In this document: piece by piece, positions 1 to 57,372 of the stretch
Numbering within the stretch: the stretch's first letter is position 1
Layout: every line of letters starts with the position of its first letter
Assembly: GCA_003142475.1 (NCBI GenBank)
Contig: PLMK01000072.1
Location: 1-57,372, forward strand
DNA from: Ignavibacteriota bacterium
GTDB lineage: Bacteria; Bacteroidota; Ignavibacteria; UBA10030
Length of the DNA stretch: 57,372 nt
Reading direction: 5' to 3'
Position numbers and translations under genes: made by a program
Notes under the pieces: generated by a model
The model's input: only the letters and a program-made list of their open reading frames with translations
Databases searched by the model: none
What the model was told of the DNA's origin: nothing

Positions 1-855
1 CGCCTCGAAAAAAATCTCTCCCAAAACACTTTAACATCTTATAAATTCGATTTTGCTAAATACCGCAGCTTTCTCATTTCTTCCGGAATTCGGACTGCAT
101 CCGCTGTATCGGAAGAGCTTATCAGTAAGTTTTTAGCTTTGCTCCATCGAGAAAATCTTTCTCCACGTAGTGTGGCGCGAACGCTCTCCACCATCCGTGG
201 ATTTCACCGATACCTTCTTGGCGAGGACGAAGTGAAGGACGATCCGACGCAAATTATAGATTCACCTAAACAGGAAAAAAATCTACCCGATGTGTTAAGC
301 ATTTTTGAAGTAGATGAGATTTTGAAACAGCCAGATACTTCCAGCCGGCTTGGTATCCGCGATCGCGCATTGCTTGAGACACTCTACGCCACTGGTATTC
401 GTGTTTCAGAATTAGTGAATTTGAAGCAGTCAAACCTTATGATTGAAGACGGATTGATTCTCGTCTATGGTAAAGGATCAAAAGAACGGTTAGTCCCAAT
501 TGGACGTTCAGCAAGGCAATGGATTGAGGAGTATCAGAAACAATCACGCATACATCTTGCTAAAACAAGCAAGTCGCAGGATGTTCTCTTTCTGAATGTC
601 CGCGGTATAAAATTAACACGTGATATGATTCGGAAATTAGTGGAAAAATATTCATCGGCAGCGGGAATCGGAAAGAAAGTACATCCGCATACATTCCGTC
701 ATTCGTTCGCAACACATTTATTAGAGGGGGGCGCCGATCTCCGCGCTGTACAGGAAATGCTCGGTCATGCCGACATCTCCACAACTCAAATCTATACACA
801 TATCGATCGCGAATATTTGAAGGAAGTTCACCGCACATTTCATCCACGCGGGTAA
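1..855 (+). CDS. xerD: Tyrosine site-specific recombinase, XerD/XerC type (5' end cut by window)
   Basis: The reading frame is open from the first base, so the gene starts outside the window. The first ~75 codons look like the SAM-like N-terminal core-binding domain. The catalytic domain follows with all conserved residues: Arg in ATGIRVSEL, Lys in GKGSKERLVP, HxxR in HTFRHSFATHLL, His in LGHADISTTQ and the Tyr nucleophile in IYTHID. The C-terminus (EYLKEVHRTFHPRG) is typical of chromosomal XerC/XerD proteins, which resolve chromosome dimers at dif with FtsK, rather than of phage or integron integrases. XerD is favoured over XerC on this tail, but the two cannot be separated firmly. An internal TTG at 139 could be mis-called as the start, but it would delete most of the N-terminal domain. 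Confidence 0.9.
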   Translation, partial: RLEKNLSQNTLTSYKFDFAKYRSFLISSGIRTASAVSEELISKFLALLHRENLSPRSVARTLSTIRGFHRYLLGEDEVKDDPTQIIDSPKQEKNLPDVLSIFEVDEILKQPDTSSRLGIRDRALLETLYATGIRVSELVNLKQSNLMIEDGLILVYGKGSKERLVPIGRSARQWIEEYQKQSRIHLAKTSKSQDVLFLNVRGIKLTRDMIRKLVEKYSSAAGIGKKVHPHTFRHSFATHLLEGGADLRAVQEMLGHADISTTQIYTHIDREYLKEVHRTFHPRG

Positions 856-879
856 GGAAACACTTACTTTTTAAAAACT

Positions 880-918
880 TGCGAAGGTCATCAAAGTTTG
901 CACTAAGTAACCTTCGCA
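880..918. terminator. Inverted repeat between convergent genes, likely bidirectional terminator
   Basis: Perfect 9-bp arms TGCGAAGGT (880-888) and ACCTTCGCA (910-918) flank a 21-nt loop. They lie between the convergent xerD-like gene (stop at 855) and the S46 peptidase gene (stop at 935). Read on the minus strand, the stem is followed by a T-rich run (AGTTTTTAAAA), as expected for termination of the peptidase transcript. The plus-strand tail is AT-rich but a weaker U-tract. Confidence 0.55.
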
Positions 919-934
919 TAAGTAAATAATTATT

Positions 935-3076
935 TTACTGCGCAATCTTCCCGGCGCGTAATTCCCTTACAATTCTCTCCGCTTTATAAATTTTCTCCAA
1001 CCCTTCGAGCAATCCCGAAGAATGGACCGCAACAGACCTGTTATTTATATCATCAAAGATAATATCCCCCGGCAGACTTTCTATGTTACCATCAAAAATC
1101 AATCCAACAACTTGCAAATTTTTATTAATCACAGGGCTTCCCGAGTTACCGCCAATAATGTCATTCGTTGAAACAAAGTTCATCGGCGTATTCATCTTAA
1201 ACGTCGCTGGCGGATTAACCCAACGTTCAGACAACTTCCATGGATCTTTCATACCAAACGAATAGTAACGATCATACAATCCATAGAACGTTGTAACAGG
1301 CGGAGCGATAGTGCCGTTGTATTCGTATCCTTTTACTATGCCATCAGCAATACGAAGCGTGAATGTAGCATCCGGTGGAATTTGTGTTCCATAGACCTCG
1401 TACATAGCATTGCCAAGCATTTGTTCACACGCTTGAAGTTTTTCATTGATGTCGTTATATCTTTTTTGAATTTCTTTTACACGCATTTGTTCGGCAATAA
1501 CAAATGCAATCAAAGGATCGTTTGACTTGATAATAGCTTCCGGTGTTCCGGCAAGCAACGCTTGTGTTTTCTCTTTCGATGCAATGATTGAATTTGCGCT
1601 CAAATCTTCTGCCGCATTCTCAGGTGTCCTTCCCGCCATCAGTTTGTTAAACGCCTCATCCTTTCCTTCCAGCGCACGCTCCATAATATTCAATCGGAAT
1701 GCAAGTAGCCGTTTCTCAACCTCCGGTGTTAAATTGGAAGGATATAATTTTGTTCTTATCGAATCCGCAATTGAATCTTTAGACTGATTTGCCGCATTTA
1801 CAAGATCGGCTGTCAATGACAAGTATTTAGGGAAGTTACGTCCACGAAACCTCAACGCATCGAATTTCGGATAGAGCGCTGTAAGCTCGGATTGGTACTG
1901 TGCAATATCGCTCCACGGATCACCATACTTCTCGTTCAATGCTGGTTTGTCAAGCATGGCCTTTTGAAACTTCTTTTCAAAATCTTTCTTCTTCGCCATC
2001 AGCACAGGATCTTGCAAACCGTTTAAATATCCTGTAATTGCTTTCCGCGAGTTTTCTAATCCGAAAATTGTGTTGAGAAATTTTAATTTTGCTTCAGGAT
2101 GCGCTGCAATATACGATGAATAGATTGTTCCAACTTTCTCATACGTCTCGATATTTGCTGGATACGTAACATCACGCAGATATTCCAACTGCGCCACCGT
2201 TTTTAAACGGTTTGTTCTGCCAGGATTTCCAATAACAAATACGGCATCTCCTTCTTGTGCACCATCTTGACTGAATCGGAAAAAGTTTGCAGTCTTCAAT
2301 GGTTTTCCGTTATCATAAACGCGGAAGAAAGCGCAATCAAAATCGTATCTGGGATATGTGAAATTATCCGGGTCACCGCCAAAGAACGCTATCATATCTT
2401 CCGGTGCGTAAACAAGGCGTACGTCTGTGTAACGCTTGTATCCATAAAGTGAATAGCGTCCGCCATTGTAAAACGAAACAACACTAAACACCATTGAGTC
2501 TTGTGGCGTACTCGTTTTATATTTCGCTGAATAGCGTGCCTGAATTTCTTGCATCTTCACCATGCGATTTGCAACCTTGGCATTGTCTGTCGTACCCCTG
2601 TCAAATGCTTGCTGTACTTCCTTCGTAACATCATCCATCACAAGCAATTGATCGATAAAGATGTTGGATGCTTTCCGTTCGTCATTCAATGTAGCTGCAT
2701 AGAACCCATCTTCTGCTAACCGTTCGCCTTCTCTATTTACACTATCCAAGGCTGAGCGGGCGCAATGGTGATTGGTCATTACTAAACCATCTTCCGAAAC
2801 GAATGATGCAGTGCAATTTGGCAAACGAAGTGCGGATAAGCGCGCCTTATCAAACCACTCTTTTGAAGGTGCAAAGTTATACGTCTTGGCGAAATAATCC
2901 ATAGGCGGAAAATCGAATGTCCACATTTTGCCAGTATCAAACTGTCCGGCTTGAAATTTTTCAAGATTGATATGACGCGGTATATCGCTCTTGGTTGATT
3001 GCTGATTCGAACAACCCATTAAAAGCACTATTACAATAAAAGACATGAAACTATACTTCAAAAGAAAATGTTTCAT
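935..3076 (-). CDS. S46 family dipeptidyl-peptidase (DPP7/DPP11-like), lipoprotein
   Basis: 713 residues, the usual length of family S46 serine dipeptidyl-peptidases, which release N-terminal dipeptides from oligopeptides in the periplasm. The N-terminus is a lipoprotein signal with lipobox LLMGC (Cys22). The trypsin-like active site is visible: His in MTNHHC (around residues 103-104), Asp in the YPRYDFDCAFFRVY block, and the Ser nucleophile in GGNSGSP near the C-terminus. The substrate-selecting residue downstream of the Ser falls in the segment FDGNIESLPGDI, but I cannot assign DPP7 or DPP11 specificity from it. The family supports peptide use as a carbon source in many FCB bacteria. It is transcribed alone; the S9 peptidase nearby suggests a shared proteolytic lifestyle. 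Confidence 0.92.
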   Translation of the reverse strand: MKHFLLKYSFMSFIVIVLLMGCSNQQSTKSDIPRHINLEKFQAGQFDTGKMWTFDFPPMDYFAKTYNFAPSKEWFDKARLSALRLPNCTASFVSEDGLVMTNHHCARSALDSVNREGERLAEDGFYAATLNDERKASNIFIDQLLVMDDVTKEVQQAFDRGTTDNAKVANRMVKMQEIQARYSAKYKTSTPQDSMVFSVVSFYNGGRYSLYGYKRYTDVRLVYAPEDMIAFFGGDPDNFTYPRYDFDCAFFRVYDNGKPLKTANFFRFSQDGAQEGDAVFVIGNPGRTNRLKTVAQLEYLRDVTYPANIETYEKVGTIYSSYIAAHPEAKLKFLNTIFGLENSRKAITGYLNGLQDPVLMAKKKDFEKKFQKAMLDKPALNEKYGDPWSDIAQYQSELTALYPKFDALRFRGRNFPKYLSLTADLVNAANQSKDSIADSIRTKLYPSNLTPEVEKRLLAFRLNIMERALEGKDEAFNKLMAGRTPENAAEDLSANSIIASKEKTQALLAGTPEAIIKSNDPLIAFVIAEQMRVKEIQKRYNDINEKLQACEQMLGNAMYEVYGTQIPPDATFTLRIADGIVKGYEYNGTIAPPVTTFYGLYDRYYSFGMKDPWKLSERWVNPPATFKMNTPMNFVSTNDIIGGNSGSPVINKNLQVVGLIFDGNIESLPGDIIFDDINNRSVAVHSSGLLEGLEKIYKAERIVRELRAGKIAQ

Positions 3077-3207
3077 AGAAACCTCATTTAGTTGGCTTAT
3101 TTTTCATAATTAAAATGTATGAAGAACAATCTGTCGATGCAATAAATTCATTTGAAAAACTGAAACACACTTTTTTCAACTAGAAATATTCCATAACTTC
3201 ATCAACG

Positions 3208-3771
3208 ATGTTAACACAACGAACAATATGGTGTGGTTCCATTCTTTTCATAGGAATGATGTTTCTTGTAAGTTGGCAGAAGGCAGTCGCACAAGAACAC
3301 GAGCAGAGAAGCGGGATTTCTAATTCATGGCTGATTATGCAAGTTGTACCCAGCGTTTCCTGGACATGTTTTCCGGCGCAGACTCGCTTTTCTTTTGAAT
3401 GGGAAGCTACACCCATATTGTATTCATGGGGAATGACAAAGCTTGACCCACCGTTACATTTCTTCTTTGTCACGCAACCAGAACGCTTTGCAGGTTCGGT
3501 CGAGTTCAACATCTCCATGCAGCTTTACACGAGCCAAGTCAGGGCAAGCCATTGGGGATTTTCCGGACAATTGCTGGCGCATCTGCCGCTTGTGGAACAT
3601 GGCGAATATGTCGGACTTAATCTTGGTGTTGCACGTTACAACATTGCTGGTGTATCTTCAAATTATGTTGTTGGAGGATTCTCGACACTCTTTGGTTTTC
3701 TTCATTATAACATTAAGTACAGTCCTGGTAATGAAATTTGGATGCACTCAATTGAATTCCGTTTTTTCTAA
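3208..3771 (+). CDS. Hypothetical secreted, outer-membrane-like protein
   Basis: 187 residues with a hydrophobic N-terminal segment and an AQ-type signal peptidase site near residue 28 (KAVAQEHE). The rest alternates polar and aromatic/hydrophobic residues in short strands and ends in a terminal Phe (SIEFRFF). This is the pattern of small outer-membrane beta-barrel proteins recognised by the BAM machinery. I recognise no specific family. It lies 9 bp upstream of the metallo-hydrolase lipoprotein on the same strand and may be co-transcribed with it. A shadow frame at 3443-3784 overlaps it, but it lacks a signal peptide and looks like noise. Confidence 0.6.
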   Translation: MLTQRTIWCGSILFIGMMFLVSWQKAVAQEHEQRSGISNSWLIMQVVPSVSWTCFPAQTRFSFEWEATPILYSWGMTKLDPPLHFFFVTQPERFAGSVEFNISMQLYTSQVRASHWGFSGQLLAHLPLVEHGEYVGLNLGVARYNIAGVSSNYVVGGFSTLFGFLHYNIKYSPGNEIWMHSIEFRFF

Positions 3772-3780
3772 TTTTCCATT

Positions 3781-4737
3781 ATGAACAATAAACGCCTTTT
3801 ACTACATTTTATTTTATTTTCACTCATCGCTCTGCACTGCTCGTTGATTATTACTGGTTGTAGTTCTTTCTTTATCCGCTTCATAACAAAATCTTTTGAG
3901 AACCTTCCGAATTCGCCCGATACTGTTGCTGCAAAAATCGCACATCCAATTTTTCAGAACGTCGGATTGTCGGTTTTGTGGGTTGGTCATGCAACATGTC
4001 TCATTCAAATCGATGATAAAATATTTCTTACCGATCCAATATTTTCAGAGACGGCTGGAATGATATCTAAACGCAGAATCGAGCCGGGAATTCTACCATC
4101 ATCCATTGATAAGCTGGATTATATTCTCATCTCTCATATTCATTTCGATCATTTGAATTATGGAAGTTTATCAATACTGCCCAAATCTGCAGCGGTACTT
4201 ATGCCGACTGGCAGCGCGGAGTATGTCCCGGAGTTTGGTTTTTCAGATTATCATGAGATGAATCCGTGGACAACATTTGAAGCAGATGGTGTGCGCATTA
4301 CTGCCGTGCCTGTCAAACATTTTAGCGGAAGATACGGATTCGATGGCGCCTGGTTAAACCATAACACGTACACCGGTTATGTGGTTGAGTATAAAGGCAA
4401 AACAGTTTTCTTTGCAGGCGACACGGGATATGATCCAGAAAAGTTCAAAACAATTGGAGAAAAATTTAGAATTAATGTAGCATTGATTCCTATTGCACCG
4501 ATTGAACCTCACGAGTTCATGAAGCACGTACACGCCGATCCGGAAGAAGCCCTGCATATTTTTGATGATGTGCATGCGAAGATAATGATTCCGATTCATC
4601 ACCGTACATTTGTACAGGGACTAGATTCGACGTTAACCTTTGCGGAAAATCAATTAAGATTGTTAGCATCGGAAAGAAAATTAGGAGATCGCATGCTAAT
4701 TCTCAAAGTCGGCGAGCAACGAATAATTATACCATGA
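3781..4737 (+). CDS. Metallo-beta-lactamase-fold hydrolase, NAPE-PLD/UlaG-like lipoprotein
   Basis: 318 residues. A lipoprotein signal with lipobox IITGC (Cys27) places it at the periplasmic face of a membrane. The zinc-binding motif is ISHIHFDH (His119, His121, Asp123, His124), followed by a His ligand in VPVKHFSGR, the Asp in FFAGDTGYD and a late His pair in IPIHHRTF. The core LWVGHATCLIQIDDKIFLTDP is characteristic of the NAPE-PLD/UPF0173/UlaG branch, which includes phosphodiesterases and lactonases. The true substrate cannot be read; the NAPE-PLD resemblance suggests a phospholipid-like phosphodiester. It runs convergent with the S9 peptidase. Confidence 0.85.
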   Translation: MNNKRLLLHFILFSLIALHCSLIITGCSSFFIRFITKSFENLPNSPDTVAAKIAHPIFQNVGLSVLWVGHATCLIQIDDKIFLTDPIFSETAGMISKRRIEPGILPSSIDKLDYILISHIHFDHLNYGSLSILPKSAAVLMPTGSAEYVPEFGFSDYHEMNPWTTFEADGVRITAVPVKHFSGRYGFDGAWLNHNTYTGYVVEYKGKTVFFAGDTGYDPEKFKTIGEKFRINVALIPIAPIEPHEFMKHVHADPEEALHIFDDVHAKIMIPIHHRTFVQGLDSTLTFAENQLRLLASERKLGDRMLILKVGEQRIIIP

Positions 4738-4853
4738 AATTAAAATAAAACCACAAAGTTTTCCAAGGTGCACTAAAAATAATATTATGGAATAACTCCA
4801 TAACGATTCTTTGCGTTCTAGCAGTTATCTTCTAATTTTCACAAATAAATACA

Positions 4854-4885
4854 AAGCCCGATCCTGCAACTGTAGAACCGGGCTT
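4854..4885. terminator. Bidirectional hairpin terminator
   Basis: Outer arms AAGCCCG (4854-4860) and CGGGCTT (4879-4885) enclose a 3+3-nt internal loop and an inner stem CTGC/GTAG with a 4-nt loop. It lies between the convergent metallo-hydrolase gene (stop 4737) and S9 peptidase gene (stop 4937). The minus-strand exit reads TTTGTATTTATTTG, a good U-rich tail for the peptidase transcript. The plus-strand exit is ATAAATTTA. Confidence 0.7.
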
Positions 4886-4936
4886 ATAAATTTATGCCTC
4901 TTAATCCTGTCCGAAGACAGTACTCTGCTCAACGAT

Positions 4937-7624
4937 TTATTTTACCAACTCCATCGTAGCTATTCCACTGCCAGCTTGAGGTGGCAGTTTGGATTCGGAT
5001 TTAATAATTCTCCGAGTATCTTTTGCAATCCACAATTTTGTTCCGCCGGATTCTCCTTCTTCCTTTGGGGTAAGTTCTACTTTCCAGACATCGAAGTCCT
5101 TAGCCGCTACAGTTATTTTTTCAGATCCTGCAACTGTAAGTCCCATCGCTTTTTGTTTCTGTGCCATCGCTTCAAATTGATAGAGCGTCGCTTTGTAACC
5201 ATCTATAAACGGAAGTGTGCTGAGCGGCAGTTCAATTCCAGCGCCATCAGACAGTACAATATTTGCTGTCTGTACTTTGATCGGCATTTCCTGCGGACCC
5301 ATAATCAGCTTTCCATCGACTGCATTGCCTGAATAAGTGAAAACCATCTTTCCGAGTCCTTGAGTTGCAAATCTGCGAATCGGTAACAAGGTTACAGCAT
5401 CCATATCGAGTGTGTCAACTCCTGAACCCATTGCTCCAGAAGTTTCTTCTATAACGCGCCATACATCTTTACCCGCATAGGTTGTTTTCACAATTGTCCG
5501 CGTTACATTCACTGTAAGCTGCTGACCGCGAATTTCCATCTTTACAGTGTAGAGGAGTGTGTCCGGTCTCAGAAGCGCGCCATTGAATGCAGGCATTATT
5601 TCTTTTGTAACATCTGTTACTGGTTTCGGCATGGTTACAGTTTTTACATCAACTGTAATTGATTCCAGTTTTTTCTGGATCACATCGCGCACATCTTTTT
5701 GCACTCTTCCATCCAAATGTTTGGCGAAAAATTGTTCCATCGCAGTGTACATTGCAATGCGGTTTTCTTTTCCAGCAAATCCATGTCCTTCATCCGGTGC
5801 AACGATGTACTCGACCTGCCTGCCAAGGTCGCGCAGCGCGACAACGATCTGATCTGCTTCAGCTTTCTTCACGCGCGGATCGTTTGCTCCTTGCACAACA
5901 AACAACGGCGCTTTGATATTCTTTGCCGAATTAAAAGGCGACTGCTTTTCCAGCATCTCTTTATCTTTCGGGTCGTCTTTATCGCCGACTCGGATCGCAA
6001 ACGTCTTTTTCATCGGCGCCCAATACGGGGGAATGGAATTCAATAGTGTTATGATATTTGAAGGCCCCACAATATCGAATCCGGCAGCGTATAAATCAGG
6101 CGTAAAGGTCAATCCAGCCAATGTTGCATAACCGCCGTATGATCCGCCGGTAATACCAACACGCTTCGAATCTGCAATTCCTTTCTTAATCAAATATTGT
6201 ACGGCATCTGTAATATCGTGCTGCATTGATCCGGTGCCCCATTGTTTATTGCCGGAGTTTAGGAATTTTTTCCCGTATCCGGTTGAACCACGGAAGTTTG
6301 GCAAAAGCACTGCATAACCACGATTGGCAAGAAACTGTGCAACGCTGTTATATCCCCAGAAATCGCGTGCCCATGGACCGCCATGTGGATAAATAATCGT
6401 TGGCAAATTCTTGGATGGAACTCCTTTTGGAAGAACAAGATATGCGGGAATTTCCATACCATCGCGCGCTGCATAACGTAACGGTTTCATCTGTGCCAAA
6501 TTTTTAGATGGCAAATTCGGTCGGGATCTGTAAAGCAATTCCGTTTTTCCAGTTTTCCGGTCAAACAGATAAGTCGAACCCGGATCAACATCGCTACTGA
6601 CACTGACCAGCCATAGACTTTCATCTTTTGTTGTACTTCCTAAACTAATATTGCCGCTTGGAAATTGTTTTTTCAATTGTTCGTAACTCTTCGCAAATTT
6701 TTTCTCTTTGGGATAAACACGAATAATATCTCCTCGATATACAGTGGCAAGCAATTCATTTGTCTCATCGGAAAAAATTGCATTGCCAAAATCAACTTCA
6801 TTCTTTGGATCTTTCTCTACCAGCTTCGTTGCGCCAGTCTTGAGATCAAATATTTCACACTGTGTTTTATCGAGCTGATCGCCCTTGTTCGTTTCTAAAT
6901 AGAAACTGTTACCATCCGGTGTGAAGCGAATCGGGTCAACCGACTCATCTGCTGTAACCGAATAGATGGATGTAAATGATGTATCGTGCAGTTTTAGAAT
7001 TTCCATGCCGCCATCACTCGTTTGCCGAACGCCAAGTCGGAGATCGCCATTGATATCCGTCATCCAGCCGGCAATGTTGTCCTCATTCTTGCGAATGAGA
7101 GTTCGTTCACCTGTAGTAAGATTAATTCTATAGACATCGTGAAGCGATGGATCGCGGTCGTTCAATCCCACAATAATTTCATTGGGTTTGATTCGCGGAA
7201 CATCAATAATCATTGCACGGATTTTTTCCTGCGGTGTTAAATTGCGTGCTGGGGGAACTGGATCACCTGCAATTGTTGGATCGATCGCATACACACGATA
7301 GTTTTCATCTCCGCCTTTATCCTGAACATATAAAACATACTTTGAATCCTGCGACCAGAAGTATCCGGGTATCGGACGCGCTGTGTCGGCAGTTAAAGGA
7401 CGGGCTTTTTCAAACGCTTCCTTTTGTTCCTTTATCCAAATATTACGGACATTCTTAAAAGGTTTAATGAATGTAATATACTTGCCGTCTGGTGAAAGCT
7501 GAGCTCCGGATATCTCTGGGTCACCAAAAAATATCTCTCTATCAATAAGCGGCGGTAATTGCGCAAACAACGAACTTGACGAGATAATTAACAGAATAGA
7601 CCAACAAACAATAGAACGAATCAT
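4937..7624 (-). CDS. S9 family prolyl oligopeptidase with extra C-terminal DUF3108-like domain
   Basis: 895 residues. A Sec signal peptide (about residues 1-21) makes it exported. Residues ~30-370 form a beta-propeller of WD40-like PD repeats. The alpha/beta hydrolase domain carries Ser495 in GGSYGGY, Asp582 in GANDPRV and His614 in DEGHGF, an intact triad of the acylaminoacyl/dipeptidyl S9 group. Usual members end near residue 650. Here about 230 further residues follow, rich in beta strands and with a TKLWIAKDTRRIIKSES motif that resembles the DUF3108/lipoprotein-carrier-like fold. The start is supported by AAAGGGG upstream of the ATG. It probably cleaves proline-containing or short peptides in the periplasm. 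The function of the tail is unknown. Confidence 0.88.
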   Translation of the reverse strand: MIRSIVCWSILLIISSSSLFAQLPPLIDREIFFGDPEISGAQLSPDGKYITFIKPFKNVRNIWIKEQKEAFEKARPLTADTARPIPGYFWSQDSKYVLYVQDKGGDENYRVYAIDPTIAGDPVPPARNLTPQEKIRAMIIDVPRIKPNEIIVGLNDRDPSLHDVYRINLTTGERTLIRKNEDNIAGWMTDINGDLRLGVRQTSDGGMEILKLHDTSFTSIYSVTADESVDPIRFTPDGNSFYLETNKGDQLDKTQCEIFDLKTGATKLVEKDPKNEVDFGNAIFSDETNELLATVYRGDIIRVYPKEKKFAKSYEQLKKQFPSGNISLGSTTKDESLWLVSVSSDVDPGSTYLFDRKTGKTELLYRSRPNLPSKNLAQMKPLRYAARDGMEIPAYLVLPKGVPSKNLPTIIYPHGGPWARDFWGYNSVAQFLANRGYAVLLPNFRGSTGYGKKFLNSGNKQWGTGSMQHDITDAVQYLIKKGIADSKRVGITGGSYGGYATLAGLTFTPDLYAAGFDIVGPSNIITLLNSIPPYWAPMKKTFAIRVGDKDDPKDKEMLEKQSPFNSAKNIKAPLFVVQGANDPRVKKAEADQIVVALRDLGRQVEYIVAPDEGHGFAGKENRIAMYTAMEQFFAKHLDGRVQKDVRDVIQKKLESITVDVKTVTMPKPVTDVTKEIMPAFNGALLRPDTLLYTVKMEIRGQQLTVNVTRTIVKTTYAGKDVWRVIEETSGAMGSGVDTLDMDAVTLLPIRRFATQGLGKMVFTYSGNAVDGKLIMGPQEMPIKVQTANIVLSDGAGIELPLSTLPFIDGYKATLYQFEAMAQKQKAMGLTVAGSEKITVAAKDFDVWKVELTPKEEGESGGTKLWIAKDTRRIIKSESKLPPQAGSGIATMELVK

Positions 7625-7864
7625 AGTATGACCCCTTTCGTTGGTGGATAATGATTGGTTTGATTAAAACAAAGTGTTATAATTTTCAGAAAAGATTCGA
7701 GGCCGCTGTTTCTAATGCAACCATGGGTGTTAATGTATTAGAGAAATGTCAGAGTGTCAACTATTCAATTTTATATTGAAAAAACACACGCTTTACGTTG
7801 ATTCTCCTTCAACTTCTCATTACATTTCGATGTCATCGTGAGGTATTTTTTTAGCAATAGTGGA

Positions 7865-8479
7865 ATGAATATCGCGATTTTCGCCTCAGGGCGCGGTTCA
7901 AATTTTCAAGCAATTCTTAATGCAATTGACTCTGGACTTCTTCCGGCGCAAATCGCTGTACTCATCAGCAATAAATCTGATGCAGGCGCGATGGAGATTG
8001 CGCGCGCACATAATATTCCGACACAACATCTTTCGCGAAAAATGTTTTCGTCGGAAGAGGCACTAGCGGATGCGATGCTGGAAGTGTTAGAGAAAAATCA
8101 CGGAGAATTTATTGCGCTGTCCGGATATATGAAAAAAATTCCTGCGCAAGTAATTCACCAATATCGAGACCGAATCGTAAATATTCATCCGGCGCTGCTG
8201 CCATCGTTTGGCGGCGAAGGAATGTACGGTTACCGCGTACATGAAGCAGTAATTGCAAGTGGTGAAAAAGTCTCTGGCGCAACGGTTCATTTGGTGGACG
8301 AAGAGTATGATCGTGGCCCAATAGTTTTGCAAAAGACTATCGCCATTGCTCAAAATGAAACACCGGATTCACTTGCAGAAAAAGTATTGAAAATTGAACA
8401 TGAAATTTTCCCGCTCGCGCTGAAAGCATTCGCTGAAGGGCGGGTAAAAGTTGAAGGAAGAAAAGCTTGGATAACGTAA
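7865..8479 (+). CDS. purN: Phosphoribosylglycinamide formyltransferase (GART)
   Basis: This transfers a formyl group from 10-formyl-THF to GAR, the third step of purine synthesis, in the cytoplasm. The N-terminus [17 protein letters not shown] has the phosphate-binding glycines. The catalytic signature is [12 protein letters not shown] (Asn and His of the N-x-H pair) and the Asp is in [14 protein letters not shown]. The ATG at 7865 gives the standard family N-terminus; a GTG at 7838 would add nine unconserved residues. It overlaps purH by 13 bp, indicating co-transcription and likely translational coupling. Confidence 0.93.
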
Positions 8480-10068
8480 TAGTTTTAGATCCATTCTCAA
8501 AATCAACTTCATCGGATAACGACATACCACCGCTCACAATTAAGCGTGCGTTAATTAGTGTGTCAGATAAAAAAGGAATTATCGAATTTGCAAAGGCACT
8601 GCGAGAATTCGGCATAGAGATTATTTCCACCGGCGGAACATTTACCACGTTGAAAAACGCTGGCATCGAAGTGAAATCAGTCTCGGATGTTACCGGCTTT
8701 CCCGAAATTCTTGATGGCCGCGTCAAAACTTTGCATCCAGCTATTCACGCTGGCATCCTTGCTGTGATGGATAATCCCGCGCATCTCGAGCAATTAGAGA
8801 AGCACAAAATAGAACCAATCGATCTTGTCGTCGTCAATCTCTATCCTTTTGAACAGACTATAGCGGTTGAAAATGTGAAGTTAAATGAAGCCATCGAGCA
8901 AATCGATATTGGCGGACCGGCAATGGTACGGTCATCATCAAAGAATTTCAGACATACGGCCGTTGTTGTCAATCCAGATCTCTACGGCATCGTATTAGAA
9001 GAAATGCGCGAACACAACGGCGCACTCACATTGCAAACAAGATTCAATCTTGCATGCCGAGCATTTCAACACACTGCACATTATGATTCAGTTATAGCAT
9101 CATATCTTACCGGACTCACACCGCAAAAAACTCTTCCGGATTCCATCACCATTTCACTGAAGAAAGAACAACCGATGCGCTATGGTGAAAATCCTCACCA
9201 AGCGGCGGCACTGTATGGATCATTCAGCAGCCATTTTCAGAAACTACACGGCAAGGAACTTTCTTATAATAATATTCTCGATATTAATGCAGCGGCGTTA
9301 CTTTGCACTGAGTTTGACGAGCCAACTGTCGTTATCGTCAAACACAACAATCCTTGTGGCGTCGCTACTGACACATCTCTTATTGAAGCATACCGAAAAG
9401 CGTTTGCAACGGATACAAAATCCGCGTATGGCGGTATCGTTTGTGTGAATCGCCCGCTTGATAGAACGACAGCAGAAGCCATCAACGAAATTTTCACCGA
9501 AGTGATTATTGCACCAGAATATGAAAAAGGCGTGCTGGAATTTCTAACAAAGAAACGAGATCGTCGTTTGATGAAACAAATATCCAACCTGCGAAAATTT
9601 TGGGAGTTAGATGTACGAAAAGTTGTTGGTGGCATTTTAGTGCAGGAACCGGATCAACACAGAATTCATCAAAGTGACTTACGGGTTGTCACAAAACGTC
9701 AACCGACCGACGAAGAGATGCAGGCTCTGTTATTTGCATGGCGTATTGCAAAGCACGTGAAATCGAATGCAATTGTGTACACACTGGGTGACCGGACACT
9801 TGGTATCGGCGCCGGGCAAATGTCACGCGTTGATTCATCCAAAATTGCAGCAATGAAAGCAACGGAAGCCGGATTTGATTTACATGGTTGTGCAGTTTCT
9901 TCTGATGCATTCTTCCCATTTGCAGATGGCTTATTAGAAGCAGTCAAAGTAGGTGCAACGGCAGTCATTCAACCCGGCGGTTCCGTGCGAGACGAAGAAG
10001 TTATTAAAGCGGCAGATGAACACAATGTTGCAATGGTGTTCACTGGTATTAGACATTTTAGGCATTAA
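8467..10068 (+). CDS. purH: Bifunctional AICAR formyltransferase / IMP cyclohydrolase
   Basis: 533 residues, full length. It performs the last two steps of IMP synthesis. The N-terminal MGS-like IMP cyclohydrolase domain has [15 protein letters not shown] and [10 protein letters not shown]. The C-terminal AICAR transformylase domain has RYGENPHQ, the catalytic [18 protein letters not shown] and the closing SDAFFPF...[13 protein letters not shown] block. The start codon is TTG at 8467, supported by a strong ribosome-binding site (GAAGGAAG) about 7 nt upstream and by the absence of any ATG before the conserved core. It overlaps the end of purN. Confidence 0.95.
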
Positions 10069-10116
10069 AATAATCCATTTTTATTTTTTCATTCATAATT
10101 TTGTAATTGGATTCTC

Positions 10117-11142
10117 ATGGGACTCTTTTCAATGTTTTCTGCCGACCTTGCCATCGATCTTGGCACAGCAAATACTGTTATCTGGATGAAGGGCAAAGGC
10201 ATCATCCTTAACGAACCCTCCATTGTCGCATTCGATCGGAACACGAAGCGCATCATCGCCATTGGCAATGAAGCACGTGCGATGCTCGGCCGCACACATA
10301 AAGATATTCGCACCATTCGTCCGATGAAGGACGGCGTGATCGCAGATTTTGAAATCGCTGAAGGTATGCTACGCGAATTTATAAAAAAAATCAGTGCTGG
10401 CTGGGTACCAAGCAGACGCATTATTGTATCGGTACCATCCGGAATTACGGAGGTGGAAAAACGCGCTGTGCGTGATTCTGCCGAACACGCCGGTGCGAAA
10501 GAAGTTCACCTGCTTGCCGAACCAATGGCAGCGGCAATCGGTATCGGACTCGATGTTGATGCACCGGTCGGAAATATGGTTGTCGATATCGGCGGCGGCA
10601 CTACAGAAATCGCCGTCATTGCATTGTCTGGTATCGTGAACGAAGAGTCGCGGCGGGTGGCGGGTGACGAGATGAACAATGCCATCATTCAATTCTTCAA
10701 ACGCAATCACAATATTCTTATTGGTGAACGGACAGCGGAAGCTATCAAGTGTGAGGTAGGTTCTGCTATGCCATTGAAAGAAGAAATTACGATTCAAGTA
10801 AAAGGGCGTGACCTTGTGAACGGTGTACCGAAAACAACGGAAGTCAGTTCTGTGGAAATTCGCGAAGCGTTAAACGAACCGATTGCTCAAATTGTCGAAG
10901 GCGTTAAGGTCACATTAGAACGAACTCCACCAGAACTTTCAGCCGATATTCTTGACCGCGGCATCATGCTTACCGGCGGCGGTGCATTGTTGAAAGGTCT
11001 CGACGAACGGCTACGTCTTGAGACAAATCTTCCTGTTCACGTTGCTGAGGAACCATTACTTGCTGTTGTGCGCGGCACGGGTAAAGTTATGGAAAACATG
11101 GACAAATATTCCAAGGTATTGTTGAAGGGAAAGAGATACTGA
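10117..11142 (+). CDS. mreB: Rod shape-determining protein MreB (bacterial actin)
   Basis: 341 residues, normal length. The actin-fold ATPase motifs are present: phosphate 1 IDLGTANTVIW, phosphate 2 VVDIGGGTTEIAVI and the adenosine motif LTGGGALLKGLD. It also has the MreB-specific segment LLAEPMAAAIG. MreB filaments lie under the cytoplasmic membrane and position the elongasome for lateral cell-wall synthesis, so the organism is probably rod-shaped. mreC follows 44 bp downstream. It lies 48 bp after purH on the same strand. Confidence 0.96.
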   Translation: MGLFSMFSADLAIDLGTANTVIWMKGKGIILNEPSIVAFDRNTKRIIAIGNEARAMLGRTHKDIRTIRPMKDGVIADFEIAEGMLREFIKKISAGWVPSRRIIVSVPSGITEVEKRAVRDSAEHAGAKEVHLLAEPMAAAIGIGLDVDAPVGNMVVDIGGGTTEIAVIALSGIVNEESRRVAGDEMNNAIIQFFKRNHNILIGERTAEAIKCEVGSAMPLKEEITIQVKGRDLVNGVPKTTEVSSVEIREALNEPIAQIVEGVKVTLERTPPELSADILDRGIMLTGGGALLKGLDERLRLETNLPVHVAEEPLLAVVRGTGKVMENMDKYSKVLLKGKRY

Positions 11143-11154
11143 TAATTTCATTTC

Positions 11155-11182
11155 GCAATTGGCAATCCGAAATCCGCAATTA
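11155..11182. repeat. Four degenerate 7-bp tandem units between mreB and mreC
   Basis: Consecutive heptamers GCAATTG, GCAATCC, GAAATCC and GCAATTA lie directly before the mreC start. A similar heptamer run (CAATCGA-type) lies at the start of the polymerase gene near 40562. They look like one family of short intergenic iterated sequences. The mreC ribosome-binding region would have to lie within or just after them. Confidence 0.5.
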
Positions 11183-11186
11183 AAAG

Positions 11187-12026
11187 ATGTTTCAACGACT
11201 ATACGATATTCTATTCGAATTCCGAGAATATGCAATCTTATCTGTCTTAATTATTGCTTCCTTTGTCCTGATGGCAATGAATGACAATCCACAGATCAAA
11301 CAGATCAGAGCTATTTCGACAGTAATTTTTGGCGGAGTGCAGGAACAACTTAGTTTTATTCCTACGTATTTTGGGCTAAAAGCAGAGAACGAACTTCTTC
11401 ATCATATCAACATTGAACTTGCCGACGAAGCACAACGGCTCCGTGAAGCAAAACTTGAGAACCTCCGTCTGCGGCAATTACTTGGATTAAAAAGTCAACT
11501 GCCATACAAGTTGATTGCAGCTCGTGTTGTCAACAAGAACCTTGCACTCTTGCGTAACACGATTACAATCAATGTCGGCTCAAGTGACAGCGTACAGCAA
11601 TATATGCCAGTGGTAAGTGACGGCGGATTGATCGGCATCGTCACAACCGTGACCAAGCATTATTCAATCGTCAATATTCTTTTAAATACAGAATTTCGGG
11701 TAAGCGGCAAAGTGCAGCGCAGCCGTATAGACGGAATTGTCGTGTGGGATGGAAAAACACTCAGTCTCAATAATGTTCCAAAAATGCGCGACGTTAGCAT
11801 GGGTGATGTTGTTACAACATCTGAATACAGCAATACTTTTCCACCAGATATTCGTATTGGTCTGGTCAGCGATGTGCACGAACAACCAGGTTCGCTTTTT
11901 AAATCCATCACAATTGAGCCCGGTACGGACTTTGTGAAATTAGAAACAGTGTTTGTGATGGCTTATGCCCAAGATAAAGAACGGGTCGAACTCGAACAGC
12001 GGACCGGTCTGCGAATCGGAAAGTAA
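11187..12026 (+). CDS. mreC: Rod shape-determining protein MreC
   Basis: 279 residues. One transmembrane helix near residues 13-32 (YAILSVLIIASFVLMAM) is followed by a coiled-coil segment (~65-95, rich in E/L/R) and the two-lobed periplasmic beta domain with VSDGGLIGIV and a NTEFRVSGKV-like region. MreC links MreB to the periplasmic penicillin-binding proteins of the elongasome. mreD, mrdA (PBP2) and mrdB (RodA), often next in line, are not here; a glycosyltransferase follows. Confidence 0.93.
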   Translation: MFQRLYDILFEFREYAILSVLIIASFVLMAMNDNPQIKQIRAISTVIFGGVQEQLSFIPTYFGLKAENELLHHINIELADEAQRLREAKLENLRLRQLLGLKSQLPYKLIAARVVNKNLALLRNTITINVGSSDSVQQYMPVVSDGGLIGIVTTVTKHYSIVNILLNTEFRVSGKVQRSRIDGIVVWDGKTLSLNNVPKMRDVSMGDVVTTSEYSNTFPPDIRIGLVSDVHEQPGSLFKSITIEPGTDFVKLETVFVMAYAQDKERVELEQRTGLRIGK

Positions 12027-12127
12027 TTCTCCTCTGTCAACCTTGTTTTTTCTCTACCTTGCATATTGCTCGTTTTTCCGTTACTTTAATTCCGAAAATT
12101 AAAAAACGAACACCAGCGAACTTACCG

Positions 12128-13099
12128 ATGGCAAAGTTAAAAACAAAGAAATCTGGCGCAGCCAATATTCCGCATGTTTCTATCGTTGTTCCTCTTCTTA
12201 ATGAAGATGAATCTCTGGGCGAATTATTCAAGCTCATTAACGAGACAATGCAACGGATTAAGATGTCCTATGAAGTGATTTTTGTGGATGATGGTAGTAC
12301 CGACAGATCGTTTGAAGTTTTGACTGCAATGCATACTGAATATCCTGACATTATTAAAGTGGTTCGTTTCCGGCGAAATTTTGGAAAGTCTGCGGCACTT
12401 TCAGCCGGCTTCAAGGAAGCACAAGGTGAATACATCATAACAATGGATGCAGACCTGCAGGACGACCCAAATGAAATTCCGTCGCTTATTGAAACACTCG
12501 GAGATTCCTACGATTTAGTATCGGGATGGAAAAAGAAAAGACGGGATTCTGTTATCTTCACACTACCATCACGCATTGCCAATAATATTACAAGCAAACT
12601 AACAGGACTGCACATTCATGATTTGAATTGTGGACTAAAAGTGTATCGTAAAATAGTCGCTAAGGAATTAAAACTTTACGGCGACCTGTACCGCTATATT
12701 CCAATTTTAGCACATCAAGCAGGATTTCGCGTCGGAGAAAAAATCGTTCAGCATCATTCACGAAAATACGGCCATTCTAAATATACAGTCGGAAAATTTT
12801 ATCGCGGCTTTCTTGATTTACTAACGATTCTCTTCACAGCAAAATACATCCGCCGCCCTCTGCATCTCTTTGGCGTTTGGGGAATTGTTTCATTTGTAAT
12901 CGGTGCCGTAATTGATGGATACCTCTCACTTGAATGGTTCTTGGGTTTAACATCCATCAGCAATCGTCCACTCTTCCTTGTCGGATTTCTCTTTATTATC
13001 ATCGGCGTCCAATTCATTTCTCTCGGTTTATTAGGTGAGATGATTTCGCGACACGAACGTAATGAAGAGACGTACTCCATCCGCGAAAGTTTGAAGTAA
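12128..13099 (+). CDS. GT2 family polyprenyl-phosphate glycosyltransferase (DPM1/GtrB/ArnC-like)
   Basis: About 323 residues. The GT-A domain has IVVPLLNEDESL, VDDGSTDRS and the metal-binding MDADLQDDP. Two predicted transmembrane helices at the C-terminus (LFGVWGIVSFVIGAVI and LFLVGFLFIIIGVQFISLG) match enzymes that load a sugar onto undecaprenyl phosphate for use outside the membrane. A GT-C-like enzyme 3 kb downstream could consume such a donor. I chose the ATG at 12128 because the upstream extension from a TTG at 12059 is basic and unconserved in character. Confidence 0.85.
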   Translation: MAKLKTKKSGAANIPHVSIVVPLLNEDESLGELFKLINETMQRIKMSYEVIFVDDGSTDRSFEVLTAMHTEYPDIIKVVRFRRNFGKSAALSAGFKEAQGEYIITMDADLQDDPNEIPSLIETLGDSYDLVSGWKKKRRDSVIFTLPSRIANNITSKLTGLHIHDLNCGLKVYRKIVAKELKLYGDLYRYIPILAHQAGFRVGEKIVQHHSRKYGHSKYTVGKFYRGFLDLLTILFTAKYIRRPLHLFGVWGIVSFVIGAVIDGYLSLEWFLGLTSISNRPLFLVGFLFIIIGVQFISLGLLGEMISRHERNEETYSIRESLK

Positions 13100-13179
13100 G
13101 ATTCCGTGCCAGATCAATCTTCTTTCATTAGCTTTTGTACTCTATGTTTTAACTGGTTCATTCCAATCTGGATGGTGGA

Positions 13180-13917
13180 ATGATGAACATTGAACAGCAT
13201 CAGATTGAAATTCTGCGGAATAAACACGCTTGGGAATCAAAGCGCCTGTTACGTACCATATACGAATCATTTTACAATCAAATTGCGGCGCTCATTGATC
13301 CAGTGTTAAAGGGAAAAATTGTCGAGCTTGGTTCAGGAGTCGGGAACTTGAAATCTGCTATTCCTCATGCAATTTGCACAGATCTTTTTCCAAACCCATG
13401 GCTTGACACTGTATGCAGTGCTTACGCGATGCCGTTCGAGGACGGTTCAGTTTCGCATCTTGTGCTCTTTGATGTATTCCATCACCTTGAACGGCCGAAT
13501 GCTTTTTTTAAAGAAGCTTTGCGTGTATTGACCAACAACGGACGTGTCATTATCTTTGAACCATACATGAGCATTTCATCTATAGCAGTCTATGGACTTC
13601 TGCACCATGAGCCAGTGGCGTGGAATGTGCCAATTAATCATTCGGACGACTCACCGTCAGAAGTTCATTATTACGCTGCACAGGGAAATGCAACGCGCCT
13701 TTTCTTCCGACTCGAAACTGAAAAATGGCTGAAAGGCTGGAAAGTATTTCATAAGCAACCAGTTGTTAGTTTTAGTTATTTGCTATCAGGTGGGTACAGC
13801 AAACCGGCAATATATCCTGAACAGGTACTGCCTCTTATGCAAAAGATCGATACAATGCTTTCACACTTGCCATCATTGTTTGCTGCACGTTGTTTAGTGG
13901 GATTGACTCCAGAATGA
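13180..13917 (+). CDS. Class I SAM-dependent methyltransferase
   Basis: 245 residues. The SAM-binding motif I is KIVELGSGVGNL, the acidic motif II is about 20 residues on (CTDLFPNPW), and post-motif LFDVFHHLERP precedes VLTNNGRVIIFEPY. This is the general layout of methyltransferase family 11/25 proteins found in surface glycan loci. The substrate is unknown. Its stop overlaps the ATG of the next gene (ATGA), so the two are probably translationally coupled. Confidence 0.8.
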   Translation: MMNIEQHQIEILRNKHAWESKRLLRTIYESFYNQIAALIDPVLKGKIVELGSGVGNLKSAIPHAICTDLFPNPWLDTVCSAYAMPFEDGSVSHLVLFDVFHHLERPNAFFKEALRVLTNNGRVIIFEPYMSISSIAVYGLLHHEPVAWNVPINHSDDSPSEVHYYAAQGNATRLFFRLETEKWLKGWKVFHKQPVVSFSYLLSGGYSKPAIYPEQVLPLMQKIDTMLSHLPSLFAARCLVGLTPE

Positions 13918-15341
13918 AACAAAACACGGATACATTGGTTCGACTTACAAATTACTTCGATTCAATTGCTGAACGATGGGATCGTTGGCAGGAACACAAT
14001 CGTTACTATCACAAAAACGTAAAACACCTGCTCCAATTTCTTATTCCACAGCATACATCTGTGCTTGAACTTGGTTGTGCTACCGGCGACCTGCTTAATG
14101 CTGTACAACCATCAATCGGTGTTGGTGTGGATATTAGTTCTAAAATGGTACACATTGCTCAGAAAAAATATCCGCACTATACATTTCATAACATGAACGC
14201 GGAACAATTGTCGCTTGAGCAAAAGTTTGATTATGTGGTAATGTCGGACCTTGTTGGGCATTTGCATGACATTCAACAAGCGCTGGAAAAATCGTACGTT
14301 GTGATGACACAGCGTTCGCGTCTTATTATCACCTATTACAATTTTATATGGGAACCTATCCTGCTTCTGTCGGAAAAACTTCGACTGAAAACTCCACAGC
14401 CGCATCAAAACTGGGTCAATACACATGATTTGCATAATTTGCTCGACCTGGCAAATTTTGAAATCATCCGAAGTGGATATCGTCTTTTGCTTCCCAAGAA
14501 CATTCCAATTATCTCTTGGCTCTTCAACAAATATCTTTCACAGCTTCCTTTACTGCGAAAATTCTGCGTTGTCCGCTTCATCGTAGCAAGACCGCGTGTC
14601 CAAGTAGCACATCCTGAACGTTTTTCTGTCTCTATTATAATCCCTGCACGTAACGAACGCGGCAATATTGAAACAGCAGTGCAGCGCATTCCAAAGATGG
14701 GAAACAAAACAGAAATTATTTTTGTTGAAGGCGGCTCAAATGACGGAACACTTGATGAGATTAAACGCGTTGTAAAAACTTATAAGAAAAAACGCGCTAT
14801 GAGCTTCTGTGTCCAAAGCGGAACTGGCAAAGCGAATGCCGTACGTGAAGGTTTCGCACGTGCTCACGGCGATATTCTAATGATATTAGATGCTGACCTG
14901 ACAGTTGCGCCAGAAGATCTGCCAAAATTTTATAACGCACTTGCTGAAAACCATGGAGAATTTGTGAACGGTAGTCGGCTTGTCTATCCAATGGAAAAAC
15001 AGGCAATGCGTTTTTTGAACCTGCTCGGAAATAAATTCTTTAGTATGATGTTCACATACTTGCTCGATCAAAAGTTTAAAGACACACTCTGCGGAACAAA
15101 AGTGCTCTTCAAATCGGATTATGAAAAACTTGTGGCAAATCGTTCATACTTCGGCGAATTTGATCCGTTTGGCGATTTTGATCTTATCTTCGGCGCAGCA
15201 AAACAGAATTTGAAAATTGTCGAAATGCCCATCTGTTACGCGGAGCGTACATACGGCGAGACAAACATTCAACGCTGGCGGCACGGATTACTACTATTAA
15301 AGATGGTAGGAGTTGCCGCGCATCGGCTGAAATTTGTATAA
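13914..15341 (+). CDS. Fusion protein: SAM methyltransferase + GT2 glycosyltransferase
   Basis: 475 residues with two domains. Residues ~1-215 are a class I methyltransferase (SVLELGCATGDLL, VGVDISSKM, FDYVVMSDLVGHL). Residues ~230-475 are a GT-A glycosyltransferase (VSIIIPARNERGNIE, IIFVEGGSNDGT, MILDADLTVAPEDL). The GT part resembles dolichyl-phosphate-mannose-type enzymes but lacks the C-terminal membrane helices. The ATG at 13914 overlaps the stop of the preceding methyltransferase. The natural fusion suggests that methylation and sugar transfer act on the same lipid-linked or nucleotide-linked glycan. Confidence 0.85.
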   Translation: MKQNTDTLVRLTNYFDSIAERWDRWQEHNRYYHKNVKHLLQFLIPQHTSVLELGCATGDLLNAVQPSIGVGVDISSKMVHIAQKKYPHYTFHNMNAEQLSLEQKFDYVVMSDLVGHLHDIQQALEKSYVVMTQRSRLIITYYNFIWEPILLLSEKLRLKTPQPHQNWVNTHDLHNLLDLANFEIIRSGYRLLLPKNIPIISWLFNKYLSQLPLLRKFCVVRFIVARPRVQVAHPERFSVSIIIPARNERGNIETAVQRIPKMGNKTEIIFVEGGSNDGTLDEIKRVVKTYKKKRAMSFCVQSGTGKANAVREGFARAHGDILMILDADLTVAPEDLPKFYNALAENHGEFVNGSRLVYPMEKQAMRFLNLLGNKFFSMMFTYLLDQKFKDTLCGTKVLFKSDYEKLVANRSYFGEFDPFGDFDLIFGAAKQNLKIVEMPICYAERTYGETNIQRWRHGLLLLKMVGVAAHRLKFV

Positions 15342-15355
15342 GGTAAATATCACTC

Positions 15356-17059
15356 ATGGCTAAATCTTACAAATCAAAAAACATTTTAGAGAAAAATCAA
15401 ACAAGGCATACGACGTACGATCGATTGAATCGTTGGTTTGAAAAAAATAACTATCGATGGCTCCTAGGAGTGCTAGCCATTGCATTGATCGCCAGCATTT
15501 TTTCATTCGATATAAAACCAAGTGTCGATGGTGATGATACATCGTACGTTCTCTCAGCAATGAGGATTGTTCATTCCGGGCAACTGCCAATTGGATTCCG
15601 AACACCAGGGTACCCAATCGTCCTATCATTGTTTATCTGGATGTTCGGTATAAACCTTATAATGCTAAAAGCTACCTCGCTCTTTTTTTTTCTCGGAACA
15701 ATTATTTCGTTATTCTTCGTTTTCCGAAACCGGCTTCAACCGATAGTGCTCTCTTCTCTCCTGCTGCTGGTTGCACTCAATCCGTTGATGTTGAAATATT
15801 CACATCAAACATTCAGCGAGACTCTCTTCACACTTATACTCATTTGGACAATTCATTTTATATTGCAAGCGAACGAGAAAGACTCAACGAAATCTACACT
15901 CATTGCGGCAACATTAACAATGGCATCTTTTTATGTTCGTATTGCAGGTGTAACAATTGCGGGCGTTGCCGTTCTTTTCTTTATTTATCAGAAACATTGG
16001 AAACAACTCATTATATATGTGATTATATGTGCTGCACTCTACAGTCCGATGAAAATATATGAATGGACATCGGGCTCTGCTGCATTCGGACAGGCATCCA
16101 TTCTCATGTTGAAAAATCCTTATACCACAACAGAAGGAATGGAAACTGTAAGCGGATTTATTGACCGTTTTGCAAATAATATTTTTAATCACGCCAACTA
16201 TCAGATTCCTACGTCACTCGGATTACCAATGCCTCAAGAATTAGGATTTGCTGATGGACGCTTTATGCCAAATGCATCAGCTCTTCTTGGCATCTTGGTT
16301 TCTCTTGTTCTAGTAATAGGGTGCATCGTGCCAATGATAAGAAAACCAAAATCGATGCTGGCATTTCTCAGTTTTTTCATTGTGATATATATAGCTTTTA
16401 TCTCAGTAGCACTACAAAATATTTTTGCCACACCACGTATGCTTATGCCTATTATCCCTTATCTTATTATTGGAACACTTGAAGGATTTCGCATTCTCGG
16501 CAACCGCTGGGTAAAAGTAACGGATACAGAAACAGTCTCGGCTCGTGCAAAGATACTTGTACTTATTGCAGTCATCGGATTGACATTCGCAAATATTATT
16601 GGAACCAAAGAATCGATTGATGAAAGCTATCCTATCCTCAAAGCTAATCTTGGCGGTAATGAGTTCGCCGGATTTACAGAAGATTGGACAAATTATTTGC
16701 GTGCATGTGTTTGGATCAAATCACAGTTACCGATTCAATCTACCGGAATCATTTGCAGGAAGCCGGAATTGTTTCTGCTCTACGCTGGAAATTACAATGT
16801 CTATGGCGCTTATAAAGTTGATCAAACAAATCCAGATTCGATTATTGCGAAGTGGAAATCGCTCAATATGACACATCTTCTTTACGACAACTTCCAGTGG
16901 ACATCTACCTTACGACGGTACATTCAGCCGGTTGCGGAAAAATATCCACAAATGTTTGAAATGGTACATCAAGAAGGTTCCCAGTATCCAAGCTATGTTT
17001 TCCACCTCAACTACAATGCGACAAATGACACAAGTGAAATGCGCAAGGAATCCCGCTGA
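15356..17059 (+). CDS. GT-C-like multi-spanning membrane glycosyltransferase (ArnT/PMT-like)
   Basis: 567 residues with roughly ten hydrophobic helices. The first periplasmic loop holds an acidic pair (SVDGDDTSYV) followed by FRTPGYPI, the arrangement seen in the GT39/GT83 and DUF2029-like families, which transfer sugars from polyprenyl-phosphate donors outside the membrane. A soluble C-terminal domain follows residue ~440. A matching donor could come from the GtrB-like gene at 12128. The exact acceptor is unknown. It ends by sharing one base with the next start (TGATG). Confidence 0.75.
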   Translation: MAKSYKSKNILEKNQTRHTTYDRLNRWFEKNNYRWLLGVLAIALIASIFSFDIKPSVDGDDTSYVLSAMRIVHSGQLPIGFRTPGYPIVLSLFIWMFGINLIMLKATSLFFFLGTIISLFFVFRNRLQPIVLSSLLLLVALNPLMLKYSHQTFSETLFTLILIWTIHFILQANEKDSTKSTLIAATLTMASFYVRIAGVTIAGVAVLFFIYQKHWKQLIIYVIICAALYSPMKIYEWTSGSAAFGQASILMLKNPYTTTEGMETVSGFIDRFANNIFNHANYQIPTSLGLPMPQELGFADGRFMPNASALLGILVSLVLVIGCIVPMIRKPKSMLAFLSFFIVIYIAFISVALQNIFATPRMLMPIIPYLIIGTLEGFRILGNRWVKVTDTETVSARAKILVLIAVIGLTFANIIGTKESIDESYPILKANLGGNEFAGFTEDWTNYLRACVWIKSQLPIQSTGIICRKPELFLLYAGNYNVYGAYKVDQTNPDSIIAKWKSLNMTHLLYDNFQWTSTLRRYIQPVAEKYPQMFEMVHQEGSQYPSYVFHLNYNATNDTSEMRKESR

Positions 17060-18219
17060 TGAAAATCGTACTCATCGGTCCGGCTTATCCAATCCGAGGC
17101 GGTAATGCGCTCTTTGTTGCACACCTCTATGAATCTTTGTCAGAAACAAACGATGTGCAAGTTATTTCTTATTCCCGTTTATATCCAGGATTTTTGTTTC
17201 CCGGAGTTCGTCAAACAGATGTTAGTGGTGTTGCTATAAAAAAACATCCCGCTACACTTATTATAGACTGCTTAAATCCGTTTACGTGGTGGAAAGCTGC
17301 GCATCTCGCCGCATCGATGAATCCCGACATGCTTGTCTTCACCTGGTGGAATCCTTTCTTCGGTTTCATTGTTAGAACAATCGCGTCAACATTTAAACGA
17401 CGCGCAAAGAAACCCGTGGTTATCGTAGCTGAAAATGTTATCTCGCATGAAGGCAGATGGATCGATGTATTCCTTACAAAAATCGCGTTACAAACAGCCG
17501 ACAGATTTCTCGTTCTATCAAAAGTTGTTGAAGAAGGAATTAAAAAGTTATATCCACAGATTAAAGTTTTTCGTTCTTCGCTCCCGATTTATGATTGTTA
17601 TCAAACATCGGAGCAACTAACGCAACAGCAAGCTCAAAAGCAGCTTGGATTAGAAGGCAAGAATGTGCTTCTGTTCTTCGGCTACATTCGCCAATACAAA
17701 GGATTAATGAATATTATCGAGGCGCTGCCACTGATTCGTAAACAAATAAACAATGCGCATCTTCTGGTAGTCGGCGAATTCTACGATAACCCCCAGCCAT
17801 ATCTCAATGCCATCAAGCGGCTTGATCTCGGCAATGATATCACAATCATCAATGAGTATGTTGCAAATGAAGCAGTGCATCTCTATTTTACAGCGGCAAA
17901 TCTTGCAGTTCTTCCGTATAATGAAGCGACTCAAAGCGGCATTCTCAGTATTGCCTATGGCTTCGCGAAACCTGTCGTAGTAACGGATGTCGGTGGTCTG
18001 GCGGAATTGGTAGATGATGGCAAAACCGGCTTCATCGTGCCCCCGCATGATATTCCAAGACTTGCCGATTCTGTCATTCGCTATTTTAAAGAAAATCGCG
18101 AACAAGATATTTCTCACAATATAGAAGCGAAGCGGCAAGAAAATAGCTTCAACAAAATCCGAATTGTTTTTGAGGAAATAGAATCCGATCTCAAATCTGA
18201 ACGAGACAATACGCACTAA
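17059..18219 (+). CDS. GT4 family glycosyltransferase
   Basis: 386 residues, GT-B fold. The N-terminus has the glycine-rich IGPAYPIRGGNALF loop, and the C-terminal donor-binding domain has LLFFGYIRQYKG and the E-x7-E region in YNEATQSGILSIAYGFAKPVV, followed by VGGLAELV. It probably extends the glycan made by this locus at the cytoplasmic face of the membrane. The start overlaps the preceding stop by one base, so coupling is likely. Confidence 0.85.
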   Translation: MKIVLIGPAYPIRGGNALFVAHLYESLSETNDVQVISYSRLYPGFLFPGVRQTDVSGVAIKKHPATLIIDCLNPFTWWKAAHLAASMNPDMLVFTWWNPFFGFIVRTIASTFKRRAKKPVVIVAENVISHEGRWIDVFLTKIALQTADRFLVLSKVVEEGIKKLYPQIKVFRSSLPIYDCYQTSEQLTQQQAQKQLGLEGKNVLLFFGYIRQYKGLMNIIEALPLIRKQINNAHLLVVGEFYDNPQPYLNAIKRLDLGNDITIINEYVANEAVHLYFTAANLAVLPYNEATQSGILSIAYGFAKPVVVTDVGGLAELVDDGKTGFIVPPHDIPRLADSVIRYFKENREQDISHNIEAKRQENSFNKIRIVFEEIESDLKSERDNTH

Positions 18220-18224
18220 TTTTT

Positions 18225-19343
18225 ATGATTCTTAAGCTCGACTGCAAATATTTCCCCGGCGACCGTCCCTGCTCATTTAATAAGCGCGAAGGTGTGAAGT
18301 GCGATGTTTGTCCTTATTACGAAACTGAACAGACGCACATTCTGATCATCAAATTAGAAGCCGTCGGGGACGTCCTGCGCACGACGTGCATTCTTCATGG
18401 ACTGAAAGAAAAATATCCAAAGAGTGAGATCACTTGGATCACAGGCAAAGCCGCGTTGCCTCTTTTCGAAAACAACAAACTGGTGAACCGCGTTTTCGCT
18501 TATGAGTCAACGGAGACAATTCTGCACGTCATGGTTGAAGAATTTGATGTCGTCATCAATCTTGACTCAGCACCGGATAGCGCAGTGCTGGCAACGACAG
18601 CAAAGGGCAAAGAGAAAATTGGATACGGGCTCGATACGCGAGGGAATGTCTTTCCATACAACATCGAGGCGATCACGTGGTTAGAGATGGGCGCTTTCGA
18701 TGACCTGAAGAAGAAGAATACACGATCATTCCAGGACTTGATGCTCGATATTTGCCGTTTGAAAACAACAAAGAAAGATATCGTCATCGAGTTATCTGAA
18801 GAGGAATTAAAATTTTCGCATTCCTTTGCAAAACGGAGTGCCTTAGATCATCATTCATTGAAGATCGGAATGAACACCGGCGCTAGCGGCAGATGGCAGT
18901 TTAAACAATGGACAATAGAAGGATTCGAGAAACTCATCAAACTGATTCTTGAAAAAACAAATGCAACGATCCTTCTCTACGGCGGTCCATCAGAAAAAGA
19001 ACGTAACGAAAATCTTACCAAACTTCATCCGACGCGAATTGTGAATACGGGCACAGACAATTCGTTGCGGCAGTTTTTTGCACTGGTGACATTGAGCGAC
19101 GTGTTTCTTACCGGTGATACACTTGCGCTCCACGCAGCAACAGCGTTGAAGAAAAAAGTCATAGCGCTCTTCGGTCCAACATCTGCGGCGGAGATTGATT
19201 CTTACAATGGACAGATTGTTAAGGTACAGGCAAATTTAGACTGTCTCGTTTGCTACAAACCGCGCTGTGATTTTAATCCAAATTGCATGAATGCTATTAC
19301 GCCAGAGCAAATATTTTCACTTATCAAGGCTAACTTGCCTTAA
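18225..19343 (+). CDS. GT9 family (heptosyltransferase-like) glycosyltransferase with N-terminal Cys cluster
   Basis: 372 residues. After residue ~40 it follows the ADP-heptose:LPS heptosyltransferase fold: ILIIKLEAVGDVLRTTCIL, a central GMNTGASGRWQFKQW block, and FLTGDTLALHAATALKKKVIALFGPT for donor binding. The first 35 residues carry Cys7, Cys16, Cys25 and Cys28 (spacing C-x8-C-x8-C-x2-C). A second Cys set (CLVCYKPRCDFNPNC) sits near the C-terminus. These suggest a bound metal or disulfides. A role in LPS core or O-glycan assembly is likely; the sugar is unknown. Confidence 0.82.
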   Translation: MILKLDCKYFPGDRPCSFNKREGVKCDVCPYYETEQTHILIIKLEAVGDVLRTTCILHGLKEKYPKSEITWITGKAALPLFENNKLVNRVFAYESTETILHVMVEEFDVVINLDSAPDSAVLATTAKGKEKIGYGLDTRGNVFPYNIEAITWLEMGAFDDLKKKNTRSFQDLMLDICRLKTTKKDIVIELSEEELKFSHSFAKRSALDHHSLKIGMNTGASGRWQFKQWTIEGFEKLIKLILEKTNATILLYGGPSEKERNENLTKLHPTRIVNTGTDNSLRQFFALVTLSDVFLTGDTLALHAATALKKKVIALFGPTSAAEIDSYNGQIVKVQANLDCLVCYKPRCDFNPNCMNAITPEQIFSLIKANLP

Positions 19344-19408
19344 GTATTCAGTTTATATGGCGACGGTTTTTAAAATTTTATGCTTTTTTATTTCTCATTG
19401 ACAACTAA

Positions 19409-20218
19409 ATGCATTACGATCCAATAAAAAAAGTCTTTGGTGATGTCATCCGTAAAAATCCGCGGTTGAGAATTCTGTTTTACAAACTGCTGGGGATTAT
19501 GTTTCTCCGTGAGTGGTACGTAAAACGCGAACTCCGGCATCAGCTTGGCAACTGGAACAAACCGTTCACTGTTTATGACGCTGGAAGTGGTTTCGGTCAG
19601 TATTCATATTACATCGCAAAACATTTTCCGCTTGCAACAATCTATGGCATTGACTTGAAAGAAGAACAAGTTGCCGACTGTAATAATTTCTTCCGCTCTG
19701 TCGGACTAACCCAGTGTTCATTTACCGTTGAGGATCTGACACAGATTCAACATTCAGATAAATTTGACTTCATTCTCTCTGTCGATGTAATGGAGCACAT
19801 CCCTGACGACATTGGTGTTTTCCATAATTTCTTCCAGGCACTAAGGTCTGGCGGAACACTGCTCATCAACACACCGTCAAACCTCGGTGGGTCGGACGCG
19901 CATTCTGATAACGAAGAAAGTTTCATCGGCGAGCATGCCCGCAATGGATACGGTGCGGAAGAAATTCAGAAGAAGTTGGAATTGGCGGGATTCAGAGTGG
20001 AATCAATTCGCTACACATACGGTACTTGGGGTGATCGATATTGGAAAATTGGCATCAAGTATCCGATGCAAATGCTAAATATTTCCAAGATTTTATTTGT
20101 TGTCCTTCCATTCTACTACATAATAGCTTTGCCGCTCATACTGCCGATGATGTGGTTAGACTACAATGCCGATAATAAAACAGGGACGGGTTTAAATGTG
20201 CTGGTGAAAAAAGTGTGA
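19409..20218 (+). CDS. Class I SAM-dependent methyltransferase with C-terminal hydrophobic segment
   Basis: 269 residues. Motif I is VYDAGSGFGQYSYYI, motif II YGIDLKEEQ, and LSVDVMEHIPDD plus LRSGGTLLINTP complete the ubiE/UbiG-like methyltransferase core. Residues ~225-252 are hydrophobic (ILFVVLPFYYIIALPLILPMMWL), so the protein may be tethered to the inner membrane. It lies between the GT9 and YfhO genes and probably modifies a lipid-linked glycan. The substrate is unknown. Confidence 0.8.
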   Translation: MHYDPIKKVFGDVIRKNPRLRILFYKLLGIMFLREWYVKRELRHQLGNWNKPFTVYDAGSGFGQYSYYIAKHFPLATIYGIDLKEEQVADCNNFFRSVGLTQCSFTVEDLTQIQHSDKFDFILSVDVMEHIPDDIGVFHNFFQALRSGGTLLINTPSNLGGSDAHSDNEESFIGEHARNGYGAEEIQKKLELAGFRVESIRYTYGTWGDRYWKIGIKYPMQMLNISKILFVVLPFYYIIALPLILPMMWLDYNADNKTGTGLNVLVKKV

Positions 20219-20347
20219 TGTTGTAAGAGACGACGAATTTATTGAATGTGAACCCATTTCTCTTTATTATGCTTTCGGTAAAAAATCAAAAATCTGCTGA
20301 TTGGCAGGTAGAGTATTCTCAATATTCATAAGGAATAGAAAACACTT

Positions 20348-22900
20348 ATGGCAAAGAATGTAAGAGAACAGGCTCGCACTCCAAAATCTGCACGCGTTGA
20401 ACATCCTCTCATCCCGCCAAAGTATCAGCACTTTGCTGCAATTGTTCTTATTTATATCAGCTTGCTGGTCTTTTTTCATTCCATTATTTTTGACGGTAAA
20501 ATGTACCAATCTGCCGATACCATCGCATCGCACAGTTGGGAAACTCTCTATAAAGATGCAAAAGCGGAGGGCATTTTCCCGCTGTGGAATCCCTATATAT
20601 TCTGCGGCATGCCTGGATATGCGAGTGTAACGTTTGCCGTACAACGAACATTCGATATCACCACATTCATTTGGGAACAAATCGTCCGCAAAGTTCTTAC
20701 ATATTTCTTTTTTGATGATGGCAGTCAATCGGGCACCTGGTTGTTGTACTATTTAGTGTATGGTATTGGAATCTATTTATTCGCCTATCAGAAACTGAAA
20801 AATAAATCTGTCGCGGTTATTGTGTCGTTGATGGCTTTGTATGCAACATACGTTGCACTTCTTATTATGATGGGGCACATGACAAAGCTTGCAGTCCTGG
20901 CATGGTTCCCCTATGTTTTTTTAATTGTAGATAAACTACGTGAAAAATTTTCTCTTCTCTGGGCACTTATACTTATCCTTGTCATACGTCTCTTAATAGA
21001 GCCAGTTCATGTGCAATTTATTTACTATAGCTATTTAGCATTAGGATTGTATCTGCTGTTTTTCTTTATTCGCGCATTATTTAAAAAAGAGAACTGGCGA
21101 AATGTTCTTATCAGCGGGGCAACATTAGTTGTTGCATCCCTTTTTGCATTTCTCATGGGCGCAGACCAATATTTCTCAACTCTTGAATACAATCCCTATT
21201 CAATACGAGGCGCCAATCCGATTATTCAAACATCTGCATCACATCAAACAAAAACCATAGAGGGTGGTCTCGACTACGATTATGCGACAAGCTATTCATT
21301 CAGTCCCGGCGAACTCATGACATTCTTCGTGCCGTCATGGTACGGATTTGGACCACTTTCTTATCAGGGTCCGTTGACGGGGAATCAGCCTCAGCGATTA
21401 TATTTCTATTTGGGACAGCAACCGATTGTGGATGGCCCGCAGTATATGGGCATCATTGTTATTATTCTCGCCATGGTGGGTATATATCGTTTTCGGAAAG
21501 ATCCGTTTGTTCAGTTCTTGGGTGGATTAATTGTCTTTGCGCTTTTTGTTTCATTTGGCAGAGATTTACCATTCATCTACGATCTGATGTATCGGTTTGT
21601 ACCGATGTTCAACAAATTCCGCGCACCGGTTCTCATTCTTATGCTCGTGCAATTCTGTACACCGATGCTTGCCGGTTATGGAATAACATCGTTCTTAACG
21701 GAACGCAATAAAACGATGAGTCAAGCTCAAGAAAAGAAATGGAAATATATTCTTGGTGGACTCGGTCTCGGTGCCGTGGTGTCACTTGTAGGGTCAAGCC
21801 TCATCAAGGATTTCTATTCTTCGTTCTTCCCTCTTCAAGAAATCGGTAAAGCGCTTTCGCGTTCTTATGGTCAATTAAATCCGACTGTTGTTGGAATGTT
21901 CTATGATTTTATTAGTTCATCTGTCCTTTCAGACATACTTGTTGGATTTATTTTATTGCTCTTCATGTTTGGAGCTTTCTATTATTATCAAAAAGGAAAA
22001 TTAAAACTTCCAACCTTGTACGGTATGCTCATTGTTGTCGTTCTTTTTGACCTTTGGCGTGTTGCATGGAAAACTTCAGATCCAAAAAGTCAGCAGGAAA
22101 CCATGCAAATGACGGCGATACCTGATTTCGTAAAAGTATTGGAACAGGACACAACACAATTTCGCGTATTGAAAATGATTGATGGTCAGCCTGTTTATGA
22201 TAACTCGCTCGCCTACTGGCGTTTACAAAACGCCTACGGTTATCAGGGGGCAAAGATGCGCGCGTATCAGGACATGGTTGATGTTGCCGGACTTGGCAAT
22301 CCGCTCGTGTGGCAAATGATGAACATCAAATATCTCATTACCAATAGGGATGAGTCAAACCCTGGATTAGTGCAAGTATATAATAGTCCAGGAACAAAGG
22401 TCTACGCCTTCCGATCATGGCTGCCCAGAGCGTTCTTTGTGAATCGATGTGAAGTAAGCGACAGTTTGAGCACTCTAAATAAAATAGCTGCAATGTCATT
22501 CAATCCACGCGATATTGCCTATCTCTCAAAAACCAATACTGCAAATATCGATCCTCCATTACAAGGAGCAGAAGCAACGATTGTGCACTATGGAATTCAA
22601 GATATCGAAGTGCATGCGACAGCCACAGGTAACAACCTCTTATTCCTCAGTGAAACGTACTATCCAAAAGGATGGAAAGCATATATTGATGGGAATGAGG
22701 TGGAGATTCTTCGTCTTGATTATTTGTTCCGTGGCGTAATTATTCCACAGGGCTCACACACACTAGTGATGAAATTTGAGCCTGCATCCTTTATAATTGG
22801 CAAAAACATTAGCCTAGGAACCAATCTGTTAGTTCTCAGCGGTCTTTTGGTGTTTGCGATACAATATTTCTTTCAAAAAAAGAAAGAATCACAAGTTTGA
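20348..22900 (+). CDS. YfhO-family multi-spanning membrane protein
   Basis: 850 residues with a dozen or more hydrophobic helices, then a ~220-residue soluble C-terminal domain ending in one further helix. The early signature NPYIFCGMPGYAS and the late ETYYPKGWKAYIDG motif are typical of the YfhO family. These are GT-C-like proteins proposed to add sugars to lipid-linked or teichoic-type polymers outside the membrane. Here it lies directly before the CDP-sugar genes, which supports a role in decorating the same surface glycan. The reaction is inferred, not shown. Confidence 0.82.
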   Translation: MAKNVREQARTPKSARVEHPLIPPKYQHFAAIVLIYISLLVFFHSIIFDGKMYQSADTIASHSWETLYKDAKAEGIFPLWNPYIFCGMPGYASVTFAVQRTFDITTFIWEQIVRKVLTYFFFDDGSQSGTWLLYYLVYGIGIYLFAYQKLKNKSVAVIVSLMALYATYVALLIMMGHMTKLAVLAWFPYVFLIVDKLREKFSLLWALILILVIRLLIEPVHVQFIYYSYLALGLYLLFFFIRALFKKENWRNVLISGATLVVASLFAFLMGADQYFSTLEYNPYSIRGANPIIQTSASHQTKTIEGGLDYDYATSYSFSPGELMTFFVPSWYGFGPLSYQGPLTGNQPQRLYFYLGQQPIVDGPQYMGIIVIILAMVGIYRFRKDPFVQFLGGLIVFALFVSFGRDLPFIYDLMYRFVPMFNKFRAPVLILMLVQFCTPMLAGYGITSFLTERNKTMSQAQEKKWKYILGGLGLGAVVSLVGSSLIKDFYSSFFPLQEIGKALSRSYGQLNPTVVGMFYDFISSSVLSDILVGFILLLFMFGAFYYYQKGKLKLPTLYGMLIVVVLFDLWRVAWKTSDPKSQQETMQMTAIPDFVKVLEQDTTQFRVLKMIDGQPVYDNSLAYWRLQNAYGYQGAKMRAYQDMVDVAGLGNPLVWQMMNIKYLITNRDESNPGLVQVYNSPGTKVYAFRSWLPRAFFVNRCEVSDSLSTLNKIAAMSFNPRDIAYLSKTNTANIDPPLQGAEATIVHYGIQDIEVHATATGNNLLFLSETYYPKGWKAYIDGNEVEILRLDYLFRGVIIPQGSHTLVMKFEPASFIIGKNISLGTNLLVLSGLLVFAIQYFFQKKKESQV

Positions 22901-22933
22901 GATGAAGTTGAATATTTACAGAAAGGATTTTAA

Positions 22934-23716
22934 ATGAAAGCGGTGATTTTATGCGGTGGTAAGGGAACACGGATCAAAGGGATATCCGAATCACTTCCTA
23001 AACCAATGGTACCTATCGGCGGCATGCCTATTTTATGGCACATCATGAAAAACTATTCCCATCACGGAATCAAGGAATTCATTCTGTGTTTGGGTTATAA
23101 ATCATGGGAGATTAAAGAATTCTTTGTGAACTATAAGACTATTTGCCATGATTTCACAATAAATCTTAAAAACGACCATTTGGACATTCACAATACATTG
23201 GAAGATTCGGACTGGAAAGTGACGCTTGCCGATACAGGGGAAAATACTATGACAGGTGGGCGTCTGTCGCGCGTAAAAAAATATTTAGAAGGTGAGGAGC
23301 TGTTTTGTCTCACCTATGGTGATGGTCTTTCTGATATAAACATCCGGGAGAGTATAGAATTCCATAGGAAATCCGGAAAAATCTGCACGTTGACTGCCGT
23401 ACATCCTTCTTCGCGATTTGGTGAAATTACATTCAAAGATTCCATCGTTACAAATTTTAACGAAAAAGCGAATATTGGACAAGGATGGATTAACGGCGGA
23501 TTTATGGTCTTCGACAATAAAAAACTCTGGGATTATTTATGGTCAGATGACGATCTTGTGCTAGAACGAGATACACTCCCTGCCCTAGTAAAAGACAATC
23601 AGCTGGGGGCATTTCAACATGAGGGTTTCTGGCTTGGTATGGATACACCACGAGAATATGAATCCTTAAATGAAATGTGGGTAAGCGGTAATGCTCTTTG
23701 GAAAATCTGGACTTAA
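22934..23716 (+). CDS. rfbF: Glucose-1-phosphate cytidylyltransferase
   Basis: 260 residues, full length. It makes CDP-glucose from CTP and glucose-1-phosphate, the entry into CDP-3,6-dideoxy and CDP-6-deoxy sugars. The nucleotidyltransferase signature is AVILCGGKGTRIKG followed by LPKPMVPIGGMPILWHIM. Later RfbF features are FCLTYGDGLSDI and the GFWLGMDTPREYE tail. A clear AGAAAGGA ribosome-binding site precedes the ATG. rfbG starts 6 bp after its stop. Confidence 0.95.
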   Translation: MKAVILCGGKGTRIKGISESLPKPMVPIGGMPILWHIMKNYSHHGIKEFILCLGYKSWEIKEFFVNYKTICHDFTINLKNDHLDIHNTLEDSDWKVTLADTGENTMTGGRLSRVKKYLEGEELFCLTYGDGLSDINIRESIEFHRKSGKICTLTAVHPSSRFGEITFKDSIVTNFNEKANIGQGWINGGFMVFDNKKLWDYLWSDDDLVLERDTLPALVKDNQLGAFQHEGFWLGMDTPREYESLNEMWVSGNALWKIWT

Positions 23717-23722
23717 AATTCT

Positions 23723-24826
23723 ATGGAACATTCTTTTAAAAAATTTTTTCGGGACAAACGTGTTTTAGTAACAGGACACACTGGTTTCAAGGGAGCTTGG
23801 CTCAGCATCTGGCTTAATGAGCTTGGTGCAAAAGTATTTGGATACTCATTGGATCCTCCATCGCAACCGAATATTTATGAATTGTGTGGTCTAGACAGTC
23901 GCATTGAAAAAGTACATGCTGATGTTCAGAATTTTGATACAATAAAGAAATATATTTCAGAAGTGAAACCAGATGTTGTGTTCCACTTAGCTGCTCAAGC
24001 GCTGGTACGATATTCTTATGAAGTTCCCCAATTAACAATGAGAACTAATGTTCTCGGAACATTAAATATTCTCGAAGCAGTCAAAGAATCTGATTCGGTT
24101 AAATCGCTCGTCATTGTCACAAGCGATAAATGCTACGAGAATCATGAACAGGTCTGGGGATATAAGGAGAGCGATCCTTTAGGCGGGGAAGATCCGTACA
24201 GCGCTTCAAAGGCGGCGGCAGAAATTATTTTTCGTTCCTATCTCAAATCTTTCTTTCGACATAAGGAAAATCTCGGTGCTGTAAGCGTGCGCGCAGGAAA
24301 TGTCATTGGAGGAGGAGATTGGGCAAAGGACAGAATCGTACCGGATGCTATCAGATCCTTGAGCAAAGGGGAGTTAATTCAAATACGAAATCCCATGGCT
24401 ATGCGTCCATGGCAGCATGTGTTGGAACCGCTCAGTGGTTATTTATGGTTGGCTGCACGTGCAAGTGATGATCCGACCGGATTTTCTGGCGCATGGAACT
24501 TTGGGCCAAACGATAATTCTGCAAAATGTGTACGTGATCTTGTTGAAGCTATCATTGGTAAATGGAAAAGCGGTGGATTCGAAGTTTTACAACAAGAGGG
24601 ACAAAAACTCCATGAAGCAGGCTGGTTACGATTGACCTGTGATAAAGCCCATGTCATGCTTCCCTGGTCTGCGGTGCTCACTTTCGACGAAAATATAAAA
24701 CTTACAGTAGACTGGTATAAAAAGTATCACGAGAGCCCTGATCAAAACCTGTATCACTACACCGTCCACCAAATACAGCAGTATACAGAATTGGCACATA
24801 AGAGAGATCAAATTTGGGCATCTTAA
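23723..24826 (+). CDS. rfbG: CDP-glucose 4,6-dehydratase
   Basis: 367 residues, short-chain dehydrogenase fold. It converts CDP-glucose to CDP-4-keto-6-deoxyglucose with bound NAD+. The Rossmann motif is VLVTGHTGFKGAWL, the active site has TSDKCYEN and YSASKAAAE (the Tyr-x3-Lys pair), and RAGNVIGGGDWAKDRIVPD and RPWQHVLEP are RfbG hallmarks. It supplies the 4-keto sugar used by the C-methyltransferase, epimerase and reductase downstream. Confidence 0.95.
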   Translation: MEHSFKKFFRDKRVLVTGHTGFKGAWLSIWLNELGAKVFGYSLDPPSQPNIYELCGLDSRIEKVHADVQNFDTIKKYISEVKPDVVFHLAAQALVRYSYEVPQLTMRTNVLGTLNILEAVKESDSVKSLVIVTSDKCYENHEQVWGYKESDPLGGEDPYSASKAAAEIIFRSYLKSFFRHKENLGAVSVRAGNVIGGGDWAKDRIVPDAIRSLSKGELIQIRNPMAMRPWQHVLEPLSGYLWLAARASDDPTGFSGAWNFGPNDNSAKCVRDLVEAIIGKWKSGGFEVLQQEGQKLHEAGWLRLTCDKAHVMLPWSAVLTFDENIKLTVDWYKKYHESPDQNLYHYTVHQIQQYTELAHKRDQIWAS

Positions 24827-24903
24827 GATCAGAAATCAGGATCTGATAATCACGCGTTTAATATCTGATTAATATTTTTATAATAAAAACCTATTATGTG
24901 AAA

Positions 24904-26157
24904 ATGAATATAAATCAAACAGAAATCGTTTGCCGCTCATGTAATTTCTCCCAGCTTGTACCGATCTTATCGTTAGGTCAGATGCCATTAGCGAATGCCT
25001 TGCTGACTCAAGCTCAACTCGACCAGCCGGAATCAACCTATCCACTGAATTTTGTATTTTGTCCGCAATGCAGTTTAGTGCAGATCACAGAGACAATTCC
25101 TCCGGAACAATTATTTCGAGAATACTTTTATTTTTCTTCCGTCTCTGACACTGTTTTGGAAAATGCTAAGAACATTGCAAACCGTTTAGTCATAGACAGA
25201 AATTTAACTTCATCAAGTTTGGTTGCTGAGATTGCCAGCAACGATGGCTATCTTTTAAAGAACTATCTGGACAAGAATATTCCGGTCTTAGGAATAGAAC
25301 CAGCAGAGAATATCGCACACGTAGCAGAAAAAAGTGGTATTCGTACTCTCTGTGAATTTTTCGATGAAATAGTAGCGCAGCGATTACGGACACAGGACAA
25401 ACAAGCAGATGTGATCCATGCCAATAATGTTGTTGCCCATGTCGCCAATCTTCATGGTGTTGTGGAGGGAATTAATGTACTTTTGAAACCCGATGGTGTC
25501 GCCGTCATTGAAAATCATTATATAAAGGATCTCGTTGAACATATCGAGTTTGATTCCATTTACCACGAACATCTGTGTTATTACTCAGTAACCTCGTTTC
25601 AAAAGTTGTTCCGCCAGCACAATCTCGTTCTGGTAGACGCCGAGAGGCTGCCAATCCACGGAGGCTCCATCCGAGTTTTCTTTCAACGCAAGGATGGTCC
25701 ATGTAGCATGGCAAAAGACGGTGCCACAAGAGTGAAGAGATTACTTGAAGAAGAGGCTGCCTGGGGTGTTGATCGATTTGAAGTATATAAAGGTTTTAGT
25801 GAAAAAGTAGAGCAGACAAAACGAGAATTGGTTTCGATTTTACGAAAGTTAAAAGCAGAAGACAAGAAGATTGCTGTCTATGGGGCGTCCGCAAAGAGCA
25901 CTACTTTGCTGAACTATTATGGGATCGGATCAAATATTCTCAGTTATGTGGTCGATAGAGGATCTGCGAAGCAGGGACGCTATACACCAGGAACCCATCT
26001 TCGCATTTATCCACCGGAACAGTTGCTGGAGACTCAACCGGATTATGTACTCCTGCTCTCATGGAATTTTGCCGACGAGGTACTGCTTCAGCAAGCTGAA
26101 TATCGTCGACGCGGCGGAAAATTTATTATCCCTATCCCCAATTTAAAAATTGTATAA
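24904..26157 (+). CDS. Sugar C-methyltransferase (TylCIII/TcaB9/NovU-like)
   Basis: 418 residues in three parts. A zinc-binding N-terminal domain has CRSC (residues ~8-11) and CPQC (~56-59). The SAM-binding core has AEIASNDGYLL. A C-terminal methyltransferase-14 domain has VYGASAKSTTLLNYYG. The motif YHEHLCYYS matches the Glu-His catalytic pair of the C-3 methyltransferases that act on NDP-4-keto-6-deoxy sugars. Its place between rfbG and an RmlC-like epimerase says the product is a branched C-methyl deoxysugar, most likely at C-3. The start may be this ATG or a GTG two codons earlier; neither has a good ribosome-binding site. Confidence 0.88.
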   Translation: MNINQTEIVCRSCNFSQLVPILSLGQMPLANALLTQAQLDQPESTYPLNFVFCPQCSLVQITETIPPEQLFREYFYFSSVSDTVLENAKNIANRLVIDRNLTSSSLVAEIASNDGYLLKNYLDKNIPVLGIEPAENIAHVAEKSGIRTLCEFFDEIVAQRLRTQDKQADVIHANNVVAHVANLHGVVEGINVLLKPDGVAVIENHYIKDLVEHIEFDSIYHEHLCYYSVTSFQKLFRQHNLVLVDAERLPIHGGSIRVFFQRKDGPCSMAKDGATRVKRLLEEEAAWGVDRFEVYKGFSEKVEQTKRELVSILRKLKAEDKKIAVYGASAKSTTLLNYYGIGSNILSYVVDRGSAKQGRYTPGTHLRIYPPEQLLETQPDYVLLLSWNFADEVLLQQAEYRRRGGKFIIPIPNLKIV

Positions 26158-26162
26158 CAAAA

Positions 26163-26693
26163 ATGATCTTTTCTCAAACAGCTATCCCTGGTGCTTTTCT
26201 TATTTCTCTGAATCGTAGTGAAGATGAGCGTGGTTTTTTCGCTCGTACATTCTGCCGCTCAGAATTTGAAGAACACGGGCTCAATCCAGATTGTGCGCAA
26301 TGTAGCATCTCTTTTAATAAACAACGGGGCACTTTGCGTGGTATGCATTTCCAAAAACCACCGTTTGAAGAGACAAAAGTCGTACGTTGCACGATGGGTA
26401 CATTGTTTGATGTTATTATTGATCTGAGACCTGACTCGCCGACATTTAAACATTGGCTGTCATTTGAATTGAGTGCTGAGAACCGATCGATGTTGTATAT
26501 TCCACGAGGTCTAGCTCACGGATTCCTGACACAGGAAGACAACACTGAGGTATTCTATCAGATGTCTGTTCAATATGTCCCTGAATCTACCGCAGGCATT
26601 CGATGGAACGACTCTGCTTTCGGGATCCAATGGCCTGAGCCTCCACGTATTATTTCAATAAAAGATCAGGAATATACGGATTTCATCTCATGA
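26163..26693 (+). CDS. rfbC: NDP-4-keto-6-deoxysugar 3,5-epimerase (RmlC-like)
   Basis: 176 residues, cupin fold. It carries the RmlC signature: DERGFFARTF, the catalytic His in LRGMHFQKP, IDLRPDSPTF, IPRGLAHGFL and the Tyr in FYQMSVQYVPES followed by GIRWND. The neighbours use CDP sugars, so the substrate is probably the C-methylated CDP-4-keto-6-deoxyhexose rather than dTDP-rhamnose precursors. No rmlA, rmlB or rmlD is present. Epimerisation may be at C-3, C-5 or both. The stop overlaps the next start (ATGA). Confidence 0.88.
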   Translation: MIFSQTAIPGAFLISLNRSEDERGFFARTFCRSEFEEHGLNPDCAQCSISFNKQRGTLRGMHFQKPPFEETKVVRCTMGTLFDVIIDLRPDSPTFKHWLSFELSAENRSMLYIPRGLAHGFLTQEDNTEVFYQMSVQYVPESTAGIRWNDSAFGIQWPEPPRIISIKDQEYTDFIS

Positions 26694-27610
26694 AGAAAGT
26701 TCTCGTCACAGGCGGCAGCGGATTTATCGGTCGGCATTGTCTGCCATTACTCGTAGCAGACGGTTATGAAGTTCACGCTGTGTCCATCATACCAGAAGAT
26801 CCTCTGCTTCATATTCATTGGCATGTAGTCGATTTGCTGAATTCAAGAGAAGTGAATAAACTCGTTGCTGAAGTAAAACCGACACACCTCCTTCATTTAT
26901 CCTGGTATACGGTCATGGGAAAGTACTGGACGTCGCTGGAGAACATTCGTTGGGTTCAGGCAAGTTTGGAATTACTTCGAGTATTTGCGGCAAACAATGG
27001 AAAGCGGATAGTGATGGCAGGAACATGCGCGGAGTACGATTGGAACTATGAATTATATTCCGAACAGACCACACCCCTCAAACCTTCAACGCTCTATGGT
27101 GCATGTAAGCACGCACTGCAGGTCATAGTGGATGCCTTTTGCAAGCAAACCGGAGTGAGCTACGCTTGGGGACGAATTTTCTTTCTCTATGGCCCGTACG
27201 AACATCCGGATCGACTTGTCTCTTCTGTGATTCGTTCATTCTTGCAAGGAGAACCGGCACGTTGTTCTCATGGCAATCAGATACGGGATTTCCTTCATGT
27301 GGAAGATGTCGCTTATGCATTTGTTGCGCTTCTTAATTCCGATATCGAGGGTCCTGTGAACATTGGACAAGGAACACCGGTGGCCATTCGTGAGGTTGTT
27401 GAGATAATCGGTGACCAATTACATAGCAAGCATTTGATTCAACTTGGAGCGCTGCCCGCTCCACCCAATGATCCACCGGTCTTGATTGCCGATACACACC
27501 GCATTCAAAGCATTGGCTGGCATCCGAAGTACAATTTGAAAACCGGATTAGAACAAACAATTACTTGGTGGAAAACGAACCTTATCACTGCTCAAAGATC
27601 ACAAAAATGA
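26690..27610 (+). CDS. NAD(P)-dependent sugar 4-ketoreductase/epimerase (extended SDR)
   Basis: 306 residues. The NAD-binding motif is VLVTGGSGFIGRHC and the catalytic pair lies in STLYGACKHAL, with the SDR Thr/Ser position in MAGTCAEYD. Coming last in the rfbF-rfbG-methyltransferase-epimerase series, it is the expected 4-ketoreductase that finishes the CDP-6-deoxy-C-methylhexose. A pure 4-epimerase role is the alternative. It is coupled by ATGA overlaps at both ends. Confidence 0.85.
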   Translation: MKKVLVTGGSGFIGRHCLPLLVADGYEVHAVSIIPEDPLLHIHWHVVDLLNSREVNKLVAEVKPTHLLHLSWYTVMGKYWTSLENIRWVQASLELLRVFAANNGKRIVMAGTCAEYDWNYELYSEQTTPLKPSTLYGACKHALQVIVDAFCKQTGVSYAWGRIFFLYGPYEHPDRLVSSVIRSFLQGEPARCSHGNQIRDFLHVEDVAYAFVALLNSDIEGPVNIGQGTPVAIREVVEIIGDQLHSKHLIQLGALPAPPNDPPVLIADTHRIQSIGWHPKYNLKTGLEQTITWWKTNLITAQRSQK

Positions 27611-28371
27611 AACTCACAATAGATACAAATTCAAAAATATTAACTTACGAGATTGATGGACGCACACAAAATATTGATTTGTATTCAAAAGAAGCGTTTG
27701 AATTGATATCGAAGCAATGGCTCAAGGTAGGATGGAATCAAAAATATCCATACACTTTCAGTTGGATGGGACGACCTATCATTCAATTACCCGAGGATAT
27801 GATTCGCATCCAGGAAGTGATTTACCGCGTCAAACCGGATGTGATCATTGAAACAGGAATTGCACATGGCGGATCTCTGATTTATTATGCCAGCATTTGC
27901 AAAGCGATGGGAAAAGGAAGAGTTATTGGAATAGATATTGAGATTCGTCCACACAACGCCCAAGCAATTAAAGCACATGAATTATTCGGATTTCTTACTC
28001 TTGTCGAGGGAAGTTCGACTGATCCTGAGATTGTTACGAGAGTAAAGAATATGGTCAAACCCGGGGAAACCGTTCTAGTGATTCTTGACTCCAACCATAC
28101 AAAACAGCATGTCGCAGATGAACTTGAAGCGTATTATACTCTTGTTACTCCAAATTCATATATTGTTGCGACAGACGGAAGCATGCTCGATTTATTTGAT
28201 GTACCGCGAGGAAAACCAGATTGGAAATGGAATAACCCAACTGCTGCTGCTGCTGAATTCCAGCACAACCATCCGGAGTTTACAATAGAACAACCAGAGT
28301 GGCCTTTTAATGAAAGCGAGCTTTCGCTCAATATTACTCATTGGCCGGGCGCCTGGCTGAAGAAGAAATAA
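27607..28371 (+). CDS. CmcI/RmtA-like methyltransferase (cephalosporin hydroxylase family)
   Basis: 254 residues from the ATG at 27607, which overlaps the preceding stop (ATGA). The SAM-binding core is DVIIETGIAHGGSLIYYAS and the metal-ligand region is VIGIDIEIRPHN, with LVILDSNHTKQHV following. The family name comes from CmcI, but most members are sugar O-methyltransferases such as those acting on rhamnosyl residues. Following directly on the C-methyl sugar genes, it probably O-methylates that sugar or its polymer. An upstream in-frame start at 27565 lies inside the previous gene and is less likely. Confidence 0.82.
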   Translation: MKLTIDTNSKILTYEIDGRTQNIDLYSKEAFELISKQWLKVGWNQKYPYTFSWMGRPIIQLPEDMIRIQEVIYRVKPDVIIETGIAHGGSLIYYASICKAMGKGRVIGIDIEIRPHNAQAIKAHELFGFLTLVEGSSTDPEIVTRVKNMVKPGETVLVILDSNHTKQHVADELEAYYTLVTPNSYIVATDGSMLDLFDVPRGKPDWKWNNPTAAAAEFQHNHPEFTIEQPEWPFNESELSLNITHWPGAWLKKK

Positions 28372-28377
28372 CGCTTC

Positions 28378-29868
28378 ATGCCATCAATAAGAAAAAATGT
28401 TATAGCAAATTTTGCCGGGAGTGCATGGACTGGCCTGATGGGGGTGATCTTTGTCCCTCTGTATATCCGATTGATGGGTGTAGAGTCCTATGGAGTTATT
28501 GGAATTTTCGCTTCTCTCCAAGCCATGTTTGCGGTGCTCGATCTTGGTTTGTCACAAACCCTTGCCAGAGAAATGGCTCGTCTTTCGGTGGATCAAAAGA
28601 ATACACGCCGCATGGCAGATACGGCACGAACATTAGAAATTATTTATTGGGGAATTGCTTTGATCGTTCTTGCCGTCATTACGATGGCGTCTCATTTCAT
28701 CGCTTATCACTGGCTAAATCCCGAAAAATTATCCAGAGAATTCCTGCAAGAAGTCCTCTGGATTATGGCGTTGGTTGTTGGCTTACGTTGGCCTGTGTCG
28801 CTATATATGGGAGGCCTCAATGGTTTGCAACGTCAAGTCCTTGTGAATTCTATCCTTGCAATATTCGCTACACTGCAAGGAGCGGGCGCGGTAGCAGTAT
28901 TATGGTTGATACAACCGACCGTTCAAGTGTTCTTCTTCTGGCAAGCTTTGATGGCATTGGCCCAAGTGATCGTACTCCGAATTGCTTTGTGGCGGAACCT
29001 TTCTTCTGAACGGAAAGGAATATTTCGCGTAGATGTATTGAAAGAAATCTGGCGATTCGCAGCGGGCATGACTGGCATCTCTCTGGTATCAACGATTCTG
29101 ATGCAAACAGATAAAATCCTGCTCAGCAAGCTGCTTTCTCTCTCTGACTTCGGGTACTACACCTTTGCTGCAACAGTGGCAGCAGTTCTGTACAGACTTA
29201 TCACACCGGTGTTTACGGCGTACTATCCGCGTTTGACAGAATTAGTTTCCAAAAACGATCAAAAAGGTCTCGTACAAACGTATCATCAGGGCTGCCAATT
29301 TATGGCCGTTGTTATTCTTCCTTCAGCGCTTACTCTCGCTTTCTTTTCTAAAGAAGTACTTAGTTTGTGGGTAAGAGATCCCGAAGTTATTGCTCATGCA
29401 AGTTTATTGGTGAGTTTATTAGTAATCGGGAATACCCTGCATGGTTTAATGCATCTGCCCTATGCATTACAACTCGCGCATGGCTGGACAAAGCTTTCCT
29501 TTTCTACAAATCTAGTTGCTGTAATATTTTTGGCTCCTGCAATCTATTTCGCAACGACGGCTTGGGGTGCTGCGGGAGCTGCCAGCATGTGGATTGTTCT
29601 GAATGTAGGATATCTCCTTATCGTTATTCAACTCATGCATTTTCGGTTATTGAAGCATGAAAAATGGACATGGTACCGCAATGATGTAGGTAAGTTGCTG
29701 GCAATTACTCTGATGGTCACCGGTATAGGACGATTGATCATGAGAGATGGTTTGGAAGATATTCTAAAATTTGTGATATTAATTATAGTCTTTGGTACAG
29801 CGACACTGAGTGCAGTAATGGGGGCAGCATCATTGCGTAATATGTTCAAGATTCGACAGGTGTTCTGA
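28378..29868 (+). CDS. wzx: Oligosaccharide flippase, Wzx/MATE-like polysaccharide exporter
   Basis: 496 residues with about 12-14 hydrophobic helices and the opening IRKNVIANFAGSAWTGLMGVIFVPLYIRLMG, which is typical of the MOP-superfamily polysaccharide transporters. It flips undecaprenyl-linked repeat units to the periplasm. It is the only exporter gene in this locus; no ABC-type exporter and no obvious Wzy polymerase or Wzz chain-length gene is visible. The start lies 6 bp after the CmcI-like gene. Confidence 0.85.
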   Translation: MPSIRKNVIANFAGSAWTGLMGVIFVPLYIRLMGVESYGVIGIFASLQAMFAVLDLGLSQTLAREMARLSVDQKNTRRMADTARTLEIIYWGIALIVLAVITMASHFIAYHWLNPEKLSREFLQEVLWIMALVVGLRWPVSLYMGGLNGLQRQVLVNSILAIFATLQGAGAVAVLWLIQPTVQVFFFWQALMALAQVIVLRIALWRNLSSERKGIFRVDVLKEIWRFAAGMTGISLVSTILMQTDKILLSKLLSLSDFGYYTFAATVAAVLYRLITPVFTAYYPRLTELVSKNDQKGLVQTYHQGCQFMAVVILPSALTLAFFSKEVLSLWVRDPEVIAHASLLVSLLVIGNTLHGLMHLPYALQLAHGWTKLSFSTNLVAVIFLAPAIYFATTAWGAAGAASMWIVLNVGYLLIVIQLMHFRLLKHEKWTWYRNDVGKLLAITLMVTGIGRLIMRDGLEDILKFVILIIVFGTATLSAVMGAASLRNMFKIRQVF

Positions 29869-29917
29869 TTGATGATAAATTCTACCGATGGAAATCATGT
29901 GAAATGCGTGGTAAACA

Positions 29918-31129
29918 ATGAGTGAGAGTATTAAATACACTGTCATTATTCCTACACGGGAAAGAGCTGAGACATTGTATTTTACTCTCCGCACAGTCGT
30001 AGAGCAGGAATATCCCAACCTAACAATCATTGTCAGCGATAATTTCAGTCAGGACAACACACAAAAAGTTGTCGCATCTTTTCCAGACTCTCGGATTCAA
30101 TATATTAACACCGGTAAACGTGTGAGTATGTCAGAGAATTTCGAATTTGGTTTGAGTCGCGTAAGCGAAGGTTTTGTCTTATTTCTCGGCGATGATGACG
30201 GACTGCTTCCGGGAGCAATTCGGCGTGTAAACACTATTGTGGAGAAAACCGGCGTTCGCGCAATAACATCCGGTATCGCACAGTATGTTTGGCCGAATTA
30301 TCCCGATGAGAATGTACGAAATAAAATGTCTTGGTCCATTCGTGAAGATGTTGAAATTCGGCGTTCCTCCGAATGGATAAGAAACGTCCTGAGTTTCAAA
30401 CCACTGTATACTTTTGATCTTCCAGGACTGTATTGCGGTTTCGTCCGTATCGACACGATCAACTCCATGAAAAAAAATGGTGTGTTTTTCCGATCACAAA
30501 CACCCGATGCCTACTCGGCATTTGCCTGTGCTGTTGCACTCGACATATATGCTTTTTCACATCGACCGTTTGCAATCCATGGTGCTTCAGGACGCAGTAA
30601 TGGTGCTTCCTATTTTCATAAGCAGGATAAATCAGAATCAAATAAATTCTTTGCAGAAAATACTATTCCGTTTCACCCCATGCTTAAGGTCTGCCCCTCC
30701 TTTCGTGTGATTGCATCTGAAACGTTCCTGCAGCTAAGAGATGCGTTTCCAGAAAAAACAAGTTCATACAAATTTGATTTGAGTGCGCTCTTATCTGCGG
30801 CTTTATGTGAACGCAATGAATACTCTCGCACGACGATTGACCAAGCCGTTATGGAAATGGCCACTCAGAACAAATTGGATGTGAACAATATTTATCGACA
30901 AGAAAAAAGAATCGTGCCAAGAATTCAGAGATATCTGTTGGAACTCTCTAAACTGTTTCCATTGCATGCCGCATATTCCAGTATTCCCGATTCATCCAGT
31001 ATTGGTGTCTCCAATGTCTACGAAGCAGCTAAGGTGATGGTCGTTTTCTGGGGAATCAACGACGGTGTCATTCTGACACGATATCGATCTTATTTGAAAA
31101 GGTTTTTAAGTCTGTTTAAAAAGTCATAA
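29918..31129 (+). CDS. GT2 family glycosyltransferase
   Basis: 403 residues. GT-A motifs: YTVIIPTRERAETL, IIVSDNFSQDNT and the metal-binding LFLGDDDGLLPGA. The C-terminal ~200 residues have no feature I recognise. It is likely a cytoplasmic transferase building the repeat unit that the neighbouring flippase exports. Confidence 0.82.
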   Translation: MSESIKYTVIIPTRERAETLYFTLRTVVEQEYPNLTIIVSDNFSQDNTQKVVASFPDSRIQYINTGKRVSMSENFEFGLSRVSEGFVLFLGDDDGLLPGAIRRVNTIVEKTGVRAITSGIAQYVWPNYPDENVRNKMSWSIREDVEIRRSSEWIRNVLSFKPLYTFDLPGLYCGFVRIDTINSMKKNGVFFRSQTPDAYSAFACAVALDIYAFSHRPFAIHGASGRSNGASYFHKQDKSESNKFFAENTIPFHPMLKVCPSFRVIASETFLQLRDAFPEKTSSYKFDLSALLSAALCERNEYSRTTIDQAVMEMATQNKLDVNNIYRQEKRIVPRIQRYLLELSKLFPLHAAYSSIPDSSSIGVSNVYEAAKVMVVFWGINDGVILTRYRSYLKRFLSLFKKS

Positions 31130-31215
31130 GGTTTACTTCCCAGAAATTTATGTAAGGCAGTCCAAAAGACATTTCCTAACATAATTATATCAGTCAGTAT
31201 GGATGTTTATTAAAT

Positions 31216-32130
31216 ATGGCAGTTCAACCATTCGCCACTCCTATACTCTTTCTCGTCTTTAATCGTCCAGATACAACCGAAAAAGTGTTTGCGAAAATTC
31301 GCGATATTCAACCTCGTCAACTCTTCATTTCAGCAGATGGGCCGCGATCCGACAAAAAGGATGAAAAGCATAAATGTGAAGAGACACGAAAAGTCATTCA
31401 AAGAATTGATTGGGAGTGCGATCTCAAGACAAATTTATCGGAAAAGAATTTAGGATGCCGTGTCGGTGTGAGTTCCGGTATAAATTGGTTCTTCAGCAAT
31501 GTTACAGAAGGAATTATACTTGAAGATGATTGCCTTCCGGACACATCCTTTTTCCATTATTGTGAAACACTCCTTAAGCATTATCGTGACAACGAGAGAA
31601 TAATGCATATTGGTGGTACTAATTTCCAAGATGGAAATACGCTGGGGGATGGCAGTTATTATTTTTCCGCATTCAATCATGTCTGGGGTTGGGCCACATG
31701 GAAGCGCGCATGGAACCTATACGATGTAAATATGAAATCATATCCGGAGTGTCTGCGGCAAGGATTATTGAATCAACTATTTCCTGATCCAGCTATTCGC
31801 AACTATTGGAAAAAGAACTTTGATCTAGTTTTTGAAAATAAAAAAGACACATGGGATTTCCAGTGGCAATATGCTTCAGCAATCAACCACGGATTATCGA
31901 TAATTCCTAACAGGAATCTGATTACCAATATCGGATTCGATGCAAATGCGACCCACACAGTTGATCATTCGCATTCGTTAGCGAACATGCGCGCAGAAGC
32001 AATACAAGACATCATTCATCCGACCACAATTATAATCGAGCAGAAAGCAGACAAATACGCATTCCGGCATTATCTTTCTCCGCCAAAATGGAGAAAAGTT
32101 TGGTCTTTGATTCGAAGGATATTTTACTGA
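31216..32130 (+). CDS. Glycosyltransferase, HlpA-like nucleotide-sugar transferase family
   Basis: 304 residues. It opens with PILFLVFNRPDTTEKVF and has EGIILEDDCLPDTSFFHY (acidic metal-binding site) and WGWATWKRAWNLY. This pattern occurs in a family often labelled hemolytic protein HlpA-like, which are in fact GT-A enzymes of capsule and O-antigen loci. The sugar specificity is unknown. Confidence 0.8.
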   Translation: MAVQPFATPILFLVFNRPDTTEKVFAKIRDIQPRQLFISADGPRSDKKDEKHKCEETRKVIQRIDWECDLKTNLSEKNLGCRVGVSSGINWFFSNVTEGIILEDDCLPDTSFFHYCETLLKHYRDNERIMHIGGTNFQDGNTLGDGSYYFSAFNHVWGWATWKRAWNLYDVNMKSYPECLRQGLLNQLFPDPAIRNYWKKNFDLVFENKKDTWDFQWQYASAINHGLSIIPNRNLITNIGFDANATHTVDHSHSLANMRAEAIQDIIHPTTIIIEQKADKYAFRHYLSPPKWRKVWSLIRRIFY

Positions 32131-32188
32131 GATTTATATAGTTGGCTGACATAGATATTGTAGAAGTGAATCGAGAAAGGAACATTGT

Positions 32189-32980
32189 TTGATTTGCAAA
32201 ATTTGCGGTAAAGTATCGCATCAAATATTTCGACGAAAGATTCTGGAGAAATATGATATCGCTTATTTTCAATGTTCTTCATGTGAATTCATCCAGACAG
32301 AGGAACCGTATTGGCTTGAAGAAGCATATCAGCAAGCTTTGAATATAGAAGACACCGGAATTATCAAACGAAATATCCTTTGCGCAAAACGTACAAGCGT
32401 GGTTCTCTATTCGTTCTTTGACCATAATGGAAAATATCTGGATTATGGCGGAGGTACAGGATTATTCGTACGGCTGATGCGTGATTATGGATATAACTTT
32501 TACTGGAATGATCCTTTCACAACAAATATATTTGCGCGCGGGTATGAATCCGATTTTTCTCAACCCCGCAGTTATGAAGCAGTGACATCCTTCGAATGTT
32601 TTGAACATTTCGTTGATCCACACGCAGAAATCAAAAAAATGCTCTCTGTTGCTCCTGCAATCATTTTCTCGACAGAAACATTTTCCGGCGGTACACCTTC
32701 ACCAAATACGTGGCAGTACTATTATTTTTCTCATGGTCAACATGTGTCACTCTACTCTTTAAAATCTTTGCAGATAATTGCACAAGAATATTATCTTCAT
32801 CTCCTAACAAACAAGAAGAGTTTTCACGTTCTTTCGCCTATAAAAAGATCTTCTATTGCCTTTCAGGCTCTTCTCAAAGCTTCTATTCTTGGTTTACCAT
32901 CGGTGATCACCGCTCTTAAAGGGACGAGAACAAAGTTCGATTCTGAAGATCTTAAACACGAAAAGAAAGCGCGTAAGTGA
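32189..32980 (+). CDS. Class I SAM-dependent methyltransferase with N-terminal Cys4 motif
   Basis: 263 residues. The start is TTG at 32189, supported by GAAAGG 8 nt upstream and by the conserved N-terminal zinc-like motif that begins at once (CKIC at residues 3-6, CSSC at ~29-32). The methyltransferase core has YLDYGGGTGLFVRLM and TSFECFEHFVDP. The layout recalls the methyltransferase-23 proteins that act on polysaccharide ends. Its stop overlaps a possible GTG start of the next gene. Confidence 0.78.
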   Translation: MICKICGKVSHQIFRRKILEKYDIAYFQCSSCEFIQTEEPYWLEEAYQQALNIEDTGIIKRNILCAKRTSVVLYSFFDHNGKYLDYGGGTGLFVRLMRDYGYNFYWNDPFTTNIFARGYESDFSQPRSYEAVTSFECFEHFVDPHAEIKKMLSVAPAIIFSTETFSGGTPSPNTWQYYYFSHGQHVSLYSLKSLQIIAQEYYLHLLTNKKSFHVLSPIKRSSIAFQALLKASILGLPSVITALKGTRTKFDSEDLKHEKKARK

Positions 32981-32982
32981 AT

Positions 32983-34089
32983 ATGAATGTTACTTACGAC
33001 GCGCAAGTATTTTCATTCCAGGAGCACGGTGGAATCTCTCGGTATTACTGCGAATTGCTCAAGCAATTCTCTATGATGGACGGAATTGATCCATCTCTTA
33101 TTATTGAGTATTCTAATAGTCAATATCTGCCAGAACTCGATTTCATCCACGTCAGACATTTTTTCCCTTCTCACAGATTTAAAGGAAGAAATGAAATCAT
33201 AAAGCTGCTCAATCGGATGCACGTAAGGCGCAGTTTTCACAAACTATCGCACATTGATGTATTCCATCCTACGTACTACGATCCTTATTTCCTCGATCTT
33301 CTGGATGACATACCCTTTGTTCTAACAATTTACGATATGTCGCATGAATTGTACCCTCAGTTATTTAGCAAATTTGATTTTACTGCAGAGAATAAAAAGG
33401 AGGTATCCGCAAAGGCGAGTCGAATAATAGCCATTTCTGAACACACCAAAAAAGATATTGTCACTTTATTAAACATCCCTGTTTCAAAGATTGATGTCAT
33501 CCCGCTTGCCACGACACTTTTTCCCAGCAGGATGGGCGATACCGCACTTTCGCTGCCACACAAGTACATTCTTTATGTTGGCAAACGAAATACATATAAA
33601 AACTTTTTCTTTCTTCTCAGTGCAATAAAAGCTCTTTCGAAAATGAACATTCACTGTTCTTTGGTTTGCGCGGGTGGCGGCAATTTATCCGCACAAGAAA
33701 AAAAGGAGATCAATAGACTCCAATTGTCCGATAAAATTATTCAAATGGCGGTTAATGACAATATATTAGCACATCTATATTCTAAAGCGCAAGCATTAGT
33801 GTTTCCTTCACTCTATGAGGGATTTGGCATACCAGTACTTGAAGCATTTGCGTGCGAATGTCCCGCGCTCTTAAGCAACCGAAGTTCCCTGCCAGAAGTT
33901 GGAGGAGATGCTGCGCTATATTTCGATCCGGAAAGTGTTCCAAACCTCGTAGAGAGATTAGCTGAAGTACTAGAAAATAATGTTTTAGTTGACAGCATGA
34001 GAATAAATGGGCTTAGGAGGTTGAAATTATTTTCGTGGGAGAATACTGCACGAAAAACAATAGAAACTTATAGGAAAGTTGTTGGTTGA
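32983..34089 (+). CDS. GT4 family glycosyltransferase
   Basis: 368 residues, GT-B fold. It opens with VTYDAQVFSFQEHGGISRYYCEL (mannosyltransferase-like). The donor site has YILYVGKRNTYKN and the GT4 signature FPSLYEGFGIPVLEAFACECPAL. I chose the ATG at 32983; a GTG at 32977 overlapping the previous stop is equally possible and adds two residues. It is likely a repeat-unit or core glycosyltransferase. Confidence 0.85.
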   Translation: MNVTYDAQVFSFQEHGGISRYYCELLKQFSMMDGIDPSLIIEYSNSQYLPELDFIHVRHFFPSHRFKGRNEIIKLLNRMHVRRSFHKLSHIDVFHPTYYDPYFLDLLDDIPFVLTIYDMSHELYPQLFSKFDFTAENKKEVSAKASRIIAISEHTKKDIVTLLNIPVSKIDVIPLATTLFPSRMGDTALSLPHKYILYVGKRNTYKNFFFLLSAIKALSKMNIHCSLVCAGGGNLSAQEKKEINRLQLSDKIIQMAVNDNILAHLYSKAQALVFPSLYEGFGIPVLEAFACECPALLSNRSSLPEVGGDAALYFDPESVPNLVERLAEVLENNVLVDSMRINGLRRLKLFSWENTARKTIETYRKVVG

Positions 34090-34155
34090 AATGGCATTTG
34101 AACTCTAGGTAAAGTAGACTAATATAAAATTCTTTTTAAAGAAAGATCACTCTTC

Positions 34156-35064
34156 ATGGCAACAGCTGAAAATAATGTTGATTCAAATTATCAGGCACAA
34201 GAGACGAACATTAAAAATATGGTACGTGAAAAAGAACAAGTACTCTTTCACATCAAAAACCAGAATTGTGTTGCCTACAAGGTAATTTCAGAACCATTGG
34301 AATTCCTTGCCCCCTTTTTTGATCCAAACAAAACATGGTTGACCGTTGGAGACTATAGTGGTTTAGAGGCAAACTACTTATTGCAAAGGAGCCAAAATGT
34401 TGTCGCATCCGATCTGTCTGATGCTATGCTCAAAGAGGCGAAGTCTGATGGGCTCATTAAGGAATTCAGCAAACAAAATGTTGAAAGATTGACATACAAT
34501 GATAATTCATTTGATTATGTCGTTTGCAAAGAAGCATTTCATCATTTCCCGCGCGCGTATTTGGGTTTATACGAAATGATACGTGTCAGTAAAACAGCAA
34601 CTGTGCTTGTCACAGAGCCAATTGATATACTCTCCAAAATGTCACTTCTCGTTATTATTAAAAATATTTGCGACAGAATAAATCCTTTATTTATTAATAA
34701 AATCTGGAGGAATCGTTTTTCATGGGAAACTGTTGGCAACTATGTTTTTAAAATTTCCGAACGTGAAATCGAGAAAATAGCTATGGGAATGGGGTTGCCT
34801 TGCATTGCATTTAAGCGATATGATAATTTTAAAAGTAATACTACTATTAATGGAATTATGGATGTTCCGATCAATCAAAAGCTTTACAGAAAAATCAAAT
34901 TGAAACTAGCAATGAGGAACTTCATAAGTTCGTTGGGAATCATTCCCCATGGTTCATTGTGCTGCATTATATTCAAGCAACAACCTAGTGAAAAAGTAAT
35001 AATGGGCATGAAAGACCGGGGATTTATTACTATCCCCTTACCTAAAAATCCATACCTGAAGTGA
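34156..35064 (+). CDS. Class I SAM-dependent methyltransferase
   Basis: 302 residues. The core has WLTVGDYSGLEANYLL at motif I, VASDLSDAML at motif II, and YVVCKEAFHHFPRAYLGLYEM. Compared with the canonical D/E-x-G-x-G, the motif I region (VGDYSGLEA) is altered, so SAM binding may differ. It is the last plus-strand gene of the glycan locus and runs convergent with the next glycosyltransferase. Confidence 0.72.
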   Translation: MATAENNVDSNYQAQETNIKNMVREKEQVLFHIKNQNCVAYKVISEPLEFLAPFFDPNKTWLTVGDYSGLEANYLLQRSQNVVASDLSDAMLKEAKSDGLIKEFSKQNVERLTYNDNSFDYVVCKEAFHHFPRAYLGLYEMIRVSKTATVLVTEPIDILSKMSLLVIIKNICDRINPLFINKIWRNRFSWETVGNYVFKISEREIEKIAMGMGLPCIAFKRYDNFKSNTTINGIMDVPINQKLYRKIKLKLAMRNFISSLGIIPHGSLCCIIFKQQPSEKVIMGMKDRGFITIPLPKNPYLK

Positions 35065-35103
35065 ATAAATAAAGAACAACAAATGAGTTTAAATAAAAGA
35101 ACG

Positions 35104-36369
35104 TCATGCAGAGACTATTTCGTCAAAAATTTTAGCCAAGCTTCCAGCAATTTCTTTTCTATCAAATCGTTTTACGCTGTTCAGATCGGTCTGAAAGCGC
35201 TGTAGCTGCTCGAAGAATTCTTTACCATCTGACATCAATGGAAAAATCATACCTGCGTGAGTTTCTTCCAATATCCTTTGAACTTCTTCATTGCCATCCC
35301 CAAAAGCAAGAATGGGCTTGCCTGAACGAAGGTACTCAAACAGCTTTCCTGGCACATGGCGTTTTTCTGAAGCACATACCAATAAGTACGACGCAGTACT
35401 TATTTCTTCAATCATTTGTTTATAGGGTAGAAATCCCTTGTATACTGTTCTTTCACTCAGTCCTGCATCTTGTATTGACTGCCGAATACCCGGCCCAACT
35501 GTTCCTACGAACACAATTGTAAGATTTCTTCCTTTATCGATTTCCCTTCGAAGAGTTGTCCATAGCATTTTAGGATTTTGGTGGTCGTAAATATTTCCCG
35601 CATGCAAAAGAATTTCAGGTCCATCGAGTATTTTCGAAATGTAAGTGCTAAACGCTTCTTCATCATATCCCCAATAGAGAACATGTGACTTGCTTTGAAT
35701 GTGCGGATATCGACGTTCGTAATCTTCTTTCATACTATTCGTTACAAAAACAATTCGTGCAGCTTTTTCCAAGACAGAGCGTTCAAGACGGCGGTCTATT
35801 GTAAGGGTAAATTTGCTTCTCTTAAAATCCTGGTAATAGGAGATATCAACCCATGGATCAATGAATACCGGAATGTGCGGGATGTCCGCTATTGCACTGA
35901 GCTTTTTTCCCACTAACAGCGTTGTGTGCGGCGGACCGATGGATACGATTGCTTTGATATTTTCTGATTTTAAAATTTGTTTCCCTTTGCGGACAGCGTT
36001 CCAGTACCATCCAATGCGCGCATCAGGAATAAATAAATTCATTCGTATCCAAACGGCAAGTCGATGACGTAAGCTACGATTCGTTTTAGATATTGTCTCG
36101 GAGGCTGTTAAAGGCGTGTCTTTCTTTTTCCCAAGCAAGCGTCGGTAGATGCCAAACGGTTCTAATGCTCGCGCTTTGAAGATCTTCAGATCAGGATCAA
36201 CTTCCTTCAATAACGATTCGTCTTTCGAAGAAAAGGTATCTTCATCTGCTGTGAGAACAAGCGGCTGCCAGCCATACCCAGGAAGATGTTTGATGATCTT
36301 TAACGGCCAATGGAGCGTGGCTTTACCCGAAGGAGGCCAGAAATATGTAATGAAGAGAACCTTTTGCAT
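35104..36369 (-). CDS. GT-B family glycosyltransferase (GT4-like)
   Basis: 421 residues from the ATG at 36369, which gives the standard MQKVLFITYFWPPSGKA opening; upstream in-frame codons to 36432 look untranslated. The donor half has ILLHAGNIYDHQNPKML, VPGKLFEYLRSGKPILAFGDGNE and a Glu pair consistent with GT4. It is the only glycan gene on the minus strand and closes the locus at its right end. Confidence 0.82.
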   Translation of the reverse strand: MQKVLFITYFWPPSGKATLHWPLKIIKHLPGYGWQPLVLTADEDTFSSKDESLLKEVDPDLKIFKARALEPFGIYRRLLGKKKDTPLTASETISKTNRSLRHRLAVWIRMNLFIPDARIGWYWNAVRKGKQILKSENIKAIVSIGPPHTTLLVGKKLSAIADIPHIPVFIDPWVDISYYQDFKRSKFTLTIDRRLERSVLEKAARIVFVTNSMKEDYERRYPHIQSKSHVLYWGYDEEAFSTYISKILDGPEILLHAGNIYDHQNPKMLWTTLRREIDKGRNLTIVFVGTVGPGIRQSIQDAGLSERTVYKGFLPYKQMIEEISTASYLLVCASEKRHVPGKLFEYLRSGKPILAFGDGNEEVQRILEETHAGMIFPLMSDGKEFFEQLQRFQTDLNSVKRFDRKEIAGSLAKIFDEIVSA

Positions 36370-36466
36370 AAATAAGTGTGCTAATGTACTGTGAATATTA
36401 TGGAATGTCAAAAGAGAATGATACAACGACAAGCAAGAACTATGAACGAATTTGTATAATTTTATC

Positions 36467-37051
36467 TTACCGAACCATACCGAACATTTTGTTTTTTGCT
36501 GTCATCTTTAAAAAATATTGAAGACGTTGTTTAAATATAACGGGGTGGTGTCGCGACGCATCGATCCATCCGGTGCGGATATGTTTGTAGTATTCCGGGA
36601 ATTTTTTGAAATTCTTCCATACAAGCGGATCTGCTTTCAGTGCATCAAGGATATCCTGTGGAATAATAAATTTCTTCACCTTAACTGACTGTTTGGAGCT
36701 GCTCGTTTCTTTTTCCATATGATGCTGAATGATTTCGAGTCCAAACCGGGTCATCTTTTTTGCCTTGATCAACCGGCGCACCCGTTCCTTGTTCATCTCT
36801 GAGAGCTTGCTGTTCTTCCTTCTTGGACTAAATCGCTGCAGGTATGATATTTCATCTTTTGGTTTCAACGTGCTGTCTATCCAGCCGTAGCAAAGCGCTT
36901 CTTCAACGGCATCATTGTATGGAATGCGCGGTTTACCGCTGTTCTTCTTATAGTAAATGAGCCAGATTTCCGGTTCCGATTGATGGTTCTTTGCCAGCCA
37001 CGACCGCCATTGTTTTCTGTTTTCTGCGTAAAAAGTTTTACCGATCTTCAT
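36467..37051 (-). CDS. YdeI/OmpD-associated (OmdA) family protein
   Basis: 194 residues. The N-terminal block FYAENRKQWRSWLAKNH, followed by EIWLIYYKKNSGKPRIPY, EEALCYGWIDSTLK and a basic FSPRRKNSKLSEMNKERV region, is characteristic of the YdeI/OmdA family. The C-terminal part (IPQDILDALKADPLVWKNF) continues the family. Members are linked to stress or peptide resistance, but no biochemical activity is established. It is the first of a run of small minus-strand accessory genes. Confidence 0.85.
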   Translation of the reverse strand: MKIGKTFYAENRKQWRSWLAKNHQSEPEIWLIYYKKNSGKPRIPYNDAVEEALCYGWIDSTLKPKDEISYLQRFSPRRKNSKLSEMNKERVRRLIKAKKMTRFGLEIIQHHMEKETSSSKQSVKVKKFIIPQDILDALKADPLVWKNFKKFPEYYKHIRTGWIDASRHHPVIFKQRLQYFLKMTAKNKMFGMVR

Positions 37052-37123
37052 ATGATTTTAGATGATATCAAAAATAATGAAAGTAGCGAGTGATTTTATT
37101 CCATTGAATGAATTAACAGGTAA

Positions 37124-37318
37124 TCATTCAAAAATGGAATCAGTTTCAACGGGAAGAGGGACAGCATTCTGCCTTAAGCGCGCTCTCGGCATTTCATCAT
37201 AGGTTTTTCCGAAAAGTTCACGACCTGCCGCTTTCTTGCGAACACCGCCCCATTGTTTGAAGAAGAATGGAACTTCCATTTCCCAACCAATAGCGATATT
37301 TGTTTTCCTATTTCTCAT
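37124..37318 (-). pseudogene. C-terminal remnant of a DUF5131 (phage Gp37/Gp68-like) gene
   Basis: 64 residues. The stretch VPFFFKQWGGVRKKAAGREL and the following KTYDEMP match the conserved C-terminus of DUF5131 proteins, which are normally about 250 residues and radical-SAM-like. The rest of the gene is absent: just upstream the frame runs into sequence homologous to the 3' end of the neighbouring S24 repressor gene. It is therefore a truncated relic, not a functional small protein. Confidence 0.7.
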
Positions 37319-37379
37319 ACATCCTTAATCACCTTCATCACTCACCACTTGAAGTGTATAGAATGCCCATAATCCTGAC
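37318..37379 (-). pseudogene. Decayed 3' end of a second S24 repressor gene (direct repeat)
   Basis: Bases 37318-37347 align with 38681-38710, the last codons of the intact repressor gene, with 25 of 30 identical. Bases 37368-37379 align with 38711-38722 with 10 of 12 identical. A 20-nt insertion separates the two blocks and breaks the frame. Read on the minus strand the relic gives W-stop-VMKVIKDV against WRVIKVIKSV of the intact gene. The two copies are direct repeats about 1.36 kb apart, flanking the DUF3795 and membrane protein genes. Confidence 0.65.
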
Positions 37380-37786
37380 TATCTCTTTTTTCCACAATCA
37401 ATACAATACCCTTTATGGACACAAATCTTGCCTCCACACCGGGAGCAAGTCCATCGTACATCTTCGTTCTTTACAAATTTCCTGATACCATAAATTTTAA
37501 TATTCTCAAGATTTTCAATCATGCTCATATTGTATTTGGTGCGGTATCTTTTATCCAAATGTTCCAACCTATCACAGGGAAAATCTCCGCATTCAAAACA
37601 AAACTTTGCTCTGCCATTTCGAAAATATTTACAATTCTTGATTTTACATCGAACCCGGGTGATTGGTTTATTGGTGTCCACTACTCTGCAACCGGGACAT
37701 TTATTTTTTTCTCTCAAATAAGCCATACAAATGCCGCAGTTCATTCCGCAGGGGGCTATAAGAGAATATTTATTCAAGGACTTCAT
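37379..37786 (-). CDS. DUF3795 domain protein (Cys-rich)
   Basis: 135 residues with about 16 cysteines. The N-terminal APCGMNCGICMAYLREKNKCPGC is the DUF3795 signature, followed by CKIKNCKY and CFECGDFPCDRL. The C-terminal end adds a zinc-ribbon-like CSRCGG...CIDCGKK. Likely a small metal-binding protein of unknown function. A related but distinct DUF3795 gene lies 430 bp upstream, with a membrane protein between them. Confidence 0.8.
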   Translation of the reverse strand: MKSLNKYSLIAPCGMNCGICMAYLREKNKCPGCRVVDTNKPITRVRCKIKNCKYFRNGRAKFCFECGDFPCDRLEHLDKRYRTKYNMSMIENLENIKIYGIRKFVKNEDVRWTCSRCGGKICVHKGYCIDCGKKR

Positions 37787-37796
37787 AATCTAATCA

Positions 37797-38177
37797 TTAT
37801 TTTTTATTTGCCAGGGCCGCTCCAATAGCAATGCTCATCGCCGGGATCATAAGATATCTTAATCCTATCTGTGCGAAATAATCCAGAATTGGCATTTTCG
37901 ACATCGGTACCAATACCAGCAAATCCAATACAATATTTAGGCAGAACCAAATGATTCCGATAAGAATTCCTTCTTTAAGATACTGTTCATTTATTTTTTT
38001 AAAATAAGAGACCAGGAGAATCGCGCCGGTGATAGACCCGACGATGATCATAATTGTTTTAAATAAAAATATATCAATATTCAGTTTCCCATCCCTCGTA
38101 TAAAAAAAGAAACCAGTAACAAAAGGTACGAGCCAAGCGATAAATCCGTATAAAACGACTTTGAAATATTTTTTCAA
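37797..38177 (-). CDS. Small four-helix membrane protein, unknown function
   Basis: 126 residues with four hydrophobic segments (about 5-25, 32-55, 70-93 and 100-122). A basic N-terminus (MKKYFK) suggests a cytoplasmic start. I recognise no family. It is 10 bp upstream of the first DUF3795 gene on the same strand and probably co-transcribed with it. Confidence 0.6.
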   Translation of the reverse strand: MKKYFKVVLYGFIAWLVPFVTGFFFYTRDGKLNIDIFLFKTIMIIVGSITGAILLVSYFKKINEQYLKEGILIGIIWFCLNIVLDLLVLVPMSKMPILDYFAQIGLRYLMIPAMSIAIGAALANKK

Positions 38178-38217
38178 GATAAATACTCCTCGTAAAAAGT
38201 TAACTCGTTATATACTT

Positions 38218-38577
38218 TCAGTTATTGTTAAGGCGAATGCTGTCAAGTGTTGCTTTTGCTTCTGCTGTACCCGGATAAGCAAAAAAAACTTTAAGCTCAT
38301 TGCATGAATCATATTCAGAGCAGTACGCGCAGTTTTGAACTGCTTTTTTTACTGCACACTGACGAATTTTACACATAGAGTTACAGTATCCGCTCTTCCT
38401 GCCATTTTTTGTACAACCATCACACATAACAGATTTTGCTGTTATCTCTTCAGAATTATACTGCTTTCGCCATTTCTCGGCAATGCCCTCTATAGCTTTT
38501 CGGTCGTTTGACTGCGTGGCAATATAGCCCTCGCATTTGGAGCAATCGATGCCGCAATATGCTGTCATATTGTCCAT
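38218..38577 (-). CDS. DUF3795 domain protein
   Basis: 119 residues. The N-terminal AYCGIDCSKCEGYIATQSND and the central VMCDGCTKNGRKSGYCNSMCKIRQCA match DUF3795, and CAYCSEYDSC follows. The Cys spacing suggests bound zinc or an Fe-S cluster. These proteins are common in environmental bacteria and archaea but have no known activity. It lies between the membrane protein and the repressor, all on the minus strand. Confidence 0.8.
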   Translation of the reverse strand: MDNMTAYCGIDCSKCEGYIATQSNDRKAIEGIAEKWRKQYNSEEITAKSVMCDGCTKNGRKSGYCNSMCKIRQCAVKKAVQNCAYCSEYDSCNELKVFFAYPGTAEAKATLDSIRLNNN

Positions 38578-38677
38578 CTGATATTTTCCTTTCTTTTTGA
38601 TTTATATATTTCTTAATCGAGTGGAACTAAAAATTAAAGGCACTGGATAATTATCATTCATCATTCTTTATTCTTAT

Positions 38678-39328
38678 TTATACACTCTTAATCACCTTGA
38701 TCACGCGCCACATAAAACTGACATCGCGTTTACGCACAAGCATTGGTTCGTACTCTGGATTCAGCGGAATGAGGTGAACGAACTGTTCGTCGATCTTGAT
38801 CCGCTTGACGGTATCTTCCTCGTCCACTCGCACTACGCAGATGTCGCCGCTTTTCACTTCGTGCGTTGGACTGACAACAATAATATCCCCATTTTCAATG
38901 CGGGGAGACATACTGTTGCCTTTTACTTCAAGCGCAAATGCATTCGGATCCCGCACATCGTCAACGGTGATATGCCGATCGGCATGTTCCGGATGAAAAA
39001 TATGGCTCGGCACTCCGCCGGGTACGGAAGCAAACAGCGGCAGAGAAACAAGTGCCACCTTTTTGTAGCGGCTTGTCGGCAGCGGTATAATCTTCGACTT
39101 GTGCACATCGGCGGGAATCATTTCTCCCTCTCCGGTGAGCAGCCAGCGGGCCAGCACGCCGGTTGCTTTCGCAATGCGCATCAGGTAATTGCTGTCAGGA
39201 ACCTGCTCGCCCTTCTCCCATCGCTGGACAGTACGCGTGGCAATATCAATCTTCGCGGCAAGCGTTCCCTGGTCTAATTGTTTAAAGGAGCGCGCTTCTC
39301 GAATGCGTTGTGCAATTGTAGTTTTCAT
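38678..39328 (-). CDS. LexA/CI-like transcriptional repressor (XRE HTH + S24 peptidase)
   Basis: 216 residues. Residues ~5-60 are an XRE helix-turn-helix (QGTLAAKIDIATRTVQRWEKG). Residues ~95-216 are a LexA-like S24 autoprotease domain with Ser139 in GNSMSPRIENGD and Lys175 in DTVKRIKID, so the catalytic dyad is intact. The usual Ala-Gly self-cleavage bond is replaced by SVPGGVP (Gly104-Gly105). Such repressors cleave themselves on RecA filaments after DNA damage. The start is the ATG at 39328, preceded by AGGA at 7 nt; the longer frame to 39502 crosses the promoter and is rejected. It is divergent from the RecA-like/polymerase operon and has its own operator, so it should control both itself and that operon. 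Confidence 0.88.
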   Translation of the reverse strand: MKTTIAQRIREARSFKQLDQGTLAAKIDIATRTVQRWEKGEQVPDSNYLMRIAKATGVLARWLLTGEGEMIPADVHKSKIIPLPTSRYKKVALVSLPLFASVPGGVPSHIFHPEHADRHITVDDVRDPNAFALEVKGNSMSPRIENGDIIVVSPTHEVKSGDICVVRVDEEDTVKRIKIDEQFVHLIPLNPEYEPMLVRKRDVSFMWRVIKVIKSV

Positions 39329-39341
39329 ACATATCCTCAAA

Positions 39342-39357
39342 ACGACATAAATGTCAC
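39342..39357. promoter_or_regulatory. Operator site for the S24 repressor (repressor promoter side)
   Basis: Sequence ACGACATAAATGTCAC, an imperfect inverted repeat ACGACA-N4-TGTC(A)(C) that matches the second site at 39439-39454 at 13 of 16 positions. It lies over the expected transcription start of the repressor, just downstream of its -10 box and 13 bp before its ATG. This placement fits autorepression. Confidence 0.7.
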
Positions 39358-39361
39358 TCCT

Positions 39362-39391
39362 AAGATACCGCATTTTGCACTGTATTGTCAA
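39362..39391 (-). promoter_or_regulatory. Sigma-70-type promoter of the S24 repressor gene
   Basis: On the minus strand, a -35 box TTGACA (39391-39386) is separated by 18 bp from a -10 box TATCTT (39367-39362). The operator at 39342-39357 covers the likely transcription start. The leader contains the AGGA ribosome-binding site before the ATG at 39328. Confidence 0.65.
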
Positions 39392-39430
39392 GCCTTTTTC
39401 ACTTGGCCTTCTATTCTTTAATTGATCCTC

Positions 39431-39459
39431 TTGACAAGACGACAAAAATGTCGTAATCT
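39431..39459 (+). promoter_or_regulatory. Sigma-70-type promoter of the RecA-like/polymerase operon
   Basis: A perfect -35 TTGACA (39431-39436) and -10 TAATCT (39454-39459) are separated by exactly 17 bp. The repressor operator fills the spacer. The predicted start of transcription is only about 5 nt before the ATG at 39471, so the first gene would have an almost leaderless message or start further in. Confidence 0.7.
39439..39454. promoter_or_regulatory. Operator site for the S24 repressor (polymerase operon side)
   Basis: Sequence ACGACAAAAATGTCGT: perfect 6-bp inverted arms ACGACA/TGTCGT around AAAA. It sits between the -35 and -10 boxes of the divergent operon promoter, where bound repressor would exclude RNA polymerase. 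It is the more symmetric of the two copies. Confidence 0.75.
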
Positions 39460-39470
39460 TTTTCAGAATT

Positions 39471-40292
39471 ATGAACAAAACCTCATCCATATTCCCCGGC
39501 ATGCATCACCACAGATACCCAAGTCCGCCACTTTCAGTAGAATTAAGCGGCGATGCTGTCCCGGTTCGCTCGGAAGGAATGATTCGTTCATTCGCAGAAA
39601 AACCCGGCAAGGTATTTTTGCTGTACGGCGAACGCCCTATCTTTCAATTGTCCATGCAGATGGCGGCGCACGCAATGGCTGACGGAAATTCTCTTGCCGT
39701 TGTGGACGGATGCAACCGGTTCGATGTCCACACGCTTTCACGGTTTGCACGCACTCGGAAAATCGACCCAAACAAATTTCTTAACCATATCTTCATCTCA
39801 CGCGGCTTCACCTGTTACCAGATGGAACAGGCTATTACGCACAAATTACCTTCGTTTCTTTCAACCATCCACTCACATACGGCATTGATCTTTGGACTGC
39901 TTGATACATTCTACGACGAACAAGCGTCCTTGCGGGAAGTGCAACAGATTCTTCAGAGACTTCTGGTTTCATTTCAGAAAATGAAAACGACGGGCGCTTC
40001 GCTTTTACTGGTGTGCCTAGAAAGAACTGTCGCTCCGCCAGAACGAAATCAATTATTCGCCACGCTGAAAAAAGGCGTGGATCGCGTGTACAAACTCGAC
40101 ACCAACGAACGCGGTACACTGCAACTATTTTTGGAATCACAACAGACAGCTGCTGCTGTTCAGTTTATAGCGAGAGGAGAAACAAATTATGGGACGGACG
40201 GTACCAACCTTCACCAACCTGATCGACGCGGAATTGTCAAGCTGGTCAAAGTTTCGCCGCGGACTGCGCAAAGAAGATCAGGAAGCGTTTGA
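39471..40292 (+). CDS. RecA/RadA-like protein lacking Walker A (ImuA-like role suggested)
   Basis: 273 residues. From about residue 45 it follows the RecA/RadA core: KVFLLYGERPIFQLSMQMAAHAM at the Walker A position, LAVVDGCNRFDVHTL, a NHIFISRGFTCYQMEQAI strand-helix pair, and TALIFGLLDTFYD at the Walker B position. The GxxGK[S/T] loop is missing (GERPIFQLS, residues 53-61), so nucleotide binding is doubtful. It may act as an accessory to the polymerase, as the RecA-like ImuA does in the DnaE2 mutasome. The last ~35 codons overlap the next gene and look unconserved. The N-terminal start is uncertain: there is no clear ribosome-binding site and the promoter is very close. Confidence 0.7.
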   Translation: MNKTSSIFPGMHHHRYPSPPLSVELSGDAVPVRSEGMIRSFAEKPGKVFLLYGERPIFQLSMQMAAHAMADGNSLAVVDGCNRFDVHTLSRFARTRKIDPNKFLNHIFISRGFTCYQMEQAITHKLPSFLSTIHSHTALIFGLLDTFYDEQASLREVQQILQRLLVSFQKMKTTGASLLLVCLERTVAPPERNQLFATLKKGVDRVYKLDTNERGTLQLFLESQQTAAAVQFIARGETNYGTDGTNLHQPDRRGIVKLVKVSPRTAQRRSGSV

Positions 40293-40443
40293 TGAAATAT
40301 TCCGGGCGGCAAAGCTGCATCTGGCGGAAAATTTCTACGCCATGCGCGCTGTTCCGTTTGAAAGCATGATGATGTCGATCCTGATAGAGCAGCAGAAGGC
40401 GATACGAAAACTGGAAAAAGAGGTTGAGAAATTAAGATGTTGA
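40189..40443 (+). CDS. Small basic/coiled-coil protein of the polymerase cassette
   Basis: 84 residues, overlapping the end of the RecA-like gene by 104 bp in another frame. Translation is supported by GAGAGGAG 8 nt before the ATG. The sequence has an N-terminal TNLIDAELSSWSKFRRGLRKEDQ, a conserved-looking VPFESMMMSILIEQQ and a C-terminal charged helix (KAIRKLEKEVEKLR) that could form a coiled coil. I recognise no named family. Its position between a RecA-like protein and the polymerase suggests a bridging or regulatory subunit. Confidence 0.7.
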   Translation: MGRTVPTFTNLIDAELSSWSKFRRGLRKEDQEAFDEIFRAAKLHLAENFYAMRAVPFESMMMSILIEQQKAIRKLEKEVEKLRC

Positions 40444-40543
40444 GATAGGAGAACTTGTGAGCCTATAGGTCTGGAAGTCTATGAGCCGTTGAGGAGTGAG
40501 TCTATAAGTCTTATGAGTAAATTTGAGTATACAGTAGTTTAGT

Positions 40544-42877
40544 ATGGAAAAAACAAATCGTCAATCGACAATCGACAATCGGCAATCATCCATCTCTGCC
40601 TGGCTGTTCGACGTCTATCCATCAGAATGCGGGGTGACGCTTTGGCTGATTGGCCTGAACGGTGCGCGGATGCACTTCTTCCGGCAATTCACACCATATT
40701 TTTTCCTTCATCTAAACACATCCGACATAAAGCGCGCAATTGCACTTGGTGCACGATGTCCGATTCCCGTCTCCTTCAAACAGACAACACATACAGAGAT
40801 TTACTCTGGTGATTCTATCGATGTGCTACAAGTATTTGTACAAGATCCGATGCGGTTCAGAGAAGTTGTATGGTATTATGAAAAATTCTTTCCTCATTTT
40901 GTTTTTTTTAATTCCGATGTTTCCGTTGAGCAGCAGTTTCTCTACGAAACACAGCTGTTTCCGCTGGCACTTGGCGATTACGAAATGAGCGGCGACGGCG
41001 AACTTCTTTCCTGGCATTTGAACGACAGCCGCGAAGCGGTTGACTACGAGCTGCCGCCATTTTCCATCATGCAGATTCGCAATAGCAATGATTTTGTTCC
41101 GCCGAAGTACCAAAAATTTCTGCAATTAGAAATCAGCTACGACAACCGCACGTATGCGCTGGAACAGGATTCTCCAAAAGAATTGCTGGAAGCGCTCAAC
41201 TGGCATCTCTACCGCTGTGATCCGGACATCGTCGTAAGCGACTACGGCGACGCCGTTCTTCTGCCAAAACTTTTTTCTCTTTCCAGGAAATCCAATATTC
41301 CACTGCTCCTCAACAGAGACACAACCGCGAAGTTCGGCACAACGAAGGAATCCAGTTTCTTTCAGTACGGCAAGATTGTTCACAAGGATGGCGCGTTCAC
41401 GCTCGCAGGCCGCTGGCACGTGGATGCGCACAATTCCTTTACTGTTGCAGAAGCGGATCTTGACGGTCTGTTCGAAATGACACGTCTCACGCAAATGTGC
41501 GGACAGCGGCAAGGACGCGCAAGCATCGGCACGTCTATGTCGTCGATGCAGCTTTCGTGGGCATATCGCAACAATGTTCTTATTCCATCAAAGAAGCGCG
41601 AGCCGGAGGGATTCAAATCCGCCGCAACACTTCTGCTCGCCGATCGTGGCGGACTCATCTTCAATCCGCCGCTTGGCTATCATGAAGACGTTGCTGAGCT
41701 GGATTTTGCGTCGATGTATCCGAGCATCATGGTCAACAATAATGTCTCGCCGGAAACAATCAACTGCCGCTGCTGCAAGAATAATGCAGTACCGGAGCTT
41801 GGCTACACAATTTGTGAAAAACGAAAAGGAGTTGTGCCGGAAACACTGCGTGCCGTCGTTGCCAAGCGCGCGCACTACAAACAGATGAAAAAAGAATTCA
41901 AGGGAAAGAATGAAACACTTTTTAAACGGTACGATTGCCGGCAAAGTGCGCTCAAGTGGATGCTCGTGAGTTGCTTTGGTTATCTTGGCTACAAAAATGC
42001 ACGCTTCGGCCGCATTGAAGCACATGAATCGGTGAACGCTTTCTCGCGTGACATCATTCTCACGGCAAAAGAAATTGCCGAGAACCGCGGCTACCGGCTT
42101 CTCCACGGAATTATAGATTGCGTTTGGCTAAAAAAACCTGGTGCAACACAGAATGATTACGAAGAACTCGCCCGCGAAATTTCCGCACGCGTCGGCATCA
42201 CTATTTCGCTGGAAGGCATTTACAACTGGATTCTCTTCCCCGCTTCTAAAACAGATCCGATGATCACCACAGCGAATCATTATGTCGGTTGGTACAAGCA
42301 CGGCGATTTGAAAATGCGCGGCATCGAGGCCCGGCGCCGCGACACGCCGAAGTTCATCAAGAACATGCAAAAAGCGATGCTGGATAAGATGCCAACCGCC
42401 AAGAATGTTGAAGAAATATCGACATTGGTCCCAGAGGTGTTGGAAGTTGCTCGTGGTTTTATTTCACTCCTTCAGAGCGGACGCGCAAACCCGATGGAAT
42501 TAGTTCTTAAACGTCACATCACGCATGAGGCTGATGAATACGTCAACAACAGTATTAGTGCGGTTGTTTCGAAAATGGTGGAAGAAATGGAGGTGCATCT
42601 CTCAGCGGGCGAGTCGATAGAGTTTATCATTATAGATCAATCAGGAAAGAAAAAGCCGGAAAAAGCCAAGCCCATCGCGCTTTATGCATTTGAAGACGGC
42701 TATGACATCGAGCAATATACCGAACTTGCACTACGGGCAGTGGAAACGCTCCTGTTACCGTTTGGATATGATGTGGAGCGTTTAAAAGCGAACTTTGACA
42801 TCAACCAGCCAAAGCGAAAACGGCTGCCCGGACATCTAAAAAATCAGGAACTACCGTTGTTTAGAATTGATATTTGA
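40544..42877 (+). CDS. B-family DNA polymerase, exonuclease-degraded, PolB2/Dpo2-like
   Basis: 777 residues. Motif A is intact (LDFASMYPSI, Asp387). Motif B is recognisable (RQSALKWMLVSCFGYLG, ~466-482). Motif C reads HGIIDCVW (521-528) where active enzymes have YGDTDS, so one of two Asp residues is lost and Asp525 is kept. In the exonuclease half, the DxE, N-x2-3-F/Y-D and Y-x3-D motifs are not conserved (LQLEISYD, SDYGDAVLL, FTVAEADLDG), so proofreading is probably absent. A Cys group (408, 410, 411, 424) could bind zinc. This pattern recalls the archaeal Dpo2/PolB2 group, once thought inactive and later linked to translesion synthesis. The start may lie downstream of the heptamer repeat. 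Confidence 0.85.
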   Translation: MEKTNRQSTIDNRQSSISAWLFDVYPSECGVTLWLIGLNGARMHFFRQFTPYFFLHLNTSDIKRAIALGARCPIPVSFKQTTHTEIYSGDSIDVLQVFVQDPMRFREVVWYYEKFFPHFVFFNSDVSVEQQFLYETQLFPLALGDYEMSGDGELLSWHLNDSREAVDYELPPFSIMQIRNSNDFVPPKYQKFLQLEISYDNRTYALEQDSPKELLEALNWHLYRCDPDIVVSDYGDAVLLPKLFSLSRKSNIPLLLNRDTTAKFGTTKESSFFQYGKIVHKDGAFTLAGRWHVDAHNSFTVAEADLDGLFEMTRLTQMCGQRQGRASIGTSMSSMQLSWAYRNNVLIPSKKREPEGFKSAATLLLADRGGLIFNPPLGYHEDVAELDFASMYPSIMVNNNVSPETINCRCCKNNAVPELGYTICEKRKGVVPETLRAVVAKRAHYKQMKKEFKGKNETLFKRYDCRQSALKWMLVSCFGYLGYKNARFGRIEAHESVNAFSRDIILTAKEIAENRGYRLLHGIIDCVWLKKPGATQNDYEELAREISARVGITISLEGIYNWILFPASKTDPMITTANHYVGWYKHGDLKMRGIEARRRDTPKFIKNMQKAMLDKMPTAKNVEEISTLVPEVLEVARGFISLLQSGRANPMELVLKRHITHEADEYVNNSISAVVSKMVEEMEVHLSAGESIEFIIIDQSGKKKPEKAKPIALYAFEDGYDIEQYTELALRAVETLLLPFGYDVERLKANFDINQPKRKRLPGHLKNQELPLFRIDI
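40562..40589. repeat. Heptanucleotide tandem repeat at the 5' end of the polymerase frame
   Basis: Four consecutive heptamers CAATCGA, CAATCGA, CAATCGG and CAATCAT, with a weaker unit AAATCGT just before. Translated, they give the low-complexity residues NRQSTIDNRQSS near the polymerase N-terminus. The motif resembles the intergenic heptamers before mreC, so this may be untranslated and the real start may be further in. Confidence 0.6.
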
Positions 42878-42980
42878 TGGAGTCGTGTGAGAAATGTCCT
42901 TGCGAGATTGGTAGAGAAATCGTATCTTCCCACGTAAGAAAAGAAGAAGATTCACCCGAAATGATTTTTAAAGGTATACA

Positions 42981-43373
42981 ATGGATCAAAAGCTGAAGCT
43001 CCGTCTTCTAGACGAAAAATTTGCTGTCAGTCTTATGCCGCAATTTGCCGAGCTTCCTTCGGTCTTTGCCAAGGGTGAAATGTGTTTTGTGATGCGGACC
43101 GACGATGATTTAACTATTATCTGCCCGGAGTTTATGGCGCCGGATAATGGTCAACAGGAAATCGGATATCGCTGCATACGTACTGAGGGGCAAATTCCAT
43201 CGAATGCCACTGGCATTCTTATCTCTCTTGTAAAACCATTAACAGAGGCGGAGATCAGTATATTTGCAGTTTCTACTTTCCATTCCGATTACATCTTTTT
43301 GATGGAAGAACATCTCGTGAAGGCAACGCATGCACTCCAGCATGCGGGACACGAGTTTGTTCACGAAGAGTAA
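42981..43373 (+). CDS. ACT domain-containing protein (COG3603-like)
   Basis: 130 residues. The N-terminal half has FAVSLMPQFAELP and ELP...FCFVMRT-like strands; the C-terminal half has GILISLVKPLTEAEISIFAVSTFHSDYIFLMEEHL, the hallmark of COG3603 ACT-domain proteins. ACT domains bind amino acids and act as sensors. It lies just after the polymerase gene but 104 bp away, and is convergent with the histidine operon; I see no functional tie to the polymerase. Confidence 0.85.
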   Translation: MDQKLKLRLLDEKFAVSLMPQFAELPSVFAKGEMCFVMRTDDDLTIICPEFMAPDNGQQEIGYRCIRTEGQIPSNATGILISLVKPLTEAEISIFAVSTFHSDYIFLMEEHLVKATHALQHAGHEFVHEE

Positions 43374-43408
43374 ATAAATTTATTCTTGATTTTAGAGATC
43401 TAAGAAAG

Positions 43409-44008
43409 TTACTTCATCCTGTTTTGCAATTCTTTTGTTATATCGGCCAGTGTTAAATCTTGTTGACGCAGAAGTACAAGAAGATGAAATAAAAGATCAG
43501 CTGATTCTTCGGTAAGGCGTTTCTTATCTCCCAACACTGAGGCAAGCGCAACTTCTACTCCTTCTTCACCTACCTTTTGAGCGATACGCGGTGTTCCTTC
43601 TTTGAATAATTTTGATGTATAAGAACCTTCCGGCATCATTTGTTTACGGCTGCAAATGGTTTCTTCCAACCTGCATAACACATTGCCGACATCTACCGTT
43701 TCATCTTCACCAAAGCAAGTAAACTGATTCGTATGGCACACGGGGCCATGCGGAATTGCTTTGATAAGAAGTGAATCATTGTCACAATCCTTTTGCATAG
43801 CAACATACTCAAGATAATTGCCTGAAGTCTCACCTTTCTGCCATAAACGCTTTTTTGTACGGCTCCAGAATGTTACCTTTTTATCAGCGAGTGTCTTTTC
43901 TAACGCTTCGGGATTCATAAAGCCAACCATGAGCACTTGGTTTGTTCGCACATCTTGAATAACGGCTGGAACAAGTCCGCTTAATTTATCAAAGTTTAAT
44001 TTATCCAT
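43409..44008 (-). CDS. hisIE: Phosphoribosyl-AMP cyclohydrolase / phosphoribosyl-ATP pyrophosphatase
   Basis: 199 residues, a fused enzyme for steps 2 and 3 of histidine synthesis. The N-terminal HisI domain has VTFWSRTKKRLWQKGETSGN and the metal-binding KDCDNDSLL...CHTNQFTCF. The C-terminal HisE domain has SYTSKLFKEGTPRIAQKVGEEGVEV and SADLLFHLLVLL. It is the last gene of the his operon; its ATG abuts the hisF stop. Confidence 0.95.
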   Translation of the reverse strand: MDKLNFDKLSGLVPAVIQDVRTNQVLMVGFMNPEALEKTLADKKVTFWSRTKKRLWQKGETSGNYLEYVAMQKDCDNDSLLIKAIPHGPVCHTNQFTCFGEDETVDVGNVLCRLEETICSRKQMMPEGSYTSKLFKEGTPRIAQKVGEEGVEVALASVLGDKKRLTEESADLLFHLLVLLRQQDLTLADITKELQNRMK

Positions 44009-44763
44009 TACGTTCGCACCGGAATATTATTATCGTGAAGAAAAGATTTCAGTTCGGAAATCGAAATTCTGTTATAGTGAAAAATACTTGCCGCTAATAC
44101 TGCATCAGCGTGACCAAGTAGGATTGCATCTCGCAAATGTTCCTTATTACCGGCACCACCTGAAGCAATCAACGGAACAGAAACGCGATCCGATATGGCT
44201 TTCAGTAACTCAACATCGTAACCTTCAGTTGTTCCATCACGATCCATCGATGTAACAAGTAACTCGCCGGCACCGCGTTGAACTACTTCATCTGCCCACA
44301 GAAGCGCATCCTTGCCGGTCGATTCCGTGCCAGCTTTTGTCCAAACAGTCCAGCTGCCGTTGCTTCTTTTTACATCAATCGCCACGACGACGGATTGCGA
44401 ACCAACACGTTTGCTTGCTTCATCAATAAATGATGGACGCGCAAGCGCTGCAGAGTTGAGTGAAACTTTATCTGCGCCTGCATCAAGCGCACGTCCAGCA
44501 TCATCCACAGTGCTAATGCCACCGCCCACGGTAAATGGAATTTGAATAGCTTCTGCTACGCATTCAACCATTTGTAAAAAGGTTTTTCGCCCTTCGAGAG
44601 TAGCGCTGATATCAAGAAACACAAGTTCATCAGCACCTTCATCTGAATAACGGGCGGCTAACTCAACTGGATCACCTGCATCACGTAGTTGCAAGAAATT
44701 TGTCCCCTTTACTGTTCTGCCGTCTTTCACATCAAGACACGGAATGATACGTTTCGTCAACAT
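44008..44763 (-). CDS. hisF: Imidazole glycerol phosphate synthase cyclase subunit
   Basis: 251 residues, beta/alpha barrel. Catalytic Asp residues are in IIPCLDVKDGRTVKGTNF and TSMDRDGTTEGYD, with the phosphate sites FTVGGGIST and IASGGAG. It forms IGP and AICAR from PRFAR and ammonia supplied by HisH. It overlaps hisA by 7 bp. Confidence 0.96.
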   Translation of the reverse strand: MLTKRIIPCLDVKDGRTVKGTNFLQLRDAGDPVELAARYSDEGADELVFLDISATLEGRKTFLQMVECVAEAIQIPFTVGGGISTVDDAGRALDAGADKVSLNSAALARPSFIDEASKRVGSQSVVVAIDVKRSNGSWTVWTKAGTESTGKDALLWADEVVQRGAGELLVTSMDRDGTTEGYDVELLKAISDRVSVPLIASGGAGNKEHLRDAILLGHADAVLAASIFHYNRISISELKSFLHDNNIPVRT

Positions 44764-45485
44764 ATAGCACCATTCATCTTTACCAGTTCTTCGATTGGCA
44801 GTTTATTCTCATAGATGGCTTTGCCAACAATCACTCCGGCAAGTTTTGCTTTATTCAATATTCGTACATCTTCAAGTGTCGAAATGCCTCCGGAAGCGAT
44901 AATAGATAATTTCGGGAAAGCTGATTTTAGATTTTCATAAAAATCTATATTCACTCCGCCCAACATACCGTCACGCGAAATGTCTGTGCAGATGAATATC
45001 TTCGCGCCGCGCTTTATCATGTCTAGTACAAACCCCATCGGTGCTCGATGGCTGTCTTCTAACCAGCCGCTGATAGCAACCGAATTATCTTTTACGTCCA
45101 TTCCAATAACGATCTTTTCGGCGCCAAACTGCTTAATCCAATACTCAACTAACTCTGGCGCCTTTGCTGCAACACTGCCGACAATAACCCGCGACACTCC
45201 GATCTCAATCAGTTTCTTTATATCCTCCGTTGTCCGAATACCTCCTCCAACTTCCACTTGCAATCCAGGCACTGCAATGATAGATGCGATGGAATCCCAA
45301 TTTACAACCTTTTTTTCCTTTGCTCCCTGCAAATCCACAACGTGCAGAAACGTGAATCCGGTTTCTGCAAATTGTTTTGCTACTTCTGCCGGCGATGCGG
45401 CGTAGATAGTCTTCTGTTCATAATCGCCTTGACGCAAGCGAACGCATTTACCGTCCATAATATCGATGGCTGGAATTATTAACAT
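44757..45485 (-). CDS. hisA: 1-(5-phosphoribosyl)-5-[(phosphoribosylamino)methylideneamino]imidazole-4-carboxamide isomerase
   Basis: 242 residues, the ProFAR isomerase barrel. The catalytic Asp sits in IPAIDIMDGKCVRLRQGDY and the second in TDISRDGMLGG; phosphate sites are VEVGGGIRT and IASGGIST. It overlaps its neighbours on both sides by a few bases, consistent with tight coupling in the operon. Confidence 0.96.
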   Translation of the reverse strand: MLIIPAIDIMDGKCVRLRQGDYEQKTIYAASPAEVAKQFAETGFTFLHVVDLQGAKEKKVVNWDSIASIIAVPGLQVEVGGGIRTTEDIKKLIEIGVSRVIVGSVAAKAPELVEYWIKQFGAEKIVIGMDVKDNSVAISGWLEDSHRAPMGFVLDMIKRGAKIFICTDISRDGMLGGVNIDFYENLKSAFPKLSIIASGGISTLEDVRILNKAKLAGVIVGKAIYENKLPIEELVKMNGAIC

Positions 45486-46072
45486 AGTTCAATAAAATTT
45501 TTTAGAAGTTGCAACCCTTCTTTACTGGATTTCTCGGGATGGAACTGAACCCCGTAATAATTCTTTTGTTGTATTGCTGATGTGAATTGCACATCATAGT
45601 CCGTTACACCGATAGTCGCAGGTACAATTGGTGCATAATAGGAATGGACGAAATAGAAATTCTCGCCTGATTTAATTCTGGAGAATAATGGATTTTTACT
45701 ATTCTGCTGAATTTGGTTCCATCCCATATGTGGTACTTTTAATTGAGATTGCCCGCTATAGAACCGCTCGTTTGTACCGGAAATAATACCCAGACATTCG
45801 GTTGCGCGTTCTGTCGTATATTCAAATAGCAATTGCATTCCCAGGCAGATACCAAGAAACGGAACAGTAACTTCCTTTAACCAATCAGCAAGCCCGGTAC
45901 GAATAAGAGCATCCATTGCACTACGTGCTTCGCCAACTCCCGGAAAAATAAGTTTATCAGCTTTATTGAGTTCATTACAATTGTTAGAAACAAAATGCTG
46001 CACACTGAGTCGATTGAGCGCATTGCTTACCGATCGAATATTACCAGCACCGTAATTTATAATCCCAATCAC
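45479..46072 (-). CDS. hisH: Imidazole glycerol phosphate synthase glutaminase subunit
   Basis: 197 residues, class I glutamine amidotransferase. The nucleophile Cys is in PFLGICLGMQLLFE, and the His-x-Glu pair in YGVQFHPEKSS. It starts with GTG overlapping the hisB stop (GTGA). It supplies ammonia to HisF, two genes downstream. Confidence 0.95.
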   Translation of the reverse strand: MIGIINYGAGNIRSVSNALNRLSVQHFVSNNCNELNKADKLIFPGVGEARSAMDALIRTGLADWLKEVTVPFLGICLGMQLLFEYTTERATECLGIISGTNERFYSGQSQLKVPHMGWNQIQQNSKNPLFSRIKSGENFYFVHSYYAPIVPATIGVTDYDVQFTSAIQQKNYYGVQFHPEKSSKEGLQLLKNFIELC

Positions 46073-47160
46073 AATACACCTTTTGTTGAAGGAAGTACAT
46101 CGGCATTTTGTTCGTTCTGTGCCACAGCTTGCCGCAAAGCACGCGCTACTGCCTTGAAGATTGCTTCAATCTTGTGATGATCATTTCTGCCAGTAACAGT
46201 AATGTGGAGATTTGCCCGCAAACCATCGGCGAAGGCACGGAAGAAATCTTCCACTAATTCCGTCGGAAACTCGCCGACCCTTTCGCGCTCGAACGACGCA
46301 TTGAAGGAACAGAATGGACGCCCGCCCAAATCCAGCGCAACCTGTGCCAACGACTCGTCCATAGGCAGGAGAAATCCATACCGCTCAATACCGCGCTTAT
46401 CACCAAGTGCTTGCCGGATTGCATCGCCAAGTGCCAATCCTGTATCTTCAACGCTGTGATGTTCATCCACTTGAAGATCGCCCTGCACTTCTATCTTCAT
46501 ATCGATGCTGGAATGTTTCGATAGCAAAGAAAGCATGTGATCGAAGAAACCTATACCAGAATTTACTTCATAACTACCCGTGCCATCCAAACACACTTCC
46601 ACGGAAATCTTTGTCTCTGCTGTATTTCGCTTAAGGGTTGCCGAGCGGTCTGATCGGATAATATAACGACACGCTTCAACAAAGTTTTCAGTTTTAAAAT
46701 CGGCACGTGTTGATTCATCGGATGTCAGGCGAACAGCTTTGCAGCCAATATTGCGAGCAAACTGAACATCCGTCTCACGATCTCCAAACACAAACGAATG
46801 TGAAAGATCAACTTTAGTGGTACGAATAAATTTATCTACCAAACCCGGTTTAGGTTTCCGGCACGCACAGTTTTCATTTGCACCATGCGGGCAAATGAAA
46901 ACAGCGTTGAATTGAATTCCTTCACCATTTAGCAAACGCATCAATTTGTTCTGAACGATTTCGTACTTTTCATTCGGATATGCTGATGATCCAAGATTAT
47001 CTTGATTTGACACAATTACCAAATTATATCCACGGTCCTGTAGAAGACGCAGTCCCTGAATTACGCCGGGAATTAATTCAAGCTTTTCTAAAGAATCCAC
47101 CTGCTCATCAGGCGGTTCCATAATGATAGTGCCGTCGCGATCAAGAAAAATAACTTTCAT
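46069..47160 (-). CDS. hisB: Bifunctional histidinol-phosphatase / imidazoleglycerol-phosphate dehydratase
   Basis: 363 residues with two domains. The N-terminal HAD phosphatase has FLDRDGTI (catalytic Asp pair), a zinc loop with CPH...CACRKPKPGL, and GDRETDVQFA. The C-terminal IGPD has VNSGIGFFDHML, VDEHHSVED and GRNDHHKIEAIF with the manganese His residues. The HisN-HisB fusion is the enterobacterial type. The ATG at 47160 overlaps the hisC stop (ATGA); a TTG two codons earlier is less likely. Confidence 0.95.
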   Translation of the reverse strand: MKVIFLDRDGTIIMEPPDEQVDSLEKLELIPGVIQGLRLLQDRGYNLVIVSNQDNLGSSAYPNEKYEIVQNKLMRLLNGEGIQFNAVFICPHGANENCACRKPKPGLVDKFIRTTKVDLSHSFVFGDRETDVQFARNIGCKAVRLTSDESTRADFKTENFVEACRYIIRSDRSATLKRNTAETKISVEVCLDGTGSYEVNSGIGFFDHMLSLLSKHSSIDMKIEVQGDLQVDEHHSVEDTGLALGDAIRQALGDKRGIERYGFLLPMDESLAQVALDLGGRPFCSFNASFERERVGEFPTELVEDFFRAFADGLRANLHITVTGRNDHHKIEAIFKAVARALRQAVAQNEQNADVLPSTKGVL

Positions 47161-48203
47161 GCGCAATACTCCTTCATTGCTCGAATCAATTGTTCATTCT
47201 CCTGTCGTGTACCAACGGTAATGCGCAAACAATTCTCTAGGAGTGGTTCTGTATTGCGATTACGAACAATAATTTCTTTTGCCGCTAAATATTCATAAAG
47301 CGTAGTTGCATTTTTGCACCGAACGAGGATGAAATTCGCATCAGATGGAAAAACATGTTCAATACACGACATCGCTGACAAGATAGTAGAAAGCCATTTG
47401 CGTTCTTCCACAATCGAATCGATTGTTCGGCTTACTTCTTCTCCATTGCGAAGCGCTTGAAGCGCCGTTCGGCTTGTTAGTACATTAATATTGTATGGCG
47501 CTTTAACCTTCATCATAAAAGAGACAACAATTGGATCAGCAACGCAGTAACCGAGACGAATTCCCGCTAATCCCCATGCTTTTGAAAGCGTACGCAACAC
47601 AACAAGATTAGGATGCTTCAACGATTGTTTTCCCATCGATGTTACTTGAGCAAAATCTATATACGCTTCATCAACAATAACCATGGCACCCAATTGGCAT
47701 AATGCAAGAATATCTTCCGAACGCAACAAATTTGCAGTGGGATTGTTTGGTGAACAACAGAAGATAAGTTTTGTCGATGCATCGATTGCCTTTTTCACTG
47801 CGTCGCAGTCAATTTGAAATTTATTGGTAAGCAAGCAGGAACGAATTTGGACATCTTGAATAGATGCAGCGACACGGTACATTCCATATGTCGGTTCCAA
47901 AAGAATAACCGAATCACGCTTTGGTTCACAAAATACGCGCACGAGCAGATCAATCACTTCATCTGATCCCACGCCAACGAATATATTCTCAACCGAGACA
48001 CTATTCATTTTAGCAAGTACGGCCCGCAGTTCTCGCTGATACGGATCAGGATAACGGTTAAGAGATAAACCGTCAACTGTTAGTGAACTTCCAAAAGAAT
48101 TCTCGTTAGCATCAAGGAGAATACCAGAAAGGAAATCTTGGCGCGCGCTGTGATACGGTTTCAATGTGCGAATATTTGTACGGATAAGTGATTCAATGTT
48201 CAT
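47157..48203 (-). CDS. hisC: Histidinol-phosphate aminotransferase
   Basis: 348 residues, PLP-dependent class II aminotransferase fold. The PLP lysine is in LRTLSKAWGLAGIRLGY, with CSPNNPTA and VDEAYIDF upstream and the Arg of RITVGT at the C-terminus. It opens with NIRTLKPYHSARQD and YPDPYQREL, as in other HisC proteins. It lies 12 bp after hisD and overlaps hisB. Confidence 0.95.
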   Translation of the reverse strand: MNIESLIRTNIRTLKPYHSARQDFLSGILLDANENSFGSSLTVDGLSLNRYPDPYQRELRAVLAKMNSVSVENIFVGVGSDEVIDLLVRVFCEPKRDSVILLEPTYGMYRVAASIQDVQIRSCLLTNKFQIDCDAVKKAIDASTKLIFCCSPNNPTANLLRSEDILALCQLGAMVIVDEAYIDFAQVTSMGKQSLKHPNLVVLRTLSKAWGLAGIRLGYCVADPIVVSFMMKVKAPYNINVLTSRTALQALRNGEEVSRTIDSIVEERKWLSTILSAMSCIEHVFPSDANFILVRCKNATTLYEYLAAKEIIVRNRNTEPLLENCLRITVGTRQENEQLIRAMKEYCA

Positions 48204-48215
48204 GTGATTAACCCG

Positions 48216-49505
48216 TTATTTTGAAAGTCGGGATGTGACGGCACGTGCATGCGCCTGTAAACCCTCAACAGATGCGAACGCAGTCAATGTTGGAGCCAGA
48301 CTTTCAAGACCTGATTTTGTGATTGATTGAAACGTAACATTTTTCAGAAAACTATCAAGCGAGACACCGCTTGCCCAGCGAGTTGTACCACTCGTAGGCA
48401 GCGTATGGTTTGTACCTGACGCATAATCTCCCGCTGTTACGGGAGCAAATGATCCCACAAACACAGATCCTGCATTTATGATCGATGGAATAATTGCTTC
48501 CGCATTTTGCATATTGATAATGAGATGCTCCGGCGCGTAATCGTTAGAAAATCTTACAGCAGACTCAAATGAATCTGCGACAAAAATATAGCTGTGTTCC
48601 AATGAAGACTCGACGATTTTATTCCGTGGAAATTCTGATGCCCTTTGCGGTAAAACTCGCAGCACTTCCTTCGCCAGCAATTCGCTCGTCGTTACCAGCA
48701 CGGCTTGAGAATCAGCATCGTGTTCTGCCTGGGATAGCAAATCATACGCCACAATATCCGGATTCGCTGTTTCATCAGAAAGAATTAAAACTTCAGATGG
48801 TCCAGCAAGCAAATCAATCGCGGCACCTTCAGGATCGGTCGAAACAAACTGTTTCGCAGCGGTCACATAGCGATTACCGGGACCAAATATTTTGTCAACC
48901 TTCGGAATAGTTTCTGTTCCATATGCCATCGCAGCGATTGCCTGCGCACCACCGACTTTATACACCTCATCAATTCCGATCATTGCTGCGGCTGCAAGTA
49001 CGAGCGGATCTACTGAACCATTTATCTTCGGTGGTGAACATAATATGATACGCGAACATCCTGCGATCACCGCCGGAATTCCAAGCATTAATACTGTTGA
49101 CGGCAGCGGCGCTGAACCTGCAGGGACGTACAAACCAACTCGTTCAATAGGGCGGGCCTCACGCCAGCAGACAACACCTTCCATCGTCGTTATACGCTGT
49201 GCTTTATTCAACTGGGATTCGTGGAAGGTGCGAATGTTTTTTATTGCAATATTTAGTGCACCTAAAAATTTTGCTGAGAGTGAGTCTTTTGCCGCTTCAA
49301 GTTCTTCTGCTGATACACGAAGTGCTTGCACTTCTGCGTTATCAAACTTCTTGTTATACTCACGCACCGCATTATCGCCACGCTGTTTTATTGCGAGGCA
49401 CACCTCTTGAACAATTTGTCCGGTATCACTTTTCAGTGCACTTGGACGTCTAAGAAGAGAAATGTGCTCCTCTTTCGTCAGCTTATTTTCATAATAGATC
49501 TTCAT
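48216..49505 (-). CDS. hisD: Histidinol dehydrogenase
   Basis: 429 residues, normal length. Family blocks: ERVGLYVPAGSAPLPSTVLM, GGAQAIAAMAYGTETIPKVDKI and GPGNRYVTAAKQFVS, the zinc and catalytic region AEHDADSQAVLVT (with the His-Asp) and EHLII plus SGTNHTLPTSGTTRW. It performs the last two oxidations to histidine. The start overlaps the hisG stop (ATGA). Confidence 0.96.
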   Translation of the reverse strand: MKIYYENKLTKEEHISLLRRPSALKSDTGQIVQEVCLAIKQRGDNAVREYNKKFDNAEVQALRVSAEELEAAKDSLSAKFLGALNIAIKNIRTFHESQLNKAQRITTMEGVVCWREARPIERVGLYVPAGSAPLPSTVLMLGIPAVIAGCSRIILCSPPKINGSVDPLVLAAAAMIGIDEVYKVGGAQAIAAMAYGTETIPKVDKIFGPGNRYVTAAKQFVSTDPEGAAIDLLAGPSEVLILSDETANPDIVAYDLLSQAEHDADSQAVLVTTSELLAKEVLRVLPQRASEFPRNKIVESSLEHSYIFVADSFESAVRFSNDYAPEHLIINMQNAEAIIPSIINAGSVFVGSFAPVTAGDYASGTNHTLPTSGTTRWASGVSLDSFLKNVTFQSITKSGLESLAPTLTAFASVEGLQAHARAVTSRLSK

Positions 49506-50377
49506 CGGATAATTGTTTCAATGGGCACAACAATAATATCGCTGGCACCTGCTTTTTTAAGTTTTTCCATCACATCCCAAAATACATCTTCTGCCACTAC
49601 AGAGTGAATTGCCACCATGCCTGTTTCTGCAAGCGGCACTACTGTCGGACTTTTCAAACTTGGAATAACACGCTTCAATCTCGCGACAGAATCGGCCGGT
49701 GCATTCATCATGAGGTAACGTTTGCCGCTTGCCTCTTGCGAACCATGCACGCGAATCATTAATCGATCGATAATTGCACGTTTTTTCTTATTACGCATTG
49801 CTGCCAGATTTGCTACTAAAACCGCCTGCGATTCCAGTACGGTACAGAATGTGCGCAAGCCATTCATTTTTGCCGTTGTACCGGTTGAGACTATATCACA
49901 AATGACATCGGCAACATTAAGACTTGGAGCGAGCTCAACCGAACCGCTCAACTTGATAATTTCCGCCCGCAACTTGTTATCTCTTAAAAAAGATTTGAGG
50001 ATTGTTGGATACGTTGTGCCGATACGTCGGCCATCAAGATCTGCTATCTTGCGAATAGTAGACTTCTCCGGCACACTAATCATAAGTTTGCACCCTCCGA
50101 ATCCAAGCGGTGCAAGGAGATGCACGTGTGCATTTCGTTCCTTCAGTACATTTTCTCCGATGATACCAAGATCCGCAACACCATCCCGTACATATTCAGG
50201 AATATCATCATCCCGAATTGCCAAAACATCCAAATCAAAGTTGTTGCAGGGTGAATAGAGACTTTGCTTTTGAAATTCAAAACTTAATCCGCATGCACGG
50301 AGTAACGCTACAGATTCTTCGGTGAGACGGCCGTTGCGTTGAATAGCTATTTTCATTCTTCCATTTGTTGCGAGCAT
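49502..50377 (-). CDS. hisG: ATP phosphoribosyltransferase, long form
   Basis: 291 residues. This is the long HisG with its own C-terminal histidine-binding ACT-like regulatory domain (SPTVVPLAETGMVAIHSVV), so no HisZ is needed. Catalytic features are MKIAIQRNGRLTEES, DLGIIGENVL and the PRPP loop DVICDIVSTGTTAKMNGL. The ATG at 50377 is favoured over the one at 50356 because AGGA lies 6 nt upstream of it and the operator palindrome abuts it exactly, as at the regulator gene. It is the first enzyme gene of the operon and is feedback-inhibited by histidine in this family. Confidence 0.94.
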   Translation of the reverse strand: MLATNGRMKIAIQRNGRLTEESVALLRACGLSFEFQKQSLYSPCNNFDLDVLAIRDDDIPEYVRDGVADLGIIGENVLKERNAHVHLLAPLGFGGCKLMISVPEKSTIRKIADLDGRRIGTTYPTILKSFLRDNKLRAEIIKLSGSVELAPSLNVADVICDIVSTGTTAKMNGLRTFCTVLESQAVLVANLAAMRNKKKRAIIDRLMIRVHGSQEASGKRYLMMNAPADSVARLKRVIPSLKSPTVVPLAETGMVAIHSVVAEDVFWDVMEKLKKAGASDIIVVPIETIIR

Positions 50378-50395
50378 ACTTTATCCTGATAAAGT
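50378..50395. promoter_or_regulatory. Palindromic operator before hisG (YerC/HisR site)
   Basis: Perfect 18-bp inverted repeat ACTTTATCCTGATAAAGT with 8-bp arms, ending directly at the hisG start codon and covering its ribosome-binding site. A near copy abuts the start codon of the TrpR-family gene 327 bp upstream. The match in sequence and in placement points to one regulator, most likely the neighbouring YerC/HisR. Confidence 0.8.
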
Positions 50396-50419
50396 GTATA
50401 GTCCAAAAAAAATGTTTCG

Positions 50420-50704
50420 CTATTTTGTCGTTCGTTTTAACATCATCGAATATCCGCCCTTCCCCTTCTTCAACCATCTGCCGACACGAGCGATCGTTCG
50501 TGTGCTCAATCCCGTTTCAGTTTCGATTTGTGTATAGGGGATACCGTCTGCCAGCATCTGCGCCGCTTTCCATCGTTCTACGAATTCTTTAATTTCGTAT
50601 TCCGTCAGCAGATCACGGAAAAATCGTCGGCATTCACCCAACGAATTTAATTGGAGGATGGCGTTATACAAATCGTCGACTTCTTTTGTGCTTGGTTTTT
50701 TCAT
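50420..50704 (-). CDS. yerC: TrpR-family regulator YerC/HisR
   Basis: 94 residues, all-helical. The sequence LTEYEIKEFVERWKAAQMLADGIPYTQIETETGLSTRTIARVGRWL is the TrpR-like helix-turn-helix of the YerC/YecD family. In Gram-positive bacteria a TrpR-family protein named HisR has been assigned to histidine genes by comparative genomics. Here it lies 43 bp upstream of hisG on the same strand, and identical-type palindromes abut both genes, so it probably represses itself and the his operon, with histidine as the likely effector. The Trp-binding specificity of TrpR itself is not implied. Confidence 0.85.
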   Translation of the reverse strand: MKKPSTKEVDDLYNAILQLNSLGECRRFFRDLLTEYEIKEFVERWKAAQMLADGIPYTQIETETGLSTRTIARVGRWLKKGKGGYSMMLKRTTK

Positions 50705-50722
50705 ACTTTACTCTGATAAAGA
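50705..50722. promoter_or_regulatory. Operator at the yerC/hisR start (autoregulatory site)
   Basis: ACTTTACTCTGATAAAGA matches the hisG operator at 15 of 18 positions and is likewise placed flush against the start codon. It overlaps the -10 box of the yerC promoter, so binding should block transcription of the regulator itself. Confidence 0.75.
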
Positions 50723-50748
50723 TTAAAGAATTTTTTCCAGAGTGTCAA
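50720..50748 (-). promoter_or_regulatory. Sigma-70-type promoter of yerC/hisR
   Basis: On the minus strand: -35 TTGACA (50748-50743), 17-bp spacer, -10 TAATCT (50725-50720). The transcription start should fall inside the operator at 50705-50722. Read-through would also serve the his operon. Confidence 0.7.
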
Positions 50749-51102
50749 GTATTTTTTCTCTTATCAAAGAATAATCCTTTTATCCGCTTTTAAATTGCTT
50801 AAAACGGGGGAATCTTATATTATTTCAGGTACTGATATTGAGCTGACGTATGCTACAGTCAAACAATGTTTCATAAGGCACTGCTTCTTACATTTTGTGA
50901 CATGGTCTATAGATGCAGCGGGAATGTGGAACCATCTTTCCTCGAAAAAGGGTTATAGATAATGACGAGATCACTATTGATGAGACTTGTTCGTTTATGA
51001 AAACTTTCATATTTTGATAAAGGAATAACAATTATCAACATTCAACAGATGGTTATCAATTAAAAGAAACAATAAATTAAACATTAATTGCGAATTACTC
51101 AT
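50749..51102. other. Intergenic region between the divergent yerC and etfB genes
   Basis: About 350 bp without a gene I can support. It should hold the etf promoter, but no convincing -35/-10 pair stands out. A perfect 16-bp palindrome lies at 50996-51011. The last 100 bp before etfB are AT-rich. No tRNA or small RNA gene is evident. Confidence 0.5.
50996..51011. promoter_or_regulatory. Perfect palindrome upstream of etfBA, possible operator
   Basis: TATGAAAACTTTCATA has 7-bp inverted arms and a 2-bp centre, about 90 bp before the etfB start. The compact, short-spacer form suits a dimeric DNA-binding protein better than a terminator. Only one copy was noticed, so the assignment is tentative. 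Confidence 0.35.
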
Positions 51103-51849
51103 ATGAAGCTTGCAGTCTGCATCAATCACGTACCCGACACCGCCGCAAAGATTAATATTGCGTCTGATGGGAAGAATATTGATAAAACTGGTGTCACTTT
51201 CGTTCTCAATCCTTATGACGAATATGCAATTGAGGAATGTCTCCGTCTCAAAGAAAAGAATACCGGCGAAGTAATCGCTATTTCACTTGGCGGCGACTCG
51301 CATAAAGAGACATTACGCAAAGCATTGGCGATGGGCGTTGATAAGGCGGTTCTGCTGAAAGATGAGTCGCCGCGCGATTCTTTCGCCGTCGCTCGCGCGC
51401 TTGCCGATTACCTCAAAGAAATTTCTGCTGACGCTATTTTCTTCGGCAAACAGTCTGTCGATTCAGATGATGCGGCAGTTGGAACAATGGTTGCAGAAAT
51501 GCTAGGACTGCCTTCTGTTTCCGTCGCAGTGAAATTGGAAATCGCTAACGGAACGGCAACTGCCGAACGCGAAATCGAAGGCGGCAAAGAGAAAGTTCAG
51601 ATAACACTTCCCGCAGTGTTTACGGCACAAAAGGGGTTGAATGAGCCGCGGTATCCATCACTCAAAGGGATTATGTCATCCAAGAACAAGCCCATCGAAG
51701 AGAAAGCACCGGCGCCATCTCAGGTGAAAGCAGAAGTGCTCGCAATGCGTAAACCTCCTTCAAAAAATGCTGGAAAAATTATCGGAACCGATGTTAACGC
51801 AGTACCGGAGTTGGTTCGCTTACTCCACGAAGAAGCGAAGGTCATTTAG
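51103..51849 (+). CDS. etfB: Electron transfer flavoprotein subunit beta
   Basis: 248 residues from the ATG at 51103. Family features: KLAVCINHVPDT, FVLNPYDEYAIEECLRLKE, VIAISLGGDSHKETLRKALAMGVDKAVLL and FFGKQSVDSDDAAVGTMVAE, with the C-terminal LNEPRYPSLKGIMSSKNK arm that reaches over the alpha subunit. With EtfA it carries electrons from acyl-CoA and other dehydrogenases to the quinone pool. An upstream in-frame start at 51088 would add five residues and is less likely. Confidence 0.95.
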   Translation: MKLAVCINHVPDTAAKINIASDGKNIDKTGVTFVLNPYDEYAIEECLRLKEKNTGEVIAISLGGDSHKETLRKALAMGVDKAVLLKDESPRDSFAVARALADYLKEISADAIFFGKQSVDSDDAAVGTMVAEMLGLPSVSVAVKLEIANGTATAEREIEGGKEKVQITLPAVFTAQKGLNEPRYPSLKGIMSSKNKPIEEKAPAPSQVKAEVLAMRKPPSKNAGKIIGTDVNAVPELVRLLHEEAKVI

Positions 51850-51942
51850 AAATTCTTGATTTAATGATTGACAATTTGATGATTGATGAAATTATAATTT
51901 CTTAAGATACTTTTTCACTAAGCTTTTAACTTTTAAATTACT

Positions 51943-52917
51943 ATGAAAATACTCGCATTCGCAGAACAAAGAGATAACAAATTAAAGAAATCAGCTTTTG
52001 AGGTTGTGCACACGGCTCGAACAATCGCAGATCAAATAGGCGGAGAAGTAATTGCTTTGGTAATTGGCGATCAAGTGCAGGTTATTGCCGGCGAGCTTGG
52101 CGGATACGGTGCAACGAAGATTCTTGCTGTTCAACAGCCGAAACTTGGGAAATATTCTTCTACAGCATATGCAAAAGTTATTGCGGAAATAGCAAAGAAG
52201 GAACAGGCAGATATTATTCTCCTTCCCGCAACAGCAATGGGTAGAGATTCTGCACCTCGTGTTGCCGTGAAGCTTGATGCCGGCATTGCTTCAGATTGCA
52301 TAGCATTTAAAGTCGACAGCGGTAATATTATTGCAACACGTCCTGTGTACGCCGGCAAAGCGCTGACAGAAATAAAAATCAATTCTGCCGTAAAAGTTTT
52401 TACTCTTCGTCCTAATGTTTTTCCTGCCGGAACAAGCACCAGCATGGCCGCAAAGGTTGAGGTTACAGATATTCCTCTCGCCGAATCAGATTTTGCATCG
52501 CTCGTAATCGAAACAACGCAAGCATCCGGCAAAATAGATGTTGCAGAAGCAGATATTATCGTTTCTGGTGGACGCGGAATGAAGGGTCCAGAAAATTTTA
52601 AAATGATCGAAGACCTTGCCGGCGTTCTTGGTGGAGCAGTCGGAGCTTCGCGTGCCGTTGTTGATGCCGGTTGGCGCCCGCACAATGAGCAGGTTGGACA
52701 AACAGGAAAAACTGTCTCACCTTCACTTTACATTGCCGTAGCAATTTCGGGATCTATTCAACATCTTGCCGGTATGTCATCCTCAAAGTACATCGTTGCA
52801 ATAAACAAAGACAAAGACGCTCCAATTTTTCAGATTGCAGACTACGGTATTGTGGCTGATGCATTTGATATCGTTCCCGCAATAATGCTGGAAACGAAAA
52901 TGCTTCTTGGAAAATAA
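51943..52917 (+). CDS. etfA: Electron transfer flavoprotein subunit alpha
   Basis: 324 residues. The C-terminal FAD-binding domain is clear: VSGGRGMKGPENFKMIEDLA, VGASRAVVDAGWRPHNEQVGQTG and VSPSLYIAVAISGSIQHLAGM with NKDKDAPIFQIADYGIVAD. It forms the FAD-carrying heterodimer with EtfB, 93 bp upstream. No ETF dehydrogenase gene lies in the window. Confidence 0.95.
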   Translation: MKILAFAEQRDNKLKKSAFEVVHTARTIADQIGGEVIALVIGDQVQVIAGELGGYGATKILAVQQPKLGKYSSTAYAKVIAEIAKKEQADIILLPATAMGRDSAPRVAVKLDAGIASDCIAFKVDSGNIIATRPVYAGKALTEIKINSAVKVFTLRPNVFPAGTSTSMAAKVEVTDIPLAESDFASLVIETTQASGKIDVAEADIIVSGGRGMKGPENFKMIEDLAGVLGGAVGASRAVVDAGWRPHNEQVGQTGKTVSPSLYIAVAISGSIQHLAGMSSSKYIVAINKDKDAPIFQIADYGIVADAFDIVPAIMLETKMLLGK

Positions 52918-52918
52918 T

Positions 52919-53509
52919 ATGTCTGCAGAGGACAAAGTTCAAGTCGATATTTTAGGTTTGTCAAGCAGTCAAGCCAGCGGTGGAGCTTACGCGTTGATAT
53001 TAAAAGAAACCAACGGACCGCGCAGGCTGCCTATCATCATCGGTGCGTTTGAAGCACAATCCATTGCATTAGAAATGGAAGGCATCAAACCTCCGCGGCC
53101 ACTGACACACGATCTTATGAAGAATCTCATCGACTTGCTTGGGGGCGAGTTGATAGACGTCATGATTAGCGAGCTGCGCGATGGTACATTTTTTGCCCGC
53201 ATCAATCTTGACACACAAGAAATTGATGCGCGCCCCAGCGATGCGATTGCGATTGCTGTACGGTACGGCGCACCAATTTATGTTGCCGAAAAAGTAATGT
53301 CAGAAGCATCATTTGTGTCTGAAGGTGGGGAAGAAGAAAAAGCAATTCCACCCAATGCAAAACCTGAACAGGAAGAGCCGCCCAATCCTCAACTTTCCCA
53401 GGCCGAACAATTAACAAAACGACTTGAAGATGCCATCGCCAAAGAAGATTATGAAAAAGCAGCACAATTGCGTGACGAACTCAAAAAGCTTCGGGGGCAA
53501 AATTCATAG
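52919..53509 (+). CDS. DUF151 bifunctional nuclease-family protein with UVR motif
   Basis: 196 residues. The DUF151 domain (~1-135) has GGAYALILKETNGPRRLPIIIGAFEAQSIALEMEG, RPLTHDLMKNL and DARPSDAIAIAVRYGAPIYVAE. A Pro/Glu linker leads to a C-terminal UvrB/UvrC motif (LTKRLEDAIAKEDYEKAAQLRDEL). Plant and bacterial relatives have RNase/DNase activity. It lies 1 bp after the etfA stop, with GGAAA before the ATG, so it is co-transcribed with etfBA. A functional link to ETF is not evident. Confidence 0.9.
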   Translation: MSAEDKVQVDILGLSSSQASGGAYALILKETNGPRRLPIIIGAFEAQSIALEMEGIKPPRPLTHDLMKNLIDLLGGELIDVMISELRDGTFFARINLDTQEIDARPSDAIAIAVRYGAPIYVAEKVMSEASFVSEGGEEEKAIPPNAKPEQEEPPNPQLSQAEQLTKRLEDAIAKEDYEKAAQLRDELKKLRGQNS

Positions 53510-53582
53510 CAAAATATTCCACCATTGCACTACAAGTTCAATAAGCATCTTTCTTCATTCTAATATCAAGGAGGGTCACACC

Positions 53583-54383
53583 TTGAAACAGGCTTCCAAT
53601 TATATCCTACTCGTTCTTCTTGTTAGTTTCTATATGTCTGCAACAAAAGCTAGTGCAGCAATCGTTGAAGACGATTCAAACAAGGTCAATCAATTGATTG
53701 CAAAAGGTAACAACTTCGCAGAAAAAACATTCGAAAACCAGAGAGCACTCGATATGTATAACGAAGCACTTTCTCTTTCACCGAATAATTATGAAATCCT
53801 TTGGCGGTTAAGCCGTACATACGTTGATATTGGCGAACATCTTCCCGCAAAAACTGATGCCGAGAAACAAAAGCAATTAGAGTTCTACGATAAATCTTTG
53901 GACTTTGCAAAAAAAGCCATTGATGCTAATCCAAAAGGAGCGATGGGTTATATACGCGAGGCAATCGCCAACGGACGTATTGCTCTCTTTCGCGGCATCT
54001 GGGATGCTATAGACCTTGTGAAGCAAACAAAAGCTGGCTGTGAAAAAGCGATTTCATTAGATGTAGCAGAACCATCAGCATATTATGTCCTTGGACGGAC
54101 AAATGCAAAAGTATGCGAGAAACCGAAAATTATTCGCTGGCCGCTCGGTCTTGGCTGGGCAAACATGGATGATGCAATAAAGAATTATGAAAAGTCGATT
54201 GCACTGCGTCCGAATTTCATTATGTACCGGCTCGATTGCGCGAAAGCTTACATTGAGATGGACGAATATGGAAAGGCGCGCGAACATCTAACAAAAATTG
54301 CAACTTTGCCGAAAGAAGATGAAGATGATGATGTCTTTAGAAAAGAAGCTTTGGAGTTGCTGAATCAGATTAAAGATAAATGA
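53583..54383 (+). CDS. Secreted TPR-repeat protein
   Basis: 266 residues from a TTG at 53583, chosen because a near-perfect AAGGAGG lies 8 nt upstream and the protein then starts with a proper signal peptide (KQASNYILLVLLVSFYMSATKASA, cleaved near residue 25). Longer in-frame starts from 53424 lie inside the previous gene. At least three TPR-like helix pairs follow (ALDMYNEALSLSPNNYEILW, LDFAKKAIDANPKGAMGY, AIKNYEKSIALRPNFIMYRL). The fold resembles that of regulator-of-microtubule-dynamics-like TPR proteins. It is probably a periplasmic scaffold; its partner is unknown. Confidence 0.85.
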   Translation: MKQASNYILLVLLVSFYMSATKASAAIVEDDSNKVNQLIAKGNNFAEKTFENQRALDMYNEALSLSPNNYEILWRLSRTYVDIGEHLPAKTDAEKQKQLEFYDKSLDFAKKAIDANPKGAMGYIREAIANGRIALFRGIWDAIDLVKQTKAGCEKAISLDVAEPSAYYVLGRTNAKVCEKPKIIRWPLGLGWANMDDAIKNYEKSIALRPNFIMYRLDCAKAYIEMDEYGKAREHLTKIATLPKEDEDDDVFRKEALELLNQIKDK

Positions 54384-54413
54384 ACATATATGATATAGTA
54401 TAGAGGAATGATA

Positions 54414-55595
54414 ATGGAACACAAGAAAGAATGTCCGGGCAAAGATAAATATCTAAAAGGGAAACGGGTTCTTCCCAAACCAACATCCAAAGACAGCACT
54501 CTTGTATCCGTCATTGATAATATGGATGCTTACAATGGCGGAAGACTAAGAGCTGCTTGTCAATTACTACGCGATAAATATTCGCAGGAAGACGTGACTA
54601 TTGGAGTAAGCTTAGCGGGCGCATTGACTCCGGCAGGATTGGGACCATCGACCATCATTCCGTTGATGAATCATGGATTCGTGGATTGGCTGACTGCAAC
54701 CGGAGCGAATATGTACCACGATTTGCATTTTGCATTCAACATGCCGCTTTATCGCGGCAGTCACAATGTCGACGATGCAGATCTTCGCGACAAGGGAGTC
54801 ACGAGAATTTACGATATCCTTTTTGATTACCAAGACGTGTTGATGGAAACAGATAAAATTCTCCGTAAAATTATGCTGCGCCCTGAATTCCAAAAGGAAA
54901 TGGGAACCAGAGAATACTATTATCATCTTGGTAAAGTGATTGATGAGTACGAACAGAAGAGCAACATCGGTCAGGTAAGTATTCTTGCAGCTGCATATCG
55001 AAATGGAATTCCAGTCTTCACATCCTCCCCTGGCGATTCAACAATTGGCATGAACGTGGCTGGATTGGAATTACTTGCCGAAGCTTCTGGAATGCTCGAT
55101 AGATTCAAACTCAAGATTAATCCGAGCATAGACGTAAATGATTCAACGGCAATTATTCTCAATGCAAAGAAATATGAGAATGGAAAGACTGGCGTTATTC
55201 TCATCGGCGGCGGAAGCCCGAAGAATTTTATGCTTCAAACCGAACCACAAATTCAGGAAGTACTGATGATTCCTGAAGCAGGCCAGGATTATGATATAAA
55301 TATCACCGATGCGCGTCCGGATACTGGTGGTCTCTCCGGTGCACCACCGAGCGAAGCGGCAAGCTGGGGTAAAATCGATCCCACCAAACTTGACGAAACG
55401 GTCACTGCGTATTTAGACTCAACTGTCGCCTTTCCACTCATGGCGGCCTATGTAATACAAACAACAAAACCCAAGAAATTAAAACGGCTGTACGATCGTG
55501 GAGAAGAACTGCGACAAAAGCTTATCAATTCGTATCTTGAAAACAATAAAGAAGTTGAGGAACTCAAATCGCTTATTAAAAAGCTTTTTGTATAA
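54414..55595 (+). CDS. Deoxyhypusine synthase-like protein (possible homospermidine synthase)
   Basis: 393 residues. It follows the deoxyhypusine synthase fold: NMDAYNGGRLRAACQLL, VSLAGALTPAGLGPSTIIPLM, FDVNDSTAIILNAK-like region, GVILIGGGSPKNFMLQTEP and a C-terminal ARPDTGGLSGAPPSEAASWGKID. The Lys of SWGK aligns with the catalytic Lys of eukaryotic DHS. Bacteria do not have eIF5A, and known bacterial DHS-like enzymes can make homospermidine from putrescine and spermidine or a related polyamine. The start at 54414 has AGAGGA 7 nt upstream. A decarboxylase gene follows 23 bp later, so polyamine synthesis is the best reading. Confidence 0.85.
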   Translation: MEHKKECPGKDKYLKGKRVLPKPTSKDSTLVSVIDNMDAYNGGRLRAACQLLRDKYSQEDVTIGVSLAGALTPAGLGPSTIIPLMNHGFVDWLTATGANMYHDLHFAFNMPLYRGSHNVDDADLRDKGVTRIYDILFDYQDVLMETDKILRKIMLRPEFQKEMGTREYYYHLGKVIDEYEQKSNIGQVSILAAAYRNGIPVFTSSPGDSTIGMNVAGLELLAEASGMLDRFKLKINPSIDVNDSTAIILNAKKYENGKTGVILIGGGSPKNFMLQTEPQIQEVLMIPEAGQDYDINITDARPDTGGLSGAPPSEAASWGKIDPTKLDETVTAYLDSTVAFPLMAAYVIQTTKPKKLKRLYDRGEELRQKLINSYLENNKEVEELKSLIKKLFV

Positions 55596-55618
55596 ATTGA
55601 ATGAGGAATAGTGTGTAG

Positions 55619-56752
55619 ATGAAAGAAGAACTTATAAAATTAGTAGAACAGCACGGCTCTCCATTGTTCATACTTGATCACGATAAAATTCGGGAGAATT
55701 ACCGGACTTTTAAAAAGCACTTGCCACGCGTTCAGTGTTATTACGCAGTCAAGGCAAATTCTACTCAGCAGATTATCGAGACTTTGTTCAAAGAAGGATC
55801 AAGCTTTGATGTTGCATCCTATAACGAATTTATGCAGGTGTACCAGTATATAAAACATTTCGACAAAAAAGATAAGAAACATTTTGTCTGGGACAAGATA
55901 ATTTTTTCCAACACAATCAAAGACATAGCGACACTGAGCAAGATCAAGCAATACAAACCATTGGTCACATACGACAATAGCGACGAACTAAAGAAAATAA
56001 AAGATCATTGTGAAACGGCCGGATTGGTTGTACGATTGAAGGTGCCAGATACCGGTTCGCAAGTTGAAATGAGTTCAAAATTTGGTGCCGAACCAACCGA
56101 TGCACAGAAATTAATACAGCAAGCATTCGACATGGGATTAAAAGTTGAAGGTATCAGTTTTCACGTAGGCAGTCAATGCACAAATTTCGATAACTTTACA
56201 TCGGCACTTGCCATCACTTCGGAAATTTTCAACGATGCGCGGAAAAAAGGATTCGGTCTGAATCTCGTGGACATTGGCGGTGGATTTCCGGTTCCATATG
56301 ATCCGCAAGTTCCGGAATTTAAAGTTCTTGCCTCTTTATTAAATTCAGAATTTAAACGGTTGTTCCCCGATGATATTGAAATTCTCGCAGAACCCGGAAG
56401 GTTCATTGTCGCAACTGCCGCGACACTGGTTTCGGAAATCATCGGTAAAGCCCGCAGAGATGGCAAAGTGTTTTATCATATTAATGACGGAGTATATCAA
56501 ACGTTTTCCGGGGTGGTGTACGATCATTGGATTCCCAACTTCAGTGCATTCAAAGAAGGTAAAAAAGAAATATGCGCCGTCGTCGGGCCTACTTGTGATA
56601 GTTTTGACAAAATTACTTTGTCGGCGGAGCTACCTGCAAATTTGGAAGTCGGAGATTTTCTCTTCACCGAGAATATCGGTGCATACAGTACTGCTTCATC
56701 AACCAAGTTCAATGGATTTGATGGAGCAAAGATAATTCACAAGAATCAATAA
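55619..56752 (+). CDS. Type III PLP-dependent decarboxylase (ornithine/lysine decarboxylase-like)
   Basis: 377 residues, alanine-racemase-like barrel. The PLP lysine is in YYAVKANST, followed by GISFHVGSQC, DIGGGFPVPYD, LAEPGRFIVATAA, the substrate/dimer-interface GPTCDSFDKI and SYSTASST-like (GAYSTASSTKF) near the C-terminus. These match eukaryotic-type ornithine/lysine decarboxylases, which form putrescine or cadaverine. Carboxynorspermidine decarboxylase is the alternative. It is the second gene of a pair with the DHS-like enzyme. Confidence 0.88.
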   Translation: MKEELIKLVEQHGSPLFILDHDKIRENYRTFKKHLPRVQCYYAVKANSTQQIIETLFKEGSSFDVASYNEFMQVYQYIKHFDKKDKKHFVWDKIIFSNTIKDIATLSKIKQYKPLVTYDNSDELKKIKDHCETAGLVVRLKVPDTGSQVEMSSKFGAEPTDAQKLIQQAFDMGLKVEGISFHVGSQCTNFDNFTSALAITSEIFNDARKKGFGLNLVDIGGGFPVPYDPQVPEFKVLASLLNSEFKRLFPDDIEILAEPGRFIVATAATLVSEIIGKARRDGKVFYHINDGVYQTFSGVVYDHWIPNFSAFKEGKKEICAVVGPTCDSFDKITLSAELPANLEVGDFLFTENIGAYSTASSTKFNGFDGAKIIHKNQ

Positions 56753-56791
56753 ATGTCGCCTAATCAGCAAAGGTTCTCCTCTAAGTATCCG

Positions 56792-57372
56792 TCACAGCAA
56801 AGTGACATTCACGTGCGCACTTTCCGCTTCTCTTCGTTGCTTGAACATCAACGCAAAATAAACGCCAAGTATTAACAACACGGATGATAGGATGTACGGT
56901 CCAGAATGGTGGATCTCGTACAAAAAGCCAGAAAGAATCGGAGCAATGACCATATAGGCAGACATCAGCGCAGAGAGAATTCCCATCGTCTCTCCTTTCT
57001 TCGCAGGATCAGCCGCAGCGGCAGCTTGACTTGTAATGACAACTCGAAGTATCGCTTGACCTGTTCCAGAGCCAAGAAAGCTTAAATAAAATAATGGTAA
57101 AATTTCCGTCGAGACCATCAGCGAGGAAATCGCCAGCACGACAAGCATTATAATTTCAAGTCTTGCCTCTGTAAATTTATCCAGCCAAAATTTCTTGAGC
57201 AAAAATCCCTGGTTAATTACAACAATCATACCGATCATCGTGAACATCATCCCAGTTTGAAACGCACCGAATCCAAACACATCTTTCACAAACAAGCCGA
57301 AGACCGCTTGACTTGTTACAATGGCGAAGGCAAAGAATGACCATGTAAAATATAGTGGACGCAATTTTTTAT
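56792..57372 (-). CDS. MFS transporter, C-terminal half (5' end cut by window)
   Basis: At least 190 residues are visible; the frame stays open to the window edge, so the N-terminal half lies outside. About six hydrophobic helices are present, including SFFAFAIVTSQAVFGLFV, MIGMIVVINQGFLL, LSALMSAYMVIAPILSGFLY and ILSSVLLILGVYFALMF. The loop segment FLGSGTGQAILRVVITS and KKGETMGILSA are typical of the second half of drug/metabolite MFS carriers. The substrate cannot be judged. Confidence 0.75.
   Translation of the reverse strand, partial: KKLRPLYFTWSFFAFAIVTSQAVFGLFVKDVFGFGAFQTGMMFTMIGMIVVINQGFLLKKFWLDKFTEARLEIIMLVVLAISSLMVSTEILPLFYLSFLGSGTGQAILRVVITSQAAAAADPAKKGETMGILSALMSAYMVIAPILSGFLYEIHHSGPYILSSVLLILGVYFALMFKQRREAESAHVNVTLL

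Follow-up and report, generated by a model that had tools for sequence, protein, structure and literature searches.

A PolB2 translesion mutasome in Ignavibacteria with a probable dedicated LexA-like switch

We analyzed a 57,372-nt stretch of DNA (the window) from Ignavibacteriota bacterium (Bacteroidota; Ignavibacteria; UBA10030), assembly GCA_003142475.1, contig PLMK01000072.1, and found a PolB2 translesion mutasome that is probably under a dedicated LexA-like switch (probability about 0.8). A minus-strand XRE-S24 repressor gene (38678–39328) diverges from a plus-strand three-gene operon (39471–42877). All four genes, encoding the repressor, a RadA-like protein, a small protein and a B-family polymerase, lie where a sequence-only reading of this DNA had placed them, and its claim that both promoters carry the same operator also holds (O1 and O2). 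The features are as follows.

38678–39328, minus strand: XRE-S24 (phage-CI/LexA-like) repressor, 216 aa, with an N-terminal HTH and an S24 self-cleavage domain (Pfam/NCBIfam)
39342–39357, no strand: putative operator O1, ACGACATAAATGTCAC, just downstream of the repressor −10
39362–39391, minus strand: repressor promoter, sigma-70-like, TTGACA-18-TATCTT (consensus match only)
39431–39459, plus strand: mutasome operon promoter read from the sequence, TTGACA at 39431–39436, 17-nt spacer, TAATCT at 39454–39459
39439–39454, no strand: putative operator O2, ACGACAAAAATGTCGT, filling the −35/−10 spacer of the operon promoter
39471–40292, plus strand: iRadA, a RadA/Rad51 fold without Walker A (weak RadA match, structure model, motif check)
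40189–40443, plus strand: PPB2 (Partner of PolB2), 84 aa, with an N-terminal MGRT arm (starts MGRTVPTF)
40544–42877, plus strand: PolB2 (Dpo2-type B-family polymerase), 777 aa (DNA_pol_B, E = 3e-37; PRK05761, 2e-118)
42110–42118, plus strand: PolB2 motif C, I523-I524-D525 replacing DTD (I523 and D525 invariant in 22/22)
42845–42862, plus strand: candidate beta-clamp-binding motif, QELPLF, close to the C-terminal end of PolB2 (shared with close relatives; others have QIPLF)

Proteins of the mutasome and its repressor

The operon order, iRadA-PPB2-PolB2, is the sole order reported in bacteria. Pfam returned no matches for iRadA and its RadA match was weak (E = 0.005); its structure model (mean pLDDT 80) fits the ATPase domains of RadA, Rad51 and Dmc1 (Foldseek E = 3e-10, TM ≤ 0.70 by target length). 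The motif GxxxxGK[ST] was not found at the Walker A position of iRadA, which reads LLYGERPIFQLS. By the fold match and the missing motif, iRadA has a RadA/Rad51 fold without ATPase motifs and is an ATPase-dead RadA partner, in agreement with the earlier description of a RecA/RadA-like protein lacking Walker A. In PPB2, residues M1, G2, R3 and T4 of the published arm motif are invariant in all 14 aligned sequences. The iRadA and PPB2 genes overlap by 104 nt (40189–40292) in different frames, so that the PPB2 start region codes for two proteins, as it does in several relatives.

PolB2 has lost the first Asp of the DxD motif and kept the second; the published counterpart in S. islandicus PolB2 is 401-IID-403. 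No exonuclease domain was matched by Pfam, and at the ExoII Asp position PolB2 has a Leu when aligned to P. abyssi PolB, where we take the native residue to be Asp, the aligned chain being a mutant at that position. The proofreading exonuclease thus appears to be inactivated, and the DNA_pol_B and PRK05761 matches, together with the missing exonuclease match, confirm the proposed exonuclease-degraded polymerase of the PolB2/Dpo2 type. The candidate clamp motif resembles the canonical beta-clamp motif, QLxLF. We used the PolB2 structure model for its overall fold only (pLDDT 72, with the palm partly below 50). The PolB2 match is split in two near query residue 414 in some genomes of family f2 (G037, G047 and G051), with the reading frame uninterrupted, which points to a probable short, lineage-specific insertion near a Cys-rich stretch.

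The divergent XRE-S24 repressor is not a canonical LexA. Pfam identified Peptidase_S24 (E = 6e-26) and HTH_19 (5e-8), and the winged-helix LexA DNA-binding domain (PF01726) is absent, with HTH_19/HTH_3 in its place. The protein resembles phage CI (about 31% identity), and its phage ancestry is probably old. The open reading frame extends to 39502 and the start conserved in orthologs is the ATG at 39328; a start at 39502 would overlap both operators. When aligned to E. coli LexA (A84-G85, S119 and K156), the repressor has the Ser (GNSM), the Lys (DTVK) and a cleavage-site equivalent, VPG/G. The Ser, the Lys and the P1′ Gly are invariant across all aligned orthologs. The repressor therefore carries the Ser/Lys dyad and X-Gly scissile bond of LexA-like self-cleaving S24 repressors and shares its operator with the operon, which supports the proposal of a local repressor of the self-cleaving type.

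At P1, most repressors of the window's family (f1) have a Gly, and the close relatives L072 and L073 and other families have an Ala; a Gly at this position instead of an Ala could slow cleavage. The Gly-Gly at the expected scissile bond of most f1 orthologs would fit a repressor that senses a cue other than RecA filaments, as published for the RecA-independent LexA-like regulator IrvR, and that makes the cassette stress-inducible but not SOS-inducible. We consider this unlikely, as the Ser/Lys dyad is invariant, Ala-Gly is found in L072, L073 and other families, and DNA-damage-type genes dominate the regulon.

Operators in the genome and across the order

The pattern YGACAWWWWTGTCR has exactly two matches in the 3.58-Mb genome, both inside the 143-bp divergent intergenic region, compared to zero for a control pattern. 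Its chance expectation is ~0.85 genome-wide, assuming uniform base composition, and finding two within one 143-bp intergenic region is therefore far beyond chance. The position of O1 predicts autoregulation of the repressor. When two mismatches were allowed, the genome contained 136 operator matches and 286 control matches, showing no enrichment; consequently, we used the strict motif alone and mapped the regulon by pattern searches. Summed over 61 genomes, the strict motif CGACAWWWWTGTCG has 87 matches, compared to 7 for the control pattern.

We found the operator at 33 of 34 cassettes in repressor-bearing families and at none of 5 LexA-type cassettes, considering the 39 cassettes with readable neighborhoods (Fisher P = 1e-5, uncorrected for phylogeny). 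Near-matches (NGACAWWWWTGTCG) and sites before an adjacent leading DUF72 gene were scored as operator present. The operator of one cassette (L123) is located about 2 kb upstream, and no site is seen at another cassette (L106), because its contig ends upstream. A TTGACA-(N)4-operator-GTAT layout is kept at nearly all listed cassettes in four families, even when the repressor is encoded on another contig. The operator is also present upstream of the repressor gene in most orthologs. The cassette of G011 is split, with one operator in front of DUF5131-repressor-iRadA-PPB2 and further ones in front of PolB2. Some promoters (at L105, L114, L115, L136 and L125) carry two operators about 32 bp apart, or three helical turns, a spacing that suggests possible cooperative binding. 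In genomes of family f5 that lack the repressor, the operator pattern had 11 matches, mostly inside coding sequence, and these were rejected as background; matches within genes or beside unrelated genes are probably background as well.

Of the order's 53 good genomes, 43 encode PolB2, which provides the conserved co-occurrence on which the sequence-only reading depended; of the outcomes that this reading had named as refuting it, none that could be checked came about. Four families of the order have XRE-S24 orthologs, at 51–95% identity, and none was found at E ≤ 1e-40 in the other orders of the class sample. The closest named PolB2 relatives, labelled ‘Ignavibacteriae bacterium’, have 86% PolB2 identity. 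Presence of the repressor gene correlates weakly with presence of PolB2 (P = 0.02), because LexA takes the repressor's place in a sister family and the repressor persists in four genomes that lack PolB2.

This distribution also bears on the possibility of a mobile module, or one derived from a prophage, that brings its own immunity-type repressor. The repressor's likeness to phage CI, a PolB2-iRadA-PPB2-SRAP operon on a Leptospira phage and the short contig that carries the genome's second PolB2 cassette would each be consistent with such a module. However, PolB2 is found in most genomes of the order, the gene order PolB2-ACT7-HisIE is common to the window and another genus, the repressor is confined to one order and no integrase or other mobile signature was seen near the window copy. 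We consider a mobile origin highly improbable and have abandoned the sequence-only reading's suggestion of a mobile module; the locus looks vertically inherited. The operon of the Leptospira phage (L260, KF114878.1, 4225–7982) is apparently complete, with an iRadA-like gene (hhalign E = 4e-9), PPB2, PolB2 and SRAP, and its genes are annotated as hypothetical except for the polymerase.

Other targets and a second cassette

In relatives, the operator also heads genes encoding DUF72, PA0069-type radical SAM, IGHMBP2-like helicase and DUF5131/TcmP proteins, and these other targets appear to be mostly repair-type genes. In G014, which has no PolB2, the operator is found at a gene for a Y-family polymerase (L216, G014:C6, at 2026), which suggests that this repressor can be put in charge of a different translesion polymerase. 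The recA loci that we scanned showed no upstream operator; therefore, the targets do not form a full SOS regulon.

These targets invite a broader explanation, in which XRE-S24 governs the SOS response of the lineage globally, like the non-canonical LexA of Bacteroidetes, with the PolB2 operon as just one target among many. Orthologs are widespread in the four families, often unlinked to polB2 and retained in genomes without it, and the extra operators of relatives at DUF72, radical SAM, TcmP/DUF5131 and Y-family polymerase genes point in the same direction. In opposition, both strict operators of the genome are at the window locus, though so strict a pattern could miss degenerate sites; most relatives contain only 1–5 strict operators, and the scanned recA loci have none. 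We regard a global master as possible, though clearly less probable than a dedicated switch.

The genome contains only two S24 proteins, the XRE-S24 repressor of the window and a canonical LexA on contig C44, which is also the genome's only LexA_DNA_bind match. The latter stands at the head of a second cassette (L099, G000:C44:1-13569), whose genes run SRAP-DUF3795-LexA-iRadA-PPB2-PolB2. Its PolB2 is 51% identical to the window's PolB2. The window operator was not found at this LexA-headed cassette, and no shared palindrome for its LexA was recognized between its promoter regions.

Proposed mechanism and relation to known systems

We propose that, as long as the DNA is undamaged, a dimer of the XRE-S24 repressor would occupy the two YGACA-N4-TGTCR copies. 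Bound at O2, in the −35/−10 spacer of the iRadA-PPB2-PolB2 promoter, it would keep RNA polymerase off; bound at the other copy, it would cover the start of its own gene. Once the DNA is damaged, RecA filaments would prompt the Ser/Lys dyad to cut the repressor at its [A/G]-G site, and transcription of the operon would follow. Its products, iRadA, a trimer of PPB2 and PolB2, would form a heteropentamer like that of the published mutasome and dock on the beta clamp via QELPLF, and the assembled mutasome would extend primers past lesions without proofreading. RecA-stimulated self-cleavage and derepression are likely by analogy to LexA and HdiR, given the conserved Ser/Lys dyad and [A/G]-G site. 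We infer the repressor's DNA binding, the operon's induction and the mutagenic activity, and the bypass or extension of lesions without proofreading would follow from archaeal PolB2 genetics and biochemistry.

The identity of the cassette as a bacterial mutasome built on PolB2 stands, but its supposed novelty does not. The bacterial PolB2 mutasome (iRadA, PPB2 and PolB2) has already been described, together with its frequent lexA neighbor (Timinskas et al. 2025, PMC11791011; Makarova et al. 2014, PMC4104785). The 2014 paper had already seen lexA inside some of these operons in bacteria. The window's cassette shares with it the three families, the bacterial gene order, the MGRT arm, IID in place of DxD, the decayed exonuclease, the PolB2 clamp motif and a LexA-type gene nearby; it differs in that the repressor is a phage-type XRE-S24 protein and not a canonical winged-helix LexA. 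The authors of the PolB2 mutasome paper may have counted this repressor among the ‘lexA’ neighbors. The operator and promoter geometry were not found in the texts of PMC11791011 and PMC4104785, supplements aside, and we found no literature on SOS or PolB2 in Ignavibacteria. The mutasome is therefore known, and what we could not find described is its private switch, a phage-type LexA-like repressor whose operator lies inside the cassette promoter across most of the order.

In its regulation, the cassette comes closest to the systems of HdiR and of the non-canonical LexA of Bacteroidetes. The latter binds GGA-N5-TCC or CTAA-N5-TTAG (Sanchez-Osuna et al. 2021, PMC8565304), a paper in which Ignavibacteria are unmentioned. 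Both it and the repressor studied here combine a CI-like HTH with S24 as a putative SOS repressor within the Bacteroidota/FCB assemblage, but they are set apart by operator and regulon, as the operator here is YGACA-N4-TGTCR and the regulon lacks recA. HdiR of Lactococcus and Streptococcus is likewise an XRE-S24 repressor over itself and an error-prone polymerase cassette, forming a minimal SOS-like circuit; in contrast, the polymerase here is the B-family PolB2 and not UmuC, the lineage is unrelated and cleavage is presumed. The ImuA-ImuB-DnaE2 and Pol V mutasomes also place a damage-type polymerase and a RecA-fold partner under an S24-family repressor, though with another polymerase family and another partner architecture.

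Taken across the order, we somewhat favor a history in which four families recruited a phage-type repressor separately from LexA, and perhaps also from the cases in Bacteroidetes and streptococci, yielding a minimal SOS circuit without recA that is built around a B-family mutasome; in a sister family a canonical LexA controls this mutasome, and the window's genome has both arrangements. This would likely add to the cases in which a DNA-damage switch has passed to a phage repressor. With an exact and conserved repressor site assigned to the PolB2 mutasome of bacteria, the frequent proximity of lexA becomes a regulatory prediction that can be tested. One genome with two PolB2 mutasomes under two unrelated repressors offers a clean contrast for asking why mutagenic polymerases keep private switches.
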